Source: Alcaligenes faecalis
GTDB lineage: Bacteria; Pseudomonadota; Gammaproteobacteria; Burkholderiales; Burkholderiaceae_B
NCBI RefSeq assembly: GCF_041521385.1
Contig: NZ_CP168006.1
Coordinates: 620,001-684,000, forward strand
Direction: 5' to 3'
Length of the DNA stretch: 64,000 nt
Shown here: in pieces, positions 1-64,000 of the stretch
Layout: the number at the start of each line of letters is the position of its first letter
How positions within the stretch are numbered: position 1 is the stretch's first letter
Notes under the pieces: model-generated
What the model was told of the DNA's origin: nothing
What the model saw: the letters and a program-made list of their open reading frames with translations, nothing else
Databases searched by the model: none
Position numbers and translations under genes: made by a program

Positions 1-226
1 GCGGAATCCGTACCATATCGCCGTCCTGCAAGCGGTAGTCACTGCTAATTCGACCTTTATTCACGCGCACCTGGCCGCCGCGGATCGCTTTGTAAATGTG
101 GCTTTTTGGCACCCCTTTACATTCGCGTAACAAAAAATTATCTATACGCTGACCCGCCCGCGTTTCATCAATGCGTAATATTCGCACTTGAGGGGCTGAT
201 CTTTGTGATTCATGAGGTTTGCACAT
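1..226 (-). CDS. rluC: 23S rRNA pseudouridine synthase RluC, N-terminal part
   Basis: Only the first 75 codons are inside the window; the gene continues past the left edge. The translation begins MCKPHESQRSAPQVRILRID and continues into an S4-type RNA-binding domain (about residues 14-75: RIDETRAGQRIDNFLL, then PKSHIYKAIRGGQVRVNKG). RluC-type enzymes isomerise uridines in 23S rRNA; the catalytic domain is not visible. Divergence from rne is the usual arrangement in proteobacteria and supports RluC over other RluA-family members. The ATG at 226 has no recognisable Shine-Dalgarno; the bases before it are pyrimidine-rich, so the start is probable rather than certain. The rne promoter overlaps this start region. 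Confidence 0.85.
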   Translation of the reverse strand, partial: MCKPHESQRSAPQVRILRIDETRAGQRIDNFLLRECKGVPKSHIYKAIRGGQVRVNKGRISSDYRLQDGDMVRIP

Positions 227-246
227 AACAAAAAGGGGCATATAAT
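218..246 (+). promoter_or_regulatory. Probable sigma70 promoter for rne
   Basis: A perfect -10 hexamer TATAAT (241-246) lies 17 bases after TTTGCA (218-223), a fair -35. Transcription would start near 253 and give a leader of about 480 nt before the rne start codon. The -35 overlaps the rluC start codon on the other strand, so the two genes may compete for this region. Confidence 0.65.
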
Positions 247-252
247 CGCTTC

Positions 253-732
253 AGCCTATAGAAGCTGAGACTGGGTCCAGCGTAGAGATGCAAAGGGTGC
301 GTCTCCGTTGGATAAGCAAGGACTGATAATTGTATCCTTGAGTTCCAGCTTCCGGGTCATAAGGTCGCCGGGGTGAGTCCGAAATAGCGAAAGTCGTGTG
401 GCAAGAAGGCCCGCTTTCCAAGAAATGCTTTCCTCCCGCGTGCGGCGCTGAATTCCTGCACAGATTGTCCCGTTCTTTTGCACCAGCCGCATGATTTATG
501 CGACTGCCGTTCCCCCAGCAATTTTATATTCGTCAAACACACACCGTGACTCTGACCCCCCTGCTGATTGAACTTCGCGCTTTGGCGCGACTCGTGCCTC
601 CCAGACTATAAGCCGGTAGGCCGATTTTGCCTGCCTGCACCAAACTGATGCAGCTATAGCGCCACACACTTGTGACCCGTGGTCGTGCGCCGAGAATATT
701 TCGGTGCGCCATGACAACGGAGATCCACACTC
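253..732 (+). promoter_or_regulatory. Long untranslated leader of rne with a strong hairpin
   Basis: There is no credible gene in this 480-base stretch. Visible structure: a 6-bp GC-rich hairpin TCGCGC-TTTG-GCGCGA at 575-590 and an A/U-rich single-strand-like patch around 519-532. In enterobacteria the long rne leader carries hairpins that mediate feedback cleavage of the mRNA by RNase E itself; the layout here (long leader, hairpin, A/U patch) suggests an analogous role, but that is inference. No sequence homology to the enterobacterial element is claimed. Confidence 0.45.
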
Positions 733-3700
733 ATGAAACGCATGTTGTTCAATGCGACGCATCAAGAAGAACTACGCGTCGCCATTGTCGACGGTCAAAA
801 ACTCATTGACCTCGACATCGAAACAGCCGGACGCGAACAGCGCAAAGGCAATATCTACAAAGGGGTCATCACCCGCATTGAACCCGGCCTGGAAGCCTGC
901 TTTGTCAGTTACGGCGAAGAGCGTCACGGCTTTCTGCCTTTCAAGGAAGTCGCTCGCAGCTACTTCAAGGAAGGGGTTGATGTACGTAGCGCCCGCATCC
1001 AGGACGCCCTGGTGGAAGGTCAGGAACTGATCATCCAGGTTGAAAAAGAAGAGCGTGGCAACAAGGGCGCTGCCCTGACCACCTTCATTTCCCTGGCAGG
1101 CCGCTATCTGGTTCTGATGCCCAACAACCCCCGTGGGGGTGGCGTATCGCGTCGCGTTGAAGGCGAAGACCGCCAGGAACTGCGCGAAGCCATGGACCAG
1201 TTGGACATCCCGCAGGGCATGAGCATCATCGCCCGCACCGCAGGCATCGGCCGCAGCGTCGAAGAACTGCAGTGGGACCTGAACTATCTGATGCAGTTGT
1301 GGACCGCCATTGACGGCGCTGCCCGCGACAATGCTGCCCCTATTCTGATTTATCTGGAATCCAGCCTGGTTATCCGGGCAATCCGCGATTACTTCTCGCC
1401 CGATATTGGCGAGATCCTGATCGACACGGATGAAATTCACGAGCAGGCCGCCGCTTTCATGAGCGTGGTCATGCCCGACAATCTGCATCGCGTGAAGATG
1501 TACCGCGATGACATCCCCTTGTTCTCGCGCTTTCAGATCGAACACCAGATTGAAACCGCCTACTCGCGTACGGTGCAATTGCCGTCGGGCGGTGCCGTCG
1601 TTATCGACCACACCGAGGCCTTGGTTGCCATTGACGTGAACTCGGCCCGCTCCACGCGTGGCGCCGACATTGAAGAAACCGCCTTGCGCACCAACCAGGA
1701 AGCCGCCGATGAAGTAGCCCGCCAGTTGCGTTTGCGTGACCTGGGTGGTCTGATTGTTATCGACTTTATCGATATGGAAGACAGCAAGAACCAGCGTGCT
1801 GTCGAACAACGCCTGCGTGATGCCCTGCATCTGGATCGCGCCCGCGTCCAGATGGGCAAGATCTCGCGCTTTGGCCTGATGGAACTGTCCCGTCAACGCC
1901 TGCGCCCGGCCCTGAACGAAGGCTCCCACATTACTTGCCCACGATGCACTGGCACTGGCGTGATTCGCGATGCCGAATCCAGCGCCCTGCACGTACTGCG
2001 TCTGCTGCAAGAAGAAGCCATGAAGGAAGGCACAGCCGCCCTGCACGCTCAGGTGCCGGTGGATGTGGCGACCTTCCTGCTGAACGAAAAACGCGCTGAT
2101 ATCACCAAGATTGAGTCGCGTCTGAATATTGCCTTGATCCTGATTCCCAACAAGAATCTGGAAACCCCGCACCACATCATCGAACGCCTGCGCCACGACG
2201 ACCCACGTCTGGACGAACTGCGCAGCAGCTACGAACTGGTTCAGCAGCCTGAACAGCAAGACAGCCTGGTGCCGCACCGCAGCCACGACATCAAGCCTCG
2301 TCCAGAAGCCCTGGTCAAGAGCACCACACCGGCCCAGCCAGCTCCCATGAGCAAGCCCGCTGCAGCCGCCAGCCCCACTGCCAGCGACAACAAACCCAGC
2401 CTGCTCAAACGTGTGCTGAACTGGTTGTCCGGCTCACCCGCCGAACCCGTAGCCGAAACCACCAAATCCGAAGGCAGCAAATCTTCCTCCGGTCGCCGCC
2501 AAGGCCGTCCAGGCCAATCCAATGGTGGACGTGGCCAAGGTGGACGTGGCCGTCGCCAGTCCAACCGCCCGGAAGCGGCTCAGGAAGAGAAAGCCAGCAC
2601 GGAAAGCACCGGCGGTAATAGCCGAGGTCGCCGCCGTAACGCCTCGGCTAATAACGAAACCGCGTCGGGAACCCCACAAAGCACCAACACCACAACGACG
2701 TCTAGCACCACCGAGGAAGGCGGCAGCAACAACCGCAACCCACGTAACCGCCGTGGCCGTGGCGGTCGTCAACGCCGTGAAGAAAGCAGCGCAGAAAACG
2801 TCGAGTCGAACAAAGACCTCACCAGCACAGAAGCCCAGCCCGAACAGGCTGTTGTTGCCAGCATCGCTGCAGCCTCTGCAGTTGCCACCGCCAAGCAAGA
2901 AGCACAAAAACGTGTTGAACCGCTCGCTGAGGCCGACAACACCGATACCGGCGATAACTCGGATACTGAAACGGACGAAAACAGCGAGAACAGCACCCTG
3001 GATCCAGAGCGCAAACGTCGTCGCCGTCGTAGCCGCCGCGGTCGTCGCAACACGGACGCCAACGCAGTGGCCGAAAACGAAGAGACCAACGAAGAAGGCA
3101 ATACCAATGCCTACGTTGCTCACGCAACACCCAGCTTTAACCCCGCTGCCTTGGACGCACAGAAACAAACCGCTGCCCAAAACGCAGCAGCCGAGCCTGA
3201 ACAGCACCAAGCAGCCGTAGAGGCACCAGCAGCCCAAGAAGCCGCTCCTGTCGCCGTAGAGACCGCTCAGGAAGCCCCTGCCGCTGCCCAAGTTGCACAA
3301 CAAGCTCAAGAAGTCACGACGACCCAGGCAACCGCTGTTAACACCGAACCAGCCCAGGAAGAAGTAGCCACTCCAGCCGTTCTGGCCGCAGTTGCTCCAG
3401 AGGCTCCTGCCGCAGAAGAAACCGTTGCTCCTGTGCAAGCAGAAGCGGCTGCCGAACCTGCCAAAGCGGAAAGCTCCGAAGCCCAAGCCAAGGCCGTAGA
3501 AACAGCCGCAGCGCCTGCAGAAACCCAAGCCCCAGCAGAAACCCCTGCCGTTGAAGCCGCTCCAGTGGAAACTGCAGCCGTAGAAACCGCTACTGCCCAG
3601 GAAGAAGTTGCTGCTCCAGCCGCTCAGGCCGAGGTCGCTCCAGAAGCTCCTGCTGCTGAAGAAGCTGTTGCTCCTGCGCAAGCAGAAGTTGCTACCGAAC

Positions 3701-4071
3701 CAGCCAAAGCAGAAGTCACCGAAGCTCAAGCTGAAGCCGTGGAAACAGCTGCTACTCCCGCAGAAGCACAACCTGCAGTTGAAGCCTCGGCCGTTGAAGC
3801 CACTCCAGTGGAAACCACAACTGTAGAGACTCACGTTGAGACTCAAACGACTGCTGCTGCAAAAGCCCCTGCTGCCGAACAAGCACAGAAGCCCGCAGCC
3901 GCCCCTCTGGAAGCCGTGCTGAACGCAGCGGGCATCGAACTGGTGGAAACCGTTCGCTCGGCCACACAGGACGACTACCAGCCCGCACCAGTGCGCCTGG
4001 GTCGCCCACGCAAGCAACGTGCTGCAGAAACCGAGAACAGCGAACCGCTGCAACAGGTCGAAACGCAGTAA
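733..4071 (+). CDS. rne: Ribonuclease E
   Basis: Endoribonuclease that starts decay of most mRNAs and matures rRNA and tRNA. It normally acts at the inner membrane as the scaffold of the degradosome. The 1112-residue product has an S1 domain (about 35-120) and the catalytic core with metal-binding Asp301 ([16 protein letters not shown]) and Asp344 ([11 protein letters not shown]). The zinc-link CPRCTGTG has Cys402 and Cys405. These positions match E. coli RNase E almost exactly. The C-terminal half is low complexity: arginine-rich patches (around residues 580-680 and 755-770), then a long Ala/Pro/Glu/Val tail containing an 81-residue tandem duplication, then a conserved-looking end rich in basic residues. 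A GGAG-like site precedes the ATG at 733. An intrinsic terminator follows directly. Confidence 0.97.
3352..3837 (+). repeat. 81-codon tandem duplication in the rne tail
   Basis: Two in-frame copies of 243 nt (3352-3594 and 3595-3837) encode residues about 874-954 and 955-1035. Both start AQEEVA and share blocks such as [16 protein letters not shown] and VEAxPVET. The copies have drifted at many third positions, so the duplication is not recent, yet the frame and unit length are kept. Confidence 0.85.
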
Positions 4072-4085
4072 ACAGCTAGACTAAA

Positions 4086-4115
4086 AACGCCACCCACAAG
4101 GGTGGCGTTTTTTTA
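4086..4115 (+). terminator. Intrinsic terminator of rne
   Basis: A perfect 10-bp stem AACGCCACCC / GGGTGGCGTT with an ACAA loop is followed by a T run. It starts 14 bases after the rne stop codon. Confidence 0.9.
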
Positions 4116-4658
4116 TGCCTATCCGTATCCACAAAGAGTAGTCACCTGGGCCCTTTCTCCTTCCCCACTAATCCCCAGCCTCTCCAAAAAGTCACTATTC
4201 TCTTTCACCCAAACCTAGCCTGGTCCCGCCTACTGCAGCTTCAGGGTCGGCATTAAACCCATCCTAGTCCTAGCCTTAGCCTCAAGTCTATAACTCTTCC
4301 AACCTCAGCAGCAGACAAGGCGAAATACAGAAATAAAGAGGAAAAACAAAGCTGAAACCAATAGCGCAAAAAACGTGCGCACACTCTCCACCGAACGATA
4401 TATAGGTCCTAGGGCAGGACAAGTGCAGGCGCAGGTGCAGACAGCAGATACAGTCCTCTATTTGAGCCCTCTGCGATATTCCTTTTTTCTTGGGGTGGGG
4501 GGAGTACGGCCCGGGGGCGAGTCAGGGCTTTGGCCGCGGGCCGTACTCCCCCCACTCCAAGAAAACCAAGCCAATCTCGCCCTGAAGTCTCAAGCAAGAA
4601 GCGAACGCATCAATAGCACAAGCCCCTCTGCAAAATCCCCAAACCACAGCAGGCAATA
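4116..4658. other. Non-coding stretch between rne and accD
   Basis: About 540 bases without a convincing gene. Open frames here are short, lack ribosome-binding sites and run through the inverted repeat at 4485-4565. Both flanking genes point into this region and each has its own terminator, so no transcript is needed to cross it. Besides the large inverted repeat, only a weak GCGCA...TGCGC hairpin near 4363 is visible. Confidence 0.6.
4485..4565. repeat. Long near-perfect inverted repeat
   Basis: Two 29-base arms (4485-4513 and 4537-4565) are complementary at 28 of 29 positions and enclose a 23-base spacer. The arm reads TTTTCTTGGGGTGGGGGGAG followed by TACGGCCCG. It is G-rich on one side and C-rich on the other, and would form a very stable cruciform or RNA hairpin. 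It is not followed by a T run on either strand, so it is not a standard terminator. It could be a REP-like or miniature mobile element; other copies would be needed to show that. Confidence 0.85.
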
Positions 4659-4692
4659 AAAAAACGCCACCTGAACCCAGATGGCGTTTTTC
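4659..4692. terminator. Probable bidirectional terminator after accD
   Basis: A stem AAAAACGCCA / TGGCGTTTTT encloses a 12-base interior that pairs partly (CTG/CAG). The flanking A and T runs let it act for the leftward accD transcript and for anything arriving from the left. Confidence 0.7.
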
Positions 4693-4714
4693 CCTAAGCT
4701 TCAAGCTGTGGCAA

Positions 4715-5593
4715 TCAAGGATGACGCGACACCGCCTCAGCGGGTTGACGAGTCAACAAAGCCAGCAACTCCGCCAGTTCACGCTGCAACTCGCGACGAT
4801 CCACCACCATATCGATCGCCCCCTTCTCCAGCAAAAACTCGGCACGCTGGAAACCTTCAGGCAGCTTCTCGCGCACAGTCTGCTCAATCACACGAGGACC
4901 GGCAAAACCGATCAAGGCATTAGGCTCGGCAATCACCACATCGCCCATAAAAGCGAAACTGGCCGACACACCGCCCATGGTTGGATCAGTCAGGATGCTG
5001 ATGAACGGCAAACCCGCCTCGGACAACTCCGCCAAAATAGCCGTGGTCTTGGCCATCTGCATCAGAGAGAACAAGCTCTCCTGCATACGCGCCCCACCCG
5101 AAGCGGCCACGCAAATAAAAGGACTACGGTTGGCAATCGCTGCCTGCACACCTCGTGTGAAACGCTCACCCACCACCGAACCCATGGAACCGGCCATGTA
5201 TTCAAACTCGAAGCAGGCCACCACCGCAGGCACGGACAAAATTGTGCCGCTCATGACCACCATGGCTTCGGTTTCGCCCGTCTGCTTGGCTGCCTCGGAA
5301 ACACGCTCGGTGTACTTGCGAGAATCGCGAAACTTCAAGGGATCCATAGGACGGGTGTTGGAACCAATCTCGGTCTGGCCTTCGGGGTCCAGCAAGGATT
5401 TGATCCGGCCACGCGCACCAATACGCATGTGATGGCTGCACTTGGGGCAGACATTCAAGGTTGCCTGAAGATCTTCCTTGTAGAGCACAGACTCACACGA
5501 CGGACATTTCACCCACAGCCCTTCGGGAACGCGACGACTGCTTTCGGGGTTACGGTTAATTCGCGGCGGGAGTATTTTCTCGATCCAGCTCAT
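4715..5593 (-). CDS. accD: Acetyl-CoA carboxylase carboxyltransferase beta subunit
   Basis: With AccA it forms the carboxyltransferase that moves CO2 from biotin to acetyl-CoA, making malonyl-CoA for fatty acid synthesis. The 292-residue product has the N-terminal zinc ribbon (Cys30, Cys33, Cys49, Cys52) and the crotonase-like carboxyltransferase core, including [14 protein letters not shown] and [19 protein letters not shown]. An upstream in-frame start at 5635 is open, but [12 protein letters not shown] is the family's usual beginning and the ATG at 5593 has AGGATC eight bases ahead. It lies downstream of trpA, a common betaproteobacterial order, but a hairpin with a T run sits between them. 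Confidence 0.95.
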
Positions 5594-5648
5594 TGTTAGA
5601 TCCTGTTTTCGCCTGGCCGGCACCCGGCCCACCAAGCTCTTTATTCTG

Positions 5649-5678
5649 AAAAAAAGCGCCTGTTCCTAAAGAACAGGC
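5649..5678 (-). terminator. Terminator or attenuator between trpA and accD
   Basis: On the minus strand an 8-bp stem GCCTGTTC / GAACAGGC with a 5-base loop is followed by GC and seven T. It begins 33 bases after the trpA stop and ends 56 bases before the accD start. Confidence 0.75.
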
Positions 5679-5710
5679 AGATGATTCTATACGCGGAATA
5701 GGTATTTAGG

Positions 5711-6544
5711 CTAATTATCCAGCGCCTGCCGTATCTGTGCGAGCCATTGACTGGCCGCTGCAACCGCTGCTGCATCCTTATCCTTTTGCTCTTTGCCAGC
5801 GTTCTCCTGCACGGCCTGCTCCATGGTCTGGATCAGCTTGGAGCCAATAACAACCGCATCCGCGCTACGAGAGATGGCTTTGGCGCTTTGCGCATCACGA
5901 ATCCCAAAACCCACTCCGACCGGAATTTTGACGTGCTGACGAATGCGCTGCAAGTGGTGTTCCACATCCGCCACATCAATCTGGGCCGAACCGGTCACCC
6001 CTTTCAGGGATACATAATACACATAGCCTTGTGCCAACTCGGCCACCTTGGCAATGCGCTCATCCGTGGAAGTGGGTGAAAGCAAGAAAATGGTATCCAC
6101 GCCCTGCTCAGTCAGCAAACGGGTGAAATCCTCGGACTCTTCAGGCGGATAATCCACCGTCAATACACCGTCCACACCGGCCTTGCCCGCCATCACGGCA
6201 AACTCGGCCTGGCCGATACGTTCGATAGGATTGGCGTACCCCATCAGCACTACCGGCGTTTCCTCGTCGATCAGGCGAAACTGCTGCACAATCTCCAGCA
6301 CTTTACGCAGGCCCACACCACGGCTGATAGCCCGTTCAGCGGCTTGCTGAATCACCGGGCCATCGGCCGTGGGATCAGAAAACGGTACACCCAATTCAAT
6401 GACATCTGCCCCGGCCTGTCGCAAGGCATGCATCAAGGCTACGGTAGCGGGCACCGAAGGGTCACCGGCCGTAATATAAGGCACCAGGGCACAGCGCCCG
6501 TTCAAACCTTCAAACGTCTTTTTCAGACGCACATTACTCGACAT
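5711..6544 (-). CDS. trpA: Tryptophan synthase alpha subunit
   Basis: Cleaves indole-3-glycerol phosphate to indole and glyceraldehyde 3-phosphate; the indole passes through a tunnel to TrpB. The 277-residue TIM barrel carries the catalytic acids Glu50 ([10 protein letters not shown]) and Asp61 (TADGP), corresponding to E. coli Glu49 and Asp60, and the phosphate-binding GFGI segment. Length is normal; the last 30 or so residues are rich in Ala, Lys and Gln. The gene starts 16 bases after trpB ends, so the two are co-transcribed. Confidence 0.97.
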
Positions 6545-6560
6545 ATCAGTTCCCGATTGC

Positions 6561-7760
6561 TTACAGAGTCAAGCCGCCGTACTCGGCGACCGTGTGCATG
6601 TCCTTGTCGCCACGACCGGACAAGCTAACCAGGATGATTTTATCCTTGGGCAAAGTCGGAGCCATACGAACTGCATGAGCCAGCGCGTGCGAGGACTCCA
6701 GCGCGGGCATGATGCCTTCAATGCGGCAGCAATCGTGAAACGCTTTCAGGGCGTCTTCATCGGTGCAGGTGGCGTATTGCGCGCGGCCACAATCTTTCAG
6801 CCAGGCGTGCTCGGGACCCACACCTGGGTAATCCAGGCCAGCCGACACCGAGTGCGTAGGCATGACGTTGCCGTCATCGTCCTGCAGCACATAGGTACGG
6901 TTACCGTGCAGCACACCCACCAGGCCCTTGTTCAGGGAGGCCGAGTGCTCCAGCGTATCCAGACCGCGGCCAGCCGCTTCCACACCGATCAACTCCACAT
7001 CCTTGTGCTCGATGTAGGGGTAGAAAATGCCCATGGCATTGGAACCACCGCCCACCGACGCCAAGACGTAGTCAGGCTGACGACCGGCGTCCTGAGGCAT
7101 TTGCTCCACGCACTCGTCACCGATCACGCATTGGAAGTCGCGCACCATCATCGGGTAAGGATGAGGACCAGCCACCGTGCCAATGATGTAGAAGGTATTG
7201 CTGATATTGGTGACCCAGTCGCGCATGGCTTCGTTCAGCGCGTCTTTCAGGGTGCGCGAACCGGATTCCACGGGCACAACCGTTGCACCCAGCAACTTCA
7301 TGCGGTACACGTTGGAAGCCTGACGACGCACGTCCTCGCTACCCATGTAGACCACACATTCCAGACCATAACGGGCGGCGACCGTCGCTGTTGCCACGCC
7401 GTGCTGGCCTGCACCGGTTTCAGCAATGATGCGTGGCTTGCCCATACGGCGAGCCAGCAAAATCTGACCGATACAGTTGTTGATCTTGTGTGCGCCAGTG
7501 TGATTGAGATCTTCGCGCTTGAACCAGATCTGAGCTCCACCTAGTTGTTCCGACCATCGACGGGCATGGTACACGGGGCTGGGACGACCGACAAAATGCT
7601 TGAGTTCGTAGTGAAACTCGCGCAGAAACTCAGGATCGTTCCGATACTGTTCATAGGCCGCTTTCAACTCGTCCAGGGCGTGGACCAGCGTTTCAGCGAC
7701 AAACGAACCACCAAACTGACCAAAATGTCCATCCGGGTCGGGCAAGGTATAGGTTTTCAA
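6561..7760 (-). CDS. trpB: Tryptophan synthase beta subunit
   Basis: Joins indole and L-serine to make L-tryptophan using pyridoxal phosphate. The cofactor lysine is Lys92 in HTGAHKINN. The following [10 protein letters not shown] holds the catalytic glutamate and [12 protein letters not shown] binds the cofactor phosphate. At 399 residues it has full length. The start codon is TTG at 7760: no in-frame ATG or GTG lies upstream, and the family's conserved GHFG motif begins only ten residues later, so a downstream start would be too late. A purine-rich AGAGAGCGAG precedes it. trpF, often just upstream in this group, is absent; relA occupies that place. Confidence 0.95.
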
Positions 7761-7789
7761 AGCTCGCTCTCTTGATTGACAAGAACAAT

Positions 7790-7808
7790 CGCGGGCACAG
7801 CGCCCGCG
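7790..7808 (-). terminator. Possible terminator of relA
   Basis: A 7-bp stem CGCGGGC / GCCCGCG with a 5-base loop is followed on the minus strand by ATTGTTCTTG, only a weak T tract. It lies between relA and trpB and may lower rather than stop read-through. Confidence 0.5.
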
Positions 7809-7835
7809 AGGTTTAGGTTTACCGATTTTAGCAGT

Positions 7836-10130
7836 TCAGGACGCATAGCGGCGGGCGCTAACGCCCGATAACTCGTTCAAGGCCGCTAAAGCCTTTTGAA
7901 TTTGCTCGCCATCACGCACCTCAATGGTAAATATCATGCGCGTCAGCGAGCGGCGACTCAAGGTGTTGATACCCGTTACGTTCAAGCGCAGGCGGGCAAA
8001 TACCTCGGACAGATCTCGCAACAGGCTGGGATGCTCCTGAGCCTCAATCGCCAGATCCACCGGATATTGAGTATCCCCTGTATCGCCCCAATCAACGCTA
8101 ATAGCCCTTTCAGGCTGTCGGTTAGCCAGCTCCTGGTAGGACTTGCAGTCGGCACGGTGTATGGACACACCCCGGCCACGAGTCACAAAACCGGCAATCA
8201 GATCAGGCGGTGCGGGGCGACAGCAACGGGCCAATTGTGTCATCAAGGAATCCACACCCACCACCAGCACGCCGCTCTTGCCGGTTTTGGAAACACTTTC
8301 CCTAGCCGCACCAAACACGCGCTGTACAGGTTCTTCTTCCTGCACGTCCTCGCGGAACAGGGCATCCACCTGACGCAGGCTGAACTCATCCTTGGCTACG
8401 GCGACGTACAAGTCATCCGCCTTGGCAAAGCCCAACTGTTGCGCCATCTGCTCCAGGTTCACGGCCGTGCGGCCCAAGCGTTGCAACTCTTTTTCGACCA
8501 TGCTCTGGCCCTGGGAGATACGCTGCTGCAGTTCAATCGCGTTGAACCAGGCGCGCACCTTGGAGCGCGAGCGCGGGCTGGCCAAAAAGCCCAACTGCAC
8601 ATTCAACCAGTCACGCGATGGTCCGCCGGATTTGGCCGCCACAATCTCGACAGTCTGGCCGGTCGACAAACGCGTGGACAAAGGCACCATCTGCCCGTCA
8701 ACCCGTGCCCCCCGACAACGGTGGCCCAGATCGGTATGCAGATAGTAGGCAAAGTCCACCGGCGTCGCCCCCACAGGCAATTCAATAACCCGGGCCTGCG
8801 GCGTCAGCACATAAATATGCTCGTCTTCCTGCGCCTTCAAAGGGCGAGCAACAGACGGCTTTTTGCTGACAACAGTCTCCGCTGCCACTTGCGAGGCGGT
8901 ATCCTTGCTGCTGTCTACTCGCGGGCCGGAGTCAGTCGCATTCGAGGTGGACGCCTCCCTGTCCCAGGCCAGCAACTGACGCATCCAGGCAATCTTTCTG
9001 TCATCCTCACCATCGGCTGTCTGCTGACCGCCTTGCGCACCGGCCTCCTTGTAACGCCAGTGAGCGGCCATCCCGTACTCCGCAAACTGGTGCATATCAC
9101 GCGTACGGATCTGGATTTCAAAGCAACGCCCCTGCGCATCCGCAATGACGGTATGCAAGGAACGATAACCGTTGGGTTTAGGGCGGGAGATGTAATCGTC
9201 AAACTCCTCGGGCACCGGCGTCCACAAGGAATGCACCACAGCCAGCGTGTGATAGCAACTGCGCTCATCCTCAACAATGACGCGCAAGGCCCTCAGATCA
9301 AATAACTGATCGAAATCCAGATGCTTGTTGCGCATCTTGTTCCAGATGCTGAAGATATGCTTGGGCCGGCCAGAGACCTCGGCCACGATATGCTCGCGTT
9401 TCAAGGCCGCCAGCAACTGGTCGCGCACCTGACTGATCAGGGTTTCACGCTCCACGCGCTTGTCTTCCAACTGACTGGCAATACGTTTGTAAACCTCGGG
9501 ATTCAGAAAACGAAAAGCCAGATCCTCCATTTCCCACTTGATCTGCCAAATCCCCAAGCGGTTCGCCAGCGGCGTATACAACTCCAGCGTTTCGCGCGCG
9601 AACTCTACCGGGCAGACATTCTTGGACTGCCGGTACCAGCGCAAGGACTGCAGGCGCGAGGCCAGACGCATCAGTACGATGCGCAAATCGGCCGCCATTG
9701 CCAGCAGCATCTTGCGCTTCATTTCTTTCTGATCGCCCCCGCCCGTCTGCTCCTTGGCCTGACCTGTCAGCGAGCCCAGACGGTACAAGGCACGTGAGCC
9801 ACGCACCAGCGTCATGACTTCGGCCCCAAAGGCCTTTTGAACCGGGTCCTGCTTGACCTCCGGCCCGGGGGCAGGGGTGACGGCCAGCAAGGCGCTGGCA
9901 CGGGTTTGTGCGTCCACACCCAAGCCAGCCAAAATAAGTGCTACCTGAGCACAATGGCTATCCAAGGGTTCACCGGTACTTCCGGCCAGATCCAGCAAAA
10001 TAGGCCCCGCCCAGTCGGCAGCCGCCTGCAATAGCGTACGCCCTGCTTCATCCAGTCCGTGGCTGGCTTGCGCGAACCATTGAGGATTGAAGGCCGACTC
10101 GGCCATAGGGGGAGAAGCGGTGTGATTCAT
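7836..10130 (-). CDS. relA: GTP pyrophosphokinase RelA ((p)ppGpp synthetase)
   Basis: Makes the alarmone (p)ppGpp on ribosomes stalled by uncharged tRNA. The product (764 residues from the ATG at 10130) has a degenerate N-terminal hydrolase region in which the HD catalytic pair is missing. The synthetase domain includes RPKHIFSIWNKM and the EFDDYISRPKPNGYRSLHT segment; EFDD is typical of synthetase-only RelA, whereas bifunctional enzymes have RFKD. A TGS domain follows (HIYVLTPQARVIELPVGATP) and a C-terminal ACT domain. A GTG at 10160 would add ten residues, but no good ribosome-binding site helps decide. The likely promoter lies near 10175, which favours 10130. Confidence 0.93.
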   Translation of the reverse strand: MNHTASPPMAESAFNPQWFAQASHGLDEAGRTLLQAAADWAGPILLDLAGSTGEPLDSHCAQVALILAGLGVDAQTRASALLAVTPAPGPEVKQDPVQKAFGAEVMTLVRGSRALYRLGSLTGQAKEQTGGGDQKEMKRKMLLAMAADLRIVLMRLASRLQSLRWYRQSKNVCPVEFARETLELYTPLANRLGIWQIKWEMEDLAFRFLNPEVYKRIASQLEDKRVERETLISQVRDQLLAALKREHIVAEVSGRPKHIFSIWNKMRNKHLDFDQLFDLRALRVIVEDERSCYHTLAVVHSLWTPVPEEFDDYISRPKPNGYRSLHTVIADAQGRCFEIQIRTRDMHQFAEYGMAAHWRYKEAGAQGGQQTADGEDDRKIAWMRQLLAWDREASTSNATDSGPRVDSSKDTASQVAAETVVSKKPSVARPLKAQEDEHIYVLTPQARVIELPVGATPVDFAYYLHTDLGHRCRGARVDGQMVPLSTRLSTGQTVEIVAAKSGGPSRDWLNVQLGFLASPRSRSKVRAWFNAIELQQRISQGQSMVEKELQRLGRTAVNLEQMAQQLGFAKADDLYVAVAKDEFSLRQVDALFREDVQEEEPVQRVFGAARESVSKTGKSGVLVVGVDSLMTQLARCCRPAPPDLIAGFVTRGRGVSIHRADCKSYQELANRQPERAISVDWGDTGDTQYPVDLAIEAQEHPSLLRDLSEVFARLRLNVTGINTLSRRSLTRMIFTIEVRDGEQIQKALAALNELSGVSARRYAS

Positions 10131-10148
10131 GTGAATTACGTCGATGTG

Positions 10149-10182
10149 GCCACTCAGCACTGAGGTGGCTCTCTATACTGTA
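10149..10182. promoter_or_regulatory. Divergent promoter region of relA and the flavodoxin-like gene, with an inverted repeat
   Basis: An inverted repeat (GCCACTCAG at 10149-10157, CTGAGGTGGC at 10160-10169, one bulged base) sits beside overlapping -10-like boxes: TATACT (10174-10179) on the plus strand and TACAGT or TATAGA in the same place on the minus strand. No good -35 is seen. The repeat could be an operator shared by both genes. Confidence 0.4.
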
Positions 10183-10213
10183 AACGCTAGTCTATCACCG
10201 CGAGTAAGAGCCT

Positions 10214-10732
10214 ATGAGTCTGAACACATGCCGCCAGCTTCTGTTGATTTGGCACTCCCGTACCGGCGCAGCCCGGCAATTGGCCGAACAGGCCGAAGAA
10301 GGTGCGCAGGAGGTGCTCAAAGAGCTGGGCGAGACAGAGCGTGTCTGTATCAAACGCTTGCATTGCGATCAGGTACAAGCACAGGATTTGCGCAATTCCC
10401 ACGCGTATCTGTTCTGCGCCCCCGAGAATCTGGCCAGCCTGAGCGGCGCCATGAAAGAGTGTCTGGACCGAAACTACTACGAAGTGCTGGATCAACTCAA
10501 TGGCCGCCCCTACTCTGCCTTGATCAGCGCGGGCAGCGACGGACAAGGTGCGCAACGGCAACTGGAGCGGATTTGTACCGGCTGGCGGCTGGAGCTGGCC
10601 GCCCCGACCCGGATCTTCAATTTCCACGCCCAGACGCCAGAAAGCATTCTGGCACCCAAGACCTTGAACGAAGAGCAAATGGCCCAGGCTCGGGAAGCCG
10701 GTGGGCATCTGGCGGCACTGCTGTGTCTATGA
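10214..10732 (+). CDS. Flavodoxin-like / NADPH-dependent FMN reductase family protein
   Basis: A 172-residue protein of the flavodoxin-like fold. LLLIWHSRTGAARQLAEQAEEGA resembles the FMN-phosphate-binding loop between strand 1 and helix 1 (usual S/T-x-T-G-x-T; here HSRTGAA). SHAYLFCAPENLASLSGAMKECLDRNYY matches the second flavin-contact segment. It probably binds FMN and transfers electrons or reduces a small substrate in the cytoplasm; the partner cannot be told from sequence. It is transcribed alone, divergent from relA. The ATG at 10214 has only a weak AAGAG site. A strong terminator follows directly. Confidence 0.75.
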   Translation: MSLNTCRQLLLIWHSRTGAARQLAEQAEEGAQEVLKELGETERVCIKRLHCDQVQAQDLRNSHAYLFCAPENLASLSGAMKECLDRNYYEVLDQLNGRPYSALISAGSDGQGAQRQLERICTGWRLELAAPTRIFNFHAQTPESILAPKTLNEEQMAQAREAGGHLAALLCL

Positions 10733-10763
10733 AAAAGCCCTTTGCGTGTGCAAAGGGCTTTCA
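10732..10763. terminator. Bidirectional terminator
   Basis: A perfect 12-bp stem AAAGCCCTTTGC / GCAAAGGGCTTT with loop GTGT. The minus side ends in a five-T run and the plus side in TTTC, so it can serve both the flavodoxin-like gene and leftward pncB. Confidence 0.85.
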
Positions 10764-10906
10764 TTCAACTTTTTGTGCTACGGCTTTGTCGCTTTAAAGC
10801 CATACTGGACACCTGAAATCACGCGCTTCACTGACTACAGCACCCTTGGCCCCTGACTACCACTTGGCTCAAGCAGCAAGGTAATCCAGAAAGAAATACC
10901 CGGCTC

Positions 10907-12082
10907 TTACGCCGGCGGCAACTGAAAAACCTGCCGCAAATACGCCAGATACGCCGGATCATCACACATGGTCTTTTCCGGAGCATCGGACACTTTTGCA
11001 ACGGGCTGCCCATTGCAACGCACCATCTTCATGACGATCTGCAAGGGCTCATGGCCCAGGTCATTGGTCAGGTTGGTGCCAATCCCGAAGGACACCTTGC
11101 AGCGGCCGGCAAAACGCAAGGCCAGCTCTATGGCCTTGGGAATAGTCAAGCCATCAGAGAACACCAAAGTCTTGGTACGCGGATCGGTACGGTTGGCCTG
11201 ATAGTGCGCCAGCAAGCGTTCGCCCCAGATGAAAGGATCGCCCGAGTCGTGACGAGCACCGTCAAACAGCTTGCAAAAGTACATATCAAAGTCGCGCAGA
11301 AAGGCATCCATGCCGTAAACATCCGACAAGGCAATGCCCAGATCACCGCGATATTCCTTAGCCCATACTTCCAGGGCAAAAATCTGCGAATCACGCAAAC
11401 GAGGACCCAAGGCCTGACAAGCCTGCAAGTATTCGTGACCCATGGTGCCCAGCGGCGTCACCCCATACTTCATGGCCAGCCAGACGTTGCTGGTGCCCGC
11501 AAAGTGTGGCTTCATCTGCTCGATCATGGTGGTGACCACTTCTTCGTGCCACTGCTTGGAAAAGCGGCGGCGCGTGCCGTAATCCGCCACACGGAAGTCG
11601 CTCAGGGCCGGATCATCCACCACCAGACGCATCTTGGACTGCAGACGCTCGCGTCCTTCCGCCCATTGTGGCTGTGGACATTCATTGCGAAAGTAGACCT
11701 CGTTCACAATGGCCAGCACCGGGATCTCGAACAGAATCGTGTGCAGCCAGGGGCCTTGGACCGAAATTTCGATCTCGCCGGGTACAGCCCCGGCCTGCAC
11801 CTGGATACAACGCTCGGGCAGATGAAACAGGCCCAGAAAATCGACGAAATCGCTTTTGATAAAACGCAGGCTGCGCAGATAATCCAGTTCGGCGTCTGAA
11901 AAACGCAACTGGCACAGCGCATGAATTTCCGCCCGGATCTCGTCCAGATACTGGCTTAAATTAATATTGGGAGTGCGGCATTTATAGCGATACTCCACGT
12001 GCGCAGCCGGGAAATGATGCAAGACAACCTGCATCATGGAAAACTTGTACAGGTCTGTATCAAGTAAAGAGGTAATGATCAT
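10907..12082 (-). CDS. pncB: Nicotinate phosphoribosyltransferase
   Basis: Converts nicotinate and PRPP to nicotinate mononucleotide in NAD salvage, with ATP hydrolysis. The 391-residue product starts [18 protein letters not shown], the family's typical opening. It carries the histidine that is transiently phosphorylated (about His216 in [10 protein letters not shown]) and the FSDGL and GIGTNLTND phosphate-binding stretches near the C-terminus. The ATG at 12082 follows GTAGG; a GTG one codon upstream is also possible. It is monocistronic and divergent from fdxA. Confidence 0.95.
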
Positions 12083-12196
12083 CACAAACCTACCGATTTT
12101 GATTGCGCAACCATAGCACGGGCGTCAGTTCTTGCGTACCGCTATCTAGCAAGTGAGCTATTGCGCCATCTCAATAAGCAAGATGCTGAATATTCG

Positions 12197-12220
12197 TTAA
12201 AATCGAAAGATTCGATTTAA
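12197..12220. promoter_or_regulatory. A/T-rich inverted repeat between pncB and fdxA
   Basis: AAATCGAA (12200-12207) and TTCGATTT (12211-12218) form a perfect 8-bp dyad with a 3-base centre, extended by TTAA on both sides with one slip. Its place in the 240-base divergent gap and its symmetry suggest a repressor or activator operator. The regulator is unknown. Confidence 0.5.
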
Positions 12221-12322
12221 ATCCCATTTCTATCGTTCAGGCCCTGTGCGTTGTCGCGCACCCCCTCCACGGCCCTTTGCCGTGACTGACCGCCTTAGCG
12301 ATACCGCAGGAGTGTTACTGAA

Positions 12323-12646
12323 ATGACCCACGTCGTCACCGAAAACTGTATCAAGTGCAAATTCACCGATTGTGTGGATGTGTGCCCCGTCGACTGTTTT
12401 CGTGAAGGCCCGAACTTTCTGGTGATTGACCCGGACGAGTGCATTGACTGCGCCGTCTGTATTCCCGAATGCCCGGCCAATGCCATTTTTGCTGAAGAAG
12501 ATGTACCGCAGGATCAAGTTCACTTCATCGAACTGAATGCTGAACTGACCCCTGTCTTTGGCAGCATCAACCGCTCCAAGAAACCGCTGGAAGAGGCGGA
12601 CGACTGGAACGGTGTGGAGAACAAACTACAGTATCTGGAGCGCTAA
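12323..12646 (+). CDS. fdxA: Ferredoxin FdxA, 7Fe type
   Basis: Small soluble electron carrier of 107 residues. The N-terminal cysteine pattern ([20 protein letters not shown], Cys9/12/17/21) is that of ferredoxins carrying one [3Fe-4S] and one [4Fe-4S] cluster. The second motif is [12 protein letters not shown]. The length and the 50-residue tail after the clusters ([22 protein letters not shown]) fit the Azotobacter FdI/FdxA family. The product is cytoplasmic; the redox partner is not shown by context. AGGAG lies 9 bases before the ATG. Confidence 0.95.
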
Positions 12647-12862
12647 GTCCTTAGCTCACTCTATACAGGCCCGACCCAGTGGCTGCGATTCTACCCAGCC
12701 ACTCTTGCGCCCAATCTCGCCTTTTGATAAAAAAACCTGCCGCATCGCAGCAAGGGAAAATCCCAAGACCAGAGGAACAGCAAACATCGTATTGTTTCCC
12801 ACAAGGAAATAAGCCTATACATTCCTCTGTATATCAAATCAGGCAACACCAAGGCGCACTCT

Positions 12863-14086
12863 ATGCTTTACGATCTGCACGAACTTCAGCGGTCCTTTCT
12901 GGCCCCGCTGGCTGCCTTTACCGGCACCAGCTCTCAATGGTTCTCCAACCCCTACAGTCCACTGGCCTATACCCCCCTGTCGCGCCAACTGGCGGCGGCC
13001 TCTGAACTGGTACACCGTATCGGCAAGGATTACGAAAAGCCGGCCTGGGGGCTTGGCGAAACCCAGATTGACGGCCAGACCGTCGCTGTACAGGAGGTCG
13101 AACACCTGAGCAAACCTTTCTGTAGGCTGATCCACTTCAAGCGTGATCATCCCAAAGCCGATCAGGACCCCACGATCTTGCTAGTCGCCCCCCTGTCCGG
13201 CCACCACGCCACCTTGCTGCGTGAAACCGTACGTGCGCTGCTGCCCGATCACTCGGTTTATGTCACCGACTGGATTGATGCCCGCATGGTGCCCCGCTCG
13301 GCTGGCCCCTTCCATCTGGACGACTATGTCCTGTATGTGCAGGAATTCATCCAGGTGCTGGGCCCAAAAGTGCACGTCATGTCGGTTTGCCAGCCCACGG
13401 TGCCAGTATTGGCTGCCGTATCGCTGATGGCAAGCCGTCGCTCGGCCGTGATGCCGCGCAGCATGATCATGATGGGTGGCCCCATCGACACCCGTCAATC
13501 GCCTACCGAGGTGAACCGTCTGGCCACCACCAAGTCCTACTCCTGGTTTGAGAACAATCTGATTCATCGCGTGCCAACCAAATACCCCGGTGCTCACCGT
13601 CGTGTGTACCCCGGCTTTTTGCAGCATGCTGGTTTTGTAGCCATGAATCCGGATCGTCACGTCAGCTCGCACTACGACTTTTATCAGCACCTGATCAAGG
13701 GTGATGATGACGACGCCCAAGCACATCGCCGCTTCTACGACGAATACAATGCCGTGCTGGACATGCCTGCCGAGTTCTATCTGGACACCATTCGCATTGT
13801 GTTCCAGGAACACCGCCTGCCCAAAGGCCAATGGCACGTGCATGGCAAACAAGTCCGCCCCCAGGATATTGATGGCGTGGCCTTGTTTACCATTGAGGGC
13901 GAACTGGACGATATCTCCGGCCAGGGTCAGACCCACTCGGCTCAAGGACTGTGCTCAAAAATCGCCCCTGAGCTCAAGCAGCAATTCACCGCGCCCAACT
14001 GTGGCCATTACGGGATTTTCTCCGGAAGCCGCTGGCGCACGCTGATCTGTCCTAAAATCAGGGACTTCATCCGTCAGCACAACTGA
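12863..14086 (+). CDS. phaZ: Intracellular polyhydroxybutyrate depolymerase
   Basis: Degrades stored polyhydroxybutyrate granules to 3-hydroxybutyrate units. The 407-residue protein matches the Ralstonia-type intracellular depolymerases, in which cysteine replaces serine as the nucleophile: Cys176 lies in SVCQPTVP. The acid is in the [13 protein letters not shown] segment and the histidine in [13 protein letters not shown]. There is no signal peptide, as expected for an enzyme acting inside the cell on granules. The gene has its own strong terminator. The 216 bases between fdxA and this gene hold no other gene I can support. Confidence 0.92.
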
Positions 14087-14108
14087 TATTTGGCTTACGC
14101 CGTTTCTG

Positions 14109-14132
14109 ACGGGGCCAGATGGCCCCGTTTTT
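14109..14132 (+). terminator. Intrinsic terminator of phaZ
   Basis: An 8-bp stem ACGGGGCC / GGCCCCGT with loop AGAT, followed by a T run that ends six bases before the next start codon. Confidence 0.9.
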
Positions 14133-14138
14133 GCATTC

Positions 14139-14780
14139 ATGTCCGACACCCTCATACGGCGCATTGACGCCCTGCTCCCTCAAACCCAGTGCACCCGCTG
14201 TGGTTACGATGCCTGTCTGCCCTACGCCCAAGCCATTGCGCTTGAAGGCGAGGCGATCAACCGCTGCCCGCCCGGCGGTCAGCAAGGCGTCCAGGCCCTG
14301 GCCGAACTGCTGGGTCGTGAGGCCCTGCCCCTGGACCCGTCCTGTGGGGAATTTACCGGCCCCAGCCGCGCAGTAATCATTGAAGAACACTGTATTGGTT
14401 GCACGCTCTGTATCCAGGCCTGTCCGGTGGATGCCATTATTGGTGCCAACAAGCTGATGCACACCGTACTGGCCGACCGCTGCACTGGCTGCGAGCTCTG
14501 CGTGCCGCCCTGTCCGGTGGACTGCATCAGCATGATCCCTACCGATGAGTGGAGCGGCGAGCAGGCCATACAGGCTCGCCTGGACACAGAACAACGCCGC
14601 GACCGCCTGCTGGCCCGACACCAGGAAAGCTCGGATCTGGCTGCCCGTACCCTGGCGAATAAACCCGTCCTGGCCAACTCGGCCGATCAGGCCGATAAAC
14701 GCGAGGCATCCATTGCCTCTGCCCTGGCCCGCGCCCGTGCGCGACGCGCCAGCAAGACTACAAGCGAAACCACGCCATGA
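14139..14780 (+). CDS. rnfB: RnfB-type ferredoxin, electron transport complex subunit
   Basis: A 213-residue iron-sulfur protein. The N-terminal 4Fe-4S (GYDAC) motif [13 protein letters not shown] has its fourth cysteine in RCPPGGQQG. Two ferredoxin motifs follow ([12 protein letters not shown] and [12 protein letters not shown]). RnfB normally has an N-terminal membrane helix that is missing here, as in most betaproteobacterial copies placed before nth. It probably passes electrons to iron-sulfur or redox-sensing proteins; no other rnf genes are present. It ends in an Ala/Arg-rich helix and overlaps nth by four bases. The ATG has no Shine-Dalgarno and sits just after the phaZ terminator. Confidence 0.88.
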
Positions 14781-15415
14781 ACGCTGCCAAGCGCCACGAG
14801 ATTTTCAGCCGTTTTCAGGCCGCCAACCCCAAGCCCACGACCGAACTGGAATACGCCGATACCTTTCAACTGCTGATTGCAGTGATCCTGTCGGCCCAGG
14901 CCACAGACCGTTCCGTGAATCTGGCTACCGCCCGTTTCTTCCCGGAACATGGCACGCCGGAAGGGATTCTGGCCATGGGTGAGGAGGGTCTGCGAGAAGC
15001 CATCAAGACCATTGGCCTGTACAAGACCAAAGCGGCCAACGTCATCAAGACCTGTCGTATTTTGCTGGAACAGCATCAAGGCCAGGTCCCCTGTGACCGC
15101 GCAGCACTGGAGGCCCTTCCAGGGGTAGGACGCAAAACTGCCAACGTGGTTTTGAACACCGCTTTTGGCCTGCCCACCATTGCCGTGGATACCCATATTT
15201 TCCGCGTTGCCAATCGCACCGGCATTGCCCCAGGCAAAAACGTGGTTGAAGTGGAAAAGAAGCTGGAGAAAGTGATCCCCAAGCCCTTTTTGCTGGACGC
15301 TCACCACTGGCTGATTTTGCATGGTCGCTACATCTGTGTCGCCCGCAAACCCAAGTGCCCCCAGTGTGGAATTTCAGATTTGTGCGACTTCAAACCGAAA
15401 ACCGTTAACACTTAA
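14777..15415 (+). CDS. nth: Endonuclease III
   Basis: Base-excision-repair glycosylase/AP lyase for oxidised pyrimidines. The 212-residue protein has the helix-hairpin-helix [12 protein letters not shown] with catalytic Lys120 and the catalytic Asp138 in [12 protein letters not shown], the same numbers as the E. coli enzyme. The C-terminal [4Fe-4S] cysteines are spaced C-x6-C-x2-C-x5-C ([17 protein letters not shown]). It overlaps rnfB by four bases, so it is translationally coupled. Confidence 0.97.
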
Positions 15416-15659
15416 GTAACACATACCCGGTTTAACAACATTTGTTTACTAAACAGTGCATTAAACCGAACCATCCTATGACAAACCCGCATAGTCTTGC
15501 TTGGTCGGCGCTTCCATACTGAAACGCATGAAGGACTCTGCCTCAAGTTTGCTGGCGGCGGAAGCACCGCAGTCAGTGGTAAAGGACGCGTAACGGGTGC
15601 CTGCGCCGACCAGCCAACGTACAGGCCCATATTGACGCCTTACGACAAGGAGTATTCTC

Positions 15660-16373
15660 ATGACACGGGCTGCCCTGGATATTGAGAATCTGTACGCTTG
15701 GCAACGAGAGTTTCCGCTCTTGCGTGGATTGAATTTGCAGGTTGCTGCGGGCGAGATCTGCACCGTGCTGAGCCGCAACCGGGCCGGCCGCAGCGCCATG
15801 CTACGCGCCATCGTGGGTTTGACGGATAGCCGCCGCGGTTCCATCCGTATTCAAGGTACTGAAACCATACACCTGAACCAACACCAGCTAGCAGACCTGG
15901 GGGTGGGCTACAGCCCTTACGAACAAAGCATTTTTACCGGTCTGAGCTGCGAGGAAAACCTCCTGCTGCCACCCGCCATAGGCACCGCCCTGGGTGGCGG
16001 TATGTCGCTGGTGCAGATCTATGAGCTTTTACCCAGCCTGGAGCAACGGCGTCACCACATGGCCACCCAGCTCTCCACTGGCGAGCAAAAAATACTGGCC
16101 ATTGCACGCTTGCTGCGCACGGGTGTGAATCTGCTGCTTCTGGACAAGGTATCCGAGGGCCTGGCCCCAGTGCAGGCCCAGACACTAAGCAAATTGATCT
16201 GCACGCTGCGCAATGAGGGCTACACCATTGTGCTGGCCGAGCAATGCACGCCGTTCTCGGCAGAATTTAGCGATCAGTTTCATGTACTGGAACAAGGGCA
16301 AATTATCGAGCGATTCGATCGTCGTGAATTAAGCCATAAATACGAGGCTCTGCACGCACTCTTGAATGTATGA
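15660..16373 (+). CDS. LivF-like ABC protein with degenerate ATPase motifs
   Basis: A 237-residue protein with the full layout of a branched-chain amino acid ABC ATPase, but with key residues changed. Walker A reads SRNRAGRS (38-45): the lysine is Arg44 and the first glycine is Ser38. The signature is LSTGE (138-142) instead of LSGGE. Walker B ends LLLLDKVSEGLAP, with the catalytic glutamate replaced by Lys163 and the usual proline by valine. The frame is intact, with a perfect AAGGAG site seven bases before the ATG, so it is expressed rather than decaying. It stands alone 1 kb from a complete liv cluster. It may be a non-hydrolysing regulator or a subunit pairing with a working ATPase; that is inference. 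Confidence 0.85.
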   Translation: MTRAALDIENLYAWQREFPLLRGLNLQVAAGEICTVLSRNRAGRSAMLRAIVGLTDSRRGSIRIQGTETIHLNQHQLADLGVGYSPYEQSIFTGLSCEENLLLPPAIGTALGGGMSLVQIYELLPSLEQRRHHMATQLSTGEQKILAIARLLRTGVNLLLLDKVSEGLAPVQAQTLSKLICTLRNEGYTIVLAEQCTPFSAEFSDQFHVLEQGQIIERFDRRELSHKYEALHALLNV

Positions 16374-16626
16374 GGCTTTGTGACTCTTCAAGTGCCAAAT
16401 CTGCTTGCTCCCCCTGCCTGTCCTTGTCGGCAGGCGCAGGATCCACATAAGCCGACTTTCCGAAGACGACGAAACCGCTCTGAAATACCCGGACAAGCTC
16501 CAAGGTTTTCCATTTCCGGACTGTTACCAGGTGATGCAAAAAACAGACATAGTGCCGAAATTCACCCGGCATGAAGTCTGCTTACTTGATCTACAACAAG
16601 GTCAGGCGGCCAACTACCTCTGAAGC
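16374..16626. other. Intergenic stretch after the LivF-like gene
   Basis: No supported gene. One open frame (16405-16623) could encode 72 residues from a TTG codon but lacks a ribosome-binding site. No terminator with a clear T run is seen behind the LivF-like gene. Confidence 0.4.
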
Positions 16627-16640
16627 TTGCTTTGGATCAA
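16627..16640 (+). promoter_or_regulatory. Candidate FNR/ANR box upstream of ompW
   Basis: TTGCT-TTGG-ATCAA matches the FNR consensus TTGAT-N4-ATCAA at 9 of 10 positions. It lies about 60 bases before the ompW ATG, with a -10-like TAGACT at 16670-16675, roughly where an activator should sit. Oxygen-responsive control of ompW is known in enterobacteria. Confidence 0.5.
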
Positions 16641-16699
16641 ATCTGCGGGCCCAGCCCTCATGCACTCTGTAGACTTTACACCCCCCCTACGGAGTCACT

Positions 16700-17341
16700 A
16701 TGAAAGCCCGCCACTTGTTTCCCGGTCTACACCTGTCCTTGCTCGCGGTAGGACTGGCTGCTGTTTTGTACGCGCCTCAAGGCCAAACACACGAAGCGGG
16801 CGATTTCTTGCTTAAAGGTGGTGTGACCTGGGTCTCTCCAAAATCCAATAACGGTTCGGTTGCCAATGGCACCGTGGATTTGGACGTCGGTAATAATGCC
16901 CGCCCCAGCTTCTCGCTGACTTACATGGCGACACGCAATATCGGTATTGAACTGCTGGGCGCTTTCCCCTTCCAACACAATATCGACAGCAACCTGGGCC
17001 GTATCGGCAAGACCAAGCACCTGCCCCCAACCCTGAGTCTGCAATACCATTTCCTGCCTGACAGCGACTTCCAACCCTATGTGGGCGTAGGCGTGAACTA
17101 CACCATGTTCTTCGATACCGAATCGCGCGGTGCTCTGGCGGGTTCCGACCTGAAGCTGAAAAACAGTTGGGGTTTTGCCGCCCAGGTCGGCGTAGATTAC
17201 AAACTGGACAAGAACTGGTTCCTGAATGCCGATGTACGCTACATCAGCATCCGCCCAGACGTGAAACTGAACGGTCAGTCCATTGGCAAAGCCAAGCTGG
17301 ACCCCGTGGTTGCCACCATCGGGGTCGGCTACCGCTTCTAA
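16700..17341 (+). CDS. ompW: Outer membrane protein OmpW
   Basis: Small eight-stranded outer-membrane barrel for hydrophobic or small amphipathic molecules. The 213-residue product has an N-terminal signal segment (about residues 1-30). The mature protein begins near [17 protein letters not shown], and the beta strands include [12 protein letters not shown] and the conserved [13 protein letters not shown] block. It ends in a C-terminal phenylalanine (GVGYRF), the outer-membrane sorting signal. GGAG precedes the ATG by eight bases. Its stop codon overlaps the stop of the convergent livF with no terminator between them. Confidence 0.93.
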
Positions 17342-18120
17342 GCCGTCGCCTCTTCCTGCTCGCGTTTGCCCTGCCCCAAGCCCAGATAGCTTTCTATCAC
17401 TCGGGGATTATGAGCCAGGTCAGACGCGGGCCCTTGCAGCACCACATCCCCCGTCTCCAGCACATAACCGTAATCAGCCACTTGTAAAGCGGCGCGTGCA
17501 TTTTGCTCGACCAGCAAGATAGCCACACCGGTACTGCGCAGTCGGGCGATGATCATGAAGATCTCCCGCACCACACGCGGCGCCAGACCCAGACTGGGTT
17601 CATCGAGCATCAGCACTTTGGGTTGCGCCATCAAGGCACGGCCTACGGCCAGCATCTGCCGCTCCCCACCTGACAAGGTCCCTGCCAACTGCGTACGACG
17701 CTCTTTCAAGCGTGGAAACAAGGTATAGACCTTGTCCATGGTGTCGCGCCAACCGGGGTGGCGGGCACGATACAGGCGGAAACCGCCCAGCAGCAGATTA
17801 TCTTCCACCGTCATGCTGCCAAACAGCTCGCGGCGTTCTGGCACCAGGGAAATACCGGCCGCCACGCGACGCTCCACTTCCCAGTGACTGATCTCCTGCC
17901 CTTCGTACTGCACCGAGCCTGTGCTGCGGCCCACGCTGGGCAAAGAGCCCATCATGGAATTGAGCAAAGTGGACTTGCCTGCGCCGTTGGCGCCGATCAC
18001 CGTTACAATGCTGCCCGCCCGAACGTCCAGGCTGGCTCCCGTCACGGCGGTGACTTTGCCGTACTGAGCGGCCAGATTGTCTACTTTCAGGATGATGTCT
18101 TTCGATTGTGCCGAACTCAT
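17338..18120 (-). CDS. livF: Branched-chain amino acid-type ABC transporter ATPase LivF
   Basis: One of two ATPases powering the importer encoded upstream. The 260-residue protein has intact motifs: Walker A GANGAGKS (43-50), signature LSGGERQML, Walker [14 protein letters not shown], and VEQN after Walker B as usual for LivF. It overlaps livM-livG by four bases (ATGA). It is the last gene of the leftward cluster. Contrast the degenerate paralogue at 15660-16373. Confidence 0.95.
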
Positions 18121-19949
18121 AACGCTGCTCCTGCCGAGGCGGGCTCATTGACCGGATCCAGATCCAGGTCGTCATCAATACCACCCAGGTAGGCTTCCAG
18201 CACGGCTGGATTTTCCTGAATTTCCTTGGGCAAACCTTCGGCCAACTTGGTGCCAAAATCCATGACAACCAGCTTGTCCGTCAAATTCATGACAAAGTCC
18301 ATGTCATGCTCAACCAGCAAAATGCTCATGCCTTCGCTACGCAACTGATCCAGCACCTTGGCCAGCTCCTGCTTTTCCTTGTAGCGCAAGCCAGCCGCCG
18401 GCTCGTCCAGCAGCAAGAGCAGCGGATCGGAAGCCAGCGCACGGGCAATTTCCAGAATACGCTGCTGACCCAGAGCCAGATTGCCGGCTTCTTCGTACAG
18501 GTAATCACCCAGGCCCACGCGCTGCAGTTGAACAGCCGCTTCGTGCAACAGCTCGGCTTCGCTACGACGCTCGGTATGCAGGACGGCGGACACCACACCG
18601 ACATTGCGACGCAAGTGCGCGCCCAACGCCACGTTTTCCAGAACCGTCATCGTAGGCAGCAACTGTACGTGCTGGAAGGTACGGCCCACGCCCAGACGAG
18701 AAATCTCGCGTGCAGGTTTGCCATCAATCCGTTGACCCAGAAAGCTGACTTGACCGCTGGTGGCCGACAGCACGCCCGTAATCAGGTTGAAGGTCGTGCT
18801 CTTGCCCGCGCCGTTAGGACCGATCAGGCCCATGATCTGACCTGCATTCAAGGTGAAACTGATGTCGTTCACGGCCACCAGACCACCGAACTCCTTACGG
18901 ATCTTGTTCACTTCCAGAACCAGCGAACCGGCCTGGGGACGCTCGCGCTGAGGCAGGGCCTCGGCTTGCGCAGGAGCCGCCTGTTTGCGCTTCTGTGCAC
19001 CGAAGACCTGTTCCCAAGCCTTGTGCAAAATGGGCCACAGACCGTCGCGAGCGTATTGCAGAATCAGCACCATCAAGATACCGAAAACGATCAGCTCGAA
19101 GTTGATGTCGGTATTGAGCAACTTGGGCAACCAGTTCTGCAACTGGTCTTTCAGGCTCAGCACCAGAGCCGAACCCAACACAGCACCCCACACACTGCCT
19201 GCCCCACCCAGCACGGCCATGAACAGGTATTCAATACCGTAGTTCAGACCAAATGGGCTGGGAGAGACCGCGCGTTGGTAGTGGGCGTACAACCAGCCCG
19301 ACACGCAAGCCAGCAAGGCAGCGTAAACAAACACGATGACCTTGTAATTGGCCATGTTCACGCCAAAGGACTCAGCCATGCCACTGCCGTGTTTCAGAGC
19401 GCGAATGGCACGTCCTGGACGGGAGTTCAGCAAATTGCGTGTCCCCCACATGGCCAGCAAGGCAAAGGCCCAGATCAGGTAGTAAATATCCCGGCCCGAG
19501 GACAGAGACATACCGAAGAACTCCAAAGGAGCAATACCGGAAATACCATCGTACTGCCCCAGGAACTCCAGGTTGCCGAACAGGTAGTACAAGGCCAGCC
19601 CCCAGGCCAAGGTACACAGGGGCAGGAAGTGACCCGACAAGCGTAGTGTGATCGCACCCAGAATGTAGGCCACCATCATGGTAATGGCGATACCAATCAA
19701 CAGATTGAACCAGGGCGACCAGCCCAGGCGAGCCGTCAGGTACGCCGTGGTGTAGGCACCCAGGCCCACAAATGCAGCCTGACCAAACGAAGTCAAACCA
19801 CCCACGCCAGTCAACAGCACCAGACCCAGAACAACCAGACTGGTCAGGCCAATATAGTTAAGCTGGGTAATCCAGAATTCGGGCGTTGCGCCCAACTGCG
19901 GCAAAACCAATAGAACCGCAATAAACAATAGCGTCAGCCAGTGTCTCAT
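18117..19949 (-). CDS. Fused LivM permease-LivG ATPase
   Basis: A single 610-residue protein. Residues about 1-320 are a LivM-type permease with about ten hydrophobic segments (for example [20 protein letters not shown] and the [14 protein letters not shown] motif). A charged linker rich in Lys, Ala and Gln follows (about 322-340), then a LivG ATPase with Walker [10 protein letters not shown] (near 374), signature [10 protein letters not shown], Walker [13 protein letters not shown] and VEHDM. Permease and ATPase are normally separate genes; the frame is continuous here with no internal stop. GGAG lies eight bases before the ATG. The substrate is probably a branched-chain amino acid or related small compound. 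Confidence 0.93.
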
Positions 19950-19954
19950 GTGAT

Positions 19955-20992
19955 TTACTCCTCATCATCCACGTGCTTGCTACCGAAGGAGCGCCACAAC
20001 AACACCGGTATCACCATGGTAAATACAATAACTTCTTTGTAGGCACTGGCCCAGAAAGAGGAAAACGCTTCCAGAACCCCCAGGAACAAGGCGCCCAGCA
20101 GCGTGACGGGGTAACTGATCAAACCACCGAAAATCGCCGCCACAAACCCTTTCAAGCCGATCAAAAAGCCGGTGTCGTAGTAGATGGTCGTCACAGGAGC
20201 GATCAGCATGCCGGACAAGGCGCCAATCGCTGCCGCCAGGGTGAAGGTCAGAGAACCGGACATATTGGTGCTGATACCCACCAGACGGGCACCACGACGG
20301 TTCACCGCTGTTGCACGCAAGGCGCGACCATACAGGGTCTTACCGAAAAAGCCCCACAAGGCCAGAATCAGCAGCACGCAAGCGCCCATCACAAAGAAGG
20401 TCTGTGCGGACCAGCTTACTGCGCCCAGGGACACTTCCCCTTCCATGAAGGGAGGCGTACGCCAGCCTTCCGGACCGAAGAACACCAGACCCAAACCCGT
20501 CAGCGCAAAGTGCACGGCGACCGAGGTAATCAGCAGCACCAACACACTGGCTTCGGCGATAGGTTGGTAGACCAGGCGATAGACCATAGGGCCTAGAGGA
20601 ATCACAACCGCCAGCGAGAAGAGCACGGCCACCCACAAAGGCAGCTCCGAGCTGACAATGGCTGGAGCGGCAAAATAAACCGCGACGGGAATCACGATAT
20701 TGACCAGAAACTTGCGTGGCATACCTGCCAGGCTGCGGCTGCGCAAAGCAGAGAGCAGCTCCAGCAAGAACACCAGAGCACCGGCGATCAATAACAAAAT
20801 AACGGTTCCCGGCATGCGGCCATTGACCACGAAGGCCAAGGTCAAGGCGCCAAAGGTAACAAACTCACCTTGTGGAATAAAAATGACGCGGGTAACCAGG
20901 AAAACCAGAACCAGGGCGAGCCCGAGCAAAGCATAGATGGCGCCATTCAATATGCCATCCTGCAACAAAATCAAAGCAATGGTGGTATCCAT
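19955..20992 (-). CDS. livH: Branched-chain amino acid-type ABC permease LivH
   Basis: Inner-membrane permease of 345 residues with about eight to nine hydrophobic helices. It opens [20 protein letters not shown], the usual LivH start. Typical motifs are the [13 protein letters not shown] region and [24 protein letters not shown] near the C-terminus. The frame is open to 21082, but those extra 30 residues would be untypical; AGGA lies 11 bases before the ATG at 20992. It partners the fused LivM-LivG; five bases separate them. Confidence 0.9.
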
Positions 20993-21092
20993 GTCGGACA
21001 ACATCCTGTACAACAAAAAGGGCAAAGGGCTTACGGCAAACGCAGGCCTGTAGCGGGAACGGGCACCAGGGTCCTCAGGCACCCGCCTTGGA

Positions 21093-21118
21093 AAAAACCG
21101 GCTTGGGAGCCGGTTTTT
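21093..21118 (-). terminator. Terminator between the binding-protein gene and livH
   Basis: A 10-bp stem AAAAACCGGC / GCCGGTTTTT with a 6-base loop and a T run on the minus strand. It lies 12 bases after the stop codon of the binding-protein gene, so most transcripts should end here and some read through into livH. Confidence 0.85.
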
Positions 21119-21130
21119 GCCTGTCAGATA

Positions 21131-22300
21131 TTACAGATCAGGCTGATATGTCCATTTACCGTCAACCACTTTCACAATCACGTGGGCACGTTTGTCCAAA
21201 CCTGCGTGGTCCGTGGCAGACATATTGAACACACCTTGGGACGCGGCCAGCTCTTTGGTCTGCTCCAGAGCGTCACGCAAAGCGGCACGAAACTCGGGAG
21301 TACCTGGTTTGGCACCGGACTTCAGGGCTTCTGGAATGGCTTCGGTCACGAGCAAACCAGCATCCCACATATGACCGCCGAAGGTGTTGATGGAGCCAGC
21401 ACCATACTTGGCTTCGTATTTTTCCTTGTACTCCATGGCGGTCTTTTTCACCGTGCTGCTGTCAGGCAGTTGCTCGGCAACCAGCAAAGGACCGGCTGGC
21501 AAGATCATGTCGTTACAGTCTTTGCCACATACACGCAGCACGTCGCTGTTGGCCGCACCGTGTGTCTGGTAAATGATGCCGGCGTAGCCACGGCCTTTCA
21601 GTTCACGCTGAGGCAAGGCCACCGGCGTGCCGGAACCAGCGATCAAAATGGCGTCAGGCTTGGTGCCCAGCAGCTTGAGGACCTGACCGGTCACACTGGT
21701 GTCGTTACGGCCATAACGCTCGGCGCCCAGCACTTTAATGCCCTTGGCTTGAGCCGCCTCGGTAATCACATTCAGCCAGCCATCGCCGTAGGCGTCGTTA
21801 TAGCCAATAAAGCCCAGGGTCTTGACGTTTTGCTTGACCATGGCCTCTGCCAAGGCACCGGCCATCAACTGGTCGTTCTGGGGAGTTTTGAATACCCAGG
21901 TACGAGCACCTTCAACAGGCTCAACAATCTTGGCGTTGGCAGCCACGCTGATCATGGGTGTCTTGGTTTCGCCCGCAACGTCTACCATGGCCAAAGAACC
22001 CGGTGTCACGGACGTGCCGATCACCACATCCACTTTGTCGTCCGTAATCAGCTTGCGCATATTGCGTACGGCCACCGTGGTATCGGTGGCATCGTCCAGA
22101 ACGATGTATTCGATTTTCTGGCCGGCCACTTCAGTAGGCAACAGGCTGACTGTATTGCGCTCGGGAATACCCAGCGAGGCCGCCGGTCCTGTCGCTGCCA
22201 CCGTCACACCCACTTTGATCTGCGCAGACACGGCTACGGGCAGACTCAAAGCCAGGGCTGCAGCCAATGTCGTCAGACGACCAGTAGTAATGCAGTTCAT
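21131..22300 (-). CDS. ABC transporter substrate-binding protein, LivJ/LivK family
   Basis: Periplasmic type-1 binding protein of 389 residues that delivers ligand to LivH/LivM. The signal peptide is about residues 1-26 (MNCITTGRLTTLAAALALSL through VSA, cleavage before QIKVGV). The two-lobe family pattern is visible in GPAASLGIPERNT, the GYNDAYGDGW hinge region and IYQTHGAAN. Ligand identity cannot be read from sequence; such proteins bind Leu/Ile/Val but also aromatic acids or amides. It is the first gene of the leftward transport cluster. Confidence 0.9.
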   Translation of the reverse strand: MNCITTGRLTTLAAALALSLPVAVSAQIKVGVTVAATGPAASLGIPERNTVSLLPTEVAGQKIEYIVLDDATDTTVAVRNMRKLITDDKVDVVIGTSVTPGSLAMVDVAGETKTPMISVAANAKIVEPVEGARTWVFKTPQNDQLMAGALAEAMVKQNVKTLGFIGYNDAYGDGWLNVITEAAQAKGIKVLGAERYGRNDTSVTGQVLKLLGTKPDAILIAGSGTPVALPQRELKGRGYAGIIYQTHGAANSDVLRVCGKDCNDMILPAGPLLVAEQLPDSSTVKKTAMEYKEKYEAKYGAGSINTFGGHMWDAGLLVTEAIPEALKSGAKPGTPEFRAALRDALEQTKELAASQGVFNMSATDHAGLDKRAHVIVKVVDGKWTYQPDL

Positions 22301-22448
22301 CCTTTTCTCCCAATATTTGTTCGTTGTTGTGGACCGACTTCACGGTCAAAAAAATCGTAATACAGATAATCACCAGCAGATACCAGAAACGTATCAAGTC
22401 ACGCGAATTTCAGATATTGGTGTTTACCTTAAATATTAAAAGTTTAAA

Positions 22449-22477
22449 TAGTGCACTAACTAAAGTGATAGCTCACT
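22449..22477. promoter_or_regulatory. Two adjacent dyads in the livK-msrB gap
   Basis: TAGTGCACTA (22449-22458) is a perfect palindrome. Six bases further on, AGTGA-TAGC-TCACT (22464-22477) is a second dyad with the same AGTG half-site. The pair lies about 150 bases before each of the divergent genes in a 330-base gap that is A/T-rich towards livK. This looks like a regulator-binding cluster, possibly GntR-type by half-site style. The rest of the gap holds no gene. Confidence 0.55.
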
Positions 22478-22629
22478 AAGTATGTGCCCTGCCCCCCTGT
22501 TTTCTTGACTGGGCCGTCAGGACAAGCAGCACTTTGGAACCCTCTGTTCCAAACGCACTCTAATTGTCGATTACTATGTAGGACTGCGCCTCTTGTAGGC
22601 ATTGATCTGTTTTTCATAAGGCAGCACAC

Positions 22630-23025
22630 GTGGAAAAAGTACGTAAAACCGAAGCCGAGTGGCGCGCCCAACTCAGCCCCGAAGAATTCTATGTCACGCG
22701 TCAGAAAGGGACAGAACGCGCCTTTACCGGCCGCTACTGGGATACCACCACACCCGGCATTTATCGCTGTGTGGGCTGCGGCACCCCCCTGTTTGCCTCA
22801 GACACCAAGTTTGACGCCGGTTGCGGCTGGCCCAGCTACTTCACCCCCCTGAACCCGGACAATGTGCGCGAGGAACTGGATACCAGCCACGGCATGCGCC
22901 GCACCGAAGTGCTGTGCAATGTCTGCGATGCTCATTTGGGCCACGTCTTTGAAGACGGCCCCCCACCCACTGGGCTACGATATTGCATTAACTCCTTATC
23001 CATGACCTTTGAACCTGACGCATGA
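22630..23025 (+). CDS. msrB: Peptide-methionine (R)-S-oxide reductase
   Basis: Repairs oxidised methionine (R form) in proteins. The 131-residue protein has two zinc CxxC pairs (Cys47/Cys50 and Cys96/Cys99), the GCGWPSYF substrate segment and the catalytic Cys119 in RYCINS. The start codon is GTG at 22630 with AAGG nine bases upstream. It overlaps yciB by four bases, the first pair of a tight operon. Confidence 0.95.
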
Positions 23026-23588
23026 AGAAGCTTTTATTTGATCTGTTCCCGCTCGTTCTGTTTTTTCTGGCGTTTCGCTTCTCCGACATCTATGTGGCAA
23101 CCGGCGTGGCCATGGCCGCCTCGGTATTGCAGATACTCTGGTTAAAACTCACCAGCAAGGCAATCGAGACCTCGCACTGGATCAATCTGGCCGTCATTGT
23201 GGTCTTTGGCGGTGCCACCCTGTTTTTCCACAATGATGTCTTCATCCGCTGGAAACCCACGGTGCTGTACTGGATCTTTGCGCTGGTGCTGCTGGGCGGA
23301 CGCTATCTGATGCATCGCAACCTGATGCAAAAATTCATGGGTACCCATCTGGTATTGCCCGGCCATGTTTGGGACAAATTAAACCTGGTCTGGGCAAGCT
23401 TTTTCGTCGCCATGGGCCTGGTCAATCTGTACGTCGCCTTCTCGGGCCACTTTACCGAATCCCAATGGGTCAACTTCAAGGCCTTTGGCCTGCTGGGTTT
23501 GATGCTGGTGTTTGTCGTTGCCCAATCCTTGTGGCTGGGCCGCTACCTGCAAGACTCTTCCGACAACCCCACTCCCCCAAAATCTTGA
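23022..23588 (+). CDS. yciB: Inner-membrane protein YciB (septation protein A family)
   Basis: Integral membrane protein of 188 residues with five hydrophobic helices. It opens [18 protein letters not shown] and carries the family hallmarks [20 protein letters not shown], GKxLM-like [11 protein letters not shown] and the [17 protein letters not shown] block. It is linked to envelope biogenesis and septation; the biochemical role is not known. Translation is probably coupled to msrB. Confidence 0.93.
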
Positions 23589-23595
23589 TTTCGCC

Positions 23596-23859
23596 ATGAC
23601 AGACGCACTTGCTTCCCTGATTCACGAACGGCTCCAGACACTGGAACCCTCGGAACTGGACATCATCAATGAATCCCATCTGCATGCTGGTCACGCTGGC
23701 GCTCAAGGGGGCGCCAGTCACTTTCGGGTGATTATCGCCTCGAAACAATTTGATGGAATTTCAACACTGGCACGACACAGACTTGTGTATGATCGCGTCC
23801 ACGATCTAATGCCTTTCCCGATTCACGCCTTGGCTATTCAAGCCAAAATCACCGCTTAA
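23596..23859 (+). CDS. bolA: BolA family protein
   Basis: An 87-residue protein with the BolA fold. Family pattern: LEPSELDIINESHLHAGHAG, SHFRVIIASKQFDG and the RHRLVYDRVHDLM helix; the conserved histidine of the second half is kept. BolA proteins bind monothiol glutaredoxins with shared iron-sulfur clusters and affect morphology and stress responses. The ATG at 23596, seven bases after the yciB stop, gives the correct family N-terminus; the frame is open further upstream inside yciB. Confidence 0.93.
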   Translation: MTDALASLIHERLQTLEPSELDIINESHLHAGHAGAQGGASHFRVIIASKQFDGISTLARHRLVYDRVHDLMPFPIHALAIQAKITA

Positions 23860-23867
23860 GGATGCTC

Positions 23868-24644
23868 ATGAAACGTATTGCCGCATTTGCCCTGACCTGC
23901 GCTATGGCTGCTCCCGTCTATGCACAGACGATTGCCACCGTAAACGGCAAAAACCTCACGCAAAAAGACCTGGATCAGTTCGTCGCCGTTCTGGTCGAGC
24001 AAGGCGCCAAGGATTCGCCCGAGCTGCGTGAGCAAGTCAAACAGGAAATGGTCAACCGTCTGGCCGTGGTGCAAGCCGCAGAAAAAGCCGGTATCGACAA
24101 GACCAATCAGGTCCAGCAAGAGCTGGAACTGGCCCGCCAGAGCATTCTGGTCCGTGCCTTGATGGCTGATTACCTGAAAAAGAACCCGGTTACCGACGCC
24201 GACCTGACCAAGGAATACAACACCATCAAGGCGATGGAAGAAGGTCAGCAGGAATACAAGGTGCGCCACATTCTGGTCAAGGACGAAGCCGCTGCCAAAG
24301 ACCTGCTGGCCAAGATCAAGTCCAAGAAAGTCAGCTTTGCGGATGCCGCCAAGAAAGACTCCATCGACACCGGTAGCGGCCAGCAAGGCGGCGATCTGGG
24401 CTGGGCGCCTAGCTCCACCTACGTACCTGAGTTCGCTCAGGCTGTAGAAAAAATGAAAAAAGGCGAGCTGAGCGCCGCCCCTGTACAGTCGCAGTTTGGC
24501 TGGCACATCATCCAGGTGGACGATGCTCGTCCTGTTACCTTCCCGGCCATGGCTGAAGTCAAGCCTCAGTTGGAAGAAATGATGCGTCAGCGCAAGCTGG
24601 CCGAGTACCAACAGAAAATCCTGAAAGAAGCCAACATCAAGTAA
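23868..24644 (+). CDS. Periplasmic parvulin-type peptidyl-prolyl isomerase
   Basis: Folding helper for exported proteins. The 258-residue product has a signal peptide MKRIAAFALTCAMAAPVYA with cleavage before QTIATVNGK, a helical SurA-like N-terminal chaperone region (about 20-130), then a parvulin domain (KVRHILVKDEAAA to WHIIQVDDARPV) with the usual GGDLGWAPSSTYVPEFAQAV segment. The second ATG (23868) is chosen because AAGG lies six bases ahead. It is the last gene of the msrB operon and is followed by a strong terminator. Confidence 0.92.
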   Translation: MKRIAAFALTCAMAAPVYAQTIATVNGKNLTQKDLDQFVAVLVEQGAKDSPELREQVKQEMVNRLAVVQAAEKAGIDKTNQVQQELELARQSILVRALMADYLKKNPVTDADLTKEYNTIKAMEEGQQEYKVRHILVKDEAAAKDLLAKIKSKKVSFADAAKKDSIDTGSGQQGGDLGWAPSSTYVPEFAQAVEKMKKGELSAAPVQSQFGWHIIQVDDARPVTFPAMAEVKPQLEEMMRQRKLAEYQQKILKEANIK

Positions 24645-24697
24645 TGGTGTTGAAGGCTGCGTTATCTGCTTGATAAAACGGCCTACCTTCCAGAAAA

Positions 24698-24732
24698 ACA
24701 AATAGGGCGCCTCAAGGGCGCCCTATTTGTTT
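24698..24732 (+). terminator. Intrinsic terminator of the msrB-parvulin operon
   Basis: A perfect 14-bp stem (24698-24711 with 24717-24730) around a 5-base loop, ending in TTT. The base-paired A/T ends also let it work from the other side. Confidence 0.85.
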
Positions 24733-24783
24733 ATCGTGAAGATCGTTCACTAACGGTCGTTCATGCGGTGATTAACAGCCCAG

Positions 24784-24816
24784 ATCACTGCCGAATCACT
24801 ACCAAATCACTACCAG
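24784..24816. repeat. Three tandem 11-base repeats
   Basis: ATCACTGCCGA, ATCACTACCAA and ATCACTACCAG follow one another without gaps. The 11-base period puts the three half-sites on nearly the same face of the helix. They lie in the 240-base gap downstream of both flanking genes; no gene is seen in the gap. Confidence 0.7.
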
Positions 24817-24973
24817 AACCATTCAACACACATTTAAAAAAGCCGTGTGTGCTTAACGCAGCGCCTAAAAAGCTAAAAACAGCGATTAAGTCAAATGTCC
24901 TGCTCAATCATGGCCCCTTGGCAACAAAGTTAAGCCTGCAGCAAGCCACCAGGACTTCACTTCTCACTCGGTG

Positions 24974-28083
<3,110 letters not shown>

Positions 28084-28128
28084 TGTCAGTTCCGTCGAAT
28101 CAACACTAGCGGATTAAAAAAAACAGGC

Positions 28129-31100
28129 TTACACGCTGCTCATTTGCATGGCAGCGTCTACGTCCACTGCCACAATTCGGGATACACCTTGCTCTTGCAT
28201 CGTGACCCCGATCAGTTGTTTGGCCATTTGCATGGCAATTTTATTGTGAGAAATAAACAAAAACTGGGTTTGGTCGCTCATGCTGGCCACCAGATTGGCA
28301 TAGCGTTCGGTATTTGCATCATCCAGTGGTGCATCCACCTCGTCCAGCAAACAAAAAGGGGCAGGATTCAGTTTGAAGAAGGCAAAAACCAGCGCCGTCG
28401 CCGTCAATGCTTTTTCACCACCAGAGAGCAAATGAATCGTGCTATTGCGTTTTCCTGGTGGCTGAGCCATGACCTGCACCCCAGCTTCCAGCACTTCATC
28501 GCCCACCATCGTCAGTTTAGCCTCTCCACCACCAAATAGCCTTGGAAAAAGCTCGCCAAAATGCTGATTAACGATGTTGAATGTTTCCATGAGCAACTGA
28601 CGCGTCTCGCGATCAATCTTGCGAATCGCATCTTCCAGGGTTTCAATGGCATCACTCAAATCTGTATGCTGGGCATCCAGATAAGTCTTGCGTTCCTGCG
28701 CGGTCGTCAGCTCTTCAAGGGCCGCCAGATTCACCGGCCCCAAGCTTTCGATCTGGCGCGAGATACGCTGCACTTCGGACTGCAACCAACCCACGCGCTG
28801 CCACTCCGGTGTTTTTTCCTGTAACAAGCTCCACAGTTCAGCGCGATTTACCTTTCTGCTGTCCAACTGTTCAGCAAACTGTTCGACCGCCAGACGCGAC
28901 GCTTGTTCCTGCAACTGTAACTGGGTGACTTGTTCGCGCAAGGGCCCCAGATTCTTTTCGTGCTCGACACGGGCCTGTTCATGCTCGCGCAATTGCGCGG
29001 CCAGTGTATCGAGCTGGATCTTTGCCAAACGGACCGCTTCTTCGCGTTCAGCACGCAATTCCAGCGCATCTTGCAAACCCGCTTGCGCGGCGGATGCATC
29101 CAGGTCCAGCAACTCGCCTTGCAGTCCCTCCAACTGACCTGCTGTGCGCTGTGCCTGCTCCTGTGCCAGGGTCAGATTGCGCTCCAGTTCGGCCATACGC
29201 TGCACCAAGGCGCGTTCGGCAAACTGGGCATCGTGCACAGCACGTTCGCGCTCGTGGACAGTGCGACGGGCTTGTTCGGCCAGCTCGGCGCCCTTCTCGC
29301 CTTCCATCTGCGCTTGGGCAAATACCCCCTGATGCTCGGCCAGTTCTTCGTCCAGCGTTTCAAAGCGGGCCTCGAATTCCTCGCGGTTTGCCTGCAGCTC
29401 TTCGCGCTGTACTGCCAGTTCTTCCAGCTCTTCGTTGATGCGGCTACCGCGCTCTTGCGATTGCTGCGCTTGCTGAGCCAGCTTGGAGTGCTCCAGTTGC
29501 ACATCATGCATACGAGCCGTCAGTTCGCCCACCCGAGCTCGGGCGGGAACCAGACCGTTACGCACGTGTTGCAAGGCCATTTCGGCCTGGGTACTGGTAT
29601 GCCCCAGCTCATCCACAATCAGTTGAGCACCACGCAGCTCTCGCTCCAGATGAGCAATTTCCTGCTGACGGGCCAGCATCCCGGCTTGCTCAGAGTCCGG
29701 CGCATAAAAACGAATGCTGTGCTTGTCCACCAAATGGCCGTCACGCACCACAATCGCCATTTGATCGGTCAGTTGCTCGCGCAGGCTCAGGGCCTGCTTC
29801 AAGTCTTGGCAAACATAGACCTGGTGCAACCAGTCGTCCAGCAAGCGGCGCAAGCCACCTTCCTGCTGTCGCAGCACCGAGCTCAGCAAGGGCAAATCCA
29901 GGGCAGGCTTGGCCGGCGCCCCCGCGTCGGGCAACTGATAAAAACTTAAACGGGCAGGCGGTACATCGCTGGCAAAAGCGGCTGCCATATCCAGACGACG
30001 CAGCTCCAAAGCCGTCATGCGCTCGCGCAGCACGGCTTCCAGGGCGGTTTCCCAGCCCTTTTCCACGTCCAGGCCTTGCCAAAGACGCTTCATGCTCTCC
30101 AGCCCGTGCTTGGCCAGCCAGGGTTCCAGCGTTCCCTTGCGCGCCACGTCTTCCTGCAAACGACTCAAGGCCTGATGGCGCGCTTCCAGGCGAGCCATAT
30201 CCTGCCCGCCTTGCAAGGCTTGTTCCTGCGCTTTCCTGCGATCTTCTTCCAGTCGAGGAAGCTGGGCTTCCAGGTGCTGCAAATGTTCCTGGGCTTGCTG
30301 CAACTGGCTTTGCAGCATGTTTAAATCGCCCTGCAAGCGTTCCAGGTTGTCCGGGTCCGGAGCATTGAGTTCACGCAGTTCCTGTTTTAAACGTTCCTGA
30401 CGTTGCTCCACGCTTTGAATCTGGCGGTCGGCATCACGTTGCGATTGCGCAGCCAAGGCCAGGTTCTGCTCCAGCCGCGCCAAGGCCATCCGCATTTCGT
30501 CCCGCCGCTGGGCGTGTTCACGTACACGCTGCTCCAGATCGGGCAAGGCTCCTTGCGCCTCTTCCAGCAGAATCTGTAACTCTTCCAGCTTTACTGCCGC
30601 TTCTTCGCGCTGCTGCTCACTGTTTTCCAGTTCTTGCTGGCAATGCTCTTGTTGTTCAATCCAGTCCTGTTGCTGTTGTTCCAGTTGCTCACGGCGCTGC
30701 GCCATGCGGCTGCGCGAATCCAGCACGTGGCGGATTTCCGCCTCCAGGCTGGACACTTGGGAACCGGCCTCATATAACTGGCTTTGCGCCTGATGCAAAG
30801 CATCCCCGGCCTGCAAATGCGCTTGTCGCTGCGACTCCAATGCAGACTCGGTATGCCGCAAGCCGGCAATCGATTCTTCCAGTTTGGTCTGAGCTTGCTC
30901 AATCGCCAGGAAACGGGTTTTTTGATCGCCCTGCGCATTGGACTCTTTCAGCAGCCACAGCAGGTTTTGCTTGAGTTCGCCATCTTGCTGCAAATCGCGA
31001 TACTGACGCGCTACTTCGGCCTGCGCCTGCAATTTCTCCAATTGCGCATCCAGTTCTCTTTGTATGTCCTCCACACGCAGCAGGTTTTCGCGGGTATCGC

Positions 31101-31653
31101 GCAAGCGGCTTTCTGTTTCGCGGCGACGCTCCTTGTAACGCGATACACCTGCCGCCTCTTCCAGAAACACGCGCAGTTCTTCGGGCTTGGCCTCGATCAG
31201 GCGGTTGATCATGCCCTGCCCAATGATGGCATAACCACGCGCCCCCAGGCCCGTGCCTAAAAAAATGTCGTGAATGTCGCGCCGACGCACGGCCTGATTA
31301 TTCAGAAAATAGCTGCTGGTTCCGTCCCGGCTCAGGACACGCCGTACCGAGATCTCGGCATAGGTGCTCCACTGGCCCGAGGCCCGCCCCTCAGAATTAT
31401 CGAAAACCAGCTCAACCGATGCCCGCCCCGCCGGTTTGCGTTGCGAAGAGCCATTGAAAATCACGTCCTGCATGGACTCGCCACGCAGCTCGGAAGCTTT
31501 GCTCTCGCCCAGCACCCAGCGCACCGCATCGATGATGTTCGATTTCCCACAGCCATTAGGCCCGACAACGCCCACCAACTGACTGGGAGTTGGAATGGAG
31601 GTCGGGTCCACAAAGGATTTGAAACCAGCAAGTTTGATCTGGGTTAGACGCAC
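28129..31653 (-). CDS. smc: Chromosome partition protein SMC
   Basis: Chromosome-compacting ATPase. The 1174-residue protein has the N-terminal Walker A GPNGCGKSNIIDAVRWVLGE (about 31-50) and two long coiled coils (about 170-500 and 690-1010). A hinge lies in the middle (about 510-670), and the C-terminal head carries the signature LLSGGEKALTA and Walker B FCLLDEVDAPLDD. The start is GTG at 31653, fixed by the universal MRLTQIKLAGFKSF; no Shine-Dalgarno is visible ahead of it. It is first in smc-zipA-ligA, with 45 bases before zipA. Confidence 0.97.
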   Translation of the reverse strand: MRLTQIKLAGFKSFVDPTSIPTPSQLVGVVGPNGCGKSNIIDAVRWVLGESKASELRGESMQDVIFNGSSQRKPAGRASVELVFDNSEGRASGQWSTYAEISVRRVLSRDGTSSYFLNNQAVRRRDIHDIFLGTGLGARGYAIIGQGMINRLIEAKPEELRVFLEEAAGVSRYKERRRETESRLRDTRENLLRVEDIQRELDAQLEKLQAQAEVARQYRDLQQDGELKQNLLWLLKESNAQGDQKTRFLAIEQAQTKLEESIAGLRHTESALESQRQAHLQAGDALHQAQSQLYEAGSQVSSLEAEIRHVLDSRSRMAQRREQLEQQQQDWIEQQEHCQQELENSEQQREEAAVKLEELQILLEEAQGALPDLEQRVREHAQRRDEMRMALARLEQNLALAAQSQRDADRQIQSVEQRQERLKQELRELNAPDPDNLERLQGDLNMLQSQLQQAQEHLQHLEAQLPRLEEDRRKAQEQALQGGQDMARLEARHQALSRLQEDVARKGTLEPWLAKHGLESMKRLWQGLDVEKGWETALEAVLRERMTALELRRLDMAAAFASDVPPARLSFYQLPDAGAPAKPALDLPLLSSVLRQQEGGLRRLLDDWLHQVYVCQDLKQALSLREQLTDQMAIVVRDGHLVDKHSIRFYAPDSEQAGMLARQQEIAHLERELRGAQLIVDELGHTSTQAEMALQHVRNGLVPARARVGELTARMHDVQLEHSKLAQQAQQSQERGSRINEELEELAVQREELQANREEFEARFETLDEELAEHQGVFAQAQMEGEKGAELAEQARRTVHERERAVHDAQFAERALVQRMAELERNLTLAQEQAQRTAGQLEGLQGELLDLDASAAQAGLQDALELRAEREEAVRLAKIQLDTLAAQLREHEQARVEHEKNLGPLREQVTQLQLQEQASRLAVEQFAEQLDSRKVNRAELWSLLQEKTPEWQRVGWLQSEVQRISRQIESLGPVNLAALEELTTAQERKTYLDAQHTDLSDAIETLEDAIRKIDRETRQLLMETFNIVNQHFGELFPRLFGGGEAKLTMVGDEVLEAGVQVMAQPPGKRNSTIHLLSGGEKALTATALVFAFFKLNPAPFCLLDEVDAPLDDANTERYANLVASMSDQTQFLFISHNKIAMQMAKQLIGVTMQEQGVSRIVAVDVDAAMQMSSV

Positions 31654-32153
31654 AGGGTAGAAATCAGCTCAGAAAAGACCAATTTGAACAGGCGCGCAGG
31701 CGCATCTTGATCTGCCTGGCACCGCGAGTCGTATGATACCGCAGCACCCGGCACCCACAGCAAAACACGCCAAAAAACAAATGAAAACCACGGCCCGGCC
31801 ACTGAGATGATAAGGCAGTAAACTCCCTCTGATCGTCAAGCCCTGTTTACCCTGCGTAGCAAGCAAGGCCGCCGTGTCAGACAAGCCCTTTACAATCAGG
31901 TTTTGGCGGCACCCGCCCGACCCAAAAATTCGAGCAGACAAACATATGCAATGAATTTCTGATACCACTGCTCCCGCAGTCCCTGTTATTCTTGCTCCCC
32001 ATCTCTGTTCGTAAATTTCGCACCGGTACAGGTTTTTCAGGAAAACCGTGGTGAGCAGCCCCTGGCCAGCTCGTCCTGCCTGATACTTGGCCTAGATTCG
32101 TGCTTTGCAGCCACCATACTGTTTTCAGAAAGCACACGCATTCGGAATGTATT
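31654..32153. other. Intergenic stretch between smc and lplT
   Basis: About 500 bases containing the divergent promoters of smc and lplT. I see no gene. A hairpin (CACC at 32021 and GGTTTT at 32031 pairing with AAAACC at 32042 and GGTG at 32050) lies about 100 bases before lplT and could form in its leader. No clear -35/-10 pair stands out. Confidence 0.45.
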
Positions 32154-33464
32154 TTGAATAAAGGATTTTATCTGGTCATGGCCGCGCAGGCATTGTCATC
32201 AGTTGCTGACAATGCCTTGCTGATTGCCGCTATCGCCCTGATTGCAGATCTGCACGGACCTATCTGGATGGTCCCTATGATGAAATGGTGGTTTGCGCTG
32301 TCTTACGTCCTATTGGCCGCATTTGTAGGCGCGTTTGCTGACTCGTACCCTAAGGGCCGAGTCATGTTTGCCACCAATGCCATCAAGCTGATCGGCTGTA
32401 TGCTGATGTTTTGCCATCAGTACTTTGGCATGAGCGACTCCCAGCAATTGGGTCTGGTCTTTGTCTCCTATACCCTGGTTGGTATCGGTGCTGCCGCCTA
32501 CTCCCCCGCCAAATACGGCATCGTCACGGAAATGCTCAAGCCCGAATTGCTCGTCAAAGGCAATAGTTGGATTGAAGGACTGACCGTTCTGTCCATCATC
32601 GGCGGGACCGTGTTGGGCGGTATCCTGATCAACCCATCAATCGCAAGCGCGCTGGCCGAACACCCGCTGATTGCGCCGTTGGCCCAGACGCGTGCCGAAG
32701 TCGCTATCTTGCTGATTTCCTTTATTTATCTATCGGCAGCTTTGTGCAATCTACTGATTCCACGCACCAATATTGACTACCCACCCCAACAAAAGAACCC
32801 CATTTTGCTGCTCAAGGAATTCCGCACCTACGTGTGCATTTTGTGGCAGGACAAGCTGGGCCAAATCTCGCTGGCCGTCACCACCCTGTTCTGGGGGGCC
32901 GGCGCCACGCTGCAATTCATTGTGATCGAGTGGGGCGCCCAGCATCTGGGCTACCGCCTGGATCAGGCTTCGGTGCTAATGGGAGTCGCAGCCCTGGGAA
33001 CCGTCTTTGGCGCCGTCTTTGCCGCCCGTGTTCCCTTGAAAAAATCCCTGGCCGTTCTGCCCGTGGGCGTGGCAATGGGCTTTGTGGTTCTGCTCATGCC
33101 TTTGGTACACGAGAAATGGGCGGTCTACACCCTGCTGATGGGTATTGGCGGTTTGTCCGGCTTTTTCGTTGTCCCCATGAATGCCCTGCTACAGCATCGC
33201 GGCCACGTCATGTTGTCGGCCGGCCACTCCATTGCCGTCCAGAACTTCAATGAACAACTGAACATTCTGTTCATGCTGGCGCTGTACAGCCTGCTACTGT
33301 GGCTGCGTTTGCCCATCAACTACATCATTGTGTTCTTTGGCCTGATGGTGGCGTCTTTGATGACCGTATTCATTATCTGGAAAAATAGCAATCTGCGCAC
33401 CCATCCCAAGCTGGAAGCCTGCATTGGACAAGAAGGACATGGGCAGGCCTTGGCGGCCAAATAA
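32154..33464 (+). CDS. lplT: Lysophospholipid transporter LplT
   Basis: Major-facilitator flippase that moves lysophospholipids across the inner membrane for re-acylation. The 436-residue protein has about twelve hydrophobic helices. Its opening NKGFYLVMAAQALSSVADNALLIAA aligns with the E. coli LplT start, and AFADSYPKGRVM is the loop 2-3 motif. I chose the TTG at 32154 (GGA eight bases ahead) because it gives the family N-terminus; an ATG at 32100 would add 18 untypical residues. The usual acyltransferase partner gene is not adjacent. Confidence 0.88.
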   Translation: MNKGFYLVMAAQALSSVADNALLIAAIALIADLHGPIWMVPMMKWWFALSYVLLAAFVGAFADSYPKGRVMFATNAIKLIGCMLMFCHQYFGMSDSQQLGLVFVSYTLVGIGAAAYSPAKYGIVTEMLKPELLVKGNSWIEGLTVLSIIGGTVLGGILINPSIASALAEHPLIAPLAQTRAEVAILLISFIYLSAALCNLLIPRTNIDYPPQQKNPILLLKEFRTYVCILWQDKLGQISLAVTTLFWGAGATLQFIVIEWGAQHLGYRLDQASVLMGVAALGTVFGAVFAARVPLKKSLAVLPVGVAMGFVVLLMPLVHEKWAVYTLLMGIGGLSGFFVVPMNALLQHRGHVMLSAGHSIAVQNFNEQLNILFMLALYSLLLWLRLPINYIIVFFGLMVASLMTVFIIWKNSNLRTHPKLEACIGQEGHGQALAAK

Positions 33465-33466
33465 GA

Positions 33467-33785
33467 AATACCCCCCACGCTGCGCCTGCGGCTTGCTGCC
33501 CCCCCAAGGGGGGCGCTTTTTATCTTGGGACGGCCCGGCGATAAAAATACCCCCCACGCTGCGCCTGCGGCTTGCGCCCCACCTCGCGGCCTGCATGCCG
33601 CTCGGATTCGTCTGGCACACAGCAGTCCGCAATGGACTACTGTGTGTCCCGGCTCATCCCCAAGGGGGGCGCTTTTTATCGGGGGCGCCGAGCCTTGGGA
33701 CGGCCCGGCGATAACAACACCCCCACACTGCGTCTGCGGTTTGAACTGCTCACAAAAAGGGGGGGCTTTTTTCCGGGGGCCCGCG
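33467..33785. repeat. Three-copy array of a terminator-like intergenic repeat
   Basis: Copies at 33467-33542, 33545-33712 and about 33713-33785. Each has a block CCCCCACGCTGCGCCTGCGG, then a G/C hairpin (CCCCCC-AA-GGGGGG type) with a T run, and the first two end in CTTGGGACGGCCCGGCGAT. Copy 2 carries an extra 85-base piece with its own 13-base inverted repeat (33616-33628 with 33634-33646, 12 of 13 paired). Copy 3 is diverged. The array separates convergent lplT and the glycosylase gene and must stop transcription from the left. Reading frames through it are artefacts. Confidence 0.85.
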
Positions 33786-33787
33786 TC

Positions 33788-34708
33788 TCAGGGCTGGTTT
33801 TGCAACTCGCGCAGCAGGGTTAAATCTCGCCAGGCATTGGCTTTGTGCTGTGGGCGCAACAAGAGCGAAGCGGGGTGATACGTCACTACCAAAGGCAGGC
33901 TGCGACCCTGGGCATCGGTATACGTCAGGGCCTGACCCCGCAAAACTTCCAAATCCTCATCACGACCACTTAGTGCCACCGCTGCCAAATGGCCGACGGC
34001 CAGCAAGCGACGTGGCTGTACCAAGCGAATTTGCGCGTCCAAAAAGGCCCGACACGCCGCCAATTCGTCCTGGGTCGGGGGACGATTACCCAGGGGACGA
34101 CACTTCACCAGATGCGTTTTATAAACCGACGCATTGGGAATTGCGCTATTGAGCATGGCTTGCAAGAGCAGGCCCGCCTTACCATCAAAAGGCTTGGCAC
34201 TTCGATCATCGCTGGTACCCGGTGCTTCACCAATAATCATCCAGTCCGGCTCGGACAAGAGTTCGGAACCAAAGACCACTTGAGCACGGCCCGTATGCAG
34301 ACCGCACTCCTGGCAAGCCTGCACCTGCTCCAGCAAGCTGGCCATATCCGGTGCTTTGTCAGGCTGAATCAGCACGGCAGGCCGCTGGACCTCTTCTTCG
34401 ACAGGCGCTGTCGCCACGGGTCTGGCACCGGATTTACGCAAGACAGACAGCGCCTGATCTCGGGCTGACCTGGCATCAGTTGCCACAGCAGGTGCTGAAA
34501 CGGGGGAAGAACTACCCGTATCATCCAGGTGCTGCCCTGCACGCTCAGTCGTCTGCGATGGCGCCAATTCCTCTCGCGCCTTGGCCGCAACGGCTGCGGA
34601 TGACACCACAGGCTGAGCTTGCGGCAGACGTGCCAAGAAAGCACGCTCCAGCCCCAACTCCAAAAGCCAGGTGCGCTGCAGCGGAGAAATAGGCTGAAAA
34701 TCGATCAT
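33788..34708 (-). CDS. Family 4 uracil-DNA glycosylase
   Basis: Removes uracil from DNA; this family carries a [4Fe-4S] cluster. The 306-residue protein has a variable N-terminal third rich in Ala and Gln (about 25-110). The catalytic domain then shows CQECGLHTGRAQVVFGSE, the GEAPGTSDDRSAKPFDGKAG active-site loop, KCRPLGNRPPTQDELAAC and VVTYHPASLLLRP near the end. The four cysteines (two in CQEC, then KC and AC) fit the cluster ligands. The ATG overlaps the stop of the TsaB-RimI gene by four bases. Confidence 0.92.
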   Translation of the reverse strand: MIDFQPISPLQRTWLLELGLERAFLARLPQAQPVVSSAAVAAKAREELAPSQTTERAGQHLDDTGSSSPVSAPAVATDARSARDQALSVLRKSGARPVATAPVEEEVQRPAVLIQPDKAPDMASLLEQVQACQECGLHTGRAQVVFGSELLSEPDWMIIGEAPGTSDDRSAKPFDGKAGLLLQAMLNSAIPNASVYKTHLVKCRPLGNRPPTQDELAACRAFLDAQIRLVQPRRLLAVGHLAAVALSGRDEDLEVLRGQALTYTDAQGRSLPLVVTYHPASLLLRPQHKANAWRDLTLLRELQNQP

Positions 34709-35937
34709 GCCCCTGCCTTGCTGACCAGGCTCAGACTCATCAAGACCGCGTCCTCACGCCGCCCATCGCTAAGCGGGTAGTAGTTTTTACGTAGACCATC
34801 TGCCTTGAAACCGTACTTCTGATACAGGCCAATAGCGGACGTATTCGAGGCCCGCACTTCCAGAACCACACGCTCCAGTTGATGCTGACGAGCCAACTCC
34901 AGGCCATCGTCCAATAACTGCCAAGCCAGACCGCGCCGCTGCTGTTCGGGGGCCACCCCAATCAGCAGGAGCTCGATCATGTCGGGGGCCTGCAGCCAAA
35001 TGGCGTAGCCTTGCACCTGACCTTGCTTGTGGATGATTCGGGAGCAATATGCGCTATTAGCCAAAGCATCTGTAAAGTTGCCTGCCGTCCAAGGGTGGCT
35101 TTCCACACGACGCTCAATATCCAGCACAGCGGATACATGGCCTGCCTGCATGGTTTCAATTTGCAAGGGCTGATCCAGAGCGGCGGGATTTCCCCCCAAG
35201 CCCTGCTCACGCTCCTGAATGGTGTAGGCAACTTTCTCACGCACGTACAATGGCATGGCTAGATCCGGAGAGACACCGCGCCCTTCGTCCAGATCATGCA
35301 AAGCCAAATATGCCACGCTGGCACCCGTTGCACGCCATGCCTGACCCACTTCCCAGCCCTGCGCCAGAACAGCAGGCGCCAGATCAGGAAACTGCTCCAG
35401 CGCATCGCCCACAACTTGAATAGGCTGCTGCTGTGCAATCAAGCCTTCCGCTTGCAAACGGACAATCCAGGTCGTGACCTGGGCGGCATCAAGCAAGACT
35501 GGGCTTTGCAACACAGACCAGGATTTCTCGGCGGTCCAACAGTACACAGCCGCGTAGACCTCTTGCATGCGTGCATCCTGTGCCACCACATAGGCCGTGC
35601 CCTCCACAGGCTTACCACAAGCAGCCGCCGCCAACAGGGACGAGACCGGCAGCACTGGCAAGTCCAGGGCAAAAGCCATGCCTTGAGCCACACCACAGGC
35701 CACGCGCAGTCCCGTAAATCCACCTGGGCCTTGCCCAAACGCAATCGCAGTCAAGGCGTGTCTATCCACCCCCGCTTGCTCCAGCAGTTGCTCGGCCATG
35801 GGCAAAAGGCGTTCGGCATGGTCGCCGCTACCTTCGTGGCTTAGCTCTACAAGCGAAATACCGGCTTGCGTGCGAGACAGCAAGGTCAGTTCACAGAGAT
35901 TGGAGGAAGTTTCCAAGGCAAGAATATGTGCATCCAT
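34705..35937 (-). CDS. TsaB-RimI fusion protein
   Basis: A single 410-residue protein joining two usually separate enzymes. Residues 1 to about 240 are TsaB (ILALETSSNLCELTLL, GQGPGGFTGLRVACGVAQGMAFA), the partner of TsaD in making t6A at position 37 of ANN-decoding tRNAs. Residues about 258-405 are a RimI-type N-acetyltransferase with the acetyl-CoA loop VAPEQQRRGLAWQLL and the ASNTSAIGLYQKYGFKADGLRKNYY motif. RimI acetylates the N-terminus of ribosomal protein S18. The frame is continuous through a short linker (EQGLGGNPAALDQP). Confidence 0.93.
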   Translation of the reverse strand: MDAHILALETSSNLCELTLLSRTQAGISLVELSHEGSGDHAERLLPMAEQLLEQAGVDRHALTAIAFGQGPGGFTGLRVACGVAQGMAFALDLPVLPVSSLLAAAACGKPVEGTAYVVAQDARMQEVYAAVYCWTAEKSWSVLQSPVLLDAAQVTTWIVRLQAEGLIAQQQPIQVVGDALEQFPDLAPAVLAQGWEVGQAWRATGASVAYLALHDLDEGRGVSPDLAMPLYVREKVAYTIQEREQGLGGNPAALDQPLQIETMQAGHVSAVLDIERRVESHPWTAGNFTDALANSAYCSRIIHKQGQVQGYAIWLQAPDMIELLLIGVAPEQQRRGLAWQLLDDGLELARQHQLERVVLEVRASNTSAIGLYQKYGFKADGLRKNYYPLSDGRREDAVLMSLSLVSKAGA

Positions 35938-35968
35938 CGCGCTATTTTAGTTTAAGCAGGCTCAAAAT

Positions 35969-36052
35969 AGGCAGCTCCCTGGGATCAGACAAGGACAAAG
36001 TGCTCCACAGCGGAACCCAAAAAGCATTTCGTCCCTGGCTGCTCTTTTTTTT
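35969..36052 (+). ncRNA. Candidate structured RNA upstream of ompR
   Basis: On the plus strand an outer stem GGCAGC (35970-35975) / GCTGCT (36038-36043) encloses a 14-bp stem (35991-36004 with 36023-36036; 11 Watson-Crick pairs, one G-T, two mismatches) and an 18-base loop. It is followed by eight T at 36045-36052. The shape is that of a small RNA with an intrinsic terminator. No strong promoter is seen before it, so it could instead be a stand-alone terminator, or a leader structure of tsaB on the other strand. Confidence 0.35.
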
Positions 36053-36215
36053 GGCCTGAATCAAACCGGCCAATCAGACTATTTGCCACCATACAATCAC
36101 GCTTGAAAACAGCCCAAATCCGCTGCAAGGCGCATAAATAGTACAAAACACTTAATGTGTAATATTTTTCTACGCCCCCCTATACGCGCTTTCTGATGCC
36201 TGTTACATTTTCGCT

Positions 36216-36950
36216 ATGAATACGCCGACCCCCCCCCTCACCCGCAAAATTCTTGTCGTTGACGACGATCCTCGGCTGCGCGATTTATTGCGTCGCTACT
36301 TGTCTGAACAAGGATTCAACGTCTTCGTTGCCGAAGACGGTAAAGAAATGGCCAAACTCTGGCAACGCGAGCATTTCGATCTGCTGGTACTGGATCTGAT
36401 GCTGCCAGGCGAGGATGGCCTATCCATCTGTCGCCGGCTGCGCGGCGGTCACGACAACACCCCTATCATCATGCTTACTGCCAAGGCCGAAGAAATCGAC
36501 CGTATCGTGGGCCTGGAGATGGGTGCCGATGACTACCTCATCAAGCCTTTCAACCCCCGCGAACTGCTGGCCCGTGTCAACGCTATCTTGCGACGCCGTG
36601 GTACCGAGGAACACCCCGGCGCACCTAGTCAGGAAAATGAATCGATCGAGTTCGGCCCTTATGTGCTGAACCTGTCCACTCGAACACTGACACGCAATAA
36701 CGAAGTCGTTCCCATTACAACGGGCGAGTTCTCCGTGCTGAAAGTGTTTGCCCGTCATCCCAAGATCCCCTTGTCGCGCGACAAACTGATGGAATTGGCG
36801 CGTGGCCGTGAATACGAAGCCTTTGACCGCAGCTTGGACGTACAGATTTCGCGTCTGCGCAAGCTGATCGAACCCAATGCCTCCAAGCCCGTGTTCATTC
36901 AAACGGTCTGGGGCCTGGGCTACGTGTTTGTTCCAGACGGCGGTAACTGA
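36216..36950 (+). CDS. ompR: Response regulator OmpR
   Basis: DNA-binding regulator that responds to osmolarity and controls porins, phosphorylated by EnvZ. The 244-residue protein has the receiver domain (acidic Asp16-Asp18, phosphorylated Asp60 in LLVLDLMLPGEDG, Lys in LIKPFNPRELLARV) and a winged-helix C-terminal domain (ITTGEFSVLKVFARHP to VQTVWGLGYVF-like end). Close similarity to enterobacterial OmpR supports the name. The ATG has no purine-rich site upstream (ACATTTTCGCT), which is unusual for a regulator. It is followed after two bases by envZ. Confidence 0.95.
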   Translation: MNTPTPPLTRKILVVDDDPRLRDLLRRYLSEQGFNVFVAEDGKEMAKLWQREHFDLLVLDLMLPGEDGLSICRRLRGGHDNTPIIMLTAKAEEIDRIVGLEMGADDYLIKPFNPRELLARVNAILRRRGTEEHPGAPSQENESIEFGPYVLNLSTRTLTRNNEVVPITTGEFSVLKVFARHPKIPLSRDKLMELARGREYEAFDRSLDVQISRLRKLIEPNASKPVFIQTVWGLGYVFVPDGGN

Positions 36951-36952
36951 CC

Positions 36953-38395
36953 TTGTCTTCCGGTCAGCAAGACGGGCGGCCCGCCGTGGCCGCCCAACGC
37001 CGAGCAAGCAAAAACTCAAGTATCCGGCTGGGTTTATTCAGCCGGTCTTTTTTATTGCTCGCCGCGTTAATGCTCGTCAGCCTGGGTGCCTGGCTGCAAG
37101 TATTCTTCAGTATGGAAGAAGGCCCACGCGCAGCCCAGATGGCGCAGCGCGTGGCGTCCATTGTCAGCATCACCCGGTCGGCTCTGGTGTACGCGCCCCC
37201 GGCGGTACGCCCTGCCCTGCTATTGGATCTGGCCACCAAGGAAAGTCTGCGCGTGCAGCCACGCGAGAACACGGACGAGCTTGAGCCCCTGCCGCGCTCC
37301 AACTACTGGCAACACGTCTCCACCGAAGTGCGTGGCGCTTTGGGTAGTCAGACCCTCATCATGTGGTCGGTCAACAGCGTTCCTGGCATCTGGGTGTCTT
37401 TCGATATCAATGAAGATCAGTATTGGCTGGTCTTTGACCGCGAACAATTAAGTCTGACGGCCGGCGTGGAATGGCTGGGCTGGGGCGCTACCGCCTTGCT
37501 GCTGGCCTTGATTGGTGCCGCAGTCAGTGTGCGCTTTGTAAACCGGCCTTTGGCGCAACTGGCCAAAGTGGCTCAGCAACTGGCCCGTGGCGAGACTCCC
37601 AGCACCCTGCCCGAAAAAGGCCCGGTTGAAATCCGCGACATGAATATCGCCTTTAACCGCATGGCGCGCGACATTCGCCAGACAGAGGCGGATCGGGAAA
37701 TCATGCTGGCTGGCATTTCACACGATTTGCGCACGCCATTGGCCCGCATGCGTCTGGAAATTGAATTAAGCCAGGTCTCGGACGAGACCCGTGCCGCCAT
37801 TGACGAGGACCTGGCCCAAATTGATCACAGTATTGGTCAGTTGATGGAATATGCCCGTCCTGCTGCCGCCGTCCCTGAACATGGTATTGATGTTTCTGCC
37901 GTGCTCAATGATGTCTACGAGCGTGAACGCACGCATACTGAATCGCTGGGTGGCATTTTGACGGCCTCCGTCGAGCCCAATCTGTATGCCCGCATCAGCG
38001 CACACGATTTGAAGCGTATCGTCTCCAACCTGATCGAAAATGCCCGTCGCTATGGGCGCAGCCCTGAAGATGATCGGGCGCGCATTGAGCTGTCGGCGCA
38101 CCAGCATGGCAATATCCTGATCATTGCCGTCAAGGATCAGGGCGCAGGGATTGCAAAAAGCGATATCCAGCGCCTGCTACGTCCCTTCTCCCGTGGTGTC
38201 TCGGCCCGAACAGGTGTCAGTGGCGCCGGTTTGGGACTGGCGATTGTGGAACGTTTACTGGGACAGGTCGGAGGTCACTTTGAACTGGTCAGTGCTCCAT
38301 CCGAAGGCCTGACTGCTCGCATTCAATTGCCACGTATCCGTGCCAGCCGCAATGTGCCTGGCAACCAGGCCGATAAGGACAACAAAGCCTCCTAA
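36953..38395 (+). CDS. envZ: Sensor histidine kinase EnvZ
   Basis: Inner-membrane sensor of the OmpR pair. The 480-residue protein has two membrane helices (about 28-52 and 173-195) flanking a periplasmic domain, and a HAMP domain. The dimerisation helix carries phospho-acceptor His257 in GISHDLRTPLARMR. The ATPase domain contains the N box NLIENARRYG, DQGAGI and GAGLGLAIV. The first possible start is TTG at 36953, two bases after the ompR stop; a GTG at 36986 is an alternative, and neither has a clear Shine-Dalgarno, which suggests coupling to ompR. Confidence 0.93.
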   Translation: MSSGQQDGRPAVAAQRRASKNSSIRLGLFSRSFLLLAALMLVSLGAWLQVFFSMEEGPRAAQMAQRVASIVSITRSALVYAPPAVRPALLLDLATKESLRVQPRENTDELEPLPRSNYWQHVSTEVRGALGSQTLIMWSVNSVPGIWVSFDINEDQYWLVFDREQLSLTAGVEWLGWGATALLLALIGAAVSVRFVNRPLAQLAKVAQQLARGETPSTLPEKGPVEIRDMNIAFNRMARDIRQTEADREIMLAGISHDLRTPLARMRLEIELSQVSDETRAAIDEDLAQIDHSIGQLMEYARPAAAVPEHGIDVSAVLNDVYERERTHTESLGGILTASVEPNLYARISAHDLKRIVSNLIENARRYGRSPEDDRARIELSAHQHGNILIIAVKDQGAGIAKSDIQRLLRPFSRGVSARTGVSGAGLGLAIVERLLGQVGGHFELVSAPSEGLTARIQLPRIRASRNVPGNQADKDNKAS

Positions 38396-38406
38396 GCAGA
38401 ATCAAG

Positions 38407-38434
38407 CTTGGGCAGGGATTTTTCCCTGCCCAAG
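38407..38434. terminator. Strong hairpin between convergent envZ and ispF
   Basis: A perfect 12-bp stem CTTGGGCAGGGA / TCCCTGCCCAAG with a T4 loop. Neither side has a T run, so it is either an atypical terminator or a 3'-end protecting structure for the two convergent mRNAs. Confidence 0.55.
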
Positions 38435-38456
38435 GCCAGTCTCAAACCCAAACCGC

Positions 38457-38942
38457 TCAGGCTCGATACAGCAAAGCCACCGAGGTAACCGCAATTCCTT
38501 CCTGACGCCCCACAAAGCCAATCGCCTCGTTTGTCTTGCCCTTGATATTCACACTGCCGGGTTCCAATTGCAGATCAGCTTCGATATTGGCCACCATCGC
38601 CGGAGCATGTGGTGCAATCTTGGGTTTTTGTGCATGAATCGTGGCATCCACATTGCCTACCAACCAGCCCGCCGCGCGAACCTGCTCATAAGCATGACGC
38701 AGCAGCACTCGACTATCGGCCCCCTTGTATTTGGGGTCCGTATCCGGAAAGTGACGACCAATATCCCCCAGGCCTGCCGCTCCCAAAATCGCATCGGTAA
38801 TGGCATGCAGCAAGGCATCGGCATCCGAATGCCCCATCAGGCCATGCGTATGCGCAATGGTGACGCCGCCCAAGATCAAAGGTCGGCCTTCGCACAGCAC
38901 ATGCACATCAAAACCTTGTCCTACGCGAATCGGCATGCTCAT
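38457..38942 (-). CDS. ispF: 2-C-methyl-D-erythritol 2,4-cyclodiphosphate synthase
   Basis: Fifth step of the MEP isoprenoid pathway: cyclises CDP-methylerythritol phosphate with loss of CMP. The 161-residue protein has the metal ligands in GFDVH (Asp12, His14) and the [25 protein letters not shown] block, plus the HAQKPK and NIKGKTNE motifs. The ATG at 38942 overlaps the ispD stop as ATGA and has GGAG eight bases ahead; earlier ATG codons are less well placed. Confidence 0.96.
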
Positions 38943-39640
38943 AACCATTTCTCCATCAATTCAAAATCCTCAGGCCAAGTGACTTTAAAATTACGCGCCG
39001 AACCCAATATGAGTAAAGGTTGGCTGCCCGCCAACTCCATGGCGCTGGCCTCATCCGTCACCGCAAAACCCTGTTCTTTAGCCACTTGCAAGGCCTCACG
39101 TAAGACATGGGCAGGAAACAGTTGGGGAGTCTGCGCCAACCACAGGCCGTCTCGGTCCACCGTTTCCTGCACCGCCACCGGCTCGGCAGGCGTTGCGCGC
39201 TTGACGGTATCAGCCACGGGCAAAGCCAGCAAGCCACCGCGTTGCGTCTGCAAGCAGGCATCAATCAGCCGCGCCAGGGCTTGTTTGGGCAAACCGGGGC
39301 GAGCGGCATCGTGAACCAGAACCCAGGCTTGTTCGTCCTTATCCAGGCTCTGCAAGGTATTGAGCACCGTTTCAGCCCGCGTTTCCCCACCACAAGGCAG
39401 GCAGACCGTGCGCGGCAAACCTTCCAGTACGGTGGCGGCCCAGGTATCACCAGGGGCTATCGCCACACGCACCTGACTGATACGCTCATCGGCCAGCAAA
39501 GCCTGTACCGAGCGGCGCAACATGGGTTGCCCGCCCAGCAAACGGTATTGCTTGGGCAAGCCTTGCGCCTTCGTGGCAGAATCCAGGGCGCGCGAGCCGA
39601 TACCGGCGGCTGGAACAATTGCAATCAAGGTAGTCTTCAT
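38939..39640 (-). CDS. ispD: 2-C-methyl-D-erythritol 4-phosphate cytidylyltransferase
   Basis: Third step of the MEP pathway: couples methylerythritol phosphate to CTP. The 233-residue Rossmann-like protein begins with the nucleotide-binding [24 protein letters not shown]. It contains [13 protein letters not shown] and VHDAARPG, and ends near [11 protein letters not shown] and [18 protein letters not shown]. The DEA motif is intact. Only 17 bases separate its start from that of mfd on the other strand. Confidence 0.96.
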
Positions 39641-39657
39641 AGGTGGGTGATTTTATA

Positions 39658-42600
39658 ATGACAATCCTGATGGAAACCGAAAAACAGCACTCCCTATCCT
39701 TGCCCAGCACCCAAGATGTGCTGGCTGCCTTACGCCCCGGTCAACGCTACTCGCAGCCCATGCCTCCTGGCTCGGGCGATGCCTGCTTGATTGCCGACCT
39801 GGCCCGCCAGCATACAGCGCCTATTCTGGTGCTCTGCGCCGATCCCTTGACCGCTCAAAGGCTGGCCGAGGAAATCCTGCTGTTTGGCCCCACCCTGCGC
39901 GTACGCCAGTTGCCGGACTGGGAAACGCTACCCTATGACAGCTTCTCTCCTCACCAGGATCTGATCTCCGAGCGCCTGCGCACCTTGCATGCCCTGACCA
40001 TGCACGAGGTCGATGTGCTGACGGTCCCCGTCACCACGGCCCTGTATCGTCTGGCCCCGCCTTCTTTTCTGGCTGCCTACACCTTCTCCTTCCGCCAGGG
40101 CGATGAACTGGACGAAACGCAACTGCGCGCACAGCTAATGCTGGCGAACTACACCCACATGGCTCAGGTCAGTGCTCCGGGCGAGTTCAGCATTCGCGGT
40201 GGCCTGATTGACCTGTTCCCTATGGGTTCCGTGCTGCCCTACCGTCTGGACCTGTTCGACAACGAGATCGAAAGCATACGCAGCTTTGATATCGATACCC
40301 AGCGCAGCCTGTATCCGGTCAAGGAAATCCAGCTCTTGCCCGGCCGTGAATTCCCCATGGACGAAGAGGCGCGCACGCAATTCCGGGCGCGTTTCCGCGA
40401 GTTCTTTGAGGGCGATCCGTCACGCGCCCTGCCCTATAAAGATGTAGGCAACGGCATTGCCTTTGCCGGTATTGAATACTATCTGCCGCTGTTCTTTGAA
40501 AAAACAGCAACCTTAATGGACTACGTGCCCCAAGGCAGCCTGGTCATTACTCACGGGGACGCCCAAACCGCGATTGGCCGCTTTCAGGGCGATACCCACA
40601 GCCGTTTTTCCTTCCTGAAGAACGATCGTGAGCGTCCAATTCTGCCACCAGAAAAGCTGTTTCTGTCAGACGAGCAGTTCTTCAATGGCATCAAACCCTT
40701 TAGCCGCCTCAGCCTGAACACGCAGGCTGACGATCAGCCCATTGCCCACCCGGACTTTGAAGCTTTACCTGTGGTGGCGGTTAACCGACGTGACAAGGAT
40801 CCTTTAGCTCAATTACGGCAAGAAGTACTGGACCCAAAAAACCGGACCGTACTGTGTGCCGATTCGGCAGGCCGTCGGGAAACGCTACTGCAAATGCTGC
40901 GTGAGCACGATTTGTCGCCCGCGGCAGATTGCCAGAATCTGACCGATTTTCTGGAATCAGACGCCGCGTTTGCCCTGATTGTCGCCCCCCTGTCACGTGG
41001 CTTTGCACTGGTGCACGACAGTCTGAGCCTGCTGACTGAGAATGACCTTTACCCCACCCAGACACGCACCCAAAGCAGCCGTCGCCGCAACGAGCGCAGC
41101 AGCGATGTGGAAGCCATGGTGCGGGATCTGTCCGAACTGCGCGAAGGCGACCCTGTCGTTCACGCCGAACATGGAATTGGTCGCTATTGCGGTCTGAAAG
41201 AAATGGACCTGGGCGAAGGCCCGGTCGAGTTCCTGCACCTGGAGTACGCCAAGGGCAGCACCTTGTATGTGCCTGTGGCCCAACTGCACGTGATTGCCCG
41301 CTACAGCGGAGCCGACCCCGAGCATGCACCTCTACACCAACTAGGCTCCGGCCAATGGGATAAAGCCCGCCGCCGTGCCGCCAAGCAAGCGCGCGACAGT
41401 GCCGCTGAATTGTTAGCCCTGTACGCTCAGCGCGCTGCCCGTGCAGGCTTCAAATTCAAGCTGCCACTGAACGACTATCAGGCCTTTTCCGAGGGTTTCG
41501 GCTTTGAAGAGACTCCGGATCAGGCCGCTGCCATTGAAGCCGTCGTGAACGACATGACTTCCGGCCAGCCTATGGACCGTCTGGTCTGCGGGGATGTCGG
41601 TTTTGGGAAAACCGAAGTCGCCCTGCGTGCCGCCTTCCTGGCGGTTGCCAACGGCAAACAAGTGGCCTTGCTGTGCCCGACCACCCTGCTGGCCGAGCAA
41701 CACGCGCAGACCTTCTCGGACCGTTTCGCCGACTGGCCCATCCGTGTTGCCGAACTGTCCCGTTTCCGCTCCACCAAAGAAACCCAGGCTGCCATTGCGG
41801 GCCTGCACGACGGCAGCGTCGATATTGTGATTGGCACACACAAAATCCTGTCCTCGGATGTGCGTTTCAAGCAATTGGGTCTGGTCATCATCGACGAGGA
41901 ACACCGCTTTGGCGTGCGTCAGAAAGAAGCCTTAAAACAGCTACGTGCCGAAGTCGATATCCTGACCCTGACTGCCACACCGATCCCCCGTACCTTGGGC
42001 ATGTCCCTGGAAGGGATACGGGATTTCTCCGTGATTGCCACGGCACCACAAAAACGTCTGGCAATCAAAACCTTTGTACGTCGTGAAGATGGCAGCACCA
42101 TACGTGAGGCCCTGCTGCGCGAATTGAAACGCGGTGGCCAGGTCTACTTCCTGCACAACGAAGTCGAGACCATTCACAACCGCCGTGCCCGTCTGGAAGA
42201 GCTGGTGCCGGAAGCCAGTATTGCCGTAGCACATGGCCAAATGCCGGAGCGCGAACTGGAAGCCGTCATGAAGGGCTTCTATCAGAAACGCTACAACGTG
42301 CTGCTGTGCACCACGATTATTGAAACCGGCATTGACGTGCCCACGGCCAATACCATCGTCATCCACCGTGCAGACCGCCTGGGTCTGGCTCAGCTCCACC
42401 AGTTGCGCGGACGCGTGGGCCGCTCTCACCACCAGGCCTATGCCTATCTGCTGACCCCTGGCGAAGACGCCATCACCAGCAATGCGAAAAAACGCCTGGA
42501 AGCTATTCAAGCCATGGAAGAGCTGGGTGCAGGCTTTTTTCTGGCCATGCACGATCTGGAAATTCGGGGTGCCGGTGAAGTGCTAGGAGAATCCCAATCC

Positions 42601-43149
42601 GGTGACATTCAGGAGGTGGGCTATTCCATGTATGCGGATATGCTCAACACCGCCGTCAAAGCCCTGAAAGCGGGTGAAGAGCCTGACCTGGATTCGCCCT
42701 TTGCCTTGCAGTGTGAAGTGAACTTGCATACCTCTGCCCTGCTACCAGCCGATTACTGCCCGGACGTGAACGCCCGTCTGGGTCACTACAAGGCCCTGTC
42801 ACACGCCCGTACCGAAGACGACCTGATCCATATCCATGAGGAACTGATCGACCGCTACGGCCTGCTGCCAGAGGCCGGTGAAAACCTGCTGGCCGTGCAT
42901 CGTTTGCGCATCAAGGCCGAGCCACTGGGGATTGTGAAAATCGATGCCAGCGAAACTCAGGCAACGATTCAGTTTTCTGCCAAACCGAATGTAGACGCCG
43001 TCAGCATTATTGAACTGGTGCAGAAAAACAAACAGGTACGCCTGGCTGGCCCGGACAAGCTGAGGCTTGAAATTAGCAAAGGCGAGGAAATCAAGAACCG
43101 CATTCAAGCCGTGCGTAATGTGTTGAACAGCTTGCGCAAAGAGAAGTAA
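39658..43149 (+). CDS. mfd: Transcription-repair coupling factor Mfd
   Basis: Removes RNA polymerase stalled at DNA lesions and recruits UvrA. The product (1163 residues from ATG 39658) has the UvrB-like N-terminal module (to about 350) and the RNA-polymerase-interacting domain with DPVVHAEHGIGRYCGL. The translocase motor follows: Walker A GDVGFGKTEVALRA, DEEHRFGVRQKE, and RxxR-type motif VI around QLRGRVGRSHHQAYAYLL. The C-terminal TRCF domain completes it. Alternative starts are GTG 39643 and ATG 39670; an AGGTGG lies 11 bases before 39658, and conserved sequence begins only after residue 20, so the start is uncertain by a few codons. Confidence 0.96.
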   Translation: MTILMETEKQHSLSLPSTQDVLAALRPGQRYSQPMPPGSGDACLIADLARQHTAPILVLCADPLTAQRLAEEILLFGPTLRVRQLPDWETLPYDSFSPHQDLISERLRTLHALTMHEVDVLTVPVTTALYRLAPPSFLAAYTFSFRQGDELDETQLRAQLMLANYTHMAQVSAPGEFSIRGGLIDLFPMGSVLPYRLDLFDNEIESIRSFDIDTQRSLYPVKEIQLLPGREFPMDEEARTQFRARFREFFEGDPSRALPYKDVGNGIAFAGIEYYLPLFFEKTATLMDYVPQGSLVITHGDAQTAIGRFQGDTHSRFSFLKNDRERPILPPEKLFLSDEQFFNGIKPFSRLSLNTQADDQPIAHPDFEALPVVAVNRRDKDPLAQLRQEVLDPKNRTVLCADSAGRRETLLQMLREHDLSPAADCQNLTDFLESDAAFALIVAPLSRGFALVHDSLSLLTENDLYPTQTRTQSSRRRNERSSDVEAMVRDLSELREGDPVVHAEHGIGRYCGLKEMDLGEGPVEFLHLEYAKGSTLYVPVAQLHVIARYSGADPEHAPLHQLGSGQWDKARRRAAKQARDSAAELLALYAQRAARAGFKFKLPLNDYQAFSEGFGFEETPDQAAAIEAVVNDMTSGQPMDRLVCGDVGFGKTEVALRAAFLAVANGKQVALLCPTTLLAEQHAQTFSDRFADWPIRVAELSRFRSTKETQAAIAGLHDGSVDIVIGTHKILSSDVRFKQLGLVIIDEEHRFGVRQKEALKQLRAEVDILTLTATPIPRTLGMSLEGIRDFSVIATAPQKRLAIKTFVRREDGSTIREALLRELKRGGQVYFLHNEVETIHNRRARLEELVPEASIAVAHGQMPERELEAVMKGFYQKRYNVLLCTTIIETGIDVPTANTIVIHRADRLGLAQLHQLRGRVGRSHHQAYAYLLTPGEDAITSNAKKRLEAIQAMEELGAGFFLAMHDLEIRGAGEVLGESQSGDIQEVGYSMYADMLNTAVKALKAGEEPDLDSPFALQCEVNLHTSALLPADYCPDVNARLGHYKALSHARTEDDLIHIHEELIDRYGLLPEAGENLLAVHRLRIKAEPLGIVKIDASETQATIQFSAKPNVDAVSIIELVQKNKQVRLAGPDKLRLEISKGEEIKNRIQAVRNVLNSLRKEK

Positions 43150-43173
43150 GCCTTAACAACAAGGCTGGACATA

Positions 43174-43204
43174 AAAAGATCGCTGCCACTGACAGCGATC
43201 TTTT
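43174..43204. terminator. Bidirectional terminator of mfd and the serB transcript
   Basis: A 12-bp stem AAAAGATCGCTG / CAGCGATCTTTT with a 7-base loop, followed by TTTTCTTTT on the plus side and TTTTTAT on the minus side. Confidence 0.9.
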
Positions 43205-43314
43205 CTTTTGGACAATAAGGCTTATTACTTATGCGTTTATTCTGGAAAACCGGATGTTCTACATACAGACCGAACCATCGCATTGTTTGGCTGAAAACAA
43301 AACCAATCCCAGAC

Positions 43315-43464
43315 TCAAGCAGAGTATCCTGATTGCGACAAGACGACAGACAGGTCACTCCGTTCCCCTTGCTGCCTTAGCTTATCGCCCTTGCGTTTGC
43401 GACGCCTGGCTTCCTGCTTGGCTTCATTATGTACTGCCAAACTACGCAGAAGATCCCCCAACAT
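43315..43464 (-). CDS. Small basic protein coupled to serB
   Basis: A 49-residue ORF that starts at the serB stop: TGATG, where the A is shared between the TGA of serB and the ATG. The product opens MLGDLLRSLAVHNEAKQEA and is strongly basic in the middle (RRRKRKGDK), ending GYSA. It has no membrane segment and no recognised domain. Termination-reinitiation geometry, same strand and a shared downstream terminator (43174-43204) support translation. It could bind nucleic acid, but function is unknown. The ORF is short enough to be chance; confidence rests on the coupling and on a protein-like composition. Confidence 0.45.
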   Translation of the reverse strand: MLGDLLRSLAVHNEAKQEARRRKRKGDKLRQQGERSDLSVVLSQSGYSA

Positions 43465-44315
43465 CAAACGTCCAGGCGGAACCAGTTCAATACAGCATCC
43501 AGCGGTGAGTGATTCAAGGCAAAGCGGGCCTGTTCCTGCACCACCGGCTTGGCTCGGTAAGCCACCGAATATTTGGCCTTGGACATCATGGGCAAGTCAT
43601 TGGCACCGTCGCCAATCGCAATACATTGCTCTGGGCCAACCCCCAATTCAGCCGCCAGCTCCTGCAGGAAACGGGCTTTGGCCTGACCATCCACAATGGC
43701 ACCCAACACCTTGCCAGTCAGCTTGCCGTCCACCACCTCCAAGGTATTGGAGTAGGCATAGCTCAAGCTGAAGCGGTCTTTCATGCGTTCGGTAAAGAAG
43801 GTGAAGCCTCCGGACACCAGCAAGGTTTTCACGCCATGGGCATGAGCCGTCGCAATCAGGCGGTCCGCACCCAGATTAGGCTGCAGGCGCTCTTCATAGA
43901 CGCGAGTCAAATCACTAACGGGAACACCTTCCAGGAACGCGACACGGCGATTCAGGCTTTCGGTGAAATCCTTGATCTCCCCGCGCATGGCCGCTTCGGT
44001 AATCGTGGCAACCTGTTCCTTGCGACCGGCCATATCGGCAATCTCGTCAATACACTCGATATTGATCAGCGTGGAATCCATGTCCATGGCCAACACGCGC
44101 ATTTCTTTCAGGCGATCAATCTGCTCCAAAAAGGCAAAGTCCATCGCACCGGTCTTGCACAGGGTCTGCACCTCAGCGCGCTGGCTGGCATCCGCGCCCA
44201 GCAGACGTACAGCGGTAGGACCTAGCTCCTGCACTCCATCGGCCTGCACCACTGCCGCAATTTTTTCGATGATGGCGCTATCCAGGCGCGGCCCTTGAAG
44301 AATGAGATGAGACAT
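43464..44315 (-). CDS. serB: Phosphoserine phosphatase
   Basis: Last step of serine synthesis: hydrolyses L-3-phosphoserine. The 283-residue protein has an N-terminal ACT-like region (to about 65) and the HAD phosphatase core with DMDST (Asp78 nucleophile, Asp80), SGGFTFFTERM (motif II serine) and IGDGANDLPMM (motif III). The frame is open upstream to 44441, but MSHLILQGPRL with GGA seven bases ahead is the natural start. Confidence 0.95.
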   Translation of the reverse strand: MSHLILQGPRLDSAIIEKIAAVVQADGVQELGPTAVRLLGADASQRAEVQTLCKTGAMDFAFLEQIDRLKEMRVLAMDMDSTLINIECIDEIADMAGRKEQVATITEAAMRGEIKDFTESLNRRVAFLEGVPVSDLTRVYEERLQPNLGADRLIATAHAHGVKTLLVSGGFTFFTERMKDRFSLSYAYSNTLEVVDGKLTGKVLGAIVDGQAKARFLQELAAELGVGPEQCIAIGDGANDLPMMSKAKYSVAYRAKPVVQEQARFALNHSPLDAVLNWFRLDV

Positions 44316-44485
44316 CAGATCGTCCACAAAGCAAGAAAATACGACACAGCCACTGTGCCAAAAGACAATTATTGTAGCCTGCCACGGGCCCAGCGCACCC
44401 CAAGCTGTACACGACGATGTCAGTTTCCAGCCTGAACTCATCCTGCTACGATAAACGCTATCGCGAAATGACGAGGACGCCTTTC

Positions 44486-45601
44486 ATGTACATCTGGCCC
44501 AACAATACGTTGCTGGATCTGCTTCACATCGAGCAACCCATCATTCAAGCCCCTATGGCCGGAGCCCAAGACAGCGAACTGGCTATTGCCGTAGCACGTG
44601 CGGGCGGTTTGGGATCTCTGGCCTGCGCCATGCTCAGCCCAGAACAGATTCGGGAACAAGTAGGCTTGTTCCGGCAAGCTGTGTCGGCTCCTATTAATCT
44701 GAACTTCTTTTGTCACGAAGATTTGCGCCTGGAGCCGGAGGCCCTGCAAGAGTGGCGGTTGCGATTAATACCCTATTACCAGGAATACGGCCTGGATCCG
44801 AACCAGGAACTACCCAAAGCAGCACGCGCACCGTTCTCCAACCCACATGCTGAATTGGTCGAGGAACTGAAACCTGAAGTCGTCAGCTTCCACTTTGGCC
44901 TGCCCTCCCCCGAGCTGCTTGAACGCGTGAAAAAGGCCGGCACTCTGGTCATGTCCAGTGCCACCACCACAGCCGAAGCAGTCTGGCTGCAGGAGCACGG
45001 CGCCGACATCATCATCGCCCAGGGGCTGGAAGCCGGCGGCCACCGTGGCATGTTCCTGGACGATAAAGTACATACACAAGTCAGCACCCTGTCCTTGGTT
45101 CCCCAAATTGCTGATGCCGTCAGCATTCCTGTCATTGCTGCCGGTGGTATTGCCGATGGGCGCGGTATTGCCGCTGCCCTGGCTTTGGGTGCCAGCGCGG
45201 CTCAAATTGGCACCGCGTACTTGTTCTGCCCTGAGTCCAAGATCACCCCGCTGCATCGAGAAGCCCTGGCCAATAGTTGTTCGGACGGCACAGCGCTGAC
45301 CAATCTGTTTTCCGGCCGCCCCGCACGCAGTATTCGCACCCGCCTGATGGATGAAATCGGCCCTTTAAGCAGCAGTGCCCCGGTATTCCCCCATGCAGGT
45401 TCTGCACTCAGCCCGCTGCGTATCGAAGCCGAAAAACAAGGCCGTACCGAATTCAGTTCCCTTTGGAGCGGACAAAGTGCTGCCTTGGGCCGTGCCCTGC
45501 CGGCCGAGCAACTGACACTGGTACTGGCTCAAGAGGCTCAGGGCGTATGCAAACGCCTAGGAGTGGCTGGTGCTACCCATGCCCCCTTGGACAAACCTTG
45601 A
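44486..45601 (+). CDS. Nitronate monooxygenase (2-nitropropane dioxygenase family)
   Basis: FMN-dependent TIM-barrel enzyme that oxidises nitronates such as propionate 3-nitronate, probably a detoxifier. The 371-residue protein begins with the usual IEQPIIQAPMAGAQDSELAIAVARAGGLG. It contains VVSFHFGLP, AQGLEAGGHRGMF and the FMN-phosphate GGIADGRGIAAALALGASAAQIGT. The ATG at 44486 has GAGGA eight bases ahead and is preferred to earlier in-frame starts (44417, 44468). It is divergent from serB. Confidence 0.9.
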   Translation: MYIWPNNTLLDLLHIEQPIIQAPMAGAQDSELAIAVARAGGLGSLACAMLSPEQIREQVGLFRQAVSAPINLNFFCHEDLRLEPEALQEWRLRLIPYYQEYGLDPNQELPKAARAPFSNPHAELVEELKPEVVSFHFGLPSPELLERVKKAGTLVMSSATTTAEAVWLQEHGADIIIAQGLEAGGHRGMFLDDKVHTQVSTLSLVPQIADAVSIPVIAAGGIADGRGIAAALALGASAAQIGTAYLFCPESKITPLHREALANSCSDGTALTNLFSGRPARSIRTRLMDEIGPLSSSAPVFPHAGSALSPLRIEAEKQGRTEFSSLWSGQSAALGRALPAEQLTLVLAQEAQGVCKRLGVAGATHAPLDKP

Positions 45602-45623
45602 TCGACTCTGCGGGCTGCTTGTG

Positions 45624-45652
45624 GCTAGACTGGCGAAAGTAGTGAGTCTAGC
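45624..45652. other. Inverted repeat after the nitronate monooxygenase gene
   Basis: GCTAGACT (45624-45631) and AGTCTAGC (45645-45652) are perfect complements around 13 bases. No T run follows. It may stabilise the 3' end or bind a protein. The next 130 bases hold nothing else I recognise. Confidence 0.5.
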
Positions 45653-45781
45653 TCAACGACCTTCAACAGACCGCGATCGAACCCATCCAGGAGCGATAAT
45701 AATCAGGACAGCAATGCTTTAAGACTGGCGCACCGAGAAAGGTACAAAACAGTTTTTTTGACCTTGGAACAGCCAGCCATA

Positions 45782-45817
45782 AAAAAACCTCGCAAATTGA
45801 TTTGCGAGGTTTTTTTA
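45782..45817. terminator. Bidirectional terminator between the nitronate monooxygenase gene and the nuo operon
   Basis: A long stem AAAAAACCTCGCAAA / TTTGCGAGGTTTTTT around a 4-base loop (TTGA), with T runs at both ends. It ends the leftward nuo transcript as well as the rightward gene. Confidence 0.9.
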
Positions 45818-45830
45818 TTCAATAGCACGA

Positions 45831-46364
45831 CTACTCAAACTTGCCCTTGGGGTGGCGCATCAAATAGCGATACACAAAGCCGGGATAGGCCATCACCAGA
45901 AACAAGGCAAAGGTAATGGTATAGAACACCCAGGTCTGCTTAAACGGGTTACCGATGCTGGCTTCAAACGCAAAGCCGAACGCCCCCACAATTCCGTAAA
46001 ACGCACAGACTTCCAAAAGGCGAGGAAAAAAGCCTTTGGAGATTTTCTGGTGGCGCGAACGCCAAGCCGGAAAGTAAAACATGGCCCCCACCAACACCAG
46101 ACCCAAAAGCAGCTTGCCCAACATGACGGGCAAGGAGTTCAGGCCGGAACTGGAGGCAATCATCGTGTAGATTCCCAGACCCAGTGCAGCCAGCACGGCC
46201 AGGTACACAAGGCCGACAAGCAACTGCAACCAAGGCGAGAGCCCTGAACGTTCGCCCGGCAAGGACCAAGGCAAAACCAGCAAGGGCTTTTCCACCAGAA
46301 ACGGCAGGTTTGCCGTCATCACGGAAAGAACAATCAAGACCCAGATGGAAAGGCTTTGGTCCAT
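45831..46364 (-). CDS. DUF2818 family membrane protein, long form
   Basis: A 177-residue membrane protein directly after nuoN (12-base gap), the usual place of DUF2818 genes in betaproteobacteria. The family core is visible: TANLPFLVEKPL at the start and LLEVCAFYGIVGAFGFAFEA, NPFKQTWVFYTITFALFLVMAYPGFVYRYL at the end. Common family members are about 100 residues; this one has an extra central part with two more hydrophobic helices (WLQLLVGLVYLAVLAALGLG and VMLGKLLLGLVLVGAMFYF). A link to complex I assembly or stability is suggested only by position. Confidence 0.85.
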   Translation of the reverse strand: MDQSLSIWVLIVLSVMTANLPFLVEKPLLVLPWSLPGERSGLSPWLQLLVGLVYLAVLAALGLGIYTMIASSSGLNSLPVMLGKLLLGLVLVGAMFYFPAWRSRHQKISKGFFPRLLEVCAFYGIVGAFGFAFEASIGNPFKQTWVFYTITFALFLVMAYPGFVYRYLMRHPKGKFE

Positions 46365-46376
46365 AGTGCTACCTAC

Positions 46377-47855
46377 TTAAAACTGCAAGGACGACTGAAT
46401 CACGCGGATGCAGGTATCCATCAAACCACCCGGCAACAAGCCCAGGCCGATAATCAGAACACCGTTCACCAGCATGACCAACTTGGTCAGCAAGCCCGTT
46501 GCCACAGGATGCTCTTCACCTTCGGGTTCGTCGAAGTAAACAACCTTCACGACACGCAGATAGTAGAAAGCACCGATCAAGGACATGATCACGGCAAACA
46601 CGGCCAGCCAGACATAGCCCGCGCCCACCACGGCTTGCAGAACACTCAGCTTGGCGGCAAAGCCGGACAGCGGAGGAATACCAGCCAGGGAGAACATGGA
46701 CAGCAGCCAGACCAAAGCCAAGCCAGGGTTGCGACGGTTCAAACCCTTCAGGTCGCTGATGTTTTCACATTCAAAACCACGACGGCTCAAAACCAGGATC
46801 AGACCGAAGGTACTCAGTGTGGTCAGAACATAGATCACCACGTAGAACAGCGAAGCACCGTAGGCTTGAGAGTGAGTCTCGCCATTGAACACGCCAGCCA
46901 GCAAGCCCAGGAAAATAAAACCCATGTGCGAGATGGTCGAATACGCAAGCATACGCTTGAGATTCTTTTGCATGATCGCCGTCAGGTTACCCAGAGCCAG
47001 CGACAGCACGGCCATGATCAGCAGCATGGGCTGCCAGTCCACGGCAATACCGTGCAGGGCTTCAATCAGGAAGCGCATGGTCACGGCAAAAGCAGCCAGT
47101 TTGGGAGCCGCACCGATGATCAGGGTGACGGTAGTTGGGGCGCCTTGGTAGACGTCCGGTGTCCACATGTGGAAAGGAGCCGCCGTCAACTTGAAGGCCA
47201 GACCAGCCACCACAAACACCACACCGAAGACCAGCGCCAGACGCTCGGCTTGACCGTTGGAGATGACTTCAGCGATGAGCGGGAATTCCAGATGGCCGGT
47301 AGCGCCAAAGATCATGGACATACCGTACAGCAAGATACCCGATGCCAAGGCACCCAGTACGAAGTACTTCAGAGCCGCTTCGATGGACTGGCGATGTTCA
47401 CGACGCAGCGCAACCAGTGCGTACAGCGCAAAGGACATCAGCTCCACACCCAGATAAGCGGTCAACATGCTGTTGGCCGAAATCATGATCATCTGGCCCA
47501 GCAGAGCCATCAAAGTCAGGGTGTACAGTTCGCCACCACGCTCCATCATGTCACGCTGCTCAGCGTATTCACGACCGTAGATCAGGGTGGCGGCCACGGC
47601 TGCACACGAGAGCAGCTTCAGGAAGTGAGCCATTTCGTCCACGACGAACAGGCCACCAAAGGAGACACCGCTCACGCCCTTGGACCACTGCCAGGCTACG
47701 CTGGCCGCAACCACGGCAAGCGTCAGCAGGCTGAAAACAAACGTCGAATGGCGCTGTTTGTGTGTACTGAATGCATCAAAAATCAGCACACACGAAGCCA
47801 GAACCAGGAGCAGGATCTCGGGCAAAGCCAGAGAAAAGTTAAAGGTAGTATCCAT
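46377..47855 (-). CDS. nuoN: NADH-quinone oxidoreductase subunit N
   Basis: Antiporter-like proton-pumping membrane subunit of complex I. It has 492 residues and about 14 helices. Visible marks are the [21 protein letters not shown] stretch, the [22 protein letters not shown] channel lysine and histidine region, and the [18 protein letters not shown] helix-8 segment. It is the last nuo gene, 11 bases after nuoM. Confidence 0.97.
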
Positions 47856-47866
47856 AGTGATTCGGC

Positions 47867-49366
47867 CTACAGTTTCGAGATGGAGACGTGTTGCAGCAAC
47901 GCTTCAACCGAAACGTGCATGACCTCGGTGAATGGCTTGGGATAGACCCCCATGCCCAGCACCGCAATCGCCATTACGCCAAGAACGAAGAACTCACGGC
48001 CACTCAGATCGCTCATGCCAGCAACCTTGTCATTGCCGACAGGGCCAAAGGCCACGCGCTTGAGCATCCACAGCGAGTAAGACGCACCGGTAATCAGCGC
48101 CGTTGCTGTCAACAGACCAATCCAGAAGTTGTACTCAACCGCGCCCATGATGACGGTGAACTCACCGATAAAGCCGCTGGTACCTGGCAAACCGCTGTTG
48201 GCCATCGAGAACAGCACAAAGAAGGTGACGAAACGAGGCATAACCTTGACCACACCACCGTAATCGGCGATCTGGCGGCTGTGCAGACGGTCGTACAGAA
48301 CACCGATACACAGGAACATGGCGCCGGACACAAAACCGTGCGAGATCATTTGCATGATCGCGCCTTCCATACCCGTCGTGTTGAACACGAAAAAGCCCAG
48401 GGTGACAAAACCCATATGAGCCACAGAGGAGTACGCCACCAGCTTTTTCATGTCGTCCTGAACAATGGCGACCAGACCAATGTAGATCACCGCGACCAGG
48501 GACAAGGCAATGATGATTCCGGCCAGTCCTTGCGAGGCATCAGGAGCGATGGGCAGGGAAAAGCGCAGGAAACCGTAAGCACCCAGCTTCAACATGATGG
48601 CAGCCAGCACCACGGAACCACCCGTAGGTGCTTCCACGTGGGCATCTGGCAACCAGGTGTGGACAGGCCACATAGGCACTTTCACTGCAAACGCCATGAA
48701 CAGCGCCACAAAGATCAGCACCTGCGTGGTGTAGTCCAAGGGGACTTTGTGCCAGGTCAGAATATCGAAGGTGCCGCCGGACACGTTCCACAGGTAGATG
48801 AAAGCAACCAGCGTCAGCAGGGAGCCCATCAGGGTGTAGAGGAAGAACTTGACCGATGCATACACGCGATTTGGACCACCCCAGATACCGATGATCAGAT
48901 ACATCGGGATCAGCGTGGCTTCAAAGAACACGTAGAACAGCAAGCCATCCAAAGCGGCAAACACGCCAACCATCAGACCCGACAGGATCAGGAAGGCACC
49001 CATATATTGCGCCACGCGGCTGGTAATCACCTGCCAGCCCGCCAGCACCACGATCACCGTGATGAAAGCGGTCAGCAGAACAAACCACATGGAAATACCG
49101 TCCACGCCAAGGTGGTAATTCACCTTGAAGGCATCAATCCAGGGGGCCAGCTCGACAAACTGCATGTCGGCTGTACCGGGATTGAAGCCGGTATACAGAG
49201 GAATAGTGACAACAAGACCGGCAATCGAACCCAGCAGAGCCAGCCAGCGGGTGAAGGTGGGACGATCATCACGTCCCAGAGCCAGCACCAACAGGCCAGC
49301 GACGATGGGTACGAAAATCGCCAGCGTTAACCAAGGAAGAGTAGAAGACGCCATATCGCTAGCCAT
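47867..49366 (-). CDS. nuoM: NADH-quinone oxidoreductase subunit M
   Basis: Second antiporter-like subunit of the membrane arm, 499 residues and about 14 helices. Family marks: [32 protein letters not shown] with the conserved glutamate, [30 protein letters not shown] and [14 protein letters not shown]. Its ATG shares one base with the nuoL stop (TAATG). A second in-frame ATG four codons later is possible. Confidence 0.97.
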
Positions 49367-51369
49367 TACCGAACCGTCAGTACAAAAAAGGATAAGAGCG
49401 CCAGGATCCCGAGGATCATGGCAAAGGCGTAGTGATAGACGTAGCCGGACTGGATATGACGGCTGATTGCAGCCACCCAGCCCACTACGCGCGCACTACC
49501 GTTGACCACCAGGCCGTCAATCAGACCGCGGTCAGCACCTTTCCAGAGGCCCGTACCCAGGCAGCGAACGCCACGAGACAGCACTTGCTCGTTGAACCAG
49601 TCAACGTAGTACTTGTTCTCCAGGATACGGTAGATAAAAGAGCAGTTCTTCTTGATAGCGGCAGGCAAGGCCGGATTAACCAGATACATGTACCAGGCCA
49701 CCACAGCACCGGCTACAACCAGCCAGAATGGCACCGTCACAAAACCGTGCAAGGCATATGCCATCCAATCAGTCCAATGGGCAGCCAGATTTGCCATGGC
49801 AGGATGGTCGGGCAGAACCGTCACAATGCCGTCAAAGTAGCCACCGAACAGCAACGGATCCACAAACCAGATACCAGCGAAGATCGATGGAATAGCCAGC
49901 AGCACCAGAGGCAGCGTCACTACCCAGGGCGACTCGTGAGGATCGCCACCGTGAGCGTGATGGTCGTCGTGACCATGCAATTCGTCGTGCTTGACATCAC
50001 GGAAACGTTCTTTACCGTGGAACACCAGGAAGTACAGACGGAAGGAGTACAGCGAGGTGACGAACACACCGATCAGTGTGGCGTAGTAAGCGTAGGTCGA
50101 ACCCCAAATACCAGCTTCGCCTGCGGCCTCGATGATGTGTTCCTTCGAGTAGAAACCCGAGAAGAACGGCGTACCCACCAGAGCCAGCGTACCGATCAGG
50201 AAGGTCAGCCAGGTAATAGGCATGTACTTGCGCAGACCACCCATATTGCGGATGTCCTGATCGTGGTGCATACCGATAATCACCGAACCGGCGCCCAGGA
50301 ACAGCAAGGCTTTGAAGAAAGCGTGCGTCATCAGGTGGAACACCGCAGCCGAATAAGCCGAAGCCCCTAAAGCCACCGTCATATAACCCAACTGCGACAA
50401 AGTGGAGTAAGCCACCACACGCTTGACGTCGTTCTGGATAATACCCAACAAGCCCAGGAACAAGGCACCGGTAGCACCGATCACGATGATGAAGGACAAG
50501 GCCGTTGTCGACTGCTCAAACACAGGCGAGAAACGAGCCACCATGAAGATACCGGCCGTCACCATGGTCGCGGCGTGAATCAGCGCCGAGATAGGAGTAG
50601 GACCTTCCATGGAGTCAGGCAGCCAACTGTGCAAAGGAACCTGAGCCGATTTACCCATGGCACCCACAAACAGGGCCAGAGCAGCAACGGTCAGCAATTG
50701 CCAGTCGGTACCGGGGAATGTCAGGGTGCTCAGTTCCTGAACCTTGGCGAACACGTCACTGTAGTTCATGGAGCCGGTGTAGGCGTAGAGCAAGCCAATA
50801 CCCAAAGCAAAACCGAAGTCACCCACACGGTTGACCAGGAAGGCCTTCATGTTGGCAAAAATTGCAGTCTTGCGTTCGTACCAAAAACCGATCAGCAGGT
50901 AAGACACCAGACCCACTGCTTCCCAACCGAAGAACAGTTGCAGCATGTTGTTGGACATGACCAGCATCAGCATCGAGAAGGTAAACAGCGAGATGTAGGA
51001 GAAAAAGCGCTGGTAGCCCGGATCGTCTTTCATGTAGCCAATGGTGTAGATATGCACCATCAGCGACACGGACGTCACCACCACCATCATCAGGGCCGTC
51101 AGCTTGTCGATCAGGAAACCGATATCCCACTGAATACTGCCGATGGTGATCCAAGTGTAGACCGGACCGTTAAAGGTCTGACCATCCAGAACCTGAAACA
51201 TGACCATGACCGAGCCGACGAAAGACAGCAACACGCCCGCGATCGTGATCAGGTGAGCGCCTGTCTTGCCGATAAATCGACCCAGGAAGCCGGTACCAAA
51301 CAAACCGGCTAGCGCCGAGCCCACCAAGGGGGCAAGCGCAATCGTTAAGTAAAGATTTATGGAGTTCAT
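49366..51369 (-). CDS. nuoL: NADH-quinone oxidoreductase subunit L
   Basis: Largest antiporter-like subunit, 667 residues, with the C-terminal lateral helix that braces the membrane arm. Family marks: FFGWEAVGLVSYLLIGFWY, GKSAQVPLHSWLPDSMEGPTPISALIHAATMVTAGIF and AYSTLSQLGYMTVALG. A histidine-rich cytoplasmic loop (HDELHGHDDHHAHGGDPHES) lies near residue 470; it is a common feature of betaproteobacterial NuoL. Confidence 0.97.
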   Translation of the reverse strand: MNSINLYLTIALAPLVGSALAGLFGTGFLGRFIGKTGAHLITIAGVLLSFVGSVMVMFQVLDGQTFNGPVYTWITIGSIQWDIGFLIDKLTALMMVVVTSVSLMVHIYTIGYMKDDPGYQRFFSYISLFTFSMLMLVMSNNMLQLFFGWEAVGLVSYLLIGFWYERKTAIFANMKAFLVNRVGDFGFALGIGLLYAYTGSMNYSDVFAKVQELSTLTFPGTDWQLLTVAALALFVGAMGKSAQVPLHSWLPDSMEGPTPISALIHAATMVTAGIFMVARFSPVFEQSTTALSFIIVIGATGALFLGLLGIIQNDVKRVVAYSTLSQLGYMTVALGASAYSAAVFHLMTHAFFKALLFLGAGSVIIGMHHDQDIRNMGGLRKYMPITWLTFLIGTLALVGTPFFSGFYSKEHIIEAAGEAGIWGSTYAYYATLIGVFVTSLYSFRLYFLVFHGKERFRDVKHDELHGHDDHHAHGGDPHESPWVVTLPLVLLAIPSIFAGIWFVDPLLFGGYFDGIVTVLPDHPAMANLAAHWTDWMAYALHGFVTVPFWLVVAGAVVAWYMYLVNPALPAAIKKNCSFIYRILENKYYVDWFNEQVLSRGVRCLGTGLWKGADRGLIDGLVVNGSARVVGWVAAISRHIQSGYVYHYAFAMILGILALLSFFVLTVR

Positions 51370-51384
51370 TAGTGTGCTATCCCA

Positions 51385-51693
51385 TCAACCCTTGAGCTGG
51401 TCGAGATCCTGGACATTGATCGAATTAAGGTTACGGAACAACAGAACCAAAATTGCAAGACCAATGGCCGCCTCGGCCGCCGCGACCGTCAGGACGAAAA
51501 AGACAAACACCTGACCTGCCTCGTTGCCCATCCACGTTGAGAAGGCCACAAAGTTCATATTGGCCGACAAAAGAATCAGCTCAACAGACATGAGCAGGAT
51601 AATCAGGTTGCGACGGTTCAGGAAAAAGCCAAACAGGCCGATCGTGAACAGCACAGCGCCCAGGACCAAATAGTGCGCAAGCGTCAGCGTCAT
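51385..51693 (-). CDS. nuoK: NADH-quinone oxidoreductase subunit K
   Basis: Small membrane subunit (102 residues, three helices) with the conserved membrane glutamates in [14 protein letters not shown] and [11 protein letters not shown]. Three consecutive ATG codons (51699, 51696, 51693) overlap the nuoJ stop. The third gives the family's usual [13 protein letters not shown]; the AGGAG site (inside nuoJ) is best spaced for the second, so the start is uncertain by two codons. Confidence 0.95.
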
Positions 51694-51695
51694 CA

Positions 51696-52337
51696 TCATT
51701 TGTCTCCTGGCACGACAGCGTCAGCCGAACTGGACGCCGACGGCTTTTCGGTTTGAGAAGGAATGGAAACCATGCGCAGACGGTCTTTAGCGCGAACCTT
51801 GACCTGTTCGCCGGAGACGGTGCGTTTGACACCTTCACGTTTACGCAGAGTCAGTGCAATGGCCGCGATCATGCCAACCAGCAACACAATGCCACCCAGC
51901 AACACCGCCAGTACGTACTGGGAGTACATCAACTCGCCAATGACGCGGGTATTGTTGTAGTCCGCAGCCACCGCGGCAGCAGGTGCCGTAGTAAACCACA
52001 GCTTGGTCAACACAAAGCCCATTTCCAGAACCATGATGGCACCGATCAACAGCCCCATCGGCACATGAGCCTTGAATTTCTTGGCCGCAGATTCCTGACG
52101 AACGTCCAGCATCATGATGACGAACAGGAACATCACCATCACCGCGCCCACATAGACCACCACCAGCAAGAGGCCCAGGAACTCGGCGCCCATTGTGATC
52201 CACATCATGGCGGCCGTGAAGAACACCAGAATCAAGTGCAATACGGCCGTAACCGGGTTTTTGGCAGCGATCACGCGATACGCGGCCACCACCATCACCA
52301 GCGCCAGCACATAAAACAGAACAGTAGTAAATAACAT
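51696..52337 (-). CDS. nuoJ: NADH-quinone oxidoreductase subunit J
   Basis: Membrane subunit with five helices, 213 residues. Family marks: [56 protein letters not shown], with the pi-bulge helix region near residue 60. The C-terminal 50 residues are charged and Ser-rich with no recognised motif. The end overlaps nuoK. Confidence 0.96.
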
Positions 52338-52355
52338 GAGTGTAGAGCTCCGGCC

Positions 52356-52844
52356 TTAGCGATAAGGTGCATCTGCGGCACGACGACGAGCAATCTCGTC
52401 TTCGTAGCGGTCACCAATAGCCAGCAGCATGTCCTTGGTGTAGTACAAATCGCCGCGTTTTTCACCGTGGTACTCGTGAATGTGCGTTTCCACGATCGAA
52501 TCGACCGGGCAGCTTTCTTCACAGAAACCACAGAAAATACACTTGGCCAGATCGATGTCGTAACGCGTGGTGCGGCGGGTGCCGTCCTCACGTTCAGCCG
52601 ATTCGATCGAGATGGCCATGGCGGGACATACGGCCTCGCACAGTTTGCACGCGATGCAACGCTCTTCGCCGTTTTCGTAGCGACGCAAGGCGTGCAGACC
52701 GCGAAAACGTGGCGAAGCGGGCGTGGTTTCAACGGGATAACGCAGCGTTACCTTGCGCTTGAAGAAATACTTCCCCGTCAGGCGCATGCCTTTGAGCATC
52801 TCGGACAGCATCAGGCTGCCAAAGAAATCTTTGATTGCTTCCAT
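52356..52844 (-). CDS. nuoI: NADH-quinone oxidoreductase subunit I
   Basis: Carries clusters N6a and N6b that relay electrons towards quinone. The 162-residue protein has two ferredoxin motifs, [12 protein letters not shown] and [18 protein letters not shown]. The frame is open to 52916, but [16 protein letters not shown] with AAGGGG seven bases ahead is the right start. It lies 17 bases after nuoH. Confidence 0.97.
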
Positions 52845-52861
52845 AATCTTGCCCCTTAGCC

Positions 52862-53935
52862 TTAATGCCAGATGTTCCAGGGCGTCTGCATCCAGATCGC
52901 CACAATAACCAGCCAAACACCGGTCAGCGGGATAAATACTTTCCAGCCCAAACGCATGATCTGGTCATAGCGGTAACGTGGGAACGTTGCACGGAACCAG
53001 ATGAACATGGAGACCACGACAAAGGTCTTCAGACCCAGCCACAGCCACCCCGGAATCCAGGTAAAGGGAGCGAACTCGACAATGGGAGTCCAGCCACCCA
53101 AGAACATGATGGACGCCAGAGCCGACAGGAAAATCATGTTGGCGTATTCGCCCAGGAAGAACAGAGCGAAACCAGTACCGGAGTACTCCACCATGGGACC
53201 GGCCACAATTTCCGATTCGCCTTCCACCACGTCAAACGGGTGACGGTTGGTTTCAGCAACGGCGGAAATCACGTAGATCACAAACAGTGGCAGCAGTGGC
53301 AGCCAGTTCCAGGACAGGAAGTTCAAGCCCTTGTCCGCAAAGTAACCCTGAGTCTGACCAACCACGATGCCCGACAGATTCAGCGTACCGGAAACCAGCA
53401 GTACGGTAATCAGAACAAAGCCGATGGCCAGTTCGTAGGACAACACCTGAGCGGCTGCACGCAGACCACCCAGCAAGGCGTACTTGGAGTTGGAAGCCCA
53501 ACCGGCCACGATCACACCGTACACACCCAGCGAAGTAATCGCCAGAATGTACAGCAGACCGGCGTTCACGTCAGACAGAACCACATCGGGGCTGAAAGGA
53601 ATCACCGCCCAGGCGGCCAAAGCAGGCATCAGCGTCACAACCGGAGCCAACAGGTACAGAACCTTGTTGGACTTGGCTGGAACGATCAGCTCTTTGGTCA
53701 GCAGTTTGAAAACGTCAGCGAAAGGCTGCAGCAAGCCGCGGTAACCAACACGGGTTGGTCCCAGACGAACGTGCATGAAGCCGATCATCTTGCGTTCCCA
53801 GTAGGTCAGGTAAGCAACACACAGAATGACGGGCACCGCGATAGCGACAATCTTCAGCAGCGTCCACACCACATACCATGCACTCGGACCCAGCAGGTCC
53901 GAACCGTAGCTATTGATGGCAGAGAGAAATTCCAT
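52862..53935 (-). CDS. nuoH: NADH-quinone oxidoreductase subunit H
   Basis: Membrane subunit forming the quinone chamber with NuoB and NuoD. It has 357 residues and eight helices. Family marks: [38 protein letters not shown], the [20 protein letters not shown] loop and [15 protein letters not shown]. The ATG at 53935 has GGAG ten bases ahead; a GTG three codons earlier would overlap the end of nuoG. Confidence 0.97.
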
Positions 53936-53936
53936 G

Positions 53937-56267
53937 TTATGCACGCTCCACTGTCAATTGACCGAATGCGCTACCCAAAGCGGCAGTTTCAGAAAAAGCG
54001 GTGGCAACACGCACCGAGTTCAATGCCACGGTGTCATCCAGCTGAGCTGGCAAGCTGACTTCGCCTTGCGAAGAACGAACCTTCACCAGATCGCCGTCGG
54101 CCAAGCCCAGTTGGGTCAGCGTGGCGGCGGCCATGCGAGCCGTAGGAGCGGCCGAAGCAGGTGTTTCCTGCAAAGGAGCCGAACGGCGCACCAGCGCATC
54201 GCTACGATAAATAGGTACATCAGCCACACGCTCCAGACCGCTAGCGGCAGGCAGAACGCTGGCAGCCAGATTGATCTGGTTGGACAGGCGTGATTCCACA
54301 CCAGCAGCCATGACAGAGTCACGCACCGATTCAGAGGTTTCGTCGTCAAAACCATCCAGTTGGAACAAATTGCCCAGTACGCGCAGAACCTTCCAGGCCG
54401 GACGGGTATCGCCCACGGGAGCGGCAGCACCCTTGAAGCTTTGTACACGGCCTTCGGCGTTCACAAAGGTGCCGGAGGTTTCAGTGAACGGAGAGACGGG
54501 CAGCATCACATCGGCCCACTGCTCGGCAGCGGAACGATAGGAAGTCAGCGCGACCGAGAAGGTGGCGGACTGCAGTGTTTCCACAGCACGCTCGCCCAGA
54601 TCGCTGTCCAGAGCAGGCTCGACGTTCAGAACCAGGTAGGCACGCAGGGTCTGAGCCAGCATTTGCTCGGCGGTCAGACCGCCCTTGCCCGGTACGGCGT
54701 TAGCCAAATAACCACCCACGGTGTTACCACCGGCAGTCAGGAAGCCCAGCTTGGCACCGCTAGCCTGTGCAATCGCATTGGCGTTGGCAGCAATTACGCT
54801 AGCCTGATCCGAGTTGACAGCCATATTGCCCAGCAAGATAGCCACGCGTTCGCCGGAAACCAGGCTGTCAGCAATCTGCTGAGCTTCAGCAGAAACTTGC
54901 ACGCCTTCCAGACCCGCAGGAACTGCGCTGTCTTTGACTTTGGCAACGGCAACCAGCACTTGAGCCAGAGAGTTGGCCAACTGGCTGGGAGCAACCGTCA
55001 TGCGGCCAGCAATCGCATTGAACAATGGATTATCGGCAGCCGAATCAATAAAGGAAACTTGAGCGCCACGTTTGACAGCCTGACGCAGACGCTGGGCCAT
55101 CAAGGGGTGATCTTTACGCAGGAAGGAGCCCACGACCAGAACGCGATCGAGCTCGTTCAAGGCGGTCAGAGGCATACCCAACCAAGGTACACCGGCCAGG
55201 GCGCCATCCAGACGGGCATCGGTCTGACGCAAACGGAAGTCCACGTTTTCGGTACCCAGGGCACGACCTAGACGAGCCAGCAAAGCCAGTTCTTCGGTTG
55301 TGGAGGTAGCCGAACCAATACAGCCCAGTTGATCTGCACCAAACTTCTCGCGTACGGCATTCATGCCAGCAACGATGGTTTGCATGGCGTCGTTCCAGGA
55401 GGCTTCACGCCACTGGCCGTCATCACCACGCACCATGGGGCGAGTCAGACGGTCTTCGGTGTACAGACCTTCGTAGGAGAAACGGTCACGGTCGCTGATC
55501 CAGCACTCGTTGACTTCGTCGTTCTCGAAAGGAACAACACGCAGTACCTTGTCCATCTTGGCTTGCAGCACCAGGTTGGCACCCACGCTGTCGTGCGGGC
55601 TAACGCTGCGACGACGGGCCAGTTCCCAGGTACGGGCATTGAAGCGGAAAGGTTTGGAGAGCAAGGCACCGACGGGGCAAACGTCAATCATGTTGCCCGA
55701 CAATTCGGACTCGACTGCGCGACCCACAAAGGTAGTGATTTCGGCGTGTTCGCCGCGGTTGAGCATACCAACCTCTTGCACACCGGCAATTTCTTCGCCA
55801 GTACGCACACAGCGGGTGCAGTGAATGCAACGCTGCATGGCTTCGGTGGAAATCAGCGGCCCCATGGACTTGGCAGCCACGACGCGCTTTTCTTCCTTGT
55901 AGCGCGACTCGGAGCCACCGTAACCCACGGCCAGATCCTGCAACTGACACTCACCGCCCTGGTCACACACGGGGCAATCCAGAGGGTGGTTGATCAGCAG
56001 AAATTCCATGACGCTCTTTTGAGCAGCCACAGCTTTTTCCGAACGAGTACGCACAACCATGCCGTTGGTGACGGGAGTGGCGCAAGCAGGCAAAGGCTTG
56101 GGCGCTTTTTCCACGTCCACCAAACACATGCGGCAGTTGGCGGCAATACTCAGTTTTTTGTGATAACAGAAGTGCGGCACGTAGACCCCGGCGTCATGGG
56201 CAGCCTGAATGACCATGCTGCCTTCCGGGGCGTCAACTTTAATGCCATCGATGGTGAGTTCTACCAT
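53937..56267 (-). CDS. nuoG: NADH-quinone oxidoreductase subunit G
   Basis: Large iron-sulfur subunit of the peripheral arm, 776 residues. The N-terminal [2Fe-2S] domain carries [15 protein letters not shown] with a further cysteine in LPACATPV. The His/Cys cluster segment [18 protein letters not shown] follows, then the 4Fe-4S site [14 protein letters not shown] and a molybdopterin-oxidoreductase-like domain (from about residue 220) without cofactor. The end falls two bases before the nuoH ATG. Confidence 0.97.
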
Positions 56268-56281
56268 TACGTTGTCCTGGC

Positions 56282-57649
56282 CTACAAATATTGAGGCACC
56301 ACACAGCCTTTATGCTCGATGTGGTGTGCGAACTCGTCGCGGAAATGCTTAACGAAACTGCGCACCGGCATGGCCGCAGCATCACCCAGGGCGCAAATGG
56401 TGCGACCCATGATGTTATGTGCGATGTCGTCGAGCATATCCAGGTCTTCCGGACGACCTTGACCGTTCTCGATACGATGCACCATACGCCACAACCAGCC
56501 TGTGCCTTCCCGGCACGGCGTACACTGGCCGCAGCTTTCGTGATAGTAAAAATAGGACAGGCGCAGCAGGGACTTGACCATGCAGCGCGTCTCGTCCATC
56601 ACAATGACAGCGCCCGAACCCAGCATGGAACCTGCCTTGGCAATGGAGTCATAGTCCAGGTTGGTGGCCATCATGATGTCAGCGGGCAACACGGGCGAGC
56701 TGGAACCACCTGGGATCACCGCTTTCAGTTTGCGACCATCGCGCATACCGCCGGCCAGTTCCAGCAAGGTAGCAAACGGTGTCCCCAGAGGCACTTCGTA
56801 GTTACCGGGACGCTCTACGTCACCCGTAATGGAGAAGATCTTGGTGCCACCGGCGTTGGGGATACCTACTTCCAGGTATTCCTGACCGCTGTTGCGCAAA
56901 ATCCAGGGCACAGCAGCGAAGGTTTCGGTGTTGTTGATGGTCGTCGGCTTGCCGTACAGACCAAAACTGGCCGGGAATGGCGGTTTGAAACGGGGCTGGC
57001 CCTTCTTGCCTTCCAGCGACTCCAGCAATGCAGTTTCTTCACCGCAAATATAGGCGCCGTAGCCGTGGAACGCATGCAGTTGGAAGCTGAAATCCGAACC
57101 CAGGATCTTATCGCCCAGGAAGCCAGCCGCACGGGCCTGCTCTAGCGCCTCTTCAAAACGCTGATAGATTTCAAACACTTCACCGTGGATGTAGTTGTAG
57201 CCGACGGTAATACCCATGGCATAGGCAGCAATAGCCATGCCTTCAATCACGATGTGGGGGTTAAAACGCAGAATATCGCGGTCTTTAAAGGTACCGGGCT
57301 CGCCCTCGTCGGAGTTACATACCAGGTACTTTTGACCGGGCAAACTACGGGGCATGAAGCTCCACTTCAGACCCGATGGAAAACCTGCACCACCACGACC
57401 GCGCAAGGCTGAAGTCTTGACTTCCGCAATCACGTCTTCGGGTTTCATGCCGGTGGTCAAGACCTTGCGCAGGGCCTCATAGCCACCACGCTTGACGTAC
57501 TCTTCCAGGCCCCAGTTATCGCCGTTCAAACCAGCCAGAATCTGTGGCTGAATATGACGATCATGAAAAATCATGCTGCGCGATACGTCGCCACCAGGGT
57601 TGGGTTCCAAACCCTGTGCGAACTTGCGCAGAATGTCCGGTGCAATCAT
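56282..57649 (-). CDS. nuoF: NADH-quinone oxidoreductase subunit F
   Basis: Binds NADH and FMN and carries cluster N3. The 455-residue protein has [17 protein letters not shown] (FMN/NADH site), [20 protein letters not shown] and the cluster motif [11 protein letters not shown] with the fourth cysteine near [12 protein letters not shown]. The ATG overlaps the nuoE stop by four bases. Confidence 0.97.
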
Positions 57650-58140
57650 GCCGATTCTCCGTGTGTCTTCAATTCTTCGAGCATGGCATCAATGCGCTCG
57701 GCTTCCATGCGCACGCACATGTGCTGATTGTTCAGCAACATGACGGGCGAATCACCACATGAGCCCATGCACTCTCCCATGATCAGGGAGAACTGGCCGT
57801 CCGCCGTGGTTTCACCGTATTCGATACCCAGTTTCTCTTTCAGGTACTCGCCAGCCTTGACGCCATCACGCAGCGCACAGGGCAAGTTGGTGCAAACGGA
57901 AATGGTGACGCGGCCAACGGGCTTGGTGTGGAACATGTTGTAGAAGGTTGCCACCTCCTGCACAGCGATAGGCTCCACGCCAATATATTGGGCCACATCC
58001 TCGATAATCTCTGGCGATACCCAGCCTTTTTCCTGCTGGGCAATGGCCAGGGAGGCCATGATGGCAGAGCGACGTTGATCTGCCGGGAACTTGCTCAGTT
58101 CCTTATCTATCTGTTGGTAGGCTTTTTCGGAAAGCAACAT
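57646..58140 (-). CDS. nuoE: NADH-quinone oxidoreductase subunit E
   Basis: Thioredoxin-fold [2Fe-2S] subunit (cluster N1a), 164 residues. Cluster cysteines sit in CTNLPCAL and [11 protein letters not shown]. Other family marks are [15 protein letters not shown] and the helical N-terminus ([14 protein letters not shown]). It lies 29 bases after nuoD. Confidence 0.96.
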
Positions 58141-58169
58141 AATTCGGTTCCGTTTTTCCAGGCGCGACC

Positions 58170-59423
58170 TTAACGGTCGATCTCGCCAAACACAATGTCC
58201 TGCGTGCCGATGATCGTGACCGCGTCGGCAATCATGTGACCGCGGCTCATTTCATCGAGGGCCTGCAAGTGGACGAAGCCCGGAGCACGGATCTTCATGC
58301 GGTAAGGCTTGTTGCCGCCGTCAGATACCAGATAAATGCCAAACTCGCCCTTGGGATGCTCCACACCGGCATACACTTCGCCAGTAGGCACGTGCATACC
58401 TTCGGAGAACAGTTTGAAATGGTGGATCAAGTCCTCCATCCCGGTTTTCATGCGTTCGCGCGATGGCGGCGCCACTTTGTGGTTATCCGTGATGACAGGA
58501 CCGGGGTTGTTGCGCAGCCACTGTACACACTGACGGATGATGCGGTTGCTCTCGCGCATTTCCGCGATACGAACCAGATAACGGTCGTAAGAGTCACCGT
58601 TGCGACCCACAGGAATATCAAATTCGACGCGATCATAGACTTCGTAGGGCTGCATCTTGCGCAGATCCCACTCAACGCCCGAACCACGCAGCATGGGGCC
58701 GGTAAAGCCCAGCGCCTTGGCGCGATCAGGATCCACCACGCCCACGCCCACCAGACGCTGCTTCCAGATACGGTTATCGGTCAGCAGGGTTTCGTATTCG
58801 TCGACACAAGTGGGGAAACGGTTGGTGAAGTCTTCGATGAAATCCAGCAAAGAACCCGAACGAGCTTCGTTCATGGCTTTCAGTTCTTTGTCGGAGCGGT
58901 ATTTGTTGGCCTTGTACTGAGGCATGGTGCCGGGCAGATCGCGGTAAACGCCACCTGGACGGTAGTAGGCCGCGTGCAAACGGGCGCCGGAGACCGCTTC
59001 GTAGCAGTCCATCAGGTCTTCACGTTCACGGAAGGCGTACAGGAACACAGCCATGGCCCCCACGTCCAGCGCATGCGAGCCGACCGACATCAGGTGGTTC
59101 AGAATGCGGGTGATCTCGTCAAACATGACGCGGATGTACTGGGCACGCAACGGAACCTCGACACCGACCAGACGCTCCACAGCCATACAGTAAGCATGCT
59201 CATTGACCATCATGGACACATAGTCCAGACGATCCATGTATGGCAGGGTTTGCAGGAAAGTGCGGTTTTCAGCCAGTTTTTCGGTGGCGCGGTGCAACAG
59301 CCCAATATGGGGGTCAGCACGCTGAATGACTTCGCCGTCCAGCTCAAGCACCAAACGCAATACACCGTGTGCGGCGGGGTGCTGAGGACCAAAGTTCAGG
59401 GTATAGTTTTGAATTTCTGCCAT
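58170..59423 (-). CDS. nuoD: NADH-quinone oxidoreductase subunit D
   Basis: Forms the quinone site with NuoB, 417 residues. Family marks: [36 protein letters not shown], the [17 protein letters not shown] helix and the C-terminal [18 protein letters not shown]. Of the four nickel ligands of related hydrogenases only remnants remain, as expected. Confidence 0.97.
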
Positions 59424-59428
59424 GATGC

Positions 59429-60040
59429 TTATCGCCCAATTCCGTAATCGTCCTCGCGCACCACACGTGGCGTGATCTCACGCGGCTCGATGGTGACGGG
59501 CTGGTAAATGACCCGCTTCTGCTCGGTGTCATAGCGCATTTCGACGTAGCCGGAGATGGGGAAGTCTTTGCGGAACGGATGGCCGATGAAACCGTAGTCG
59601 GTCAGGATGCGACGCAGATCAGGGTGGTTCTCGAAAACAATGCCATATAGGTCAAACGCCTCGCGCTCGAACCAGTTCACCGACGGCCAGACCTCGAACA
59701 AGGTTGGCAGCGTTGGGAAATCGTCATTGGGCACAAAGCAGCGCACACGCAGGCGCCAGTTGTGCGTCAAGGACATCAGGTGCAACACAACAGCAAAGCG
59801 ATGAGGAAACTGAGCCGATGCAGCCTGATAGGTAGGCGCTTTCCAGGCGGAATAATCAATCCCGCACAAGTCGATACAGGTCTCAAAGCGCAAGTCAGCG
59901 TGGTCACGCAGCAGTGTGCAGGTATCGAGCCATGCATCAGCCGGCACTTCCAAAGTGAGTTCATTGCGCGCTTGCGTCAACGCAGCCTGCTCGCCCAGGA
60001 TGGAGAGCAAGTTGGTTTTTAAAGTTTCTAGCCGTGTCAT
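59429..60040 (-). CDS. nuoC: NADH-quinone oxidoreductase subunit C
   Basis: Peripheral-arm 30-kDa subunit, 203 residues, separate from NuoD as usual outside enterobacteria. The signature is [37 protein letters not shown]. It lies five bases before nuoD. Confidence 0.97.
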
Positions 60041-60066
60041 AGTCTTGTTTAGCCTGTTCTAACCGT

Positions 60067-60543
60067 TCAGCGTGCGATGGTATTGGTCAAACGGATCTTG
60101 TTCTGCATTTGGAGCAAACCGTAAACCAAAGCTTCAGCGGTAGGAGGACAGCCCGGCACGTACACGTCTACCGGCACGATGCGGTCACAGCCGCGCACCA
60201 CCGAGTAAGAGTAGTGGTAGTAGCCGCCACCATTGGCACAGGAGCCCATGGAAACAACCCAACGTGGCTCAGCCATCTGGTCGTACACCTTGCGCAAGGC
60301 AGGCGCCATCTTGTTGCACAGAGTGCCCGCCACAATCATCAAGTCAGATTGACGAGGGCTGGGACGGAAAATAATGCCAAATTGGTCCAGGTCATAACGA
60401 GCCGCACCAGCGTGCATCATTTCCACTGCACAACAGGCCAGACCAAATGTCATGGGCCACATGGACCCTGTTTTTGCCCAGTTCAGAAACTTGTCTGCAC
60501 TGGTCGTCACAAAACCTTCTTTGAGAATGCCGTCGATAGCCAT
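60067..60543 (-). CDS. nuoB: NADH-quinone oxidoreductase subunit B
   Basis: Carries cluster N2, the last electron donor to quinone. The 158-residue protein has the adjacent cysteines in [17 protein letters not shown] and [11 protein letters not shown]. The 145-base gap from nuoA is the largest in the operon and contains a small hairpin (AACCC / GGGTT at 60661-60675) followed by TT on the minus strand, which may slow or trim the transcript. Confidence 0.97.
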
Positions 60544-60688
60544 AGTAGTTGCCTTTTGCCGGATCAGAGCCTGGGAAGCCCCGGCCTATCCTGTTGCTGA
60601 CCAAACCCGCTGTCATCAAGACGCATCCCCATGCCCCTTATGCCCAGCAGCAGACGCGAAAACCCCGACAGGGTTCTCTATGGATGGG

Positions 60689-61048
60689 TTATTCCCAGTC
60701 CAGAGCGCCTTTTTTCCATTCGTAGATAAAACCGACCGTCAAAACGGCCAGGAACGCCATAACGGTCCAGAAACCGACCAGGCCTACTGTTCCATTGGCC
60801 ATGGCCCAGGGAAACAGAAAAGCGATTTCCAGATCGAACATGATGAACAGAATCGCGATCAGGTAGTAACGAATGTCCACCTTCATGCGCGAGTCGCCGA
60901 ATGCTTCAAAACCGCATTCGTAAGGAGAGAGCTTTTCAGCATCGGGCCGGTTAGGACCGAGCACTCGACCGACCAAAAGTAAGGCCAGGCCAATCCCAGT
61001 GGCAACGATGATAAATAGCAAAACGGGAAAGTACTCTTGCAGGTTCAT
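60689..61048 (-). CDS. nuoA: NADH-quinone oxidoreductase subunit A
   Basis: First gene of the complex I operon: 119-residue membrane subunit with three helices. Family marks: [64 protein letters not shown]. The frame is open to a GTG at 61153, but the family start is the ATG at 61048, preceded by GGA eight bases ahead. Confidence 0.97.
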
Positions 61049-61545
61049 GCAAAGCATCCAATCGCAGTAAATAAACTCTTGGATTGTAGCATTTTGAGAG
61101 CACAGTTTTGGGGGATAACCCCAAAGCATTACATCTATGCGCGGGTGTTGCACCCACGCCGCAAAAACTGTCAGCTACCTGACTGGAAACCCTTCAACTA
61201 TTGATTATTTATTCTATTAAGGGTTGCGATTGTAGACTTCAATCAACTATCTTACTCGTTTTTGTAAGGTAAATGTCAGCCACCAAACAGAAGAAAATGA
61301 TTTTTCCTGCTTATTTTGTAAGCAAGCCAAACAAGACCAAGTAGTCGCAATGGTCGTTAGACAGATTTAGCACGCACTCCAGCCCCTACATCACAACAAC
61401 AGAGTACCACCCCAGGAAACTCACAGACCTTACGCCAATAGCCAACACATACCAACGAACCCATAAACACGAGCAGCAAAACCAAACACAGCCCCTACAA
61501 CCCGAACAGGCCCAAACAAACACCCCAAAAAAGCAGTAGACAATA
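61049..61545. other. Leader and promoter region of the nuo operon
   Basis: About 500 bases without a supported gene. On the minus strand a -10-like TACAAT lies near 61090, without a good -35. A 7-bp hairpin (TTTGGGG at 61107-61113, CCCCAAA at 61119-61125) is just upstream of it. The part 61195-61330 is A/T-rich and carries several TTGAT/ATCAA half-sites (near 61202 and 61241) of the kind bound by FNR-type regulators; the spacing does not make a full box. Confidence 0.45.
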
Positions 61546-61573
61546 AAAAAGCCATCCCGAAGGATGGCTTTTT
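61546..61573 (-). terminator. Intrinsic terminator of the porin gene
   Basis: A 12-bp stem AAAAAGCCATCC / GGATGGCTTTTT whose minus-strand loop is TTCG closed by C-G, an extra-stable tetraloop, followed by a T run. Confidence 0.92.
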
Positions 61574-61642
61574 ATACTTCTGCAGTTCAGGCGAATCCGA
61601 AAATTTGCCTTTCGCAACGCGTAGACAAGCTACGCGAAACAA

Positions 61643-62836
61643 TTAGAACTGGTGACGCAGACCAACGCCGATCAGAGTCGACTTAGCATCAGGCATGAAG
61701 TACACGTTCTTGGCGTAGGAACCAATTGCATACACGTTCGTGCGCTTGCTCAGTGGGTGGCTGTAACCCAGGCTGAACGTATGCTGTTTCTTCATTTCCC
61801 ACGAAGCACCGGAGTTAGCCAGTTGATCTGGAGCCGAACGAGGATCAGCCATCGTCCAAGAACCCATCACAGTACCAGCACCCACAGGAGCGGACAAACC
61901 GACCAAGTAGGAGTTAACTTTCAGGCCGTCCAGGCTGCTCAAGCCATTAGAGACCATTGCATCACCCAAACCAAAGCCGCTGTAGGACTGAGCAGCGAAC
62001 AAACCGTCACGGGTTTGGCCGAAAGCCAAGTAAGCCTTCACAACTTCAAAGTCGTAGCTACCACCGATGTTCCAGGACTTAACAGTGTCACCACCGCTCA
62101 CTGGACCATTCACAACAGCACGGCTTTCAGCAGTTTTGTACTGATCGTATGTCAGAGCAACACCGATAGGGCCGTTAACGTAACGCAGACCGGTGGTCAC
62201 GGCGCGCTGGTTGCGCTCCAGACCATCATTAATGTTATTAACTTCGTTAACCTTGTACTCTTGGGAACCACCAGTATTGAAGGAGTAACCAACGCCGAAC
62301 TGGAAGCCGGAGAAGTTAGGGGTTTGGTACATGACCATGTTGTCGTAACGAACGGTGTTAGCGGATGTGAAAGCACCACCGATGTTAGCTTGATCGAAAC
62401 CACCGCCGAAAGGATCGGCTACGCCTGGCAAGTATTTGGAGGCGATGTTAGTTTGACGACCGAAGTCCAATTGACCCCAGCTGTCGCCAGCCAGACCCAG
62501 AGTGGCGTGACGACCGAACAGACGACCACCTTGAGCGGAATTACCGGTGGACAGATCAAAGCCGCTTTCCAGTTGGAATACAGCGCGCAGGCCATCGCCC
62601 AGATCTTCGGAACCCTTCAAGCCCCAGCGGTTACCCGACTGGATGCCGTTGATCATACCGGTTTTCTTCTGTTCGTAAGAAGTACCGTTACCGTTCGAGG
62701 TGTAGGTTTCAGTGCCTTTGAATTTTTGGTAACCGATACCACCGTCCAGAATACCGTACAGGGTGACAGACGTTTCTGCGTGTGCGACGCCAGCGAAGCC
62801 GGCCATCAGAGCAGCAGCGAGCAGAGTCTTTTTCAT
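61643..62836 (-). CDS. General porin, Neisseria/Bordetella type
   Basis: Trimeric 16-stranded outer-membrane diffusion channel, 397 residues. The signal peptide is MKKTLLAAALMAGFAGVAHA with cleavage before ETSVTLYGILDGGIGY, the typical first strand. The RWGLKGSEDLGDGLRAVFQLE and GRHATLGLAGDSWGQLDFGRQ blocks are family hallmarks, and the protein ends in GVGLRHQF with terminal phenylalanine. The ATG at 62836 has GGAG nine bases ahead; the frame stays open to 62878. It stands between tRNA-Leu and nuoA with its own terminator, and is a natural target of OmpR-EnvZ. Confidence 0.95.
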   Translation of the reverse strand: MKKTLLAAALMAGFAGVAHAETSVTLYGILDGGIGYQKFKGTETYTSNGNGTSYEQKKTGMINGIQSGNRWGLKGSEDLGDGLRAVFQLESGFDLSTGNSAQGGRLFGRHATLGLAGDSWGQLDFGRQTNIASKYLPGVADPFGGGFDQANIGGAFTSANTVRYDNMVMYQTPNFSGFQFGVGYSFNTGGSQEYKVNEVNNINDGLERNQRAVTTGLRYVNGPIGVALTYDQYKTAESRAVVNGPVSGGDTVKSWNIGGSYDFEVVKAYLAFGQTRDGLFAAQSYSGFGLGDAMVSNGLSSLDGLKVNSYLVGLSAPVGAGTVMGSWTMADPRSAPDQLANSGASWEMKKQHTFSLGYSHPLSKRTNVYAIGSYAKNVYFMPDAKSTLIGVGLRHQF

Positions 62837-62866
62837 GTAAGAAATCTCCGTAGATTTGAGTAAATC

Positions 62867-62899
62867 AGAGCAGCCCAACTACAACAGTGCTGCTGCTCT
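62867..62899 (-). promoter_or_regulatory. Hairpin in the porin mRNA leader
   Basis: AGAGCAGC and GCTGCTCT form a perfect 8-bp stem around 17 bases, 30 bases before the porin start codon. It would be part of the leader and could influence stability or small-RNA pairing. Confidence 0.5.
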
Positions 62900-63382
62900 T
62901 TCTAACTCCGCGATGGGAAGTTAACGCTATTGCATCAAAATTCCCGTCGCTTGACTACGAAACCCTTCGGAAACGTGAATCTTTGTACACAGCCTGTTGG
63001 CTATACACAACAAAAACCCACTTATAGCGGCTTTCCAAGCCGCCTCTGCCAAGGATGATAATTAGCAAGCTAAAGCCAAAACTATCTTAAGAACTTGCTT
63101 TAACTCTCGCTGGCAATCGGTCACCAACACTGGTTTTGTGGAAATACAACAAAAAACCAAACCCTGCCGTCTAACTGGAAGCAAGCACCCCAAAGCCCAT
63201 CCCAAACTCGGGACACCCAAAGCGGTGACAATGACAGTTTCTCATATTACGAGAAAAAAAGAATTAACAAAACTCAGAACGCGCTGACTCAGCCGAAGCC
63301 TTTTTTCAAACCAGAACAAACACCCCAGTACCGCCCAAAAATCCCGCAATCTGAGCAAACCCTCAAGCACCAAAAAAATGGC
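62900..63382. other. Intergenic stretch upstream of the porin
   Basis: About 480 bases without a supported gene. A tight hairpin GCGGCTT-TCC-AAGCCGC lies at 63027-63043. The porin promoter should be here, but I cannot fix a -35/-10 pair. An A-rich part (63245-63380) precedes the tRNA terminator. Confidence 0.4.
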
Positions 63383-63416
63383 AAAAAAAAACCCGTCCTT
63401 CTCAGGATCAGGTTTT
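63383..63416 (-). terminator. Terminator downstream of tRNA-Leu
   Basis: On the minus strand AACC-TGA-TCCT-GAGA-AGGA-CG-GGTT forms an interrupted stem followed by a long T run. Confidence 0.65.
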
Positions 63417-63457
63417 ATTTTCAAGCCCTGCAATGACAGAGCAACACAGCATTTTTT

Positions 63458-63542
63458 TGGTGCCGACGACGAGACTCGAACTCGTACAGCTTTCGCCACT
63501 ACCCCCTCAAGATAGCGTGTCTACCAATTCCACCACGTCGGC
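63458..63542 (-). tRNA. tRNA-Leu, anticodon GAG
   Basis: An 85-nt gene with encoded CCA. The acceptor stem is GCCGACG / CGTCGGC and the D-arm opens TGGTGGAATTGGTAGACACG. The anticodon arm CTATC-TTGAGGG-GGTAG gives anticodon GAG (CUC/CUU codons). A long variable arm typical of leucine tRNAs and the T-arm CGAGTTCGAGTCTCG follow. The place between secG and nuo is the usual one in this group. Confidence 0.95.
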
Positions 63543-63559
63543 AAGCAATCAAGACAGCG

Positions 63560-63589
63560 ATATTAGCATGACAAAAGCAGGACTGTCAG
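63560..63589 (-). promoter_or_regulatory. Promoter of tRNA-Leu
   Basis: On the minus strand CTGACA (63584-63589) and TAATAT (63560-63565) are separated by 18 bases. The predicted start near 63553 leaves a leader of about ten bases, normal for a tRNA gene with its own promoter. Confidence 0.65.
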
Positions 63590-63659
63590 TACAAAACAGC
63601 CCAAAACAGCTAAAAAAGCCCGTTCTCAGGCATATCCCAAACAAACACCGCAAAACATC

Positions 63660-63684
63660 AAAGCCCGCCGTAACGGCGGGCTTT
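63660..63684 (-). terminator. Terminator of secG
   Basis: A 10-bp stem AAAGCCCGCC / GGCGGGCTTT with a 5-base loop, ending in a short T run. It isolates tRNA-Leu from the secG transcript. Confidence 0.75.
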
Positions 63685-63768
63685 GATATCACACCTTCCA
63701 ATCCTGTCTGTGAGATCTTTGCAGCCTCTTATATAGAGAGCAACAAGAAACTCACAAATAGCGCGGGC

Positions 63769-64000
63769 TTACTCAGCAGCAGGAACTGCTGGCGCGCTTT
63801 GCTCTGGAGCTGCCGAAGGAACCGCTGCCGGCACCGAGGCTGCGGGAGCGGGAACCGAAGCGGCACCCGATGGAGCCGCGCCAGGCACAGAGGACTCATA
63901 CCCCTGCATCACACCCGCATCAGCCTTTTGCGCTGGATGATGAGCCACCCAAGCCAAACCGCCAGTAGACACAAAAAAGACAATTGCTGCCCATTTGGTC
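63769..64000 (-). CDS. secG: Protein translocase subunit SecG, C-terminal part
   Basis: Only the last 76 codons are in the window. The visible part opens TKWAAIVFFVSTGGLAWVAHH, the second membrane helix of SecG, followed by an Ala/Pro/Ser/Val-rich cytoplasmic tail (about 40 residues) as in other betaproteobacteria. SecG assists SecYE in protein export. Position next to tRNA-Leu and nuo agrees with the family order tpiA-secG-tRNA-nuo. The beginning lies beyond the right edge. Confidence 0.85.
   Translation of the reverse strand, partial: TKWAAIVFFVSTGGLAWVAHHPAQKADAGVMQGYESSVPGAAPSGAASVPAPAASVPAAVPSAAPEQSAPAVPAAE

Follow-up and report, generated by a model that had tools for sequence, protein, structure and literature searches.

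A conserved LivF-type protein of Alcaligenes faecalis with altered ATPase motifs, apparently orphaned from an nth-linked liv operon and recurring in nine genera

The gene beside nth in Alcaligenes faecalis raises the question of what a LivF-type ABC protein may do once the residues expected to hydrolyse ATP have been replaced. An initial annotation had described a complete reading frame of normal length with AAGGAG before its start and three altered catalytic positions (Arg44, the signature LSTGE and Lys163), and had proposed selection for a non-hydrolysing role, for example as a regulator or a dominant partner of the LivF/LivG ATPases encoded nearby. The gene, here termed F', was compared with relatives in the genus, in a sample of 200 genomes forming the family set (G-numbers denote genomes, g-numbers genera) and in the protein database. 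The window is the whole stretch of DNA analysed, 64,000 nucleotides in length.

The gene, its motifs and the selection on it

F' occupies 15660..16373 of the window (+) as a complete open reading frame of 237 amino acids. As first described, its length is normal and an AAGGAG ribosome binding site, read from the sequence at 15647..15652 (+), lies 7 nt before the ATG; it was found in 8/8 of the genomes termed the crown below. The upstream neighbour nth (14777..15415, +; endonuclease III, a name taken from the first reading) served as synteny anchor. On the opposite strand lies the main liv operon (17338..22300, -), its genes named by resemblance and their products being candidate partners of F': livF (17338-18120, -), a livM-livG fusion (18117-19949, -), livH (19955-21082, -) and livK (21131-22300, -). 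The apparent fusion of livM and livG forms a single ORF of 610 aa, and matches of about that length occur in several relatives.

F' matched the Pfam family ABC_tran (PF00005) with E=1.4e-16 and 61.8 bits against a gathering score of 25. The best-scoring named families were the UrtE and LivF equivalogs, and F' stayed far under their curated cut-offs, with 149.8 against 285.8 bits for UrtE (TIGR03410) and 102.7 against 441 bits for LivF (NF008626), the latter a strict cut-off under which the window's intact livF (258.9 bits) also falls. A LivF-like fold was confidently predicted by AlphaFold2 (pLDDT 88.4; 89.5 for an intact relative). The best-ranked solved structure for this fold was PDB 1ji0, a Thermotoga maritima ABC transporter protein which we take to be a LivF homologue; it is 30% identical to F', and its motifs are canonical whereas those of F' are not.

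Eight of the ten genomes of the genus have F', namely the genome of the window and, at 90-97% identity, seven others with the same dead motifs; these eight are referred to as the crown. The other two gave matches of 59% (G009) and of 52% and 48% (G003). In the protein database, identities to F' ran from 88 to 93%, followed by a gap down to 58% and lower (best 120 of 7206 matches listed; 8000 candidates scored); crown members named among the matches listed included Alcaligenes faecalis, A. aquatilis, A. ammonioxydans and A. pakistanensis, and the dead motifs of the seven other genomes were also found in database clusters P0002-P0013.

By direct reading, the motifs of F' are SRNRAGRS (residues 38-45), PYEQ (86-89), LSTGEQK (138-144) and LLLLDKVSEG (158-167). 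Ancestral and derived residues were called from an alignment of F' with 128 intact relatives, one outgroup row (L006) entering none of the counts. The Walker A remnant S38-R-N-R41-A-G-R44 (15771..15791, +) carries the derived changes G38S and G41R, the Q-loop region P86-Y87-E-Q (15915..15926, +) carries E87Y, the signature LSTGEQK (16071..16091, +) carries G140T and Q144K, and Walker B LLLLDK (16131..16148, +) carries E163K. Together with Y15H/Q in the A-loop, the changes G38S, G41R, E87Y, G140T and E163K were derived in 8/8 crown genomes, at six positions that are invariant among the relatives (E87 in 127 of the 128), and the alteration, as judged from this alignment, exceeds chance. Throughout the crown, F' lacks the Walker A glycines 38 and 41, the LSGGE signature and the catalytic Glu of Walker B expected of an active ABC ATPase. 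Arg44 cannot be counted as a catalytic loss, since residue 44 is Arg in 128/128 intact relatives, and also in 132/132 operon-borne F proteins of a second test, and is thus ancestral. From the three hits first proposed, Thr140 and Lys163 remain, and Tyr15, Gly38, Gly41 and Glu87 have to be added. The nth-linked operon F family thus has Arg where Walker A normally carries Lys; the G partner in G009 (L026:9148-9921) keeps the Lys, and the intact nth-linked transporter may already use one canonical and one unusual site.

Selection was estimated by Nei-Gojobori counting over the 28 pairs of the eight crown genomes. For F', mean dN was 0.0425 and mean dS 0.879, a ratio of 0.048 with a pairwise range of 0.018-0.099. 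The control genes gave 0.017 (livF), 0.019 (livM-G), 0.041 (livH), 0.019 (livK), 0.015 (nth), 0.042 (the gene at 16700), 0.061 (the gene before nth) and 0.031 (the gene at 12863-14086). Constraint on F' is weaker than on livF or nth, yet lies well inside the range of working neighbours. The initial annotation had named intact-motif orthologues together with a dN/dS near 1 as the mark of pseudogene decay; such relatives do exist, in G009 and in other genera, yet the ratio is far from 1, and decay in the crown was rejected on this ground. The same value and the shared dead motifs of seven other genomes strengthen the case for selection for a non-hydrolysing role.

Across 240 codon columns, 41 were invariant, 155 varied only synonymously and 44 changed the residue. 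In the orthologues beside nth, which the initial annotation had wanted compared, Thr140 and Lys163 were constant in 8/8 crown genomes while their codons varied (ACT, ACG or ACC for Thr140, AAG or AAA for Lys163). Arg41 and Tyr87 also have two synonymous spellings each, the codon of Ser38 is constant, and residue 15 varies between His and Gln. The least constrained part is codons 211-240 (pN/pS 0.26); the last residues are replaced in G004 and G005 (2/8 crown genomes), and the G001 protein is 3 residues longer. From codon 31 on, synonymous sites vary freely (pS 0.41-0.63), and a function at the RNA or antisense level across the whole gene was therefore rejected. In codons 1-30 (15660-15749) pS is lower, at 0.24. 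In a crude check, the antisense frame covering the 5' end proved to be broken in 6/7 other crown genomes, and an Rfam scan of 15200-16900 at E up to 1 returned one match (E 0.23; 20.2 bits, below the gathering score of 31), which was taken as chance.

Kinship with an nth-linked second liv operon

F' shares about 30% identity with the neighbouring LivF, whose gene lies 1 kb away, and up to 59% with a separate, operon-borne F family, which rules out a recent copy of the nearby livF. In G009, which also belongs to the genus, a second, complete liv operon in the order G-F-K-H-M follows nth, with motifs canonical apart from Arg44. This arrangement was found beside nth in 16/20 related loci first examined, M lying past the contig end in one; at the other four the operon stands apart from nth, or nth is out of view. 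The operon-borne F of G009 and of the relatives, whose database names include Pollutimonas and Bordetella among the matches listed, shares the locus, a promoter-like element and the length of F', the window protein being 59% identical to that of G009 and about 55-58% to the others. The two differ in that operon-borne F reads GRNG(A/S)GRT, LSGGEQQ and LLLLDEISEGLAP, with few exceptions, and stands within G-F-K-H-M where inspected, whereas F' stands alone with dead motifs.

The gaps around F' in the eight crown genomes, 244-245 nt on the side of nth and 192-328 nt on that of the following gene, are too short to accommodate G, K, H and M, which are therefore gone from this locus. No clear remnant of them was found in the flanks of F' (best tblastn E 0.049). 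Elsewhere in the eight genomes, no orthologue of the operon's H permease was found (best match <=38%, against 83% in G003), nor one of its G subunit (best match 41%). Sequence kinship, locus and promoter-like element thus align F' with the F family of the nth-linked operon, the partner genes being absent at the locus. F' appears to descend from the LivF-type F gene of a second liv operon, linked to nth, that lost G, K, H and M here, and its former partners would have been the products of that different, lost operon rather than those of the nearby main liv operon. As a separate observation, the window's genome holds two identical stretches of 3681 bases 45 kb apart (G000:C1 3056379-3060059 and 3101629-3105309; L003 and L004), and two more paralogue pairs score alike (1214499/1264227, 50 kb apart, and 3829374/3868486, 39 kb apart); these repeats are either recent duplications or an assembly artefact.

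The spacer between nth and F' contains an element of the pattern CTATGNNAAACCCNCATRG-N20-CATACT. At 15476..15520 (+), the only match in the window, it consists of CTATGACAAACCCGCATAG, the ends of which form an inverted repeat, 20 nt and the -10-like CATACT, and it is common to the intact operon of relatives. The match is free of mismatches in 8/8 crown genomes and G009 and has two in G003. With <=3 mismatches allowed, each of the 10/10 genus genomes has one site, located before F' in nine and before the operon in G009, and the reversed control has none. In a survey of the first 450 nt of 44 nth spacers at <=2 mismatches, the element was present in 15/22 spacers with F' (one, that of G024, also with the operon), in 15/20 with the operon alone and in 0/2 with neither, and each of 880 shuffled spacers had at least 6 mismatches. 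The seven F' genes without the element are those of G082, G170 and G182 (g4), G014 (g6), G027 (g19), and G045 and G099 (g37). As the layout is rigid, we infer a promoter and operator role, and the element would be a putative promoter with operator retained from the lost operon.

Recurrence at nth in other genera

Among 72 genomes inspected at nth, 29 carried F', 21 the operon without F' and 22 neither; since the loci were mainly selected for having no strong match, 29/72 is not a frequency. The count of 22 is to be read with a coverage of 1.5 kb past nth at five of these loci (L087-L091), with the sequence of G057 ending 2.6 kb after nth, and with the fact that tblastn could miss a very diverged F'. 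F' at nth is distributed over nine genera (nine genomes of g1, six of g4, four of g19, three of g35, two each of g16 and g37, and one each of g6, g17 and g27), and identities of F' to operon F ran from 39 to 63% in one part of this survey. The full set of eight core residues (G38, G41, G43, R/K44, S139, G140, D162 and E163) was kept in 0/23 F' and in 132/132 operon F; the 23 stand for the 29, five crown sequences and G062 having been omitted as near-identical and their motifs seen separately. The pattern of breakage differs between genera. In g19, the damage falls on the signature, the D-loop and the switch region, with Walker A and B near-normal, and ATP binding may persist there; in g35, g17 and G024, the signature is intact and Walker B is broken. 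F' pairs from g35 and g19 gave dN/dS values of 0.079, 0.079 and 0.084, a more distant g35 pair gave 0.094 at dS 2.1, and G024/G061 gave 0.19. Of four g4 pairs, three were saturated and the other had a ratio of 0.063 at dS 2.3. The database contributed 25 g4-type clusters at 60-100% identity to the F' of G012, the query's own included, of which the three examined were all dead by their motifs, as were P0122 and P0123, relatives of the G003 F'.

G024 shows a tandem arrangement, nth-F'-G-F-K-H-M (L092 1979-4269), in which an F' with broken motifs immediately precedes a complete operon. Its F' is altered at Tyr15 of the A-loop, at T45N beside the Walker A glycines and at Asp162 of Walker B, and the operon F is intact. 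A separate dead F with a C-terminal tail, bearing Bordetella and Achromobacter names, lies away from nth in 4/6 g5 sample genomes; the promoter-like element was absent from its 1.5 kb flanks (L142, L143, L144 and L145), and the adjoining gene presumably encodes an EgtB-type protein.

In a tree with 26 hand-chosen operon F rows, F' sequences nested among operon F in several groups, the backbone lacking resolution and the branches being long. A single F' clade was neither recovered nor rejected (p-AU 0.363). In another tree, a clade of the crown with G009 was not rejected (p-AU 0.276). The placement of G003 differs between the two trees, with the crown at 92/86 in the latter and with g4 at 99/95 in the former, where long branches meet, as the tool warned. 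F' may have arisen several times by repeated independent orphaning and loss, or an ancient tandem duplication of the G024 type may have preceded the loss of F' in some lineages and of the operon in others.

Possible roles of the protein and known parallels

With its predicted fold kept, its catalytic residues lost and purifying selection acting on it, F' shows the marks of a pseudoenzyme. We regard it as a real and conserved LivF-type pseudoenzyme, predicted to be ATPase-dead and apparently orphaned from its operon, a pattern that recurs in nine genera; at the level of sequence, this covers its relatives and its position beside nth, the loss of both motifs and partners, the kept promoter-like element and purifying selection. 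Retention of near-invariant operon-F positions was compared across 14 F' proteins, in categories chosen after the alignment had been viewed, and was 0.79 in the helical subdomain (residues 95-127), 0.50 at the nucleotide site and 0.58 elsewhere, the helical subdomain being the best-kept part tested (Mann-Whitney p 1.3e-4 and 0.003). The retained pattern is LSCEENLLLP...GGGMSL..IYEL.P.L, and these residues may be fold core only. The groove residue F92, which we equate with F90 of LptB, is kept in the crown and lost in eight other F' aligned, which counts against an unchanged docking groove.

In ABC proteins, the helical subdomain is the docking place of the coupling helices of permeases, and its retention therefore led us to propose a non-hydrolysing, partner-binding subunit. 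The F gene of the nth-linked operon would have outlived its G, K, H and M partners. Its product would fold as an ABC nucleotide-binding domain unable to complete the ATPase cycle, would be encoded behind the old operon's promoter-like element, and would use its helical subdomain to contact a partner shared with active F, most likely the cytoplasmic loop of a permease of the Liv type. As the permeases once served are gone, such docking would require a different partner. Bound to a permease, F' could be a non-hydrolysing placeholder or a brake on uptake. Here we infer absent ATPase activity, expression, a partner and an inhibitory sense, and we favour the proposal of such a permease-binding leftover only tentatively, at somewhat less than an even chance.

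It is unlikely, but worth weighing, that active F already had a second, ATP-independent job, such as binding a soluble regulator and reporting the nutrient state, which became the sole job under selection after transport was lost. MalK acts in this way on MalT. The presence of a dead F beside nth in nine genera, mostly behind the operon's element (15/22 spacers), conserved positions outside the ATP site and the dead F' preceding a complete operon with intact F in G024 would all fit; against this stand the lack of a candidate partner and of an accessory domain in F', and the 21/22 inspected operon-holding nth loci without F'. A broader version, which we consider possible though doubtful, holds that nth-linked Liv F proteins have an ATP-independent function of their own and that the ATPase was repeatedly stripped after transport loss or a G024-like duplication, the function being kept mostly behind the operon element and yielding free-standing pseudo-ABC regulators in at least nine genera. 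An entirely new function on the ABC fold, carried out by a soluble protein and unrelated to Liv transport, is likewise improbable: the loss of the operon-encoded H permease and of the G subunit throughout the crown genomes, the far divergence of F' from operon F and the tailed dead F of the Bordetella and Achromobacter type away from nth speak for it, whereas the retained promoter-like element and helical-subdomain residues are hard to reconcile with it.

The remaining two explanations are much weaker. A relic in slow decay would account for an orphaned gene with several destroyed motifs, for the replaced C-terminus in two crown genomes and for the loci with neither gene, which show that F' can be absent, but it is very improbable in view of a dN/dS of 0.048 at a dS of 0.88, of a frame that is open and about full length in 8/8 crown genomes, and of altered residues that stay fixed while the codons of four change synonymously. 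We give no more credence to an active ATPase with unusual motifs or to a half-site that functions alongside a LivG-type partner. Arg in Walker A was already a feature of the ancestral family (132/132), and the intact signature beside a broken Walker B in G024, g35 and g17 could leave one working heterodimer site; the window protein, however, is altered in Walker A, Q-loop, signature and Walker B, and both composite sites of a heterodimer would therefore be broken. The permease-binding, non-hydrolysing subunit remains our preferred reading, if a tentative one.

A free-standing, dead importer subunit that persists after its transporter, retains the promoter element and recurs in nine genera would indicate that importer ATPases can have selectable, ATP-independent roles. 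The finding also calls for caution in annotation, as Alcaligenes orthologues of F' are named 'ABC transporter ATP-binding protein' in the sources. A partial literature search, including passages of PMC7756269, PMC9570263, PMC12915299 and PMC10094684, found no published account of F' or of a conserved free-standing dead LivF.

Known parallels are the degenerate nucleotide-binding sites of ABC exporters such as TmrAB, ABCB2/B3 and ABCC, for which a standing loss of the Walker B glutamate and of other motif residues is described (PMC7756269), a loss that F' shares. In these exporters, one of two sites is altered, and it lies inside an assembled transporter (PMC7756269). F', in contrast, is free-standing, without transporter genes, and altered in the motifs of both kinds of site.
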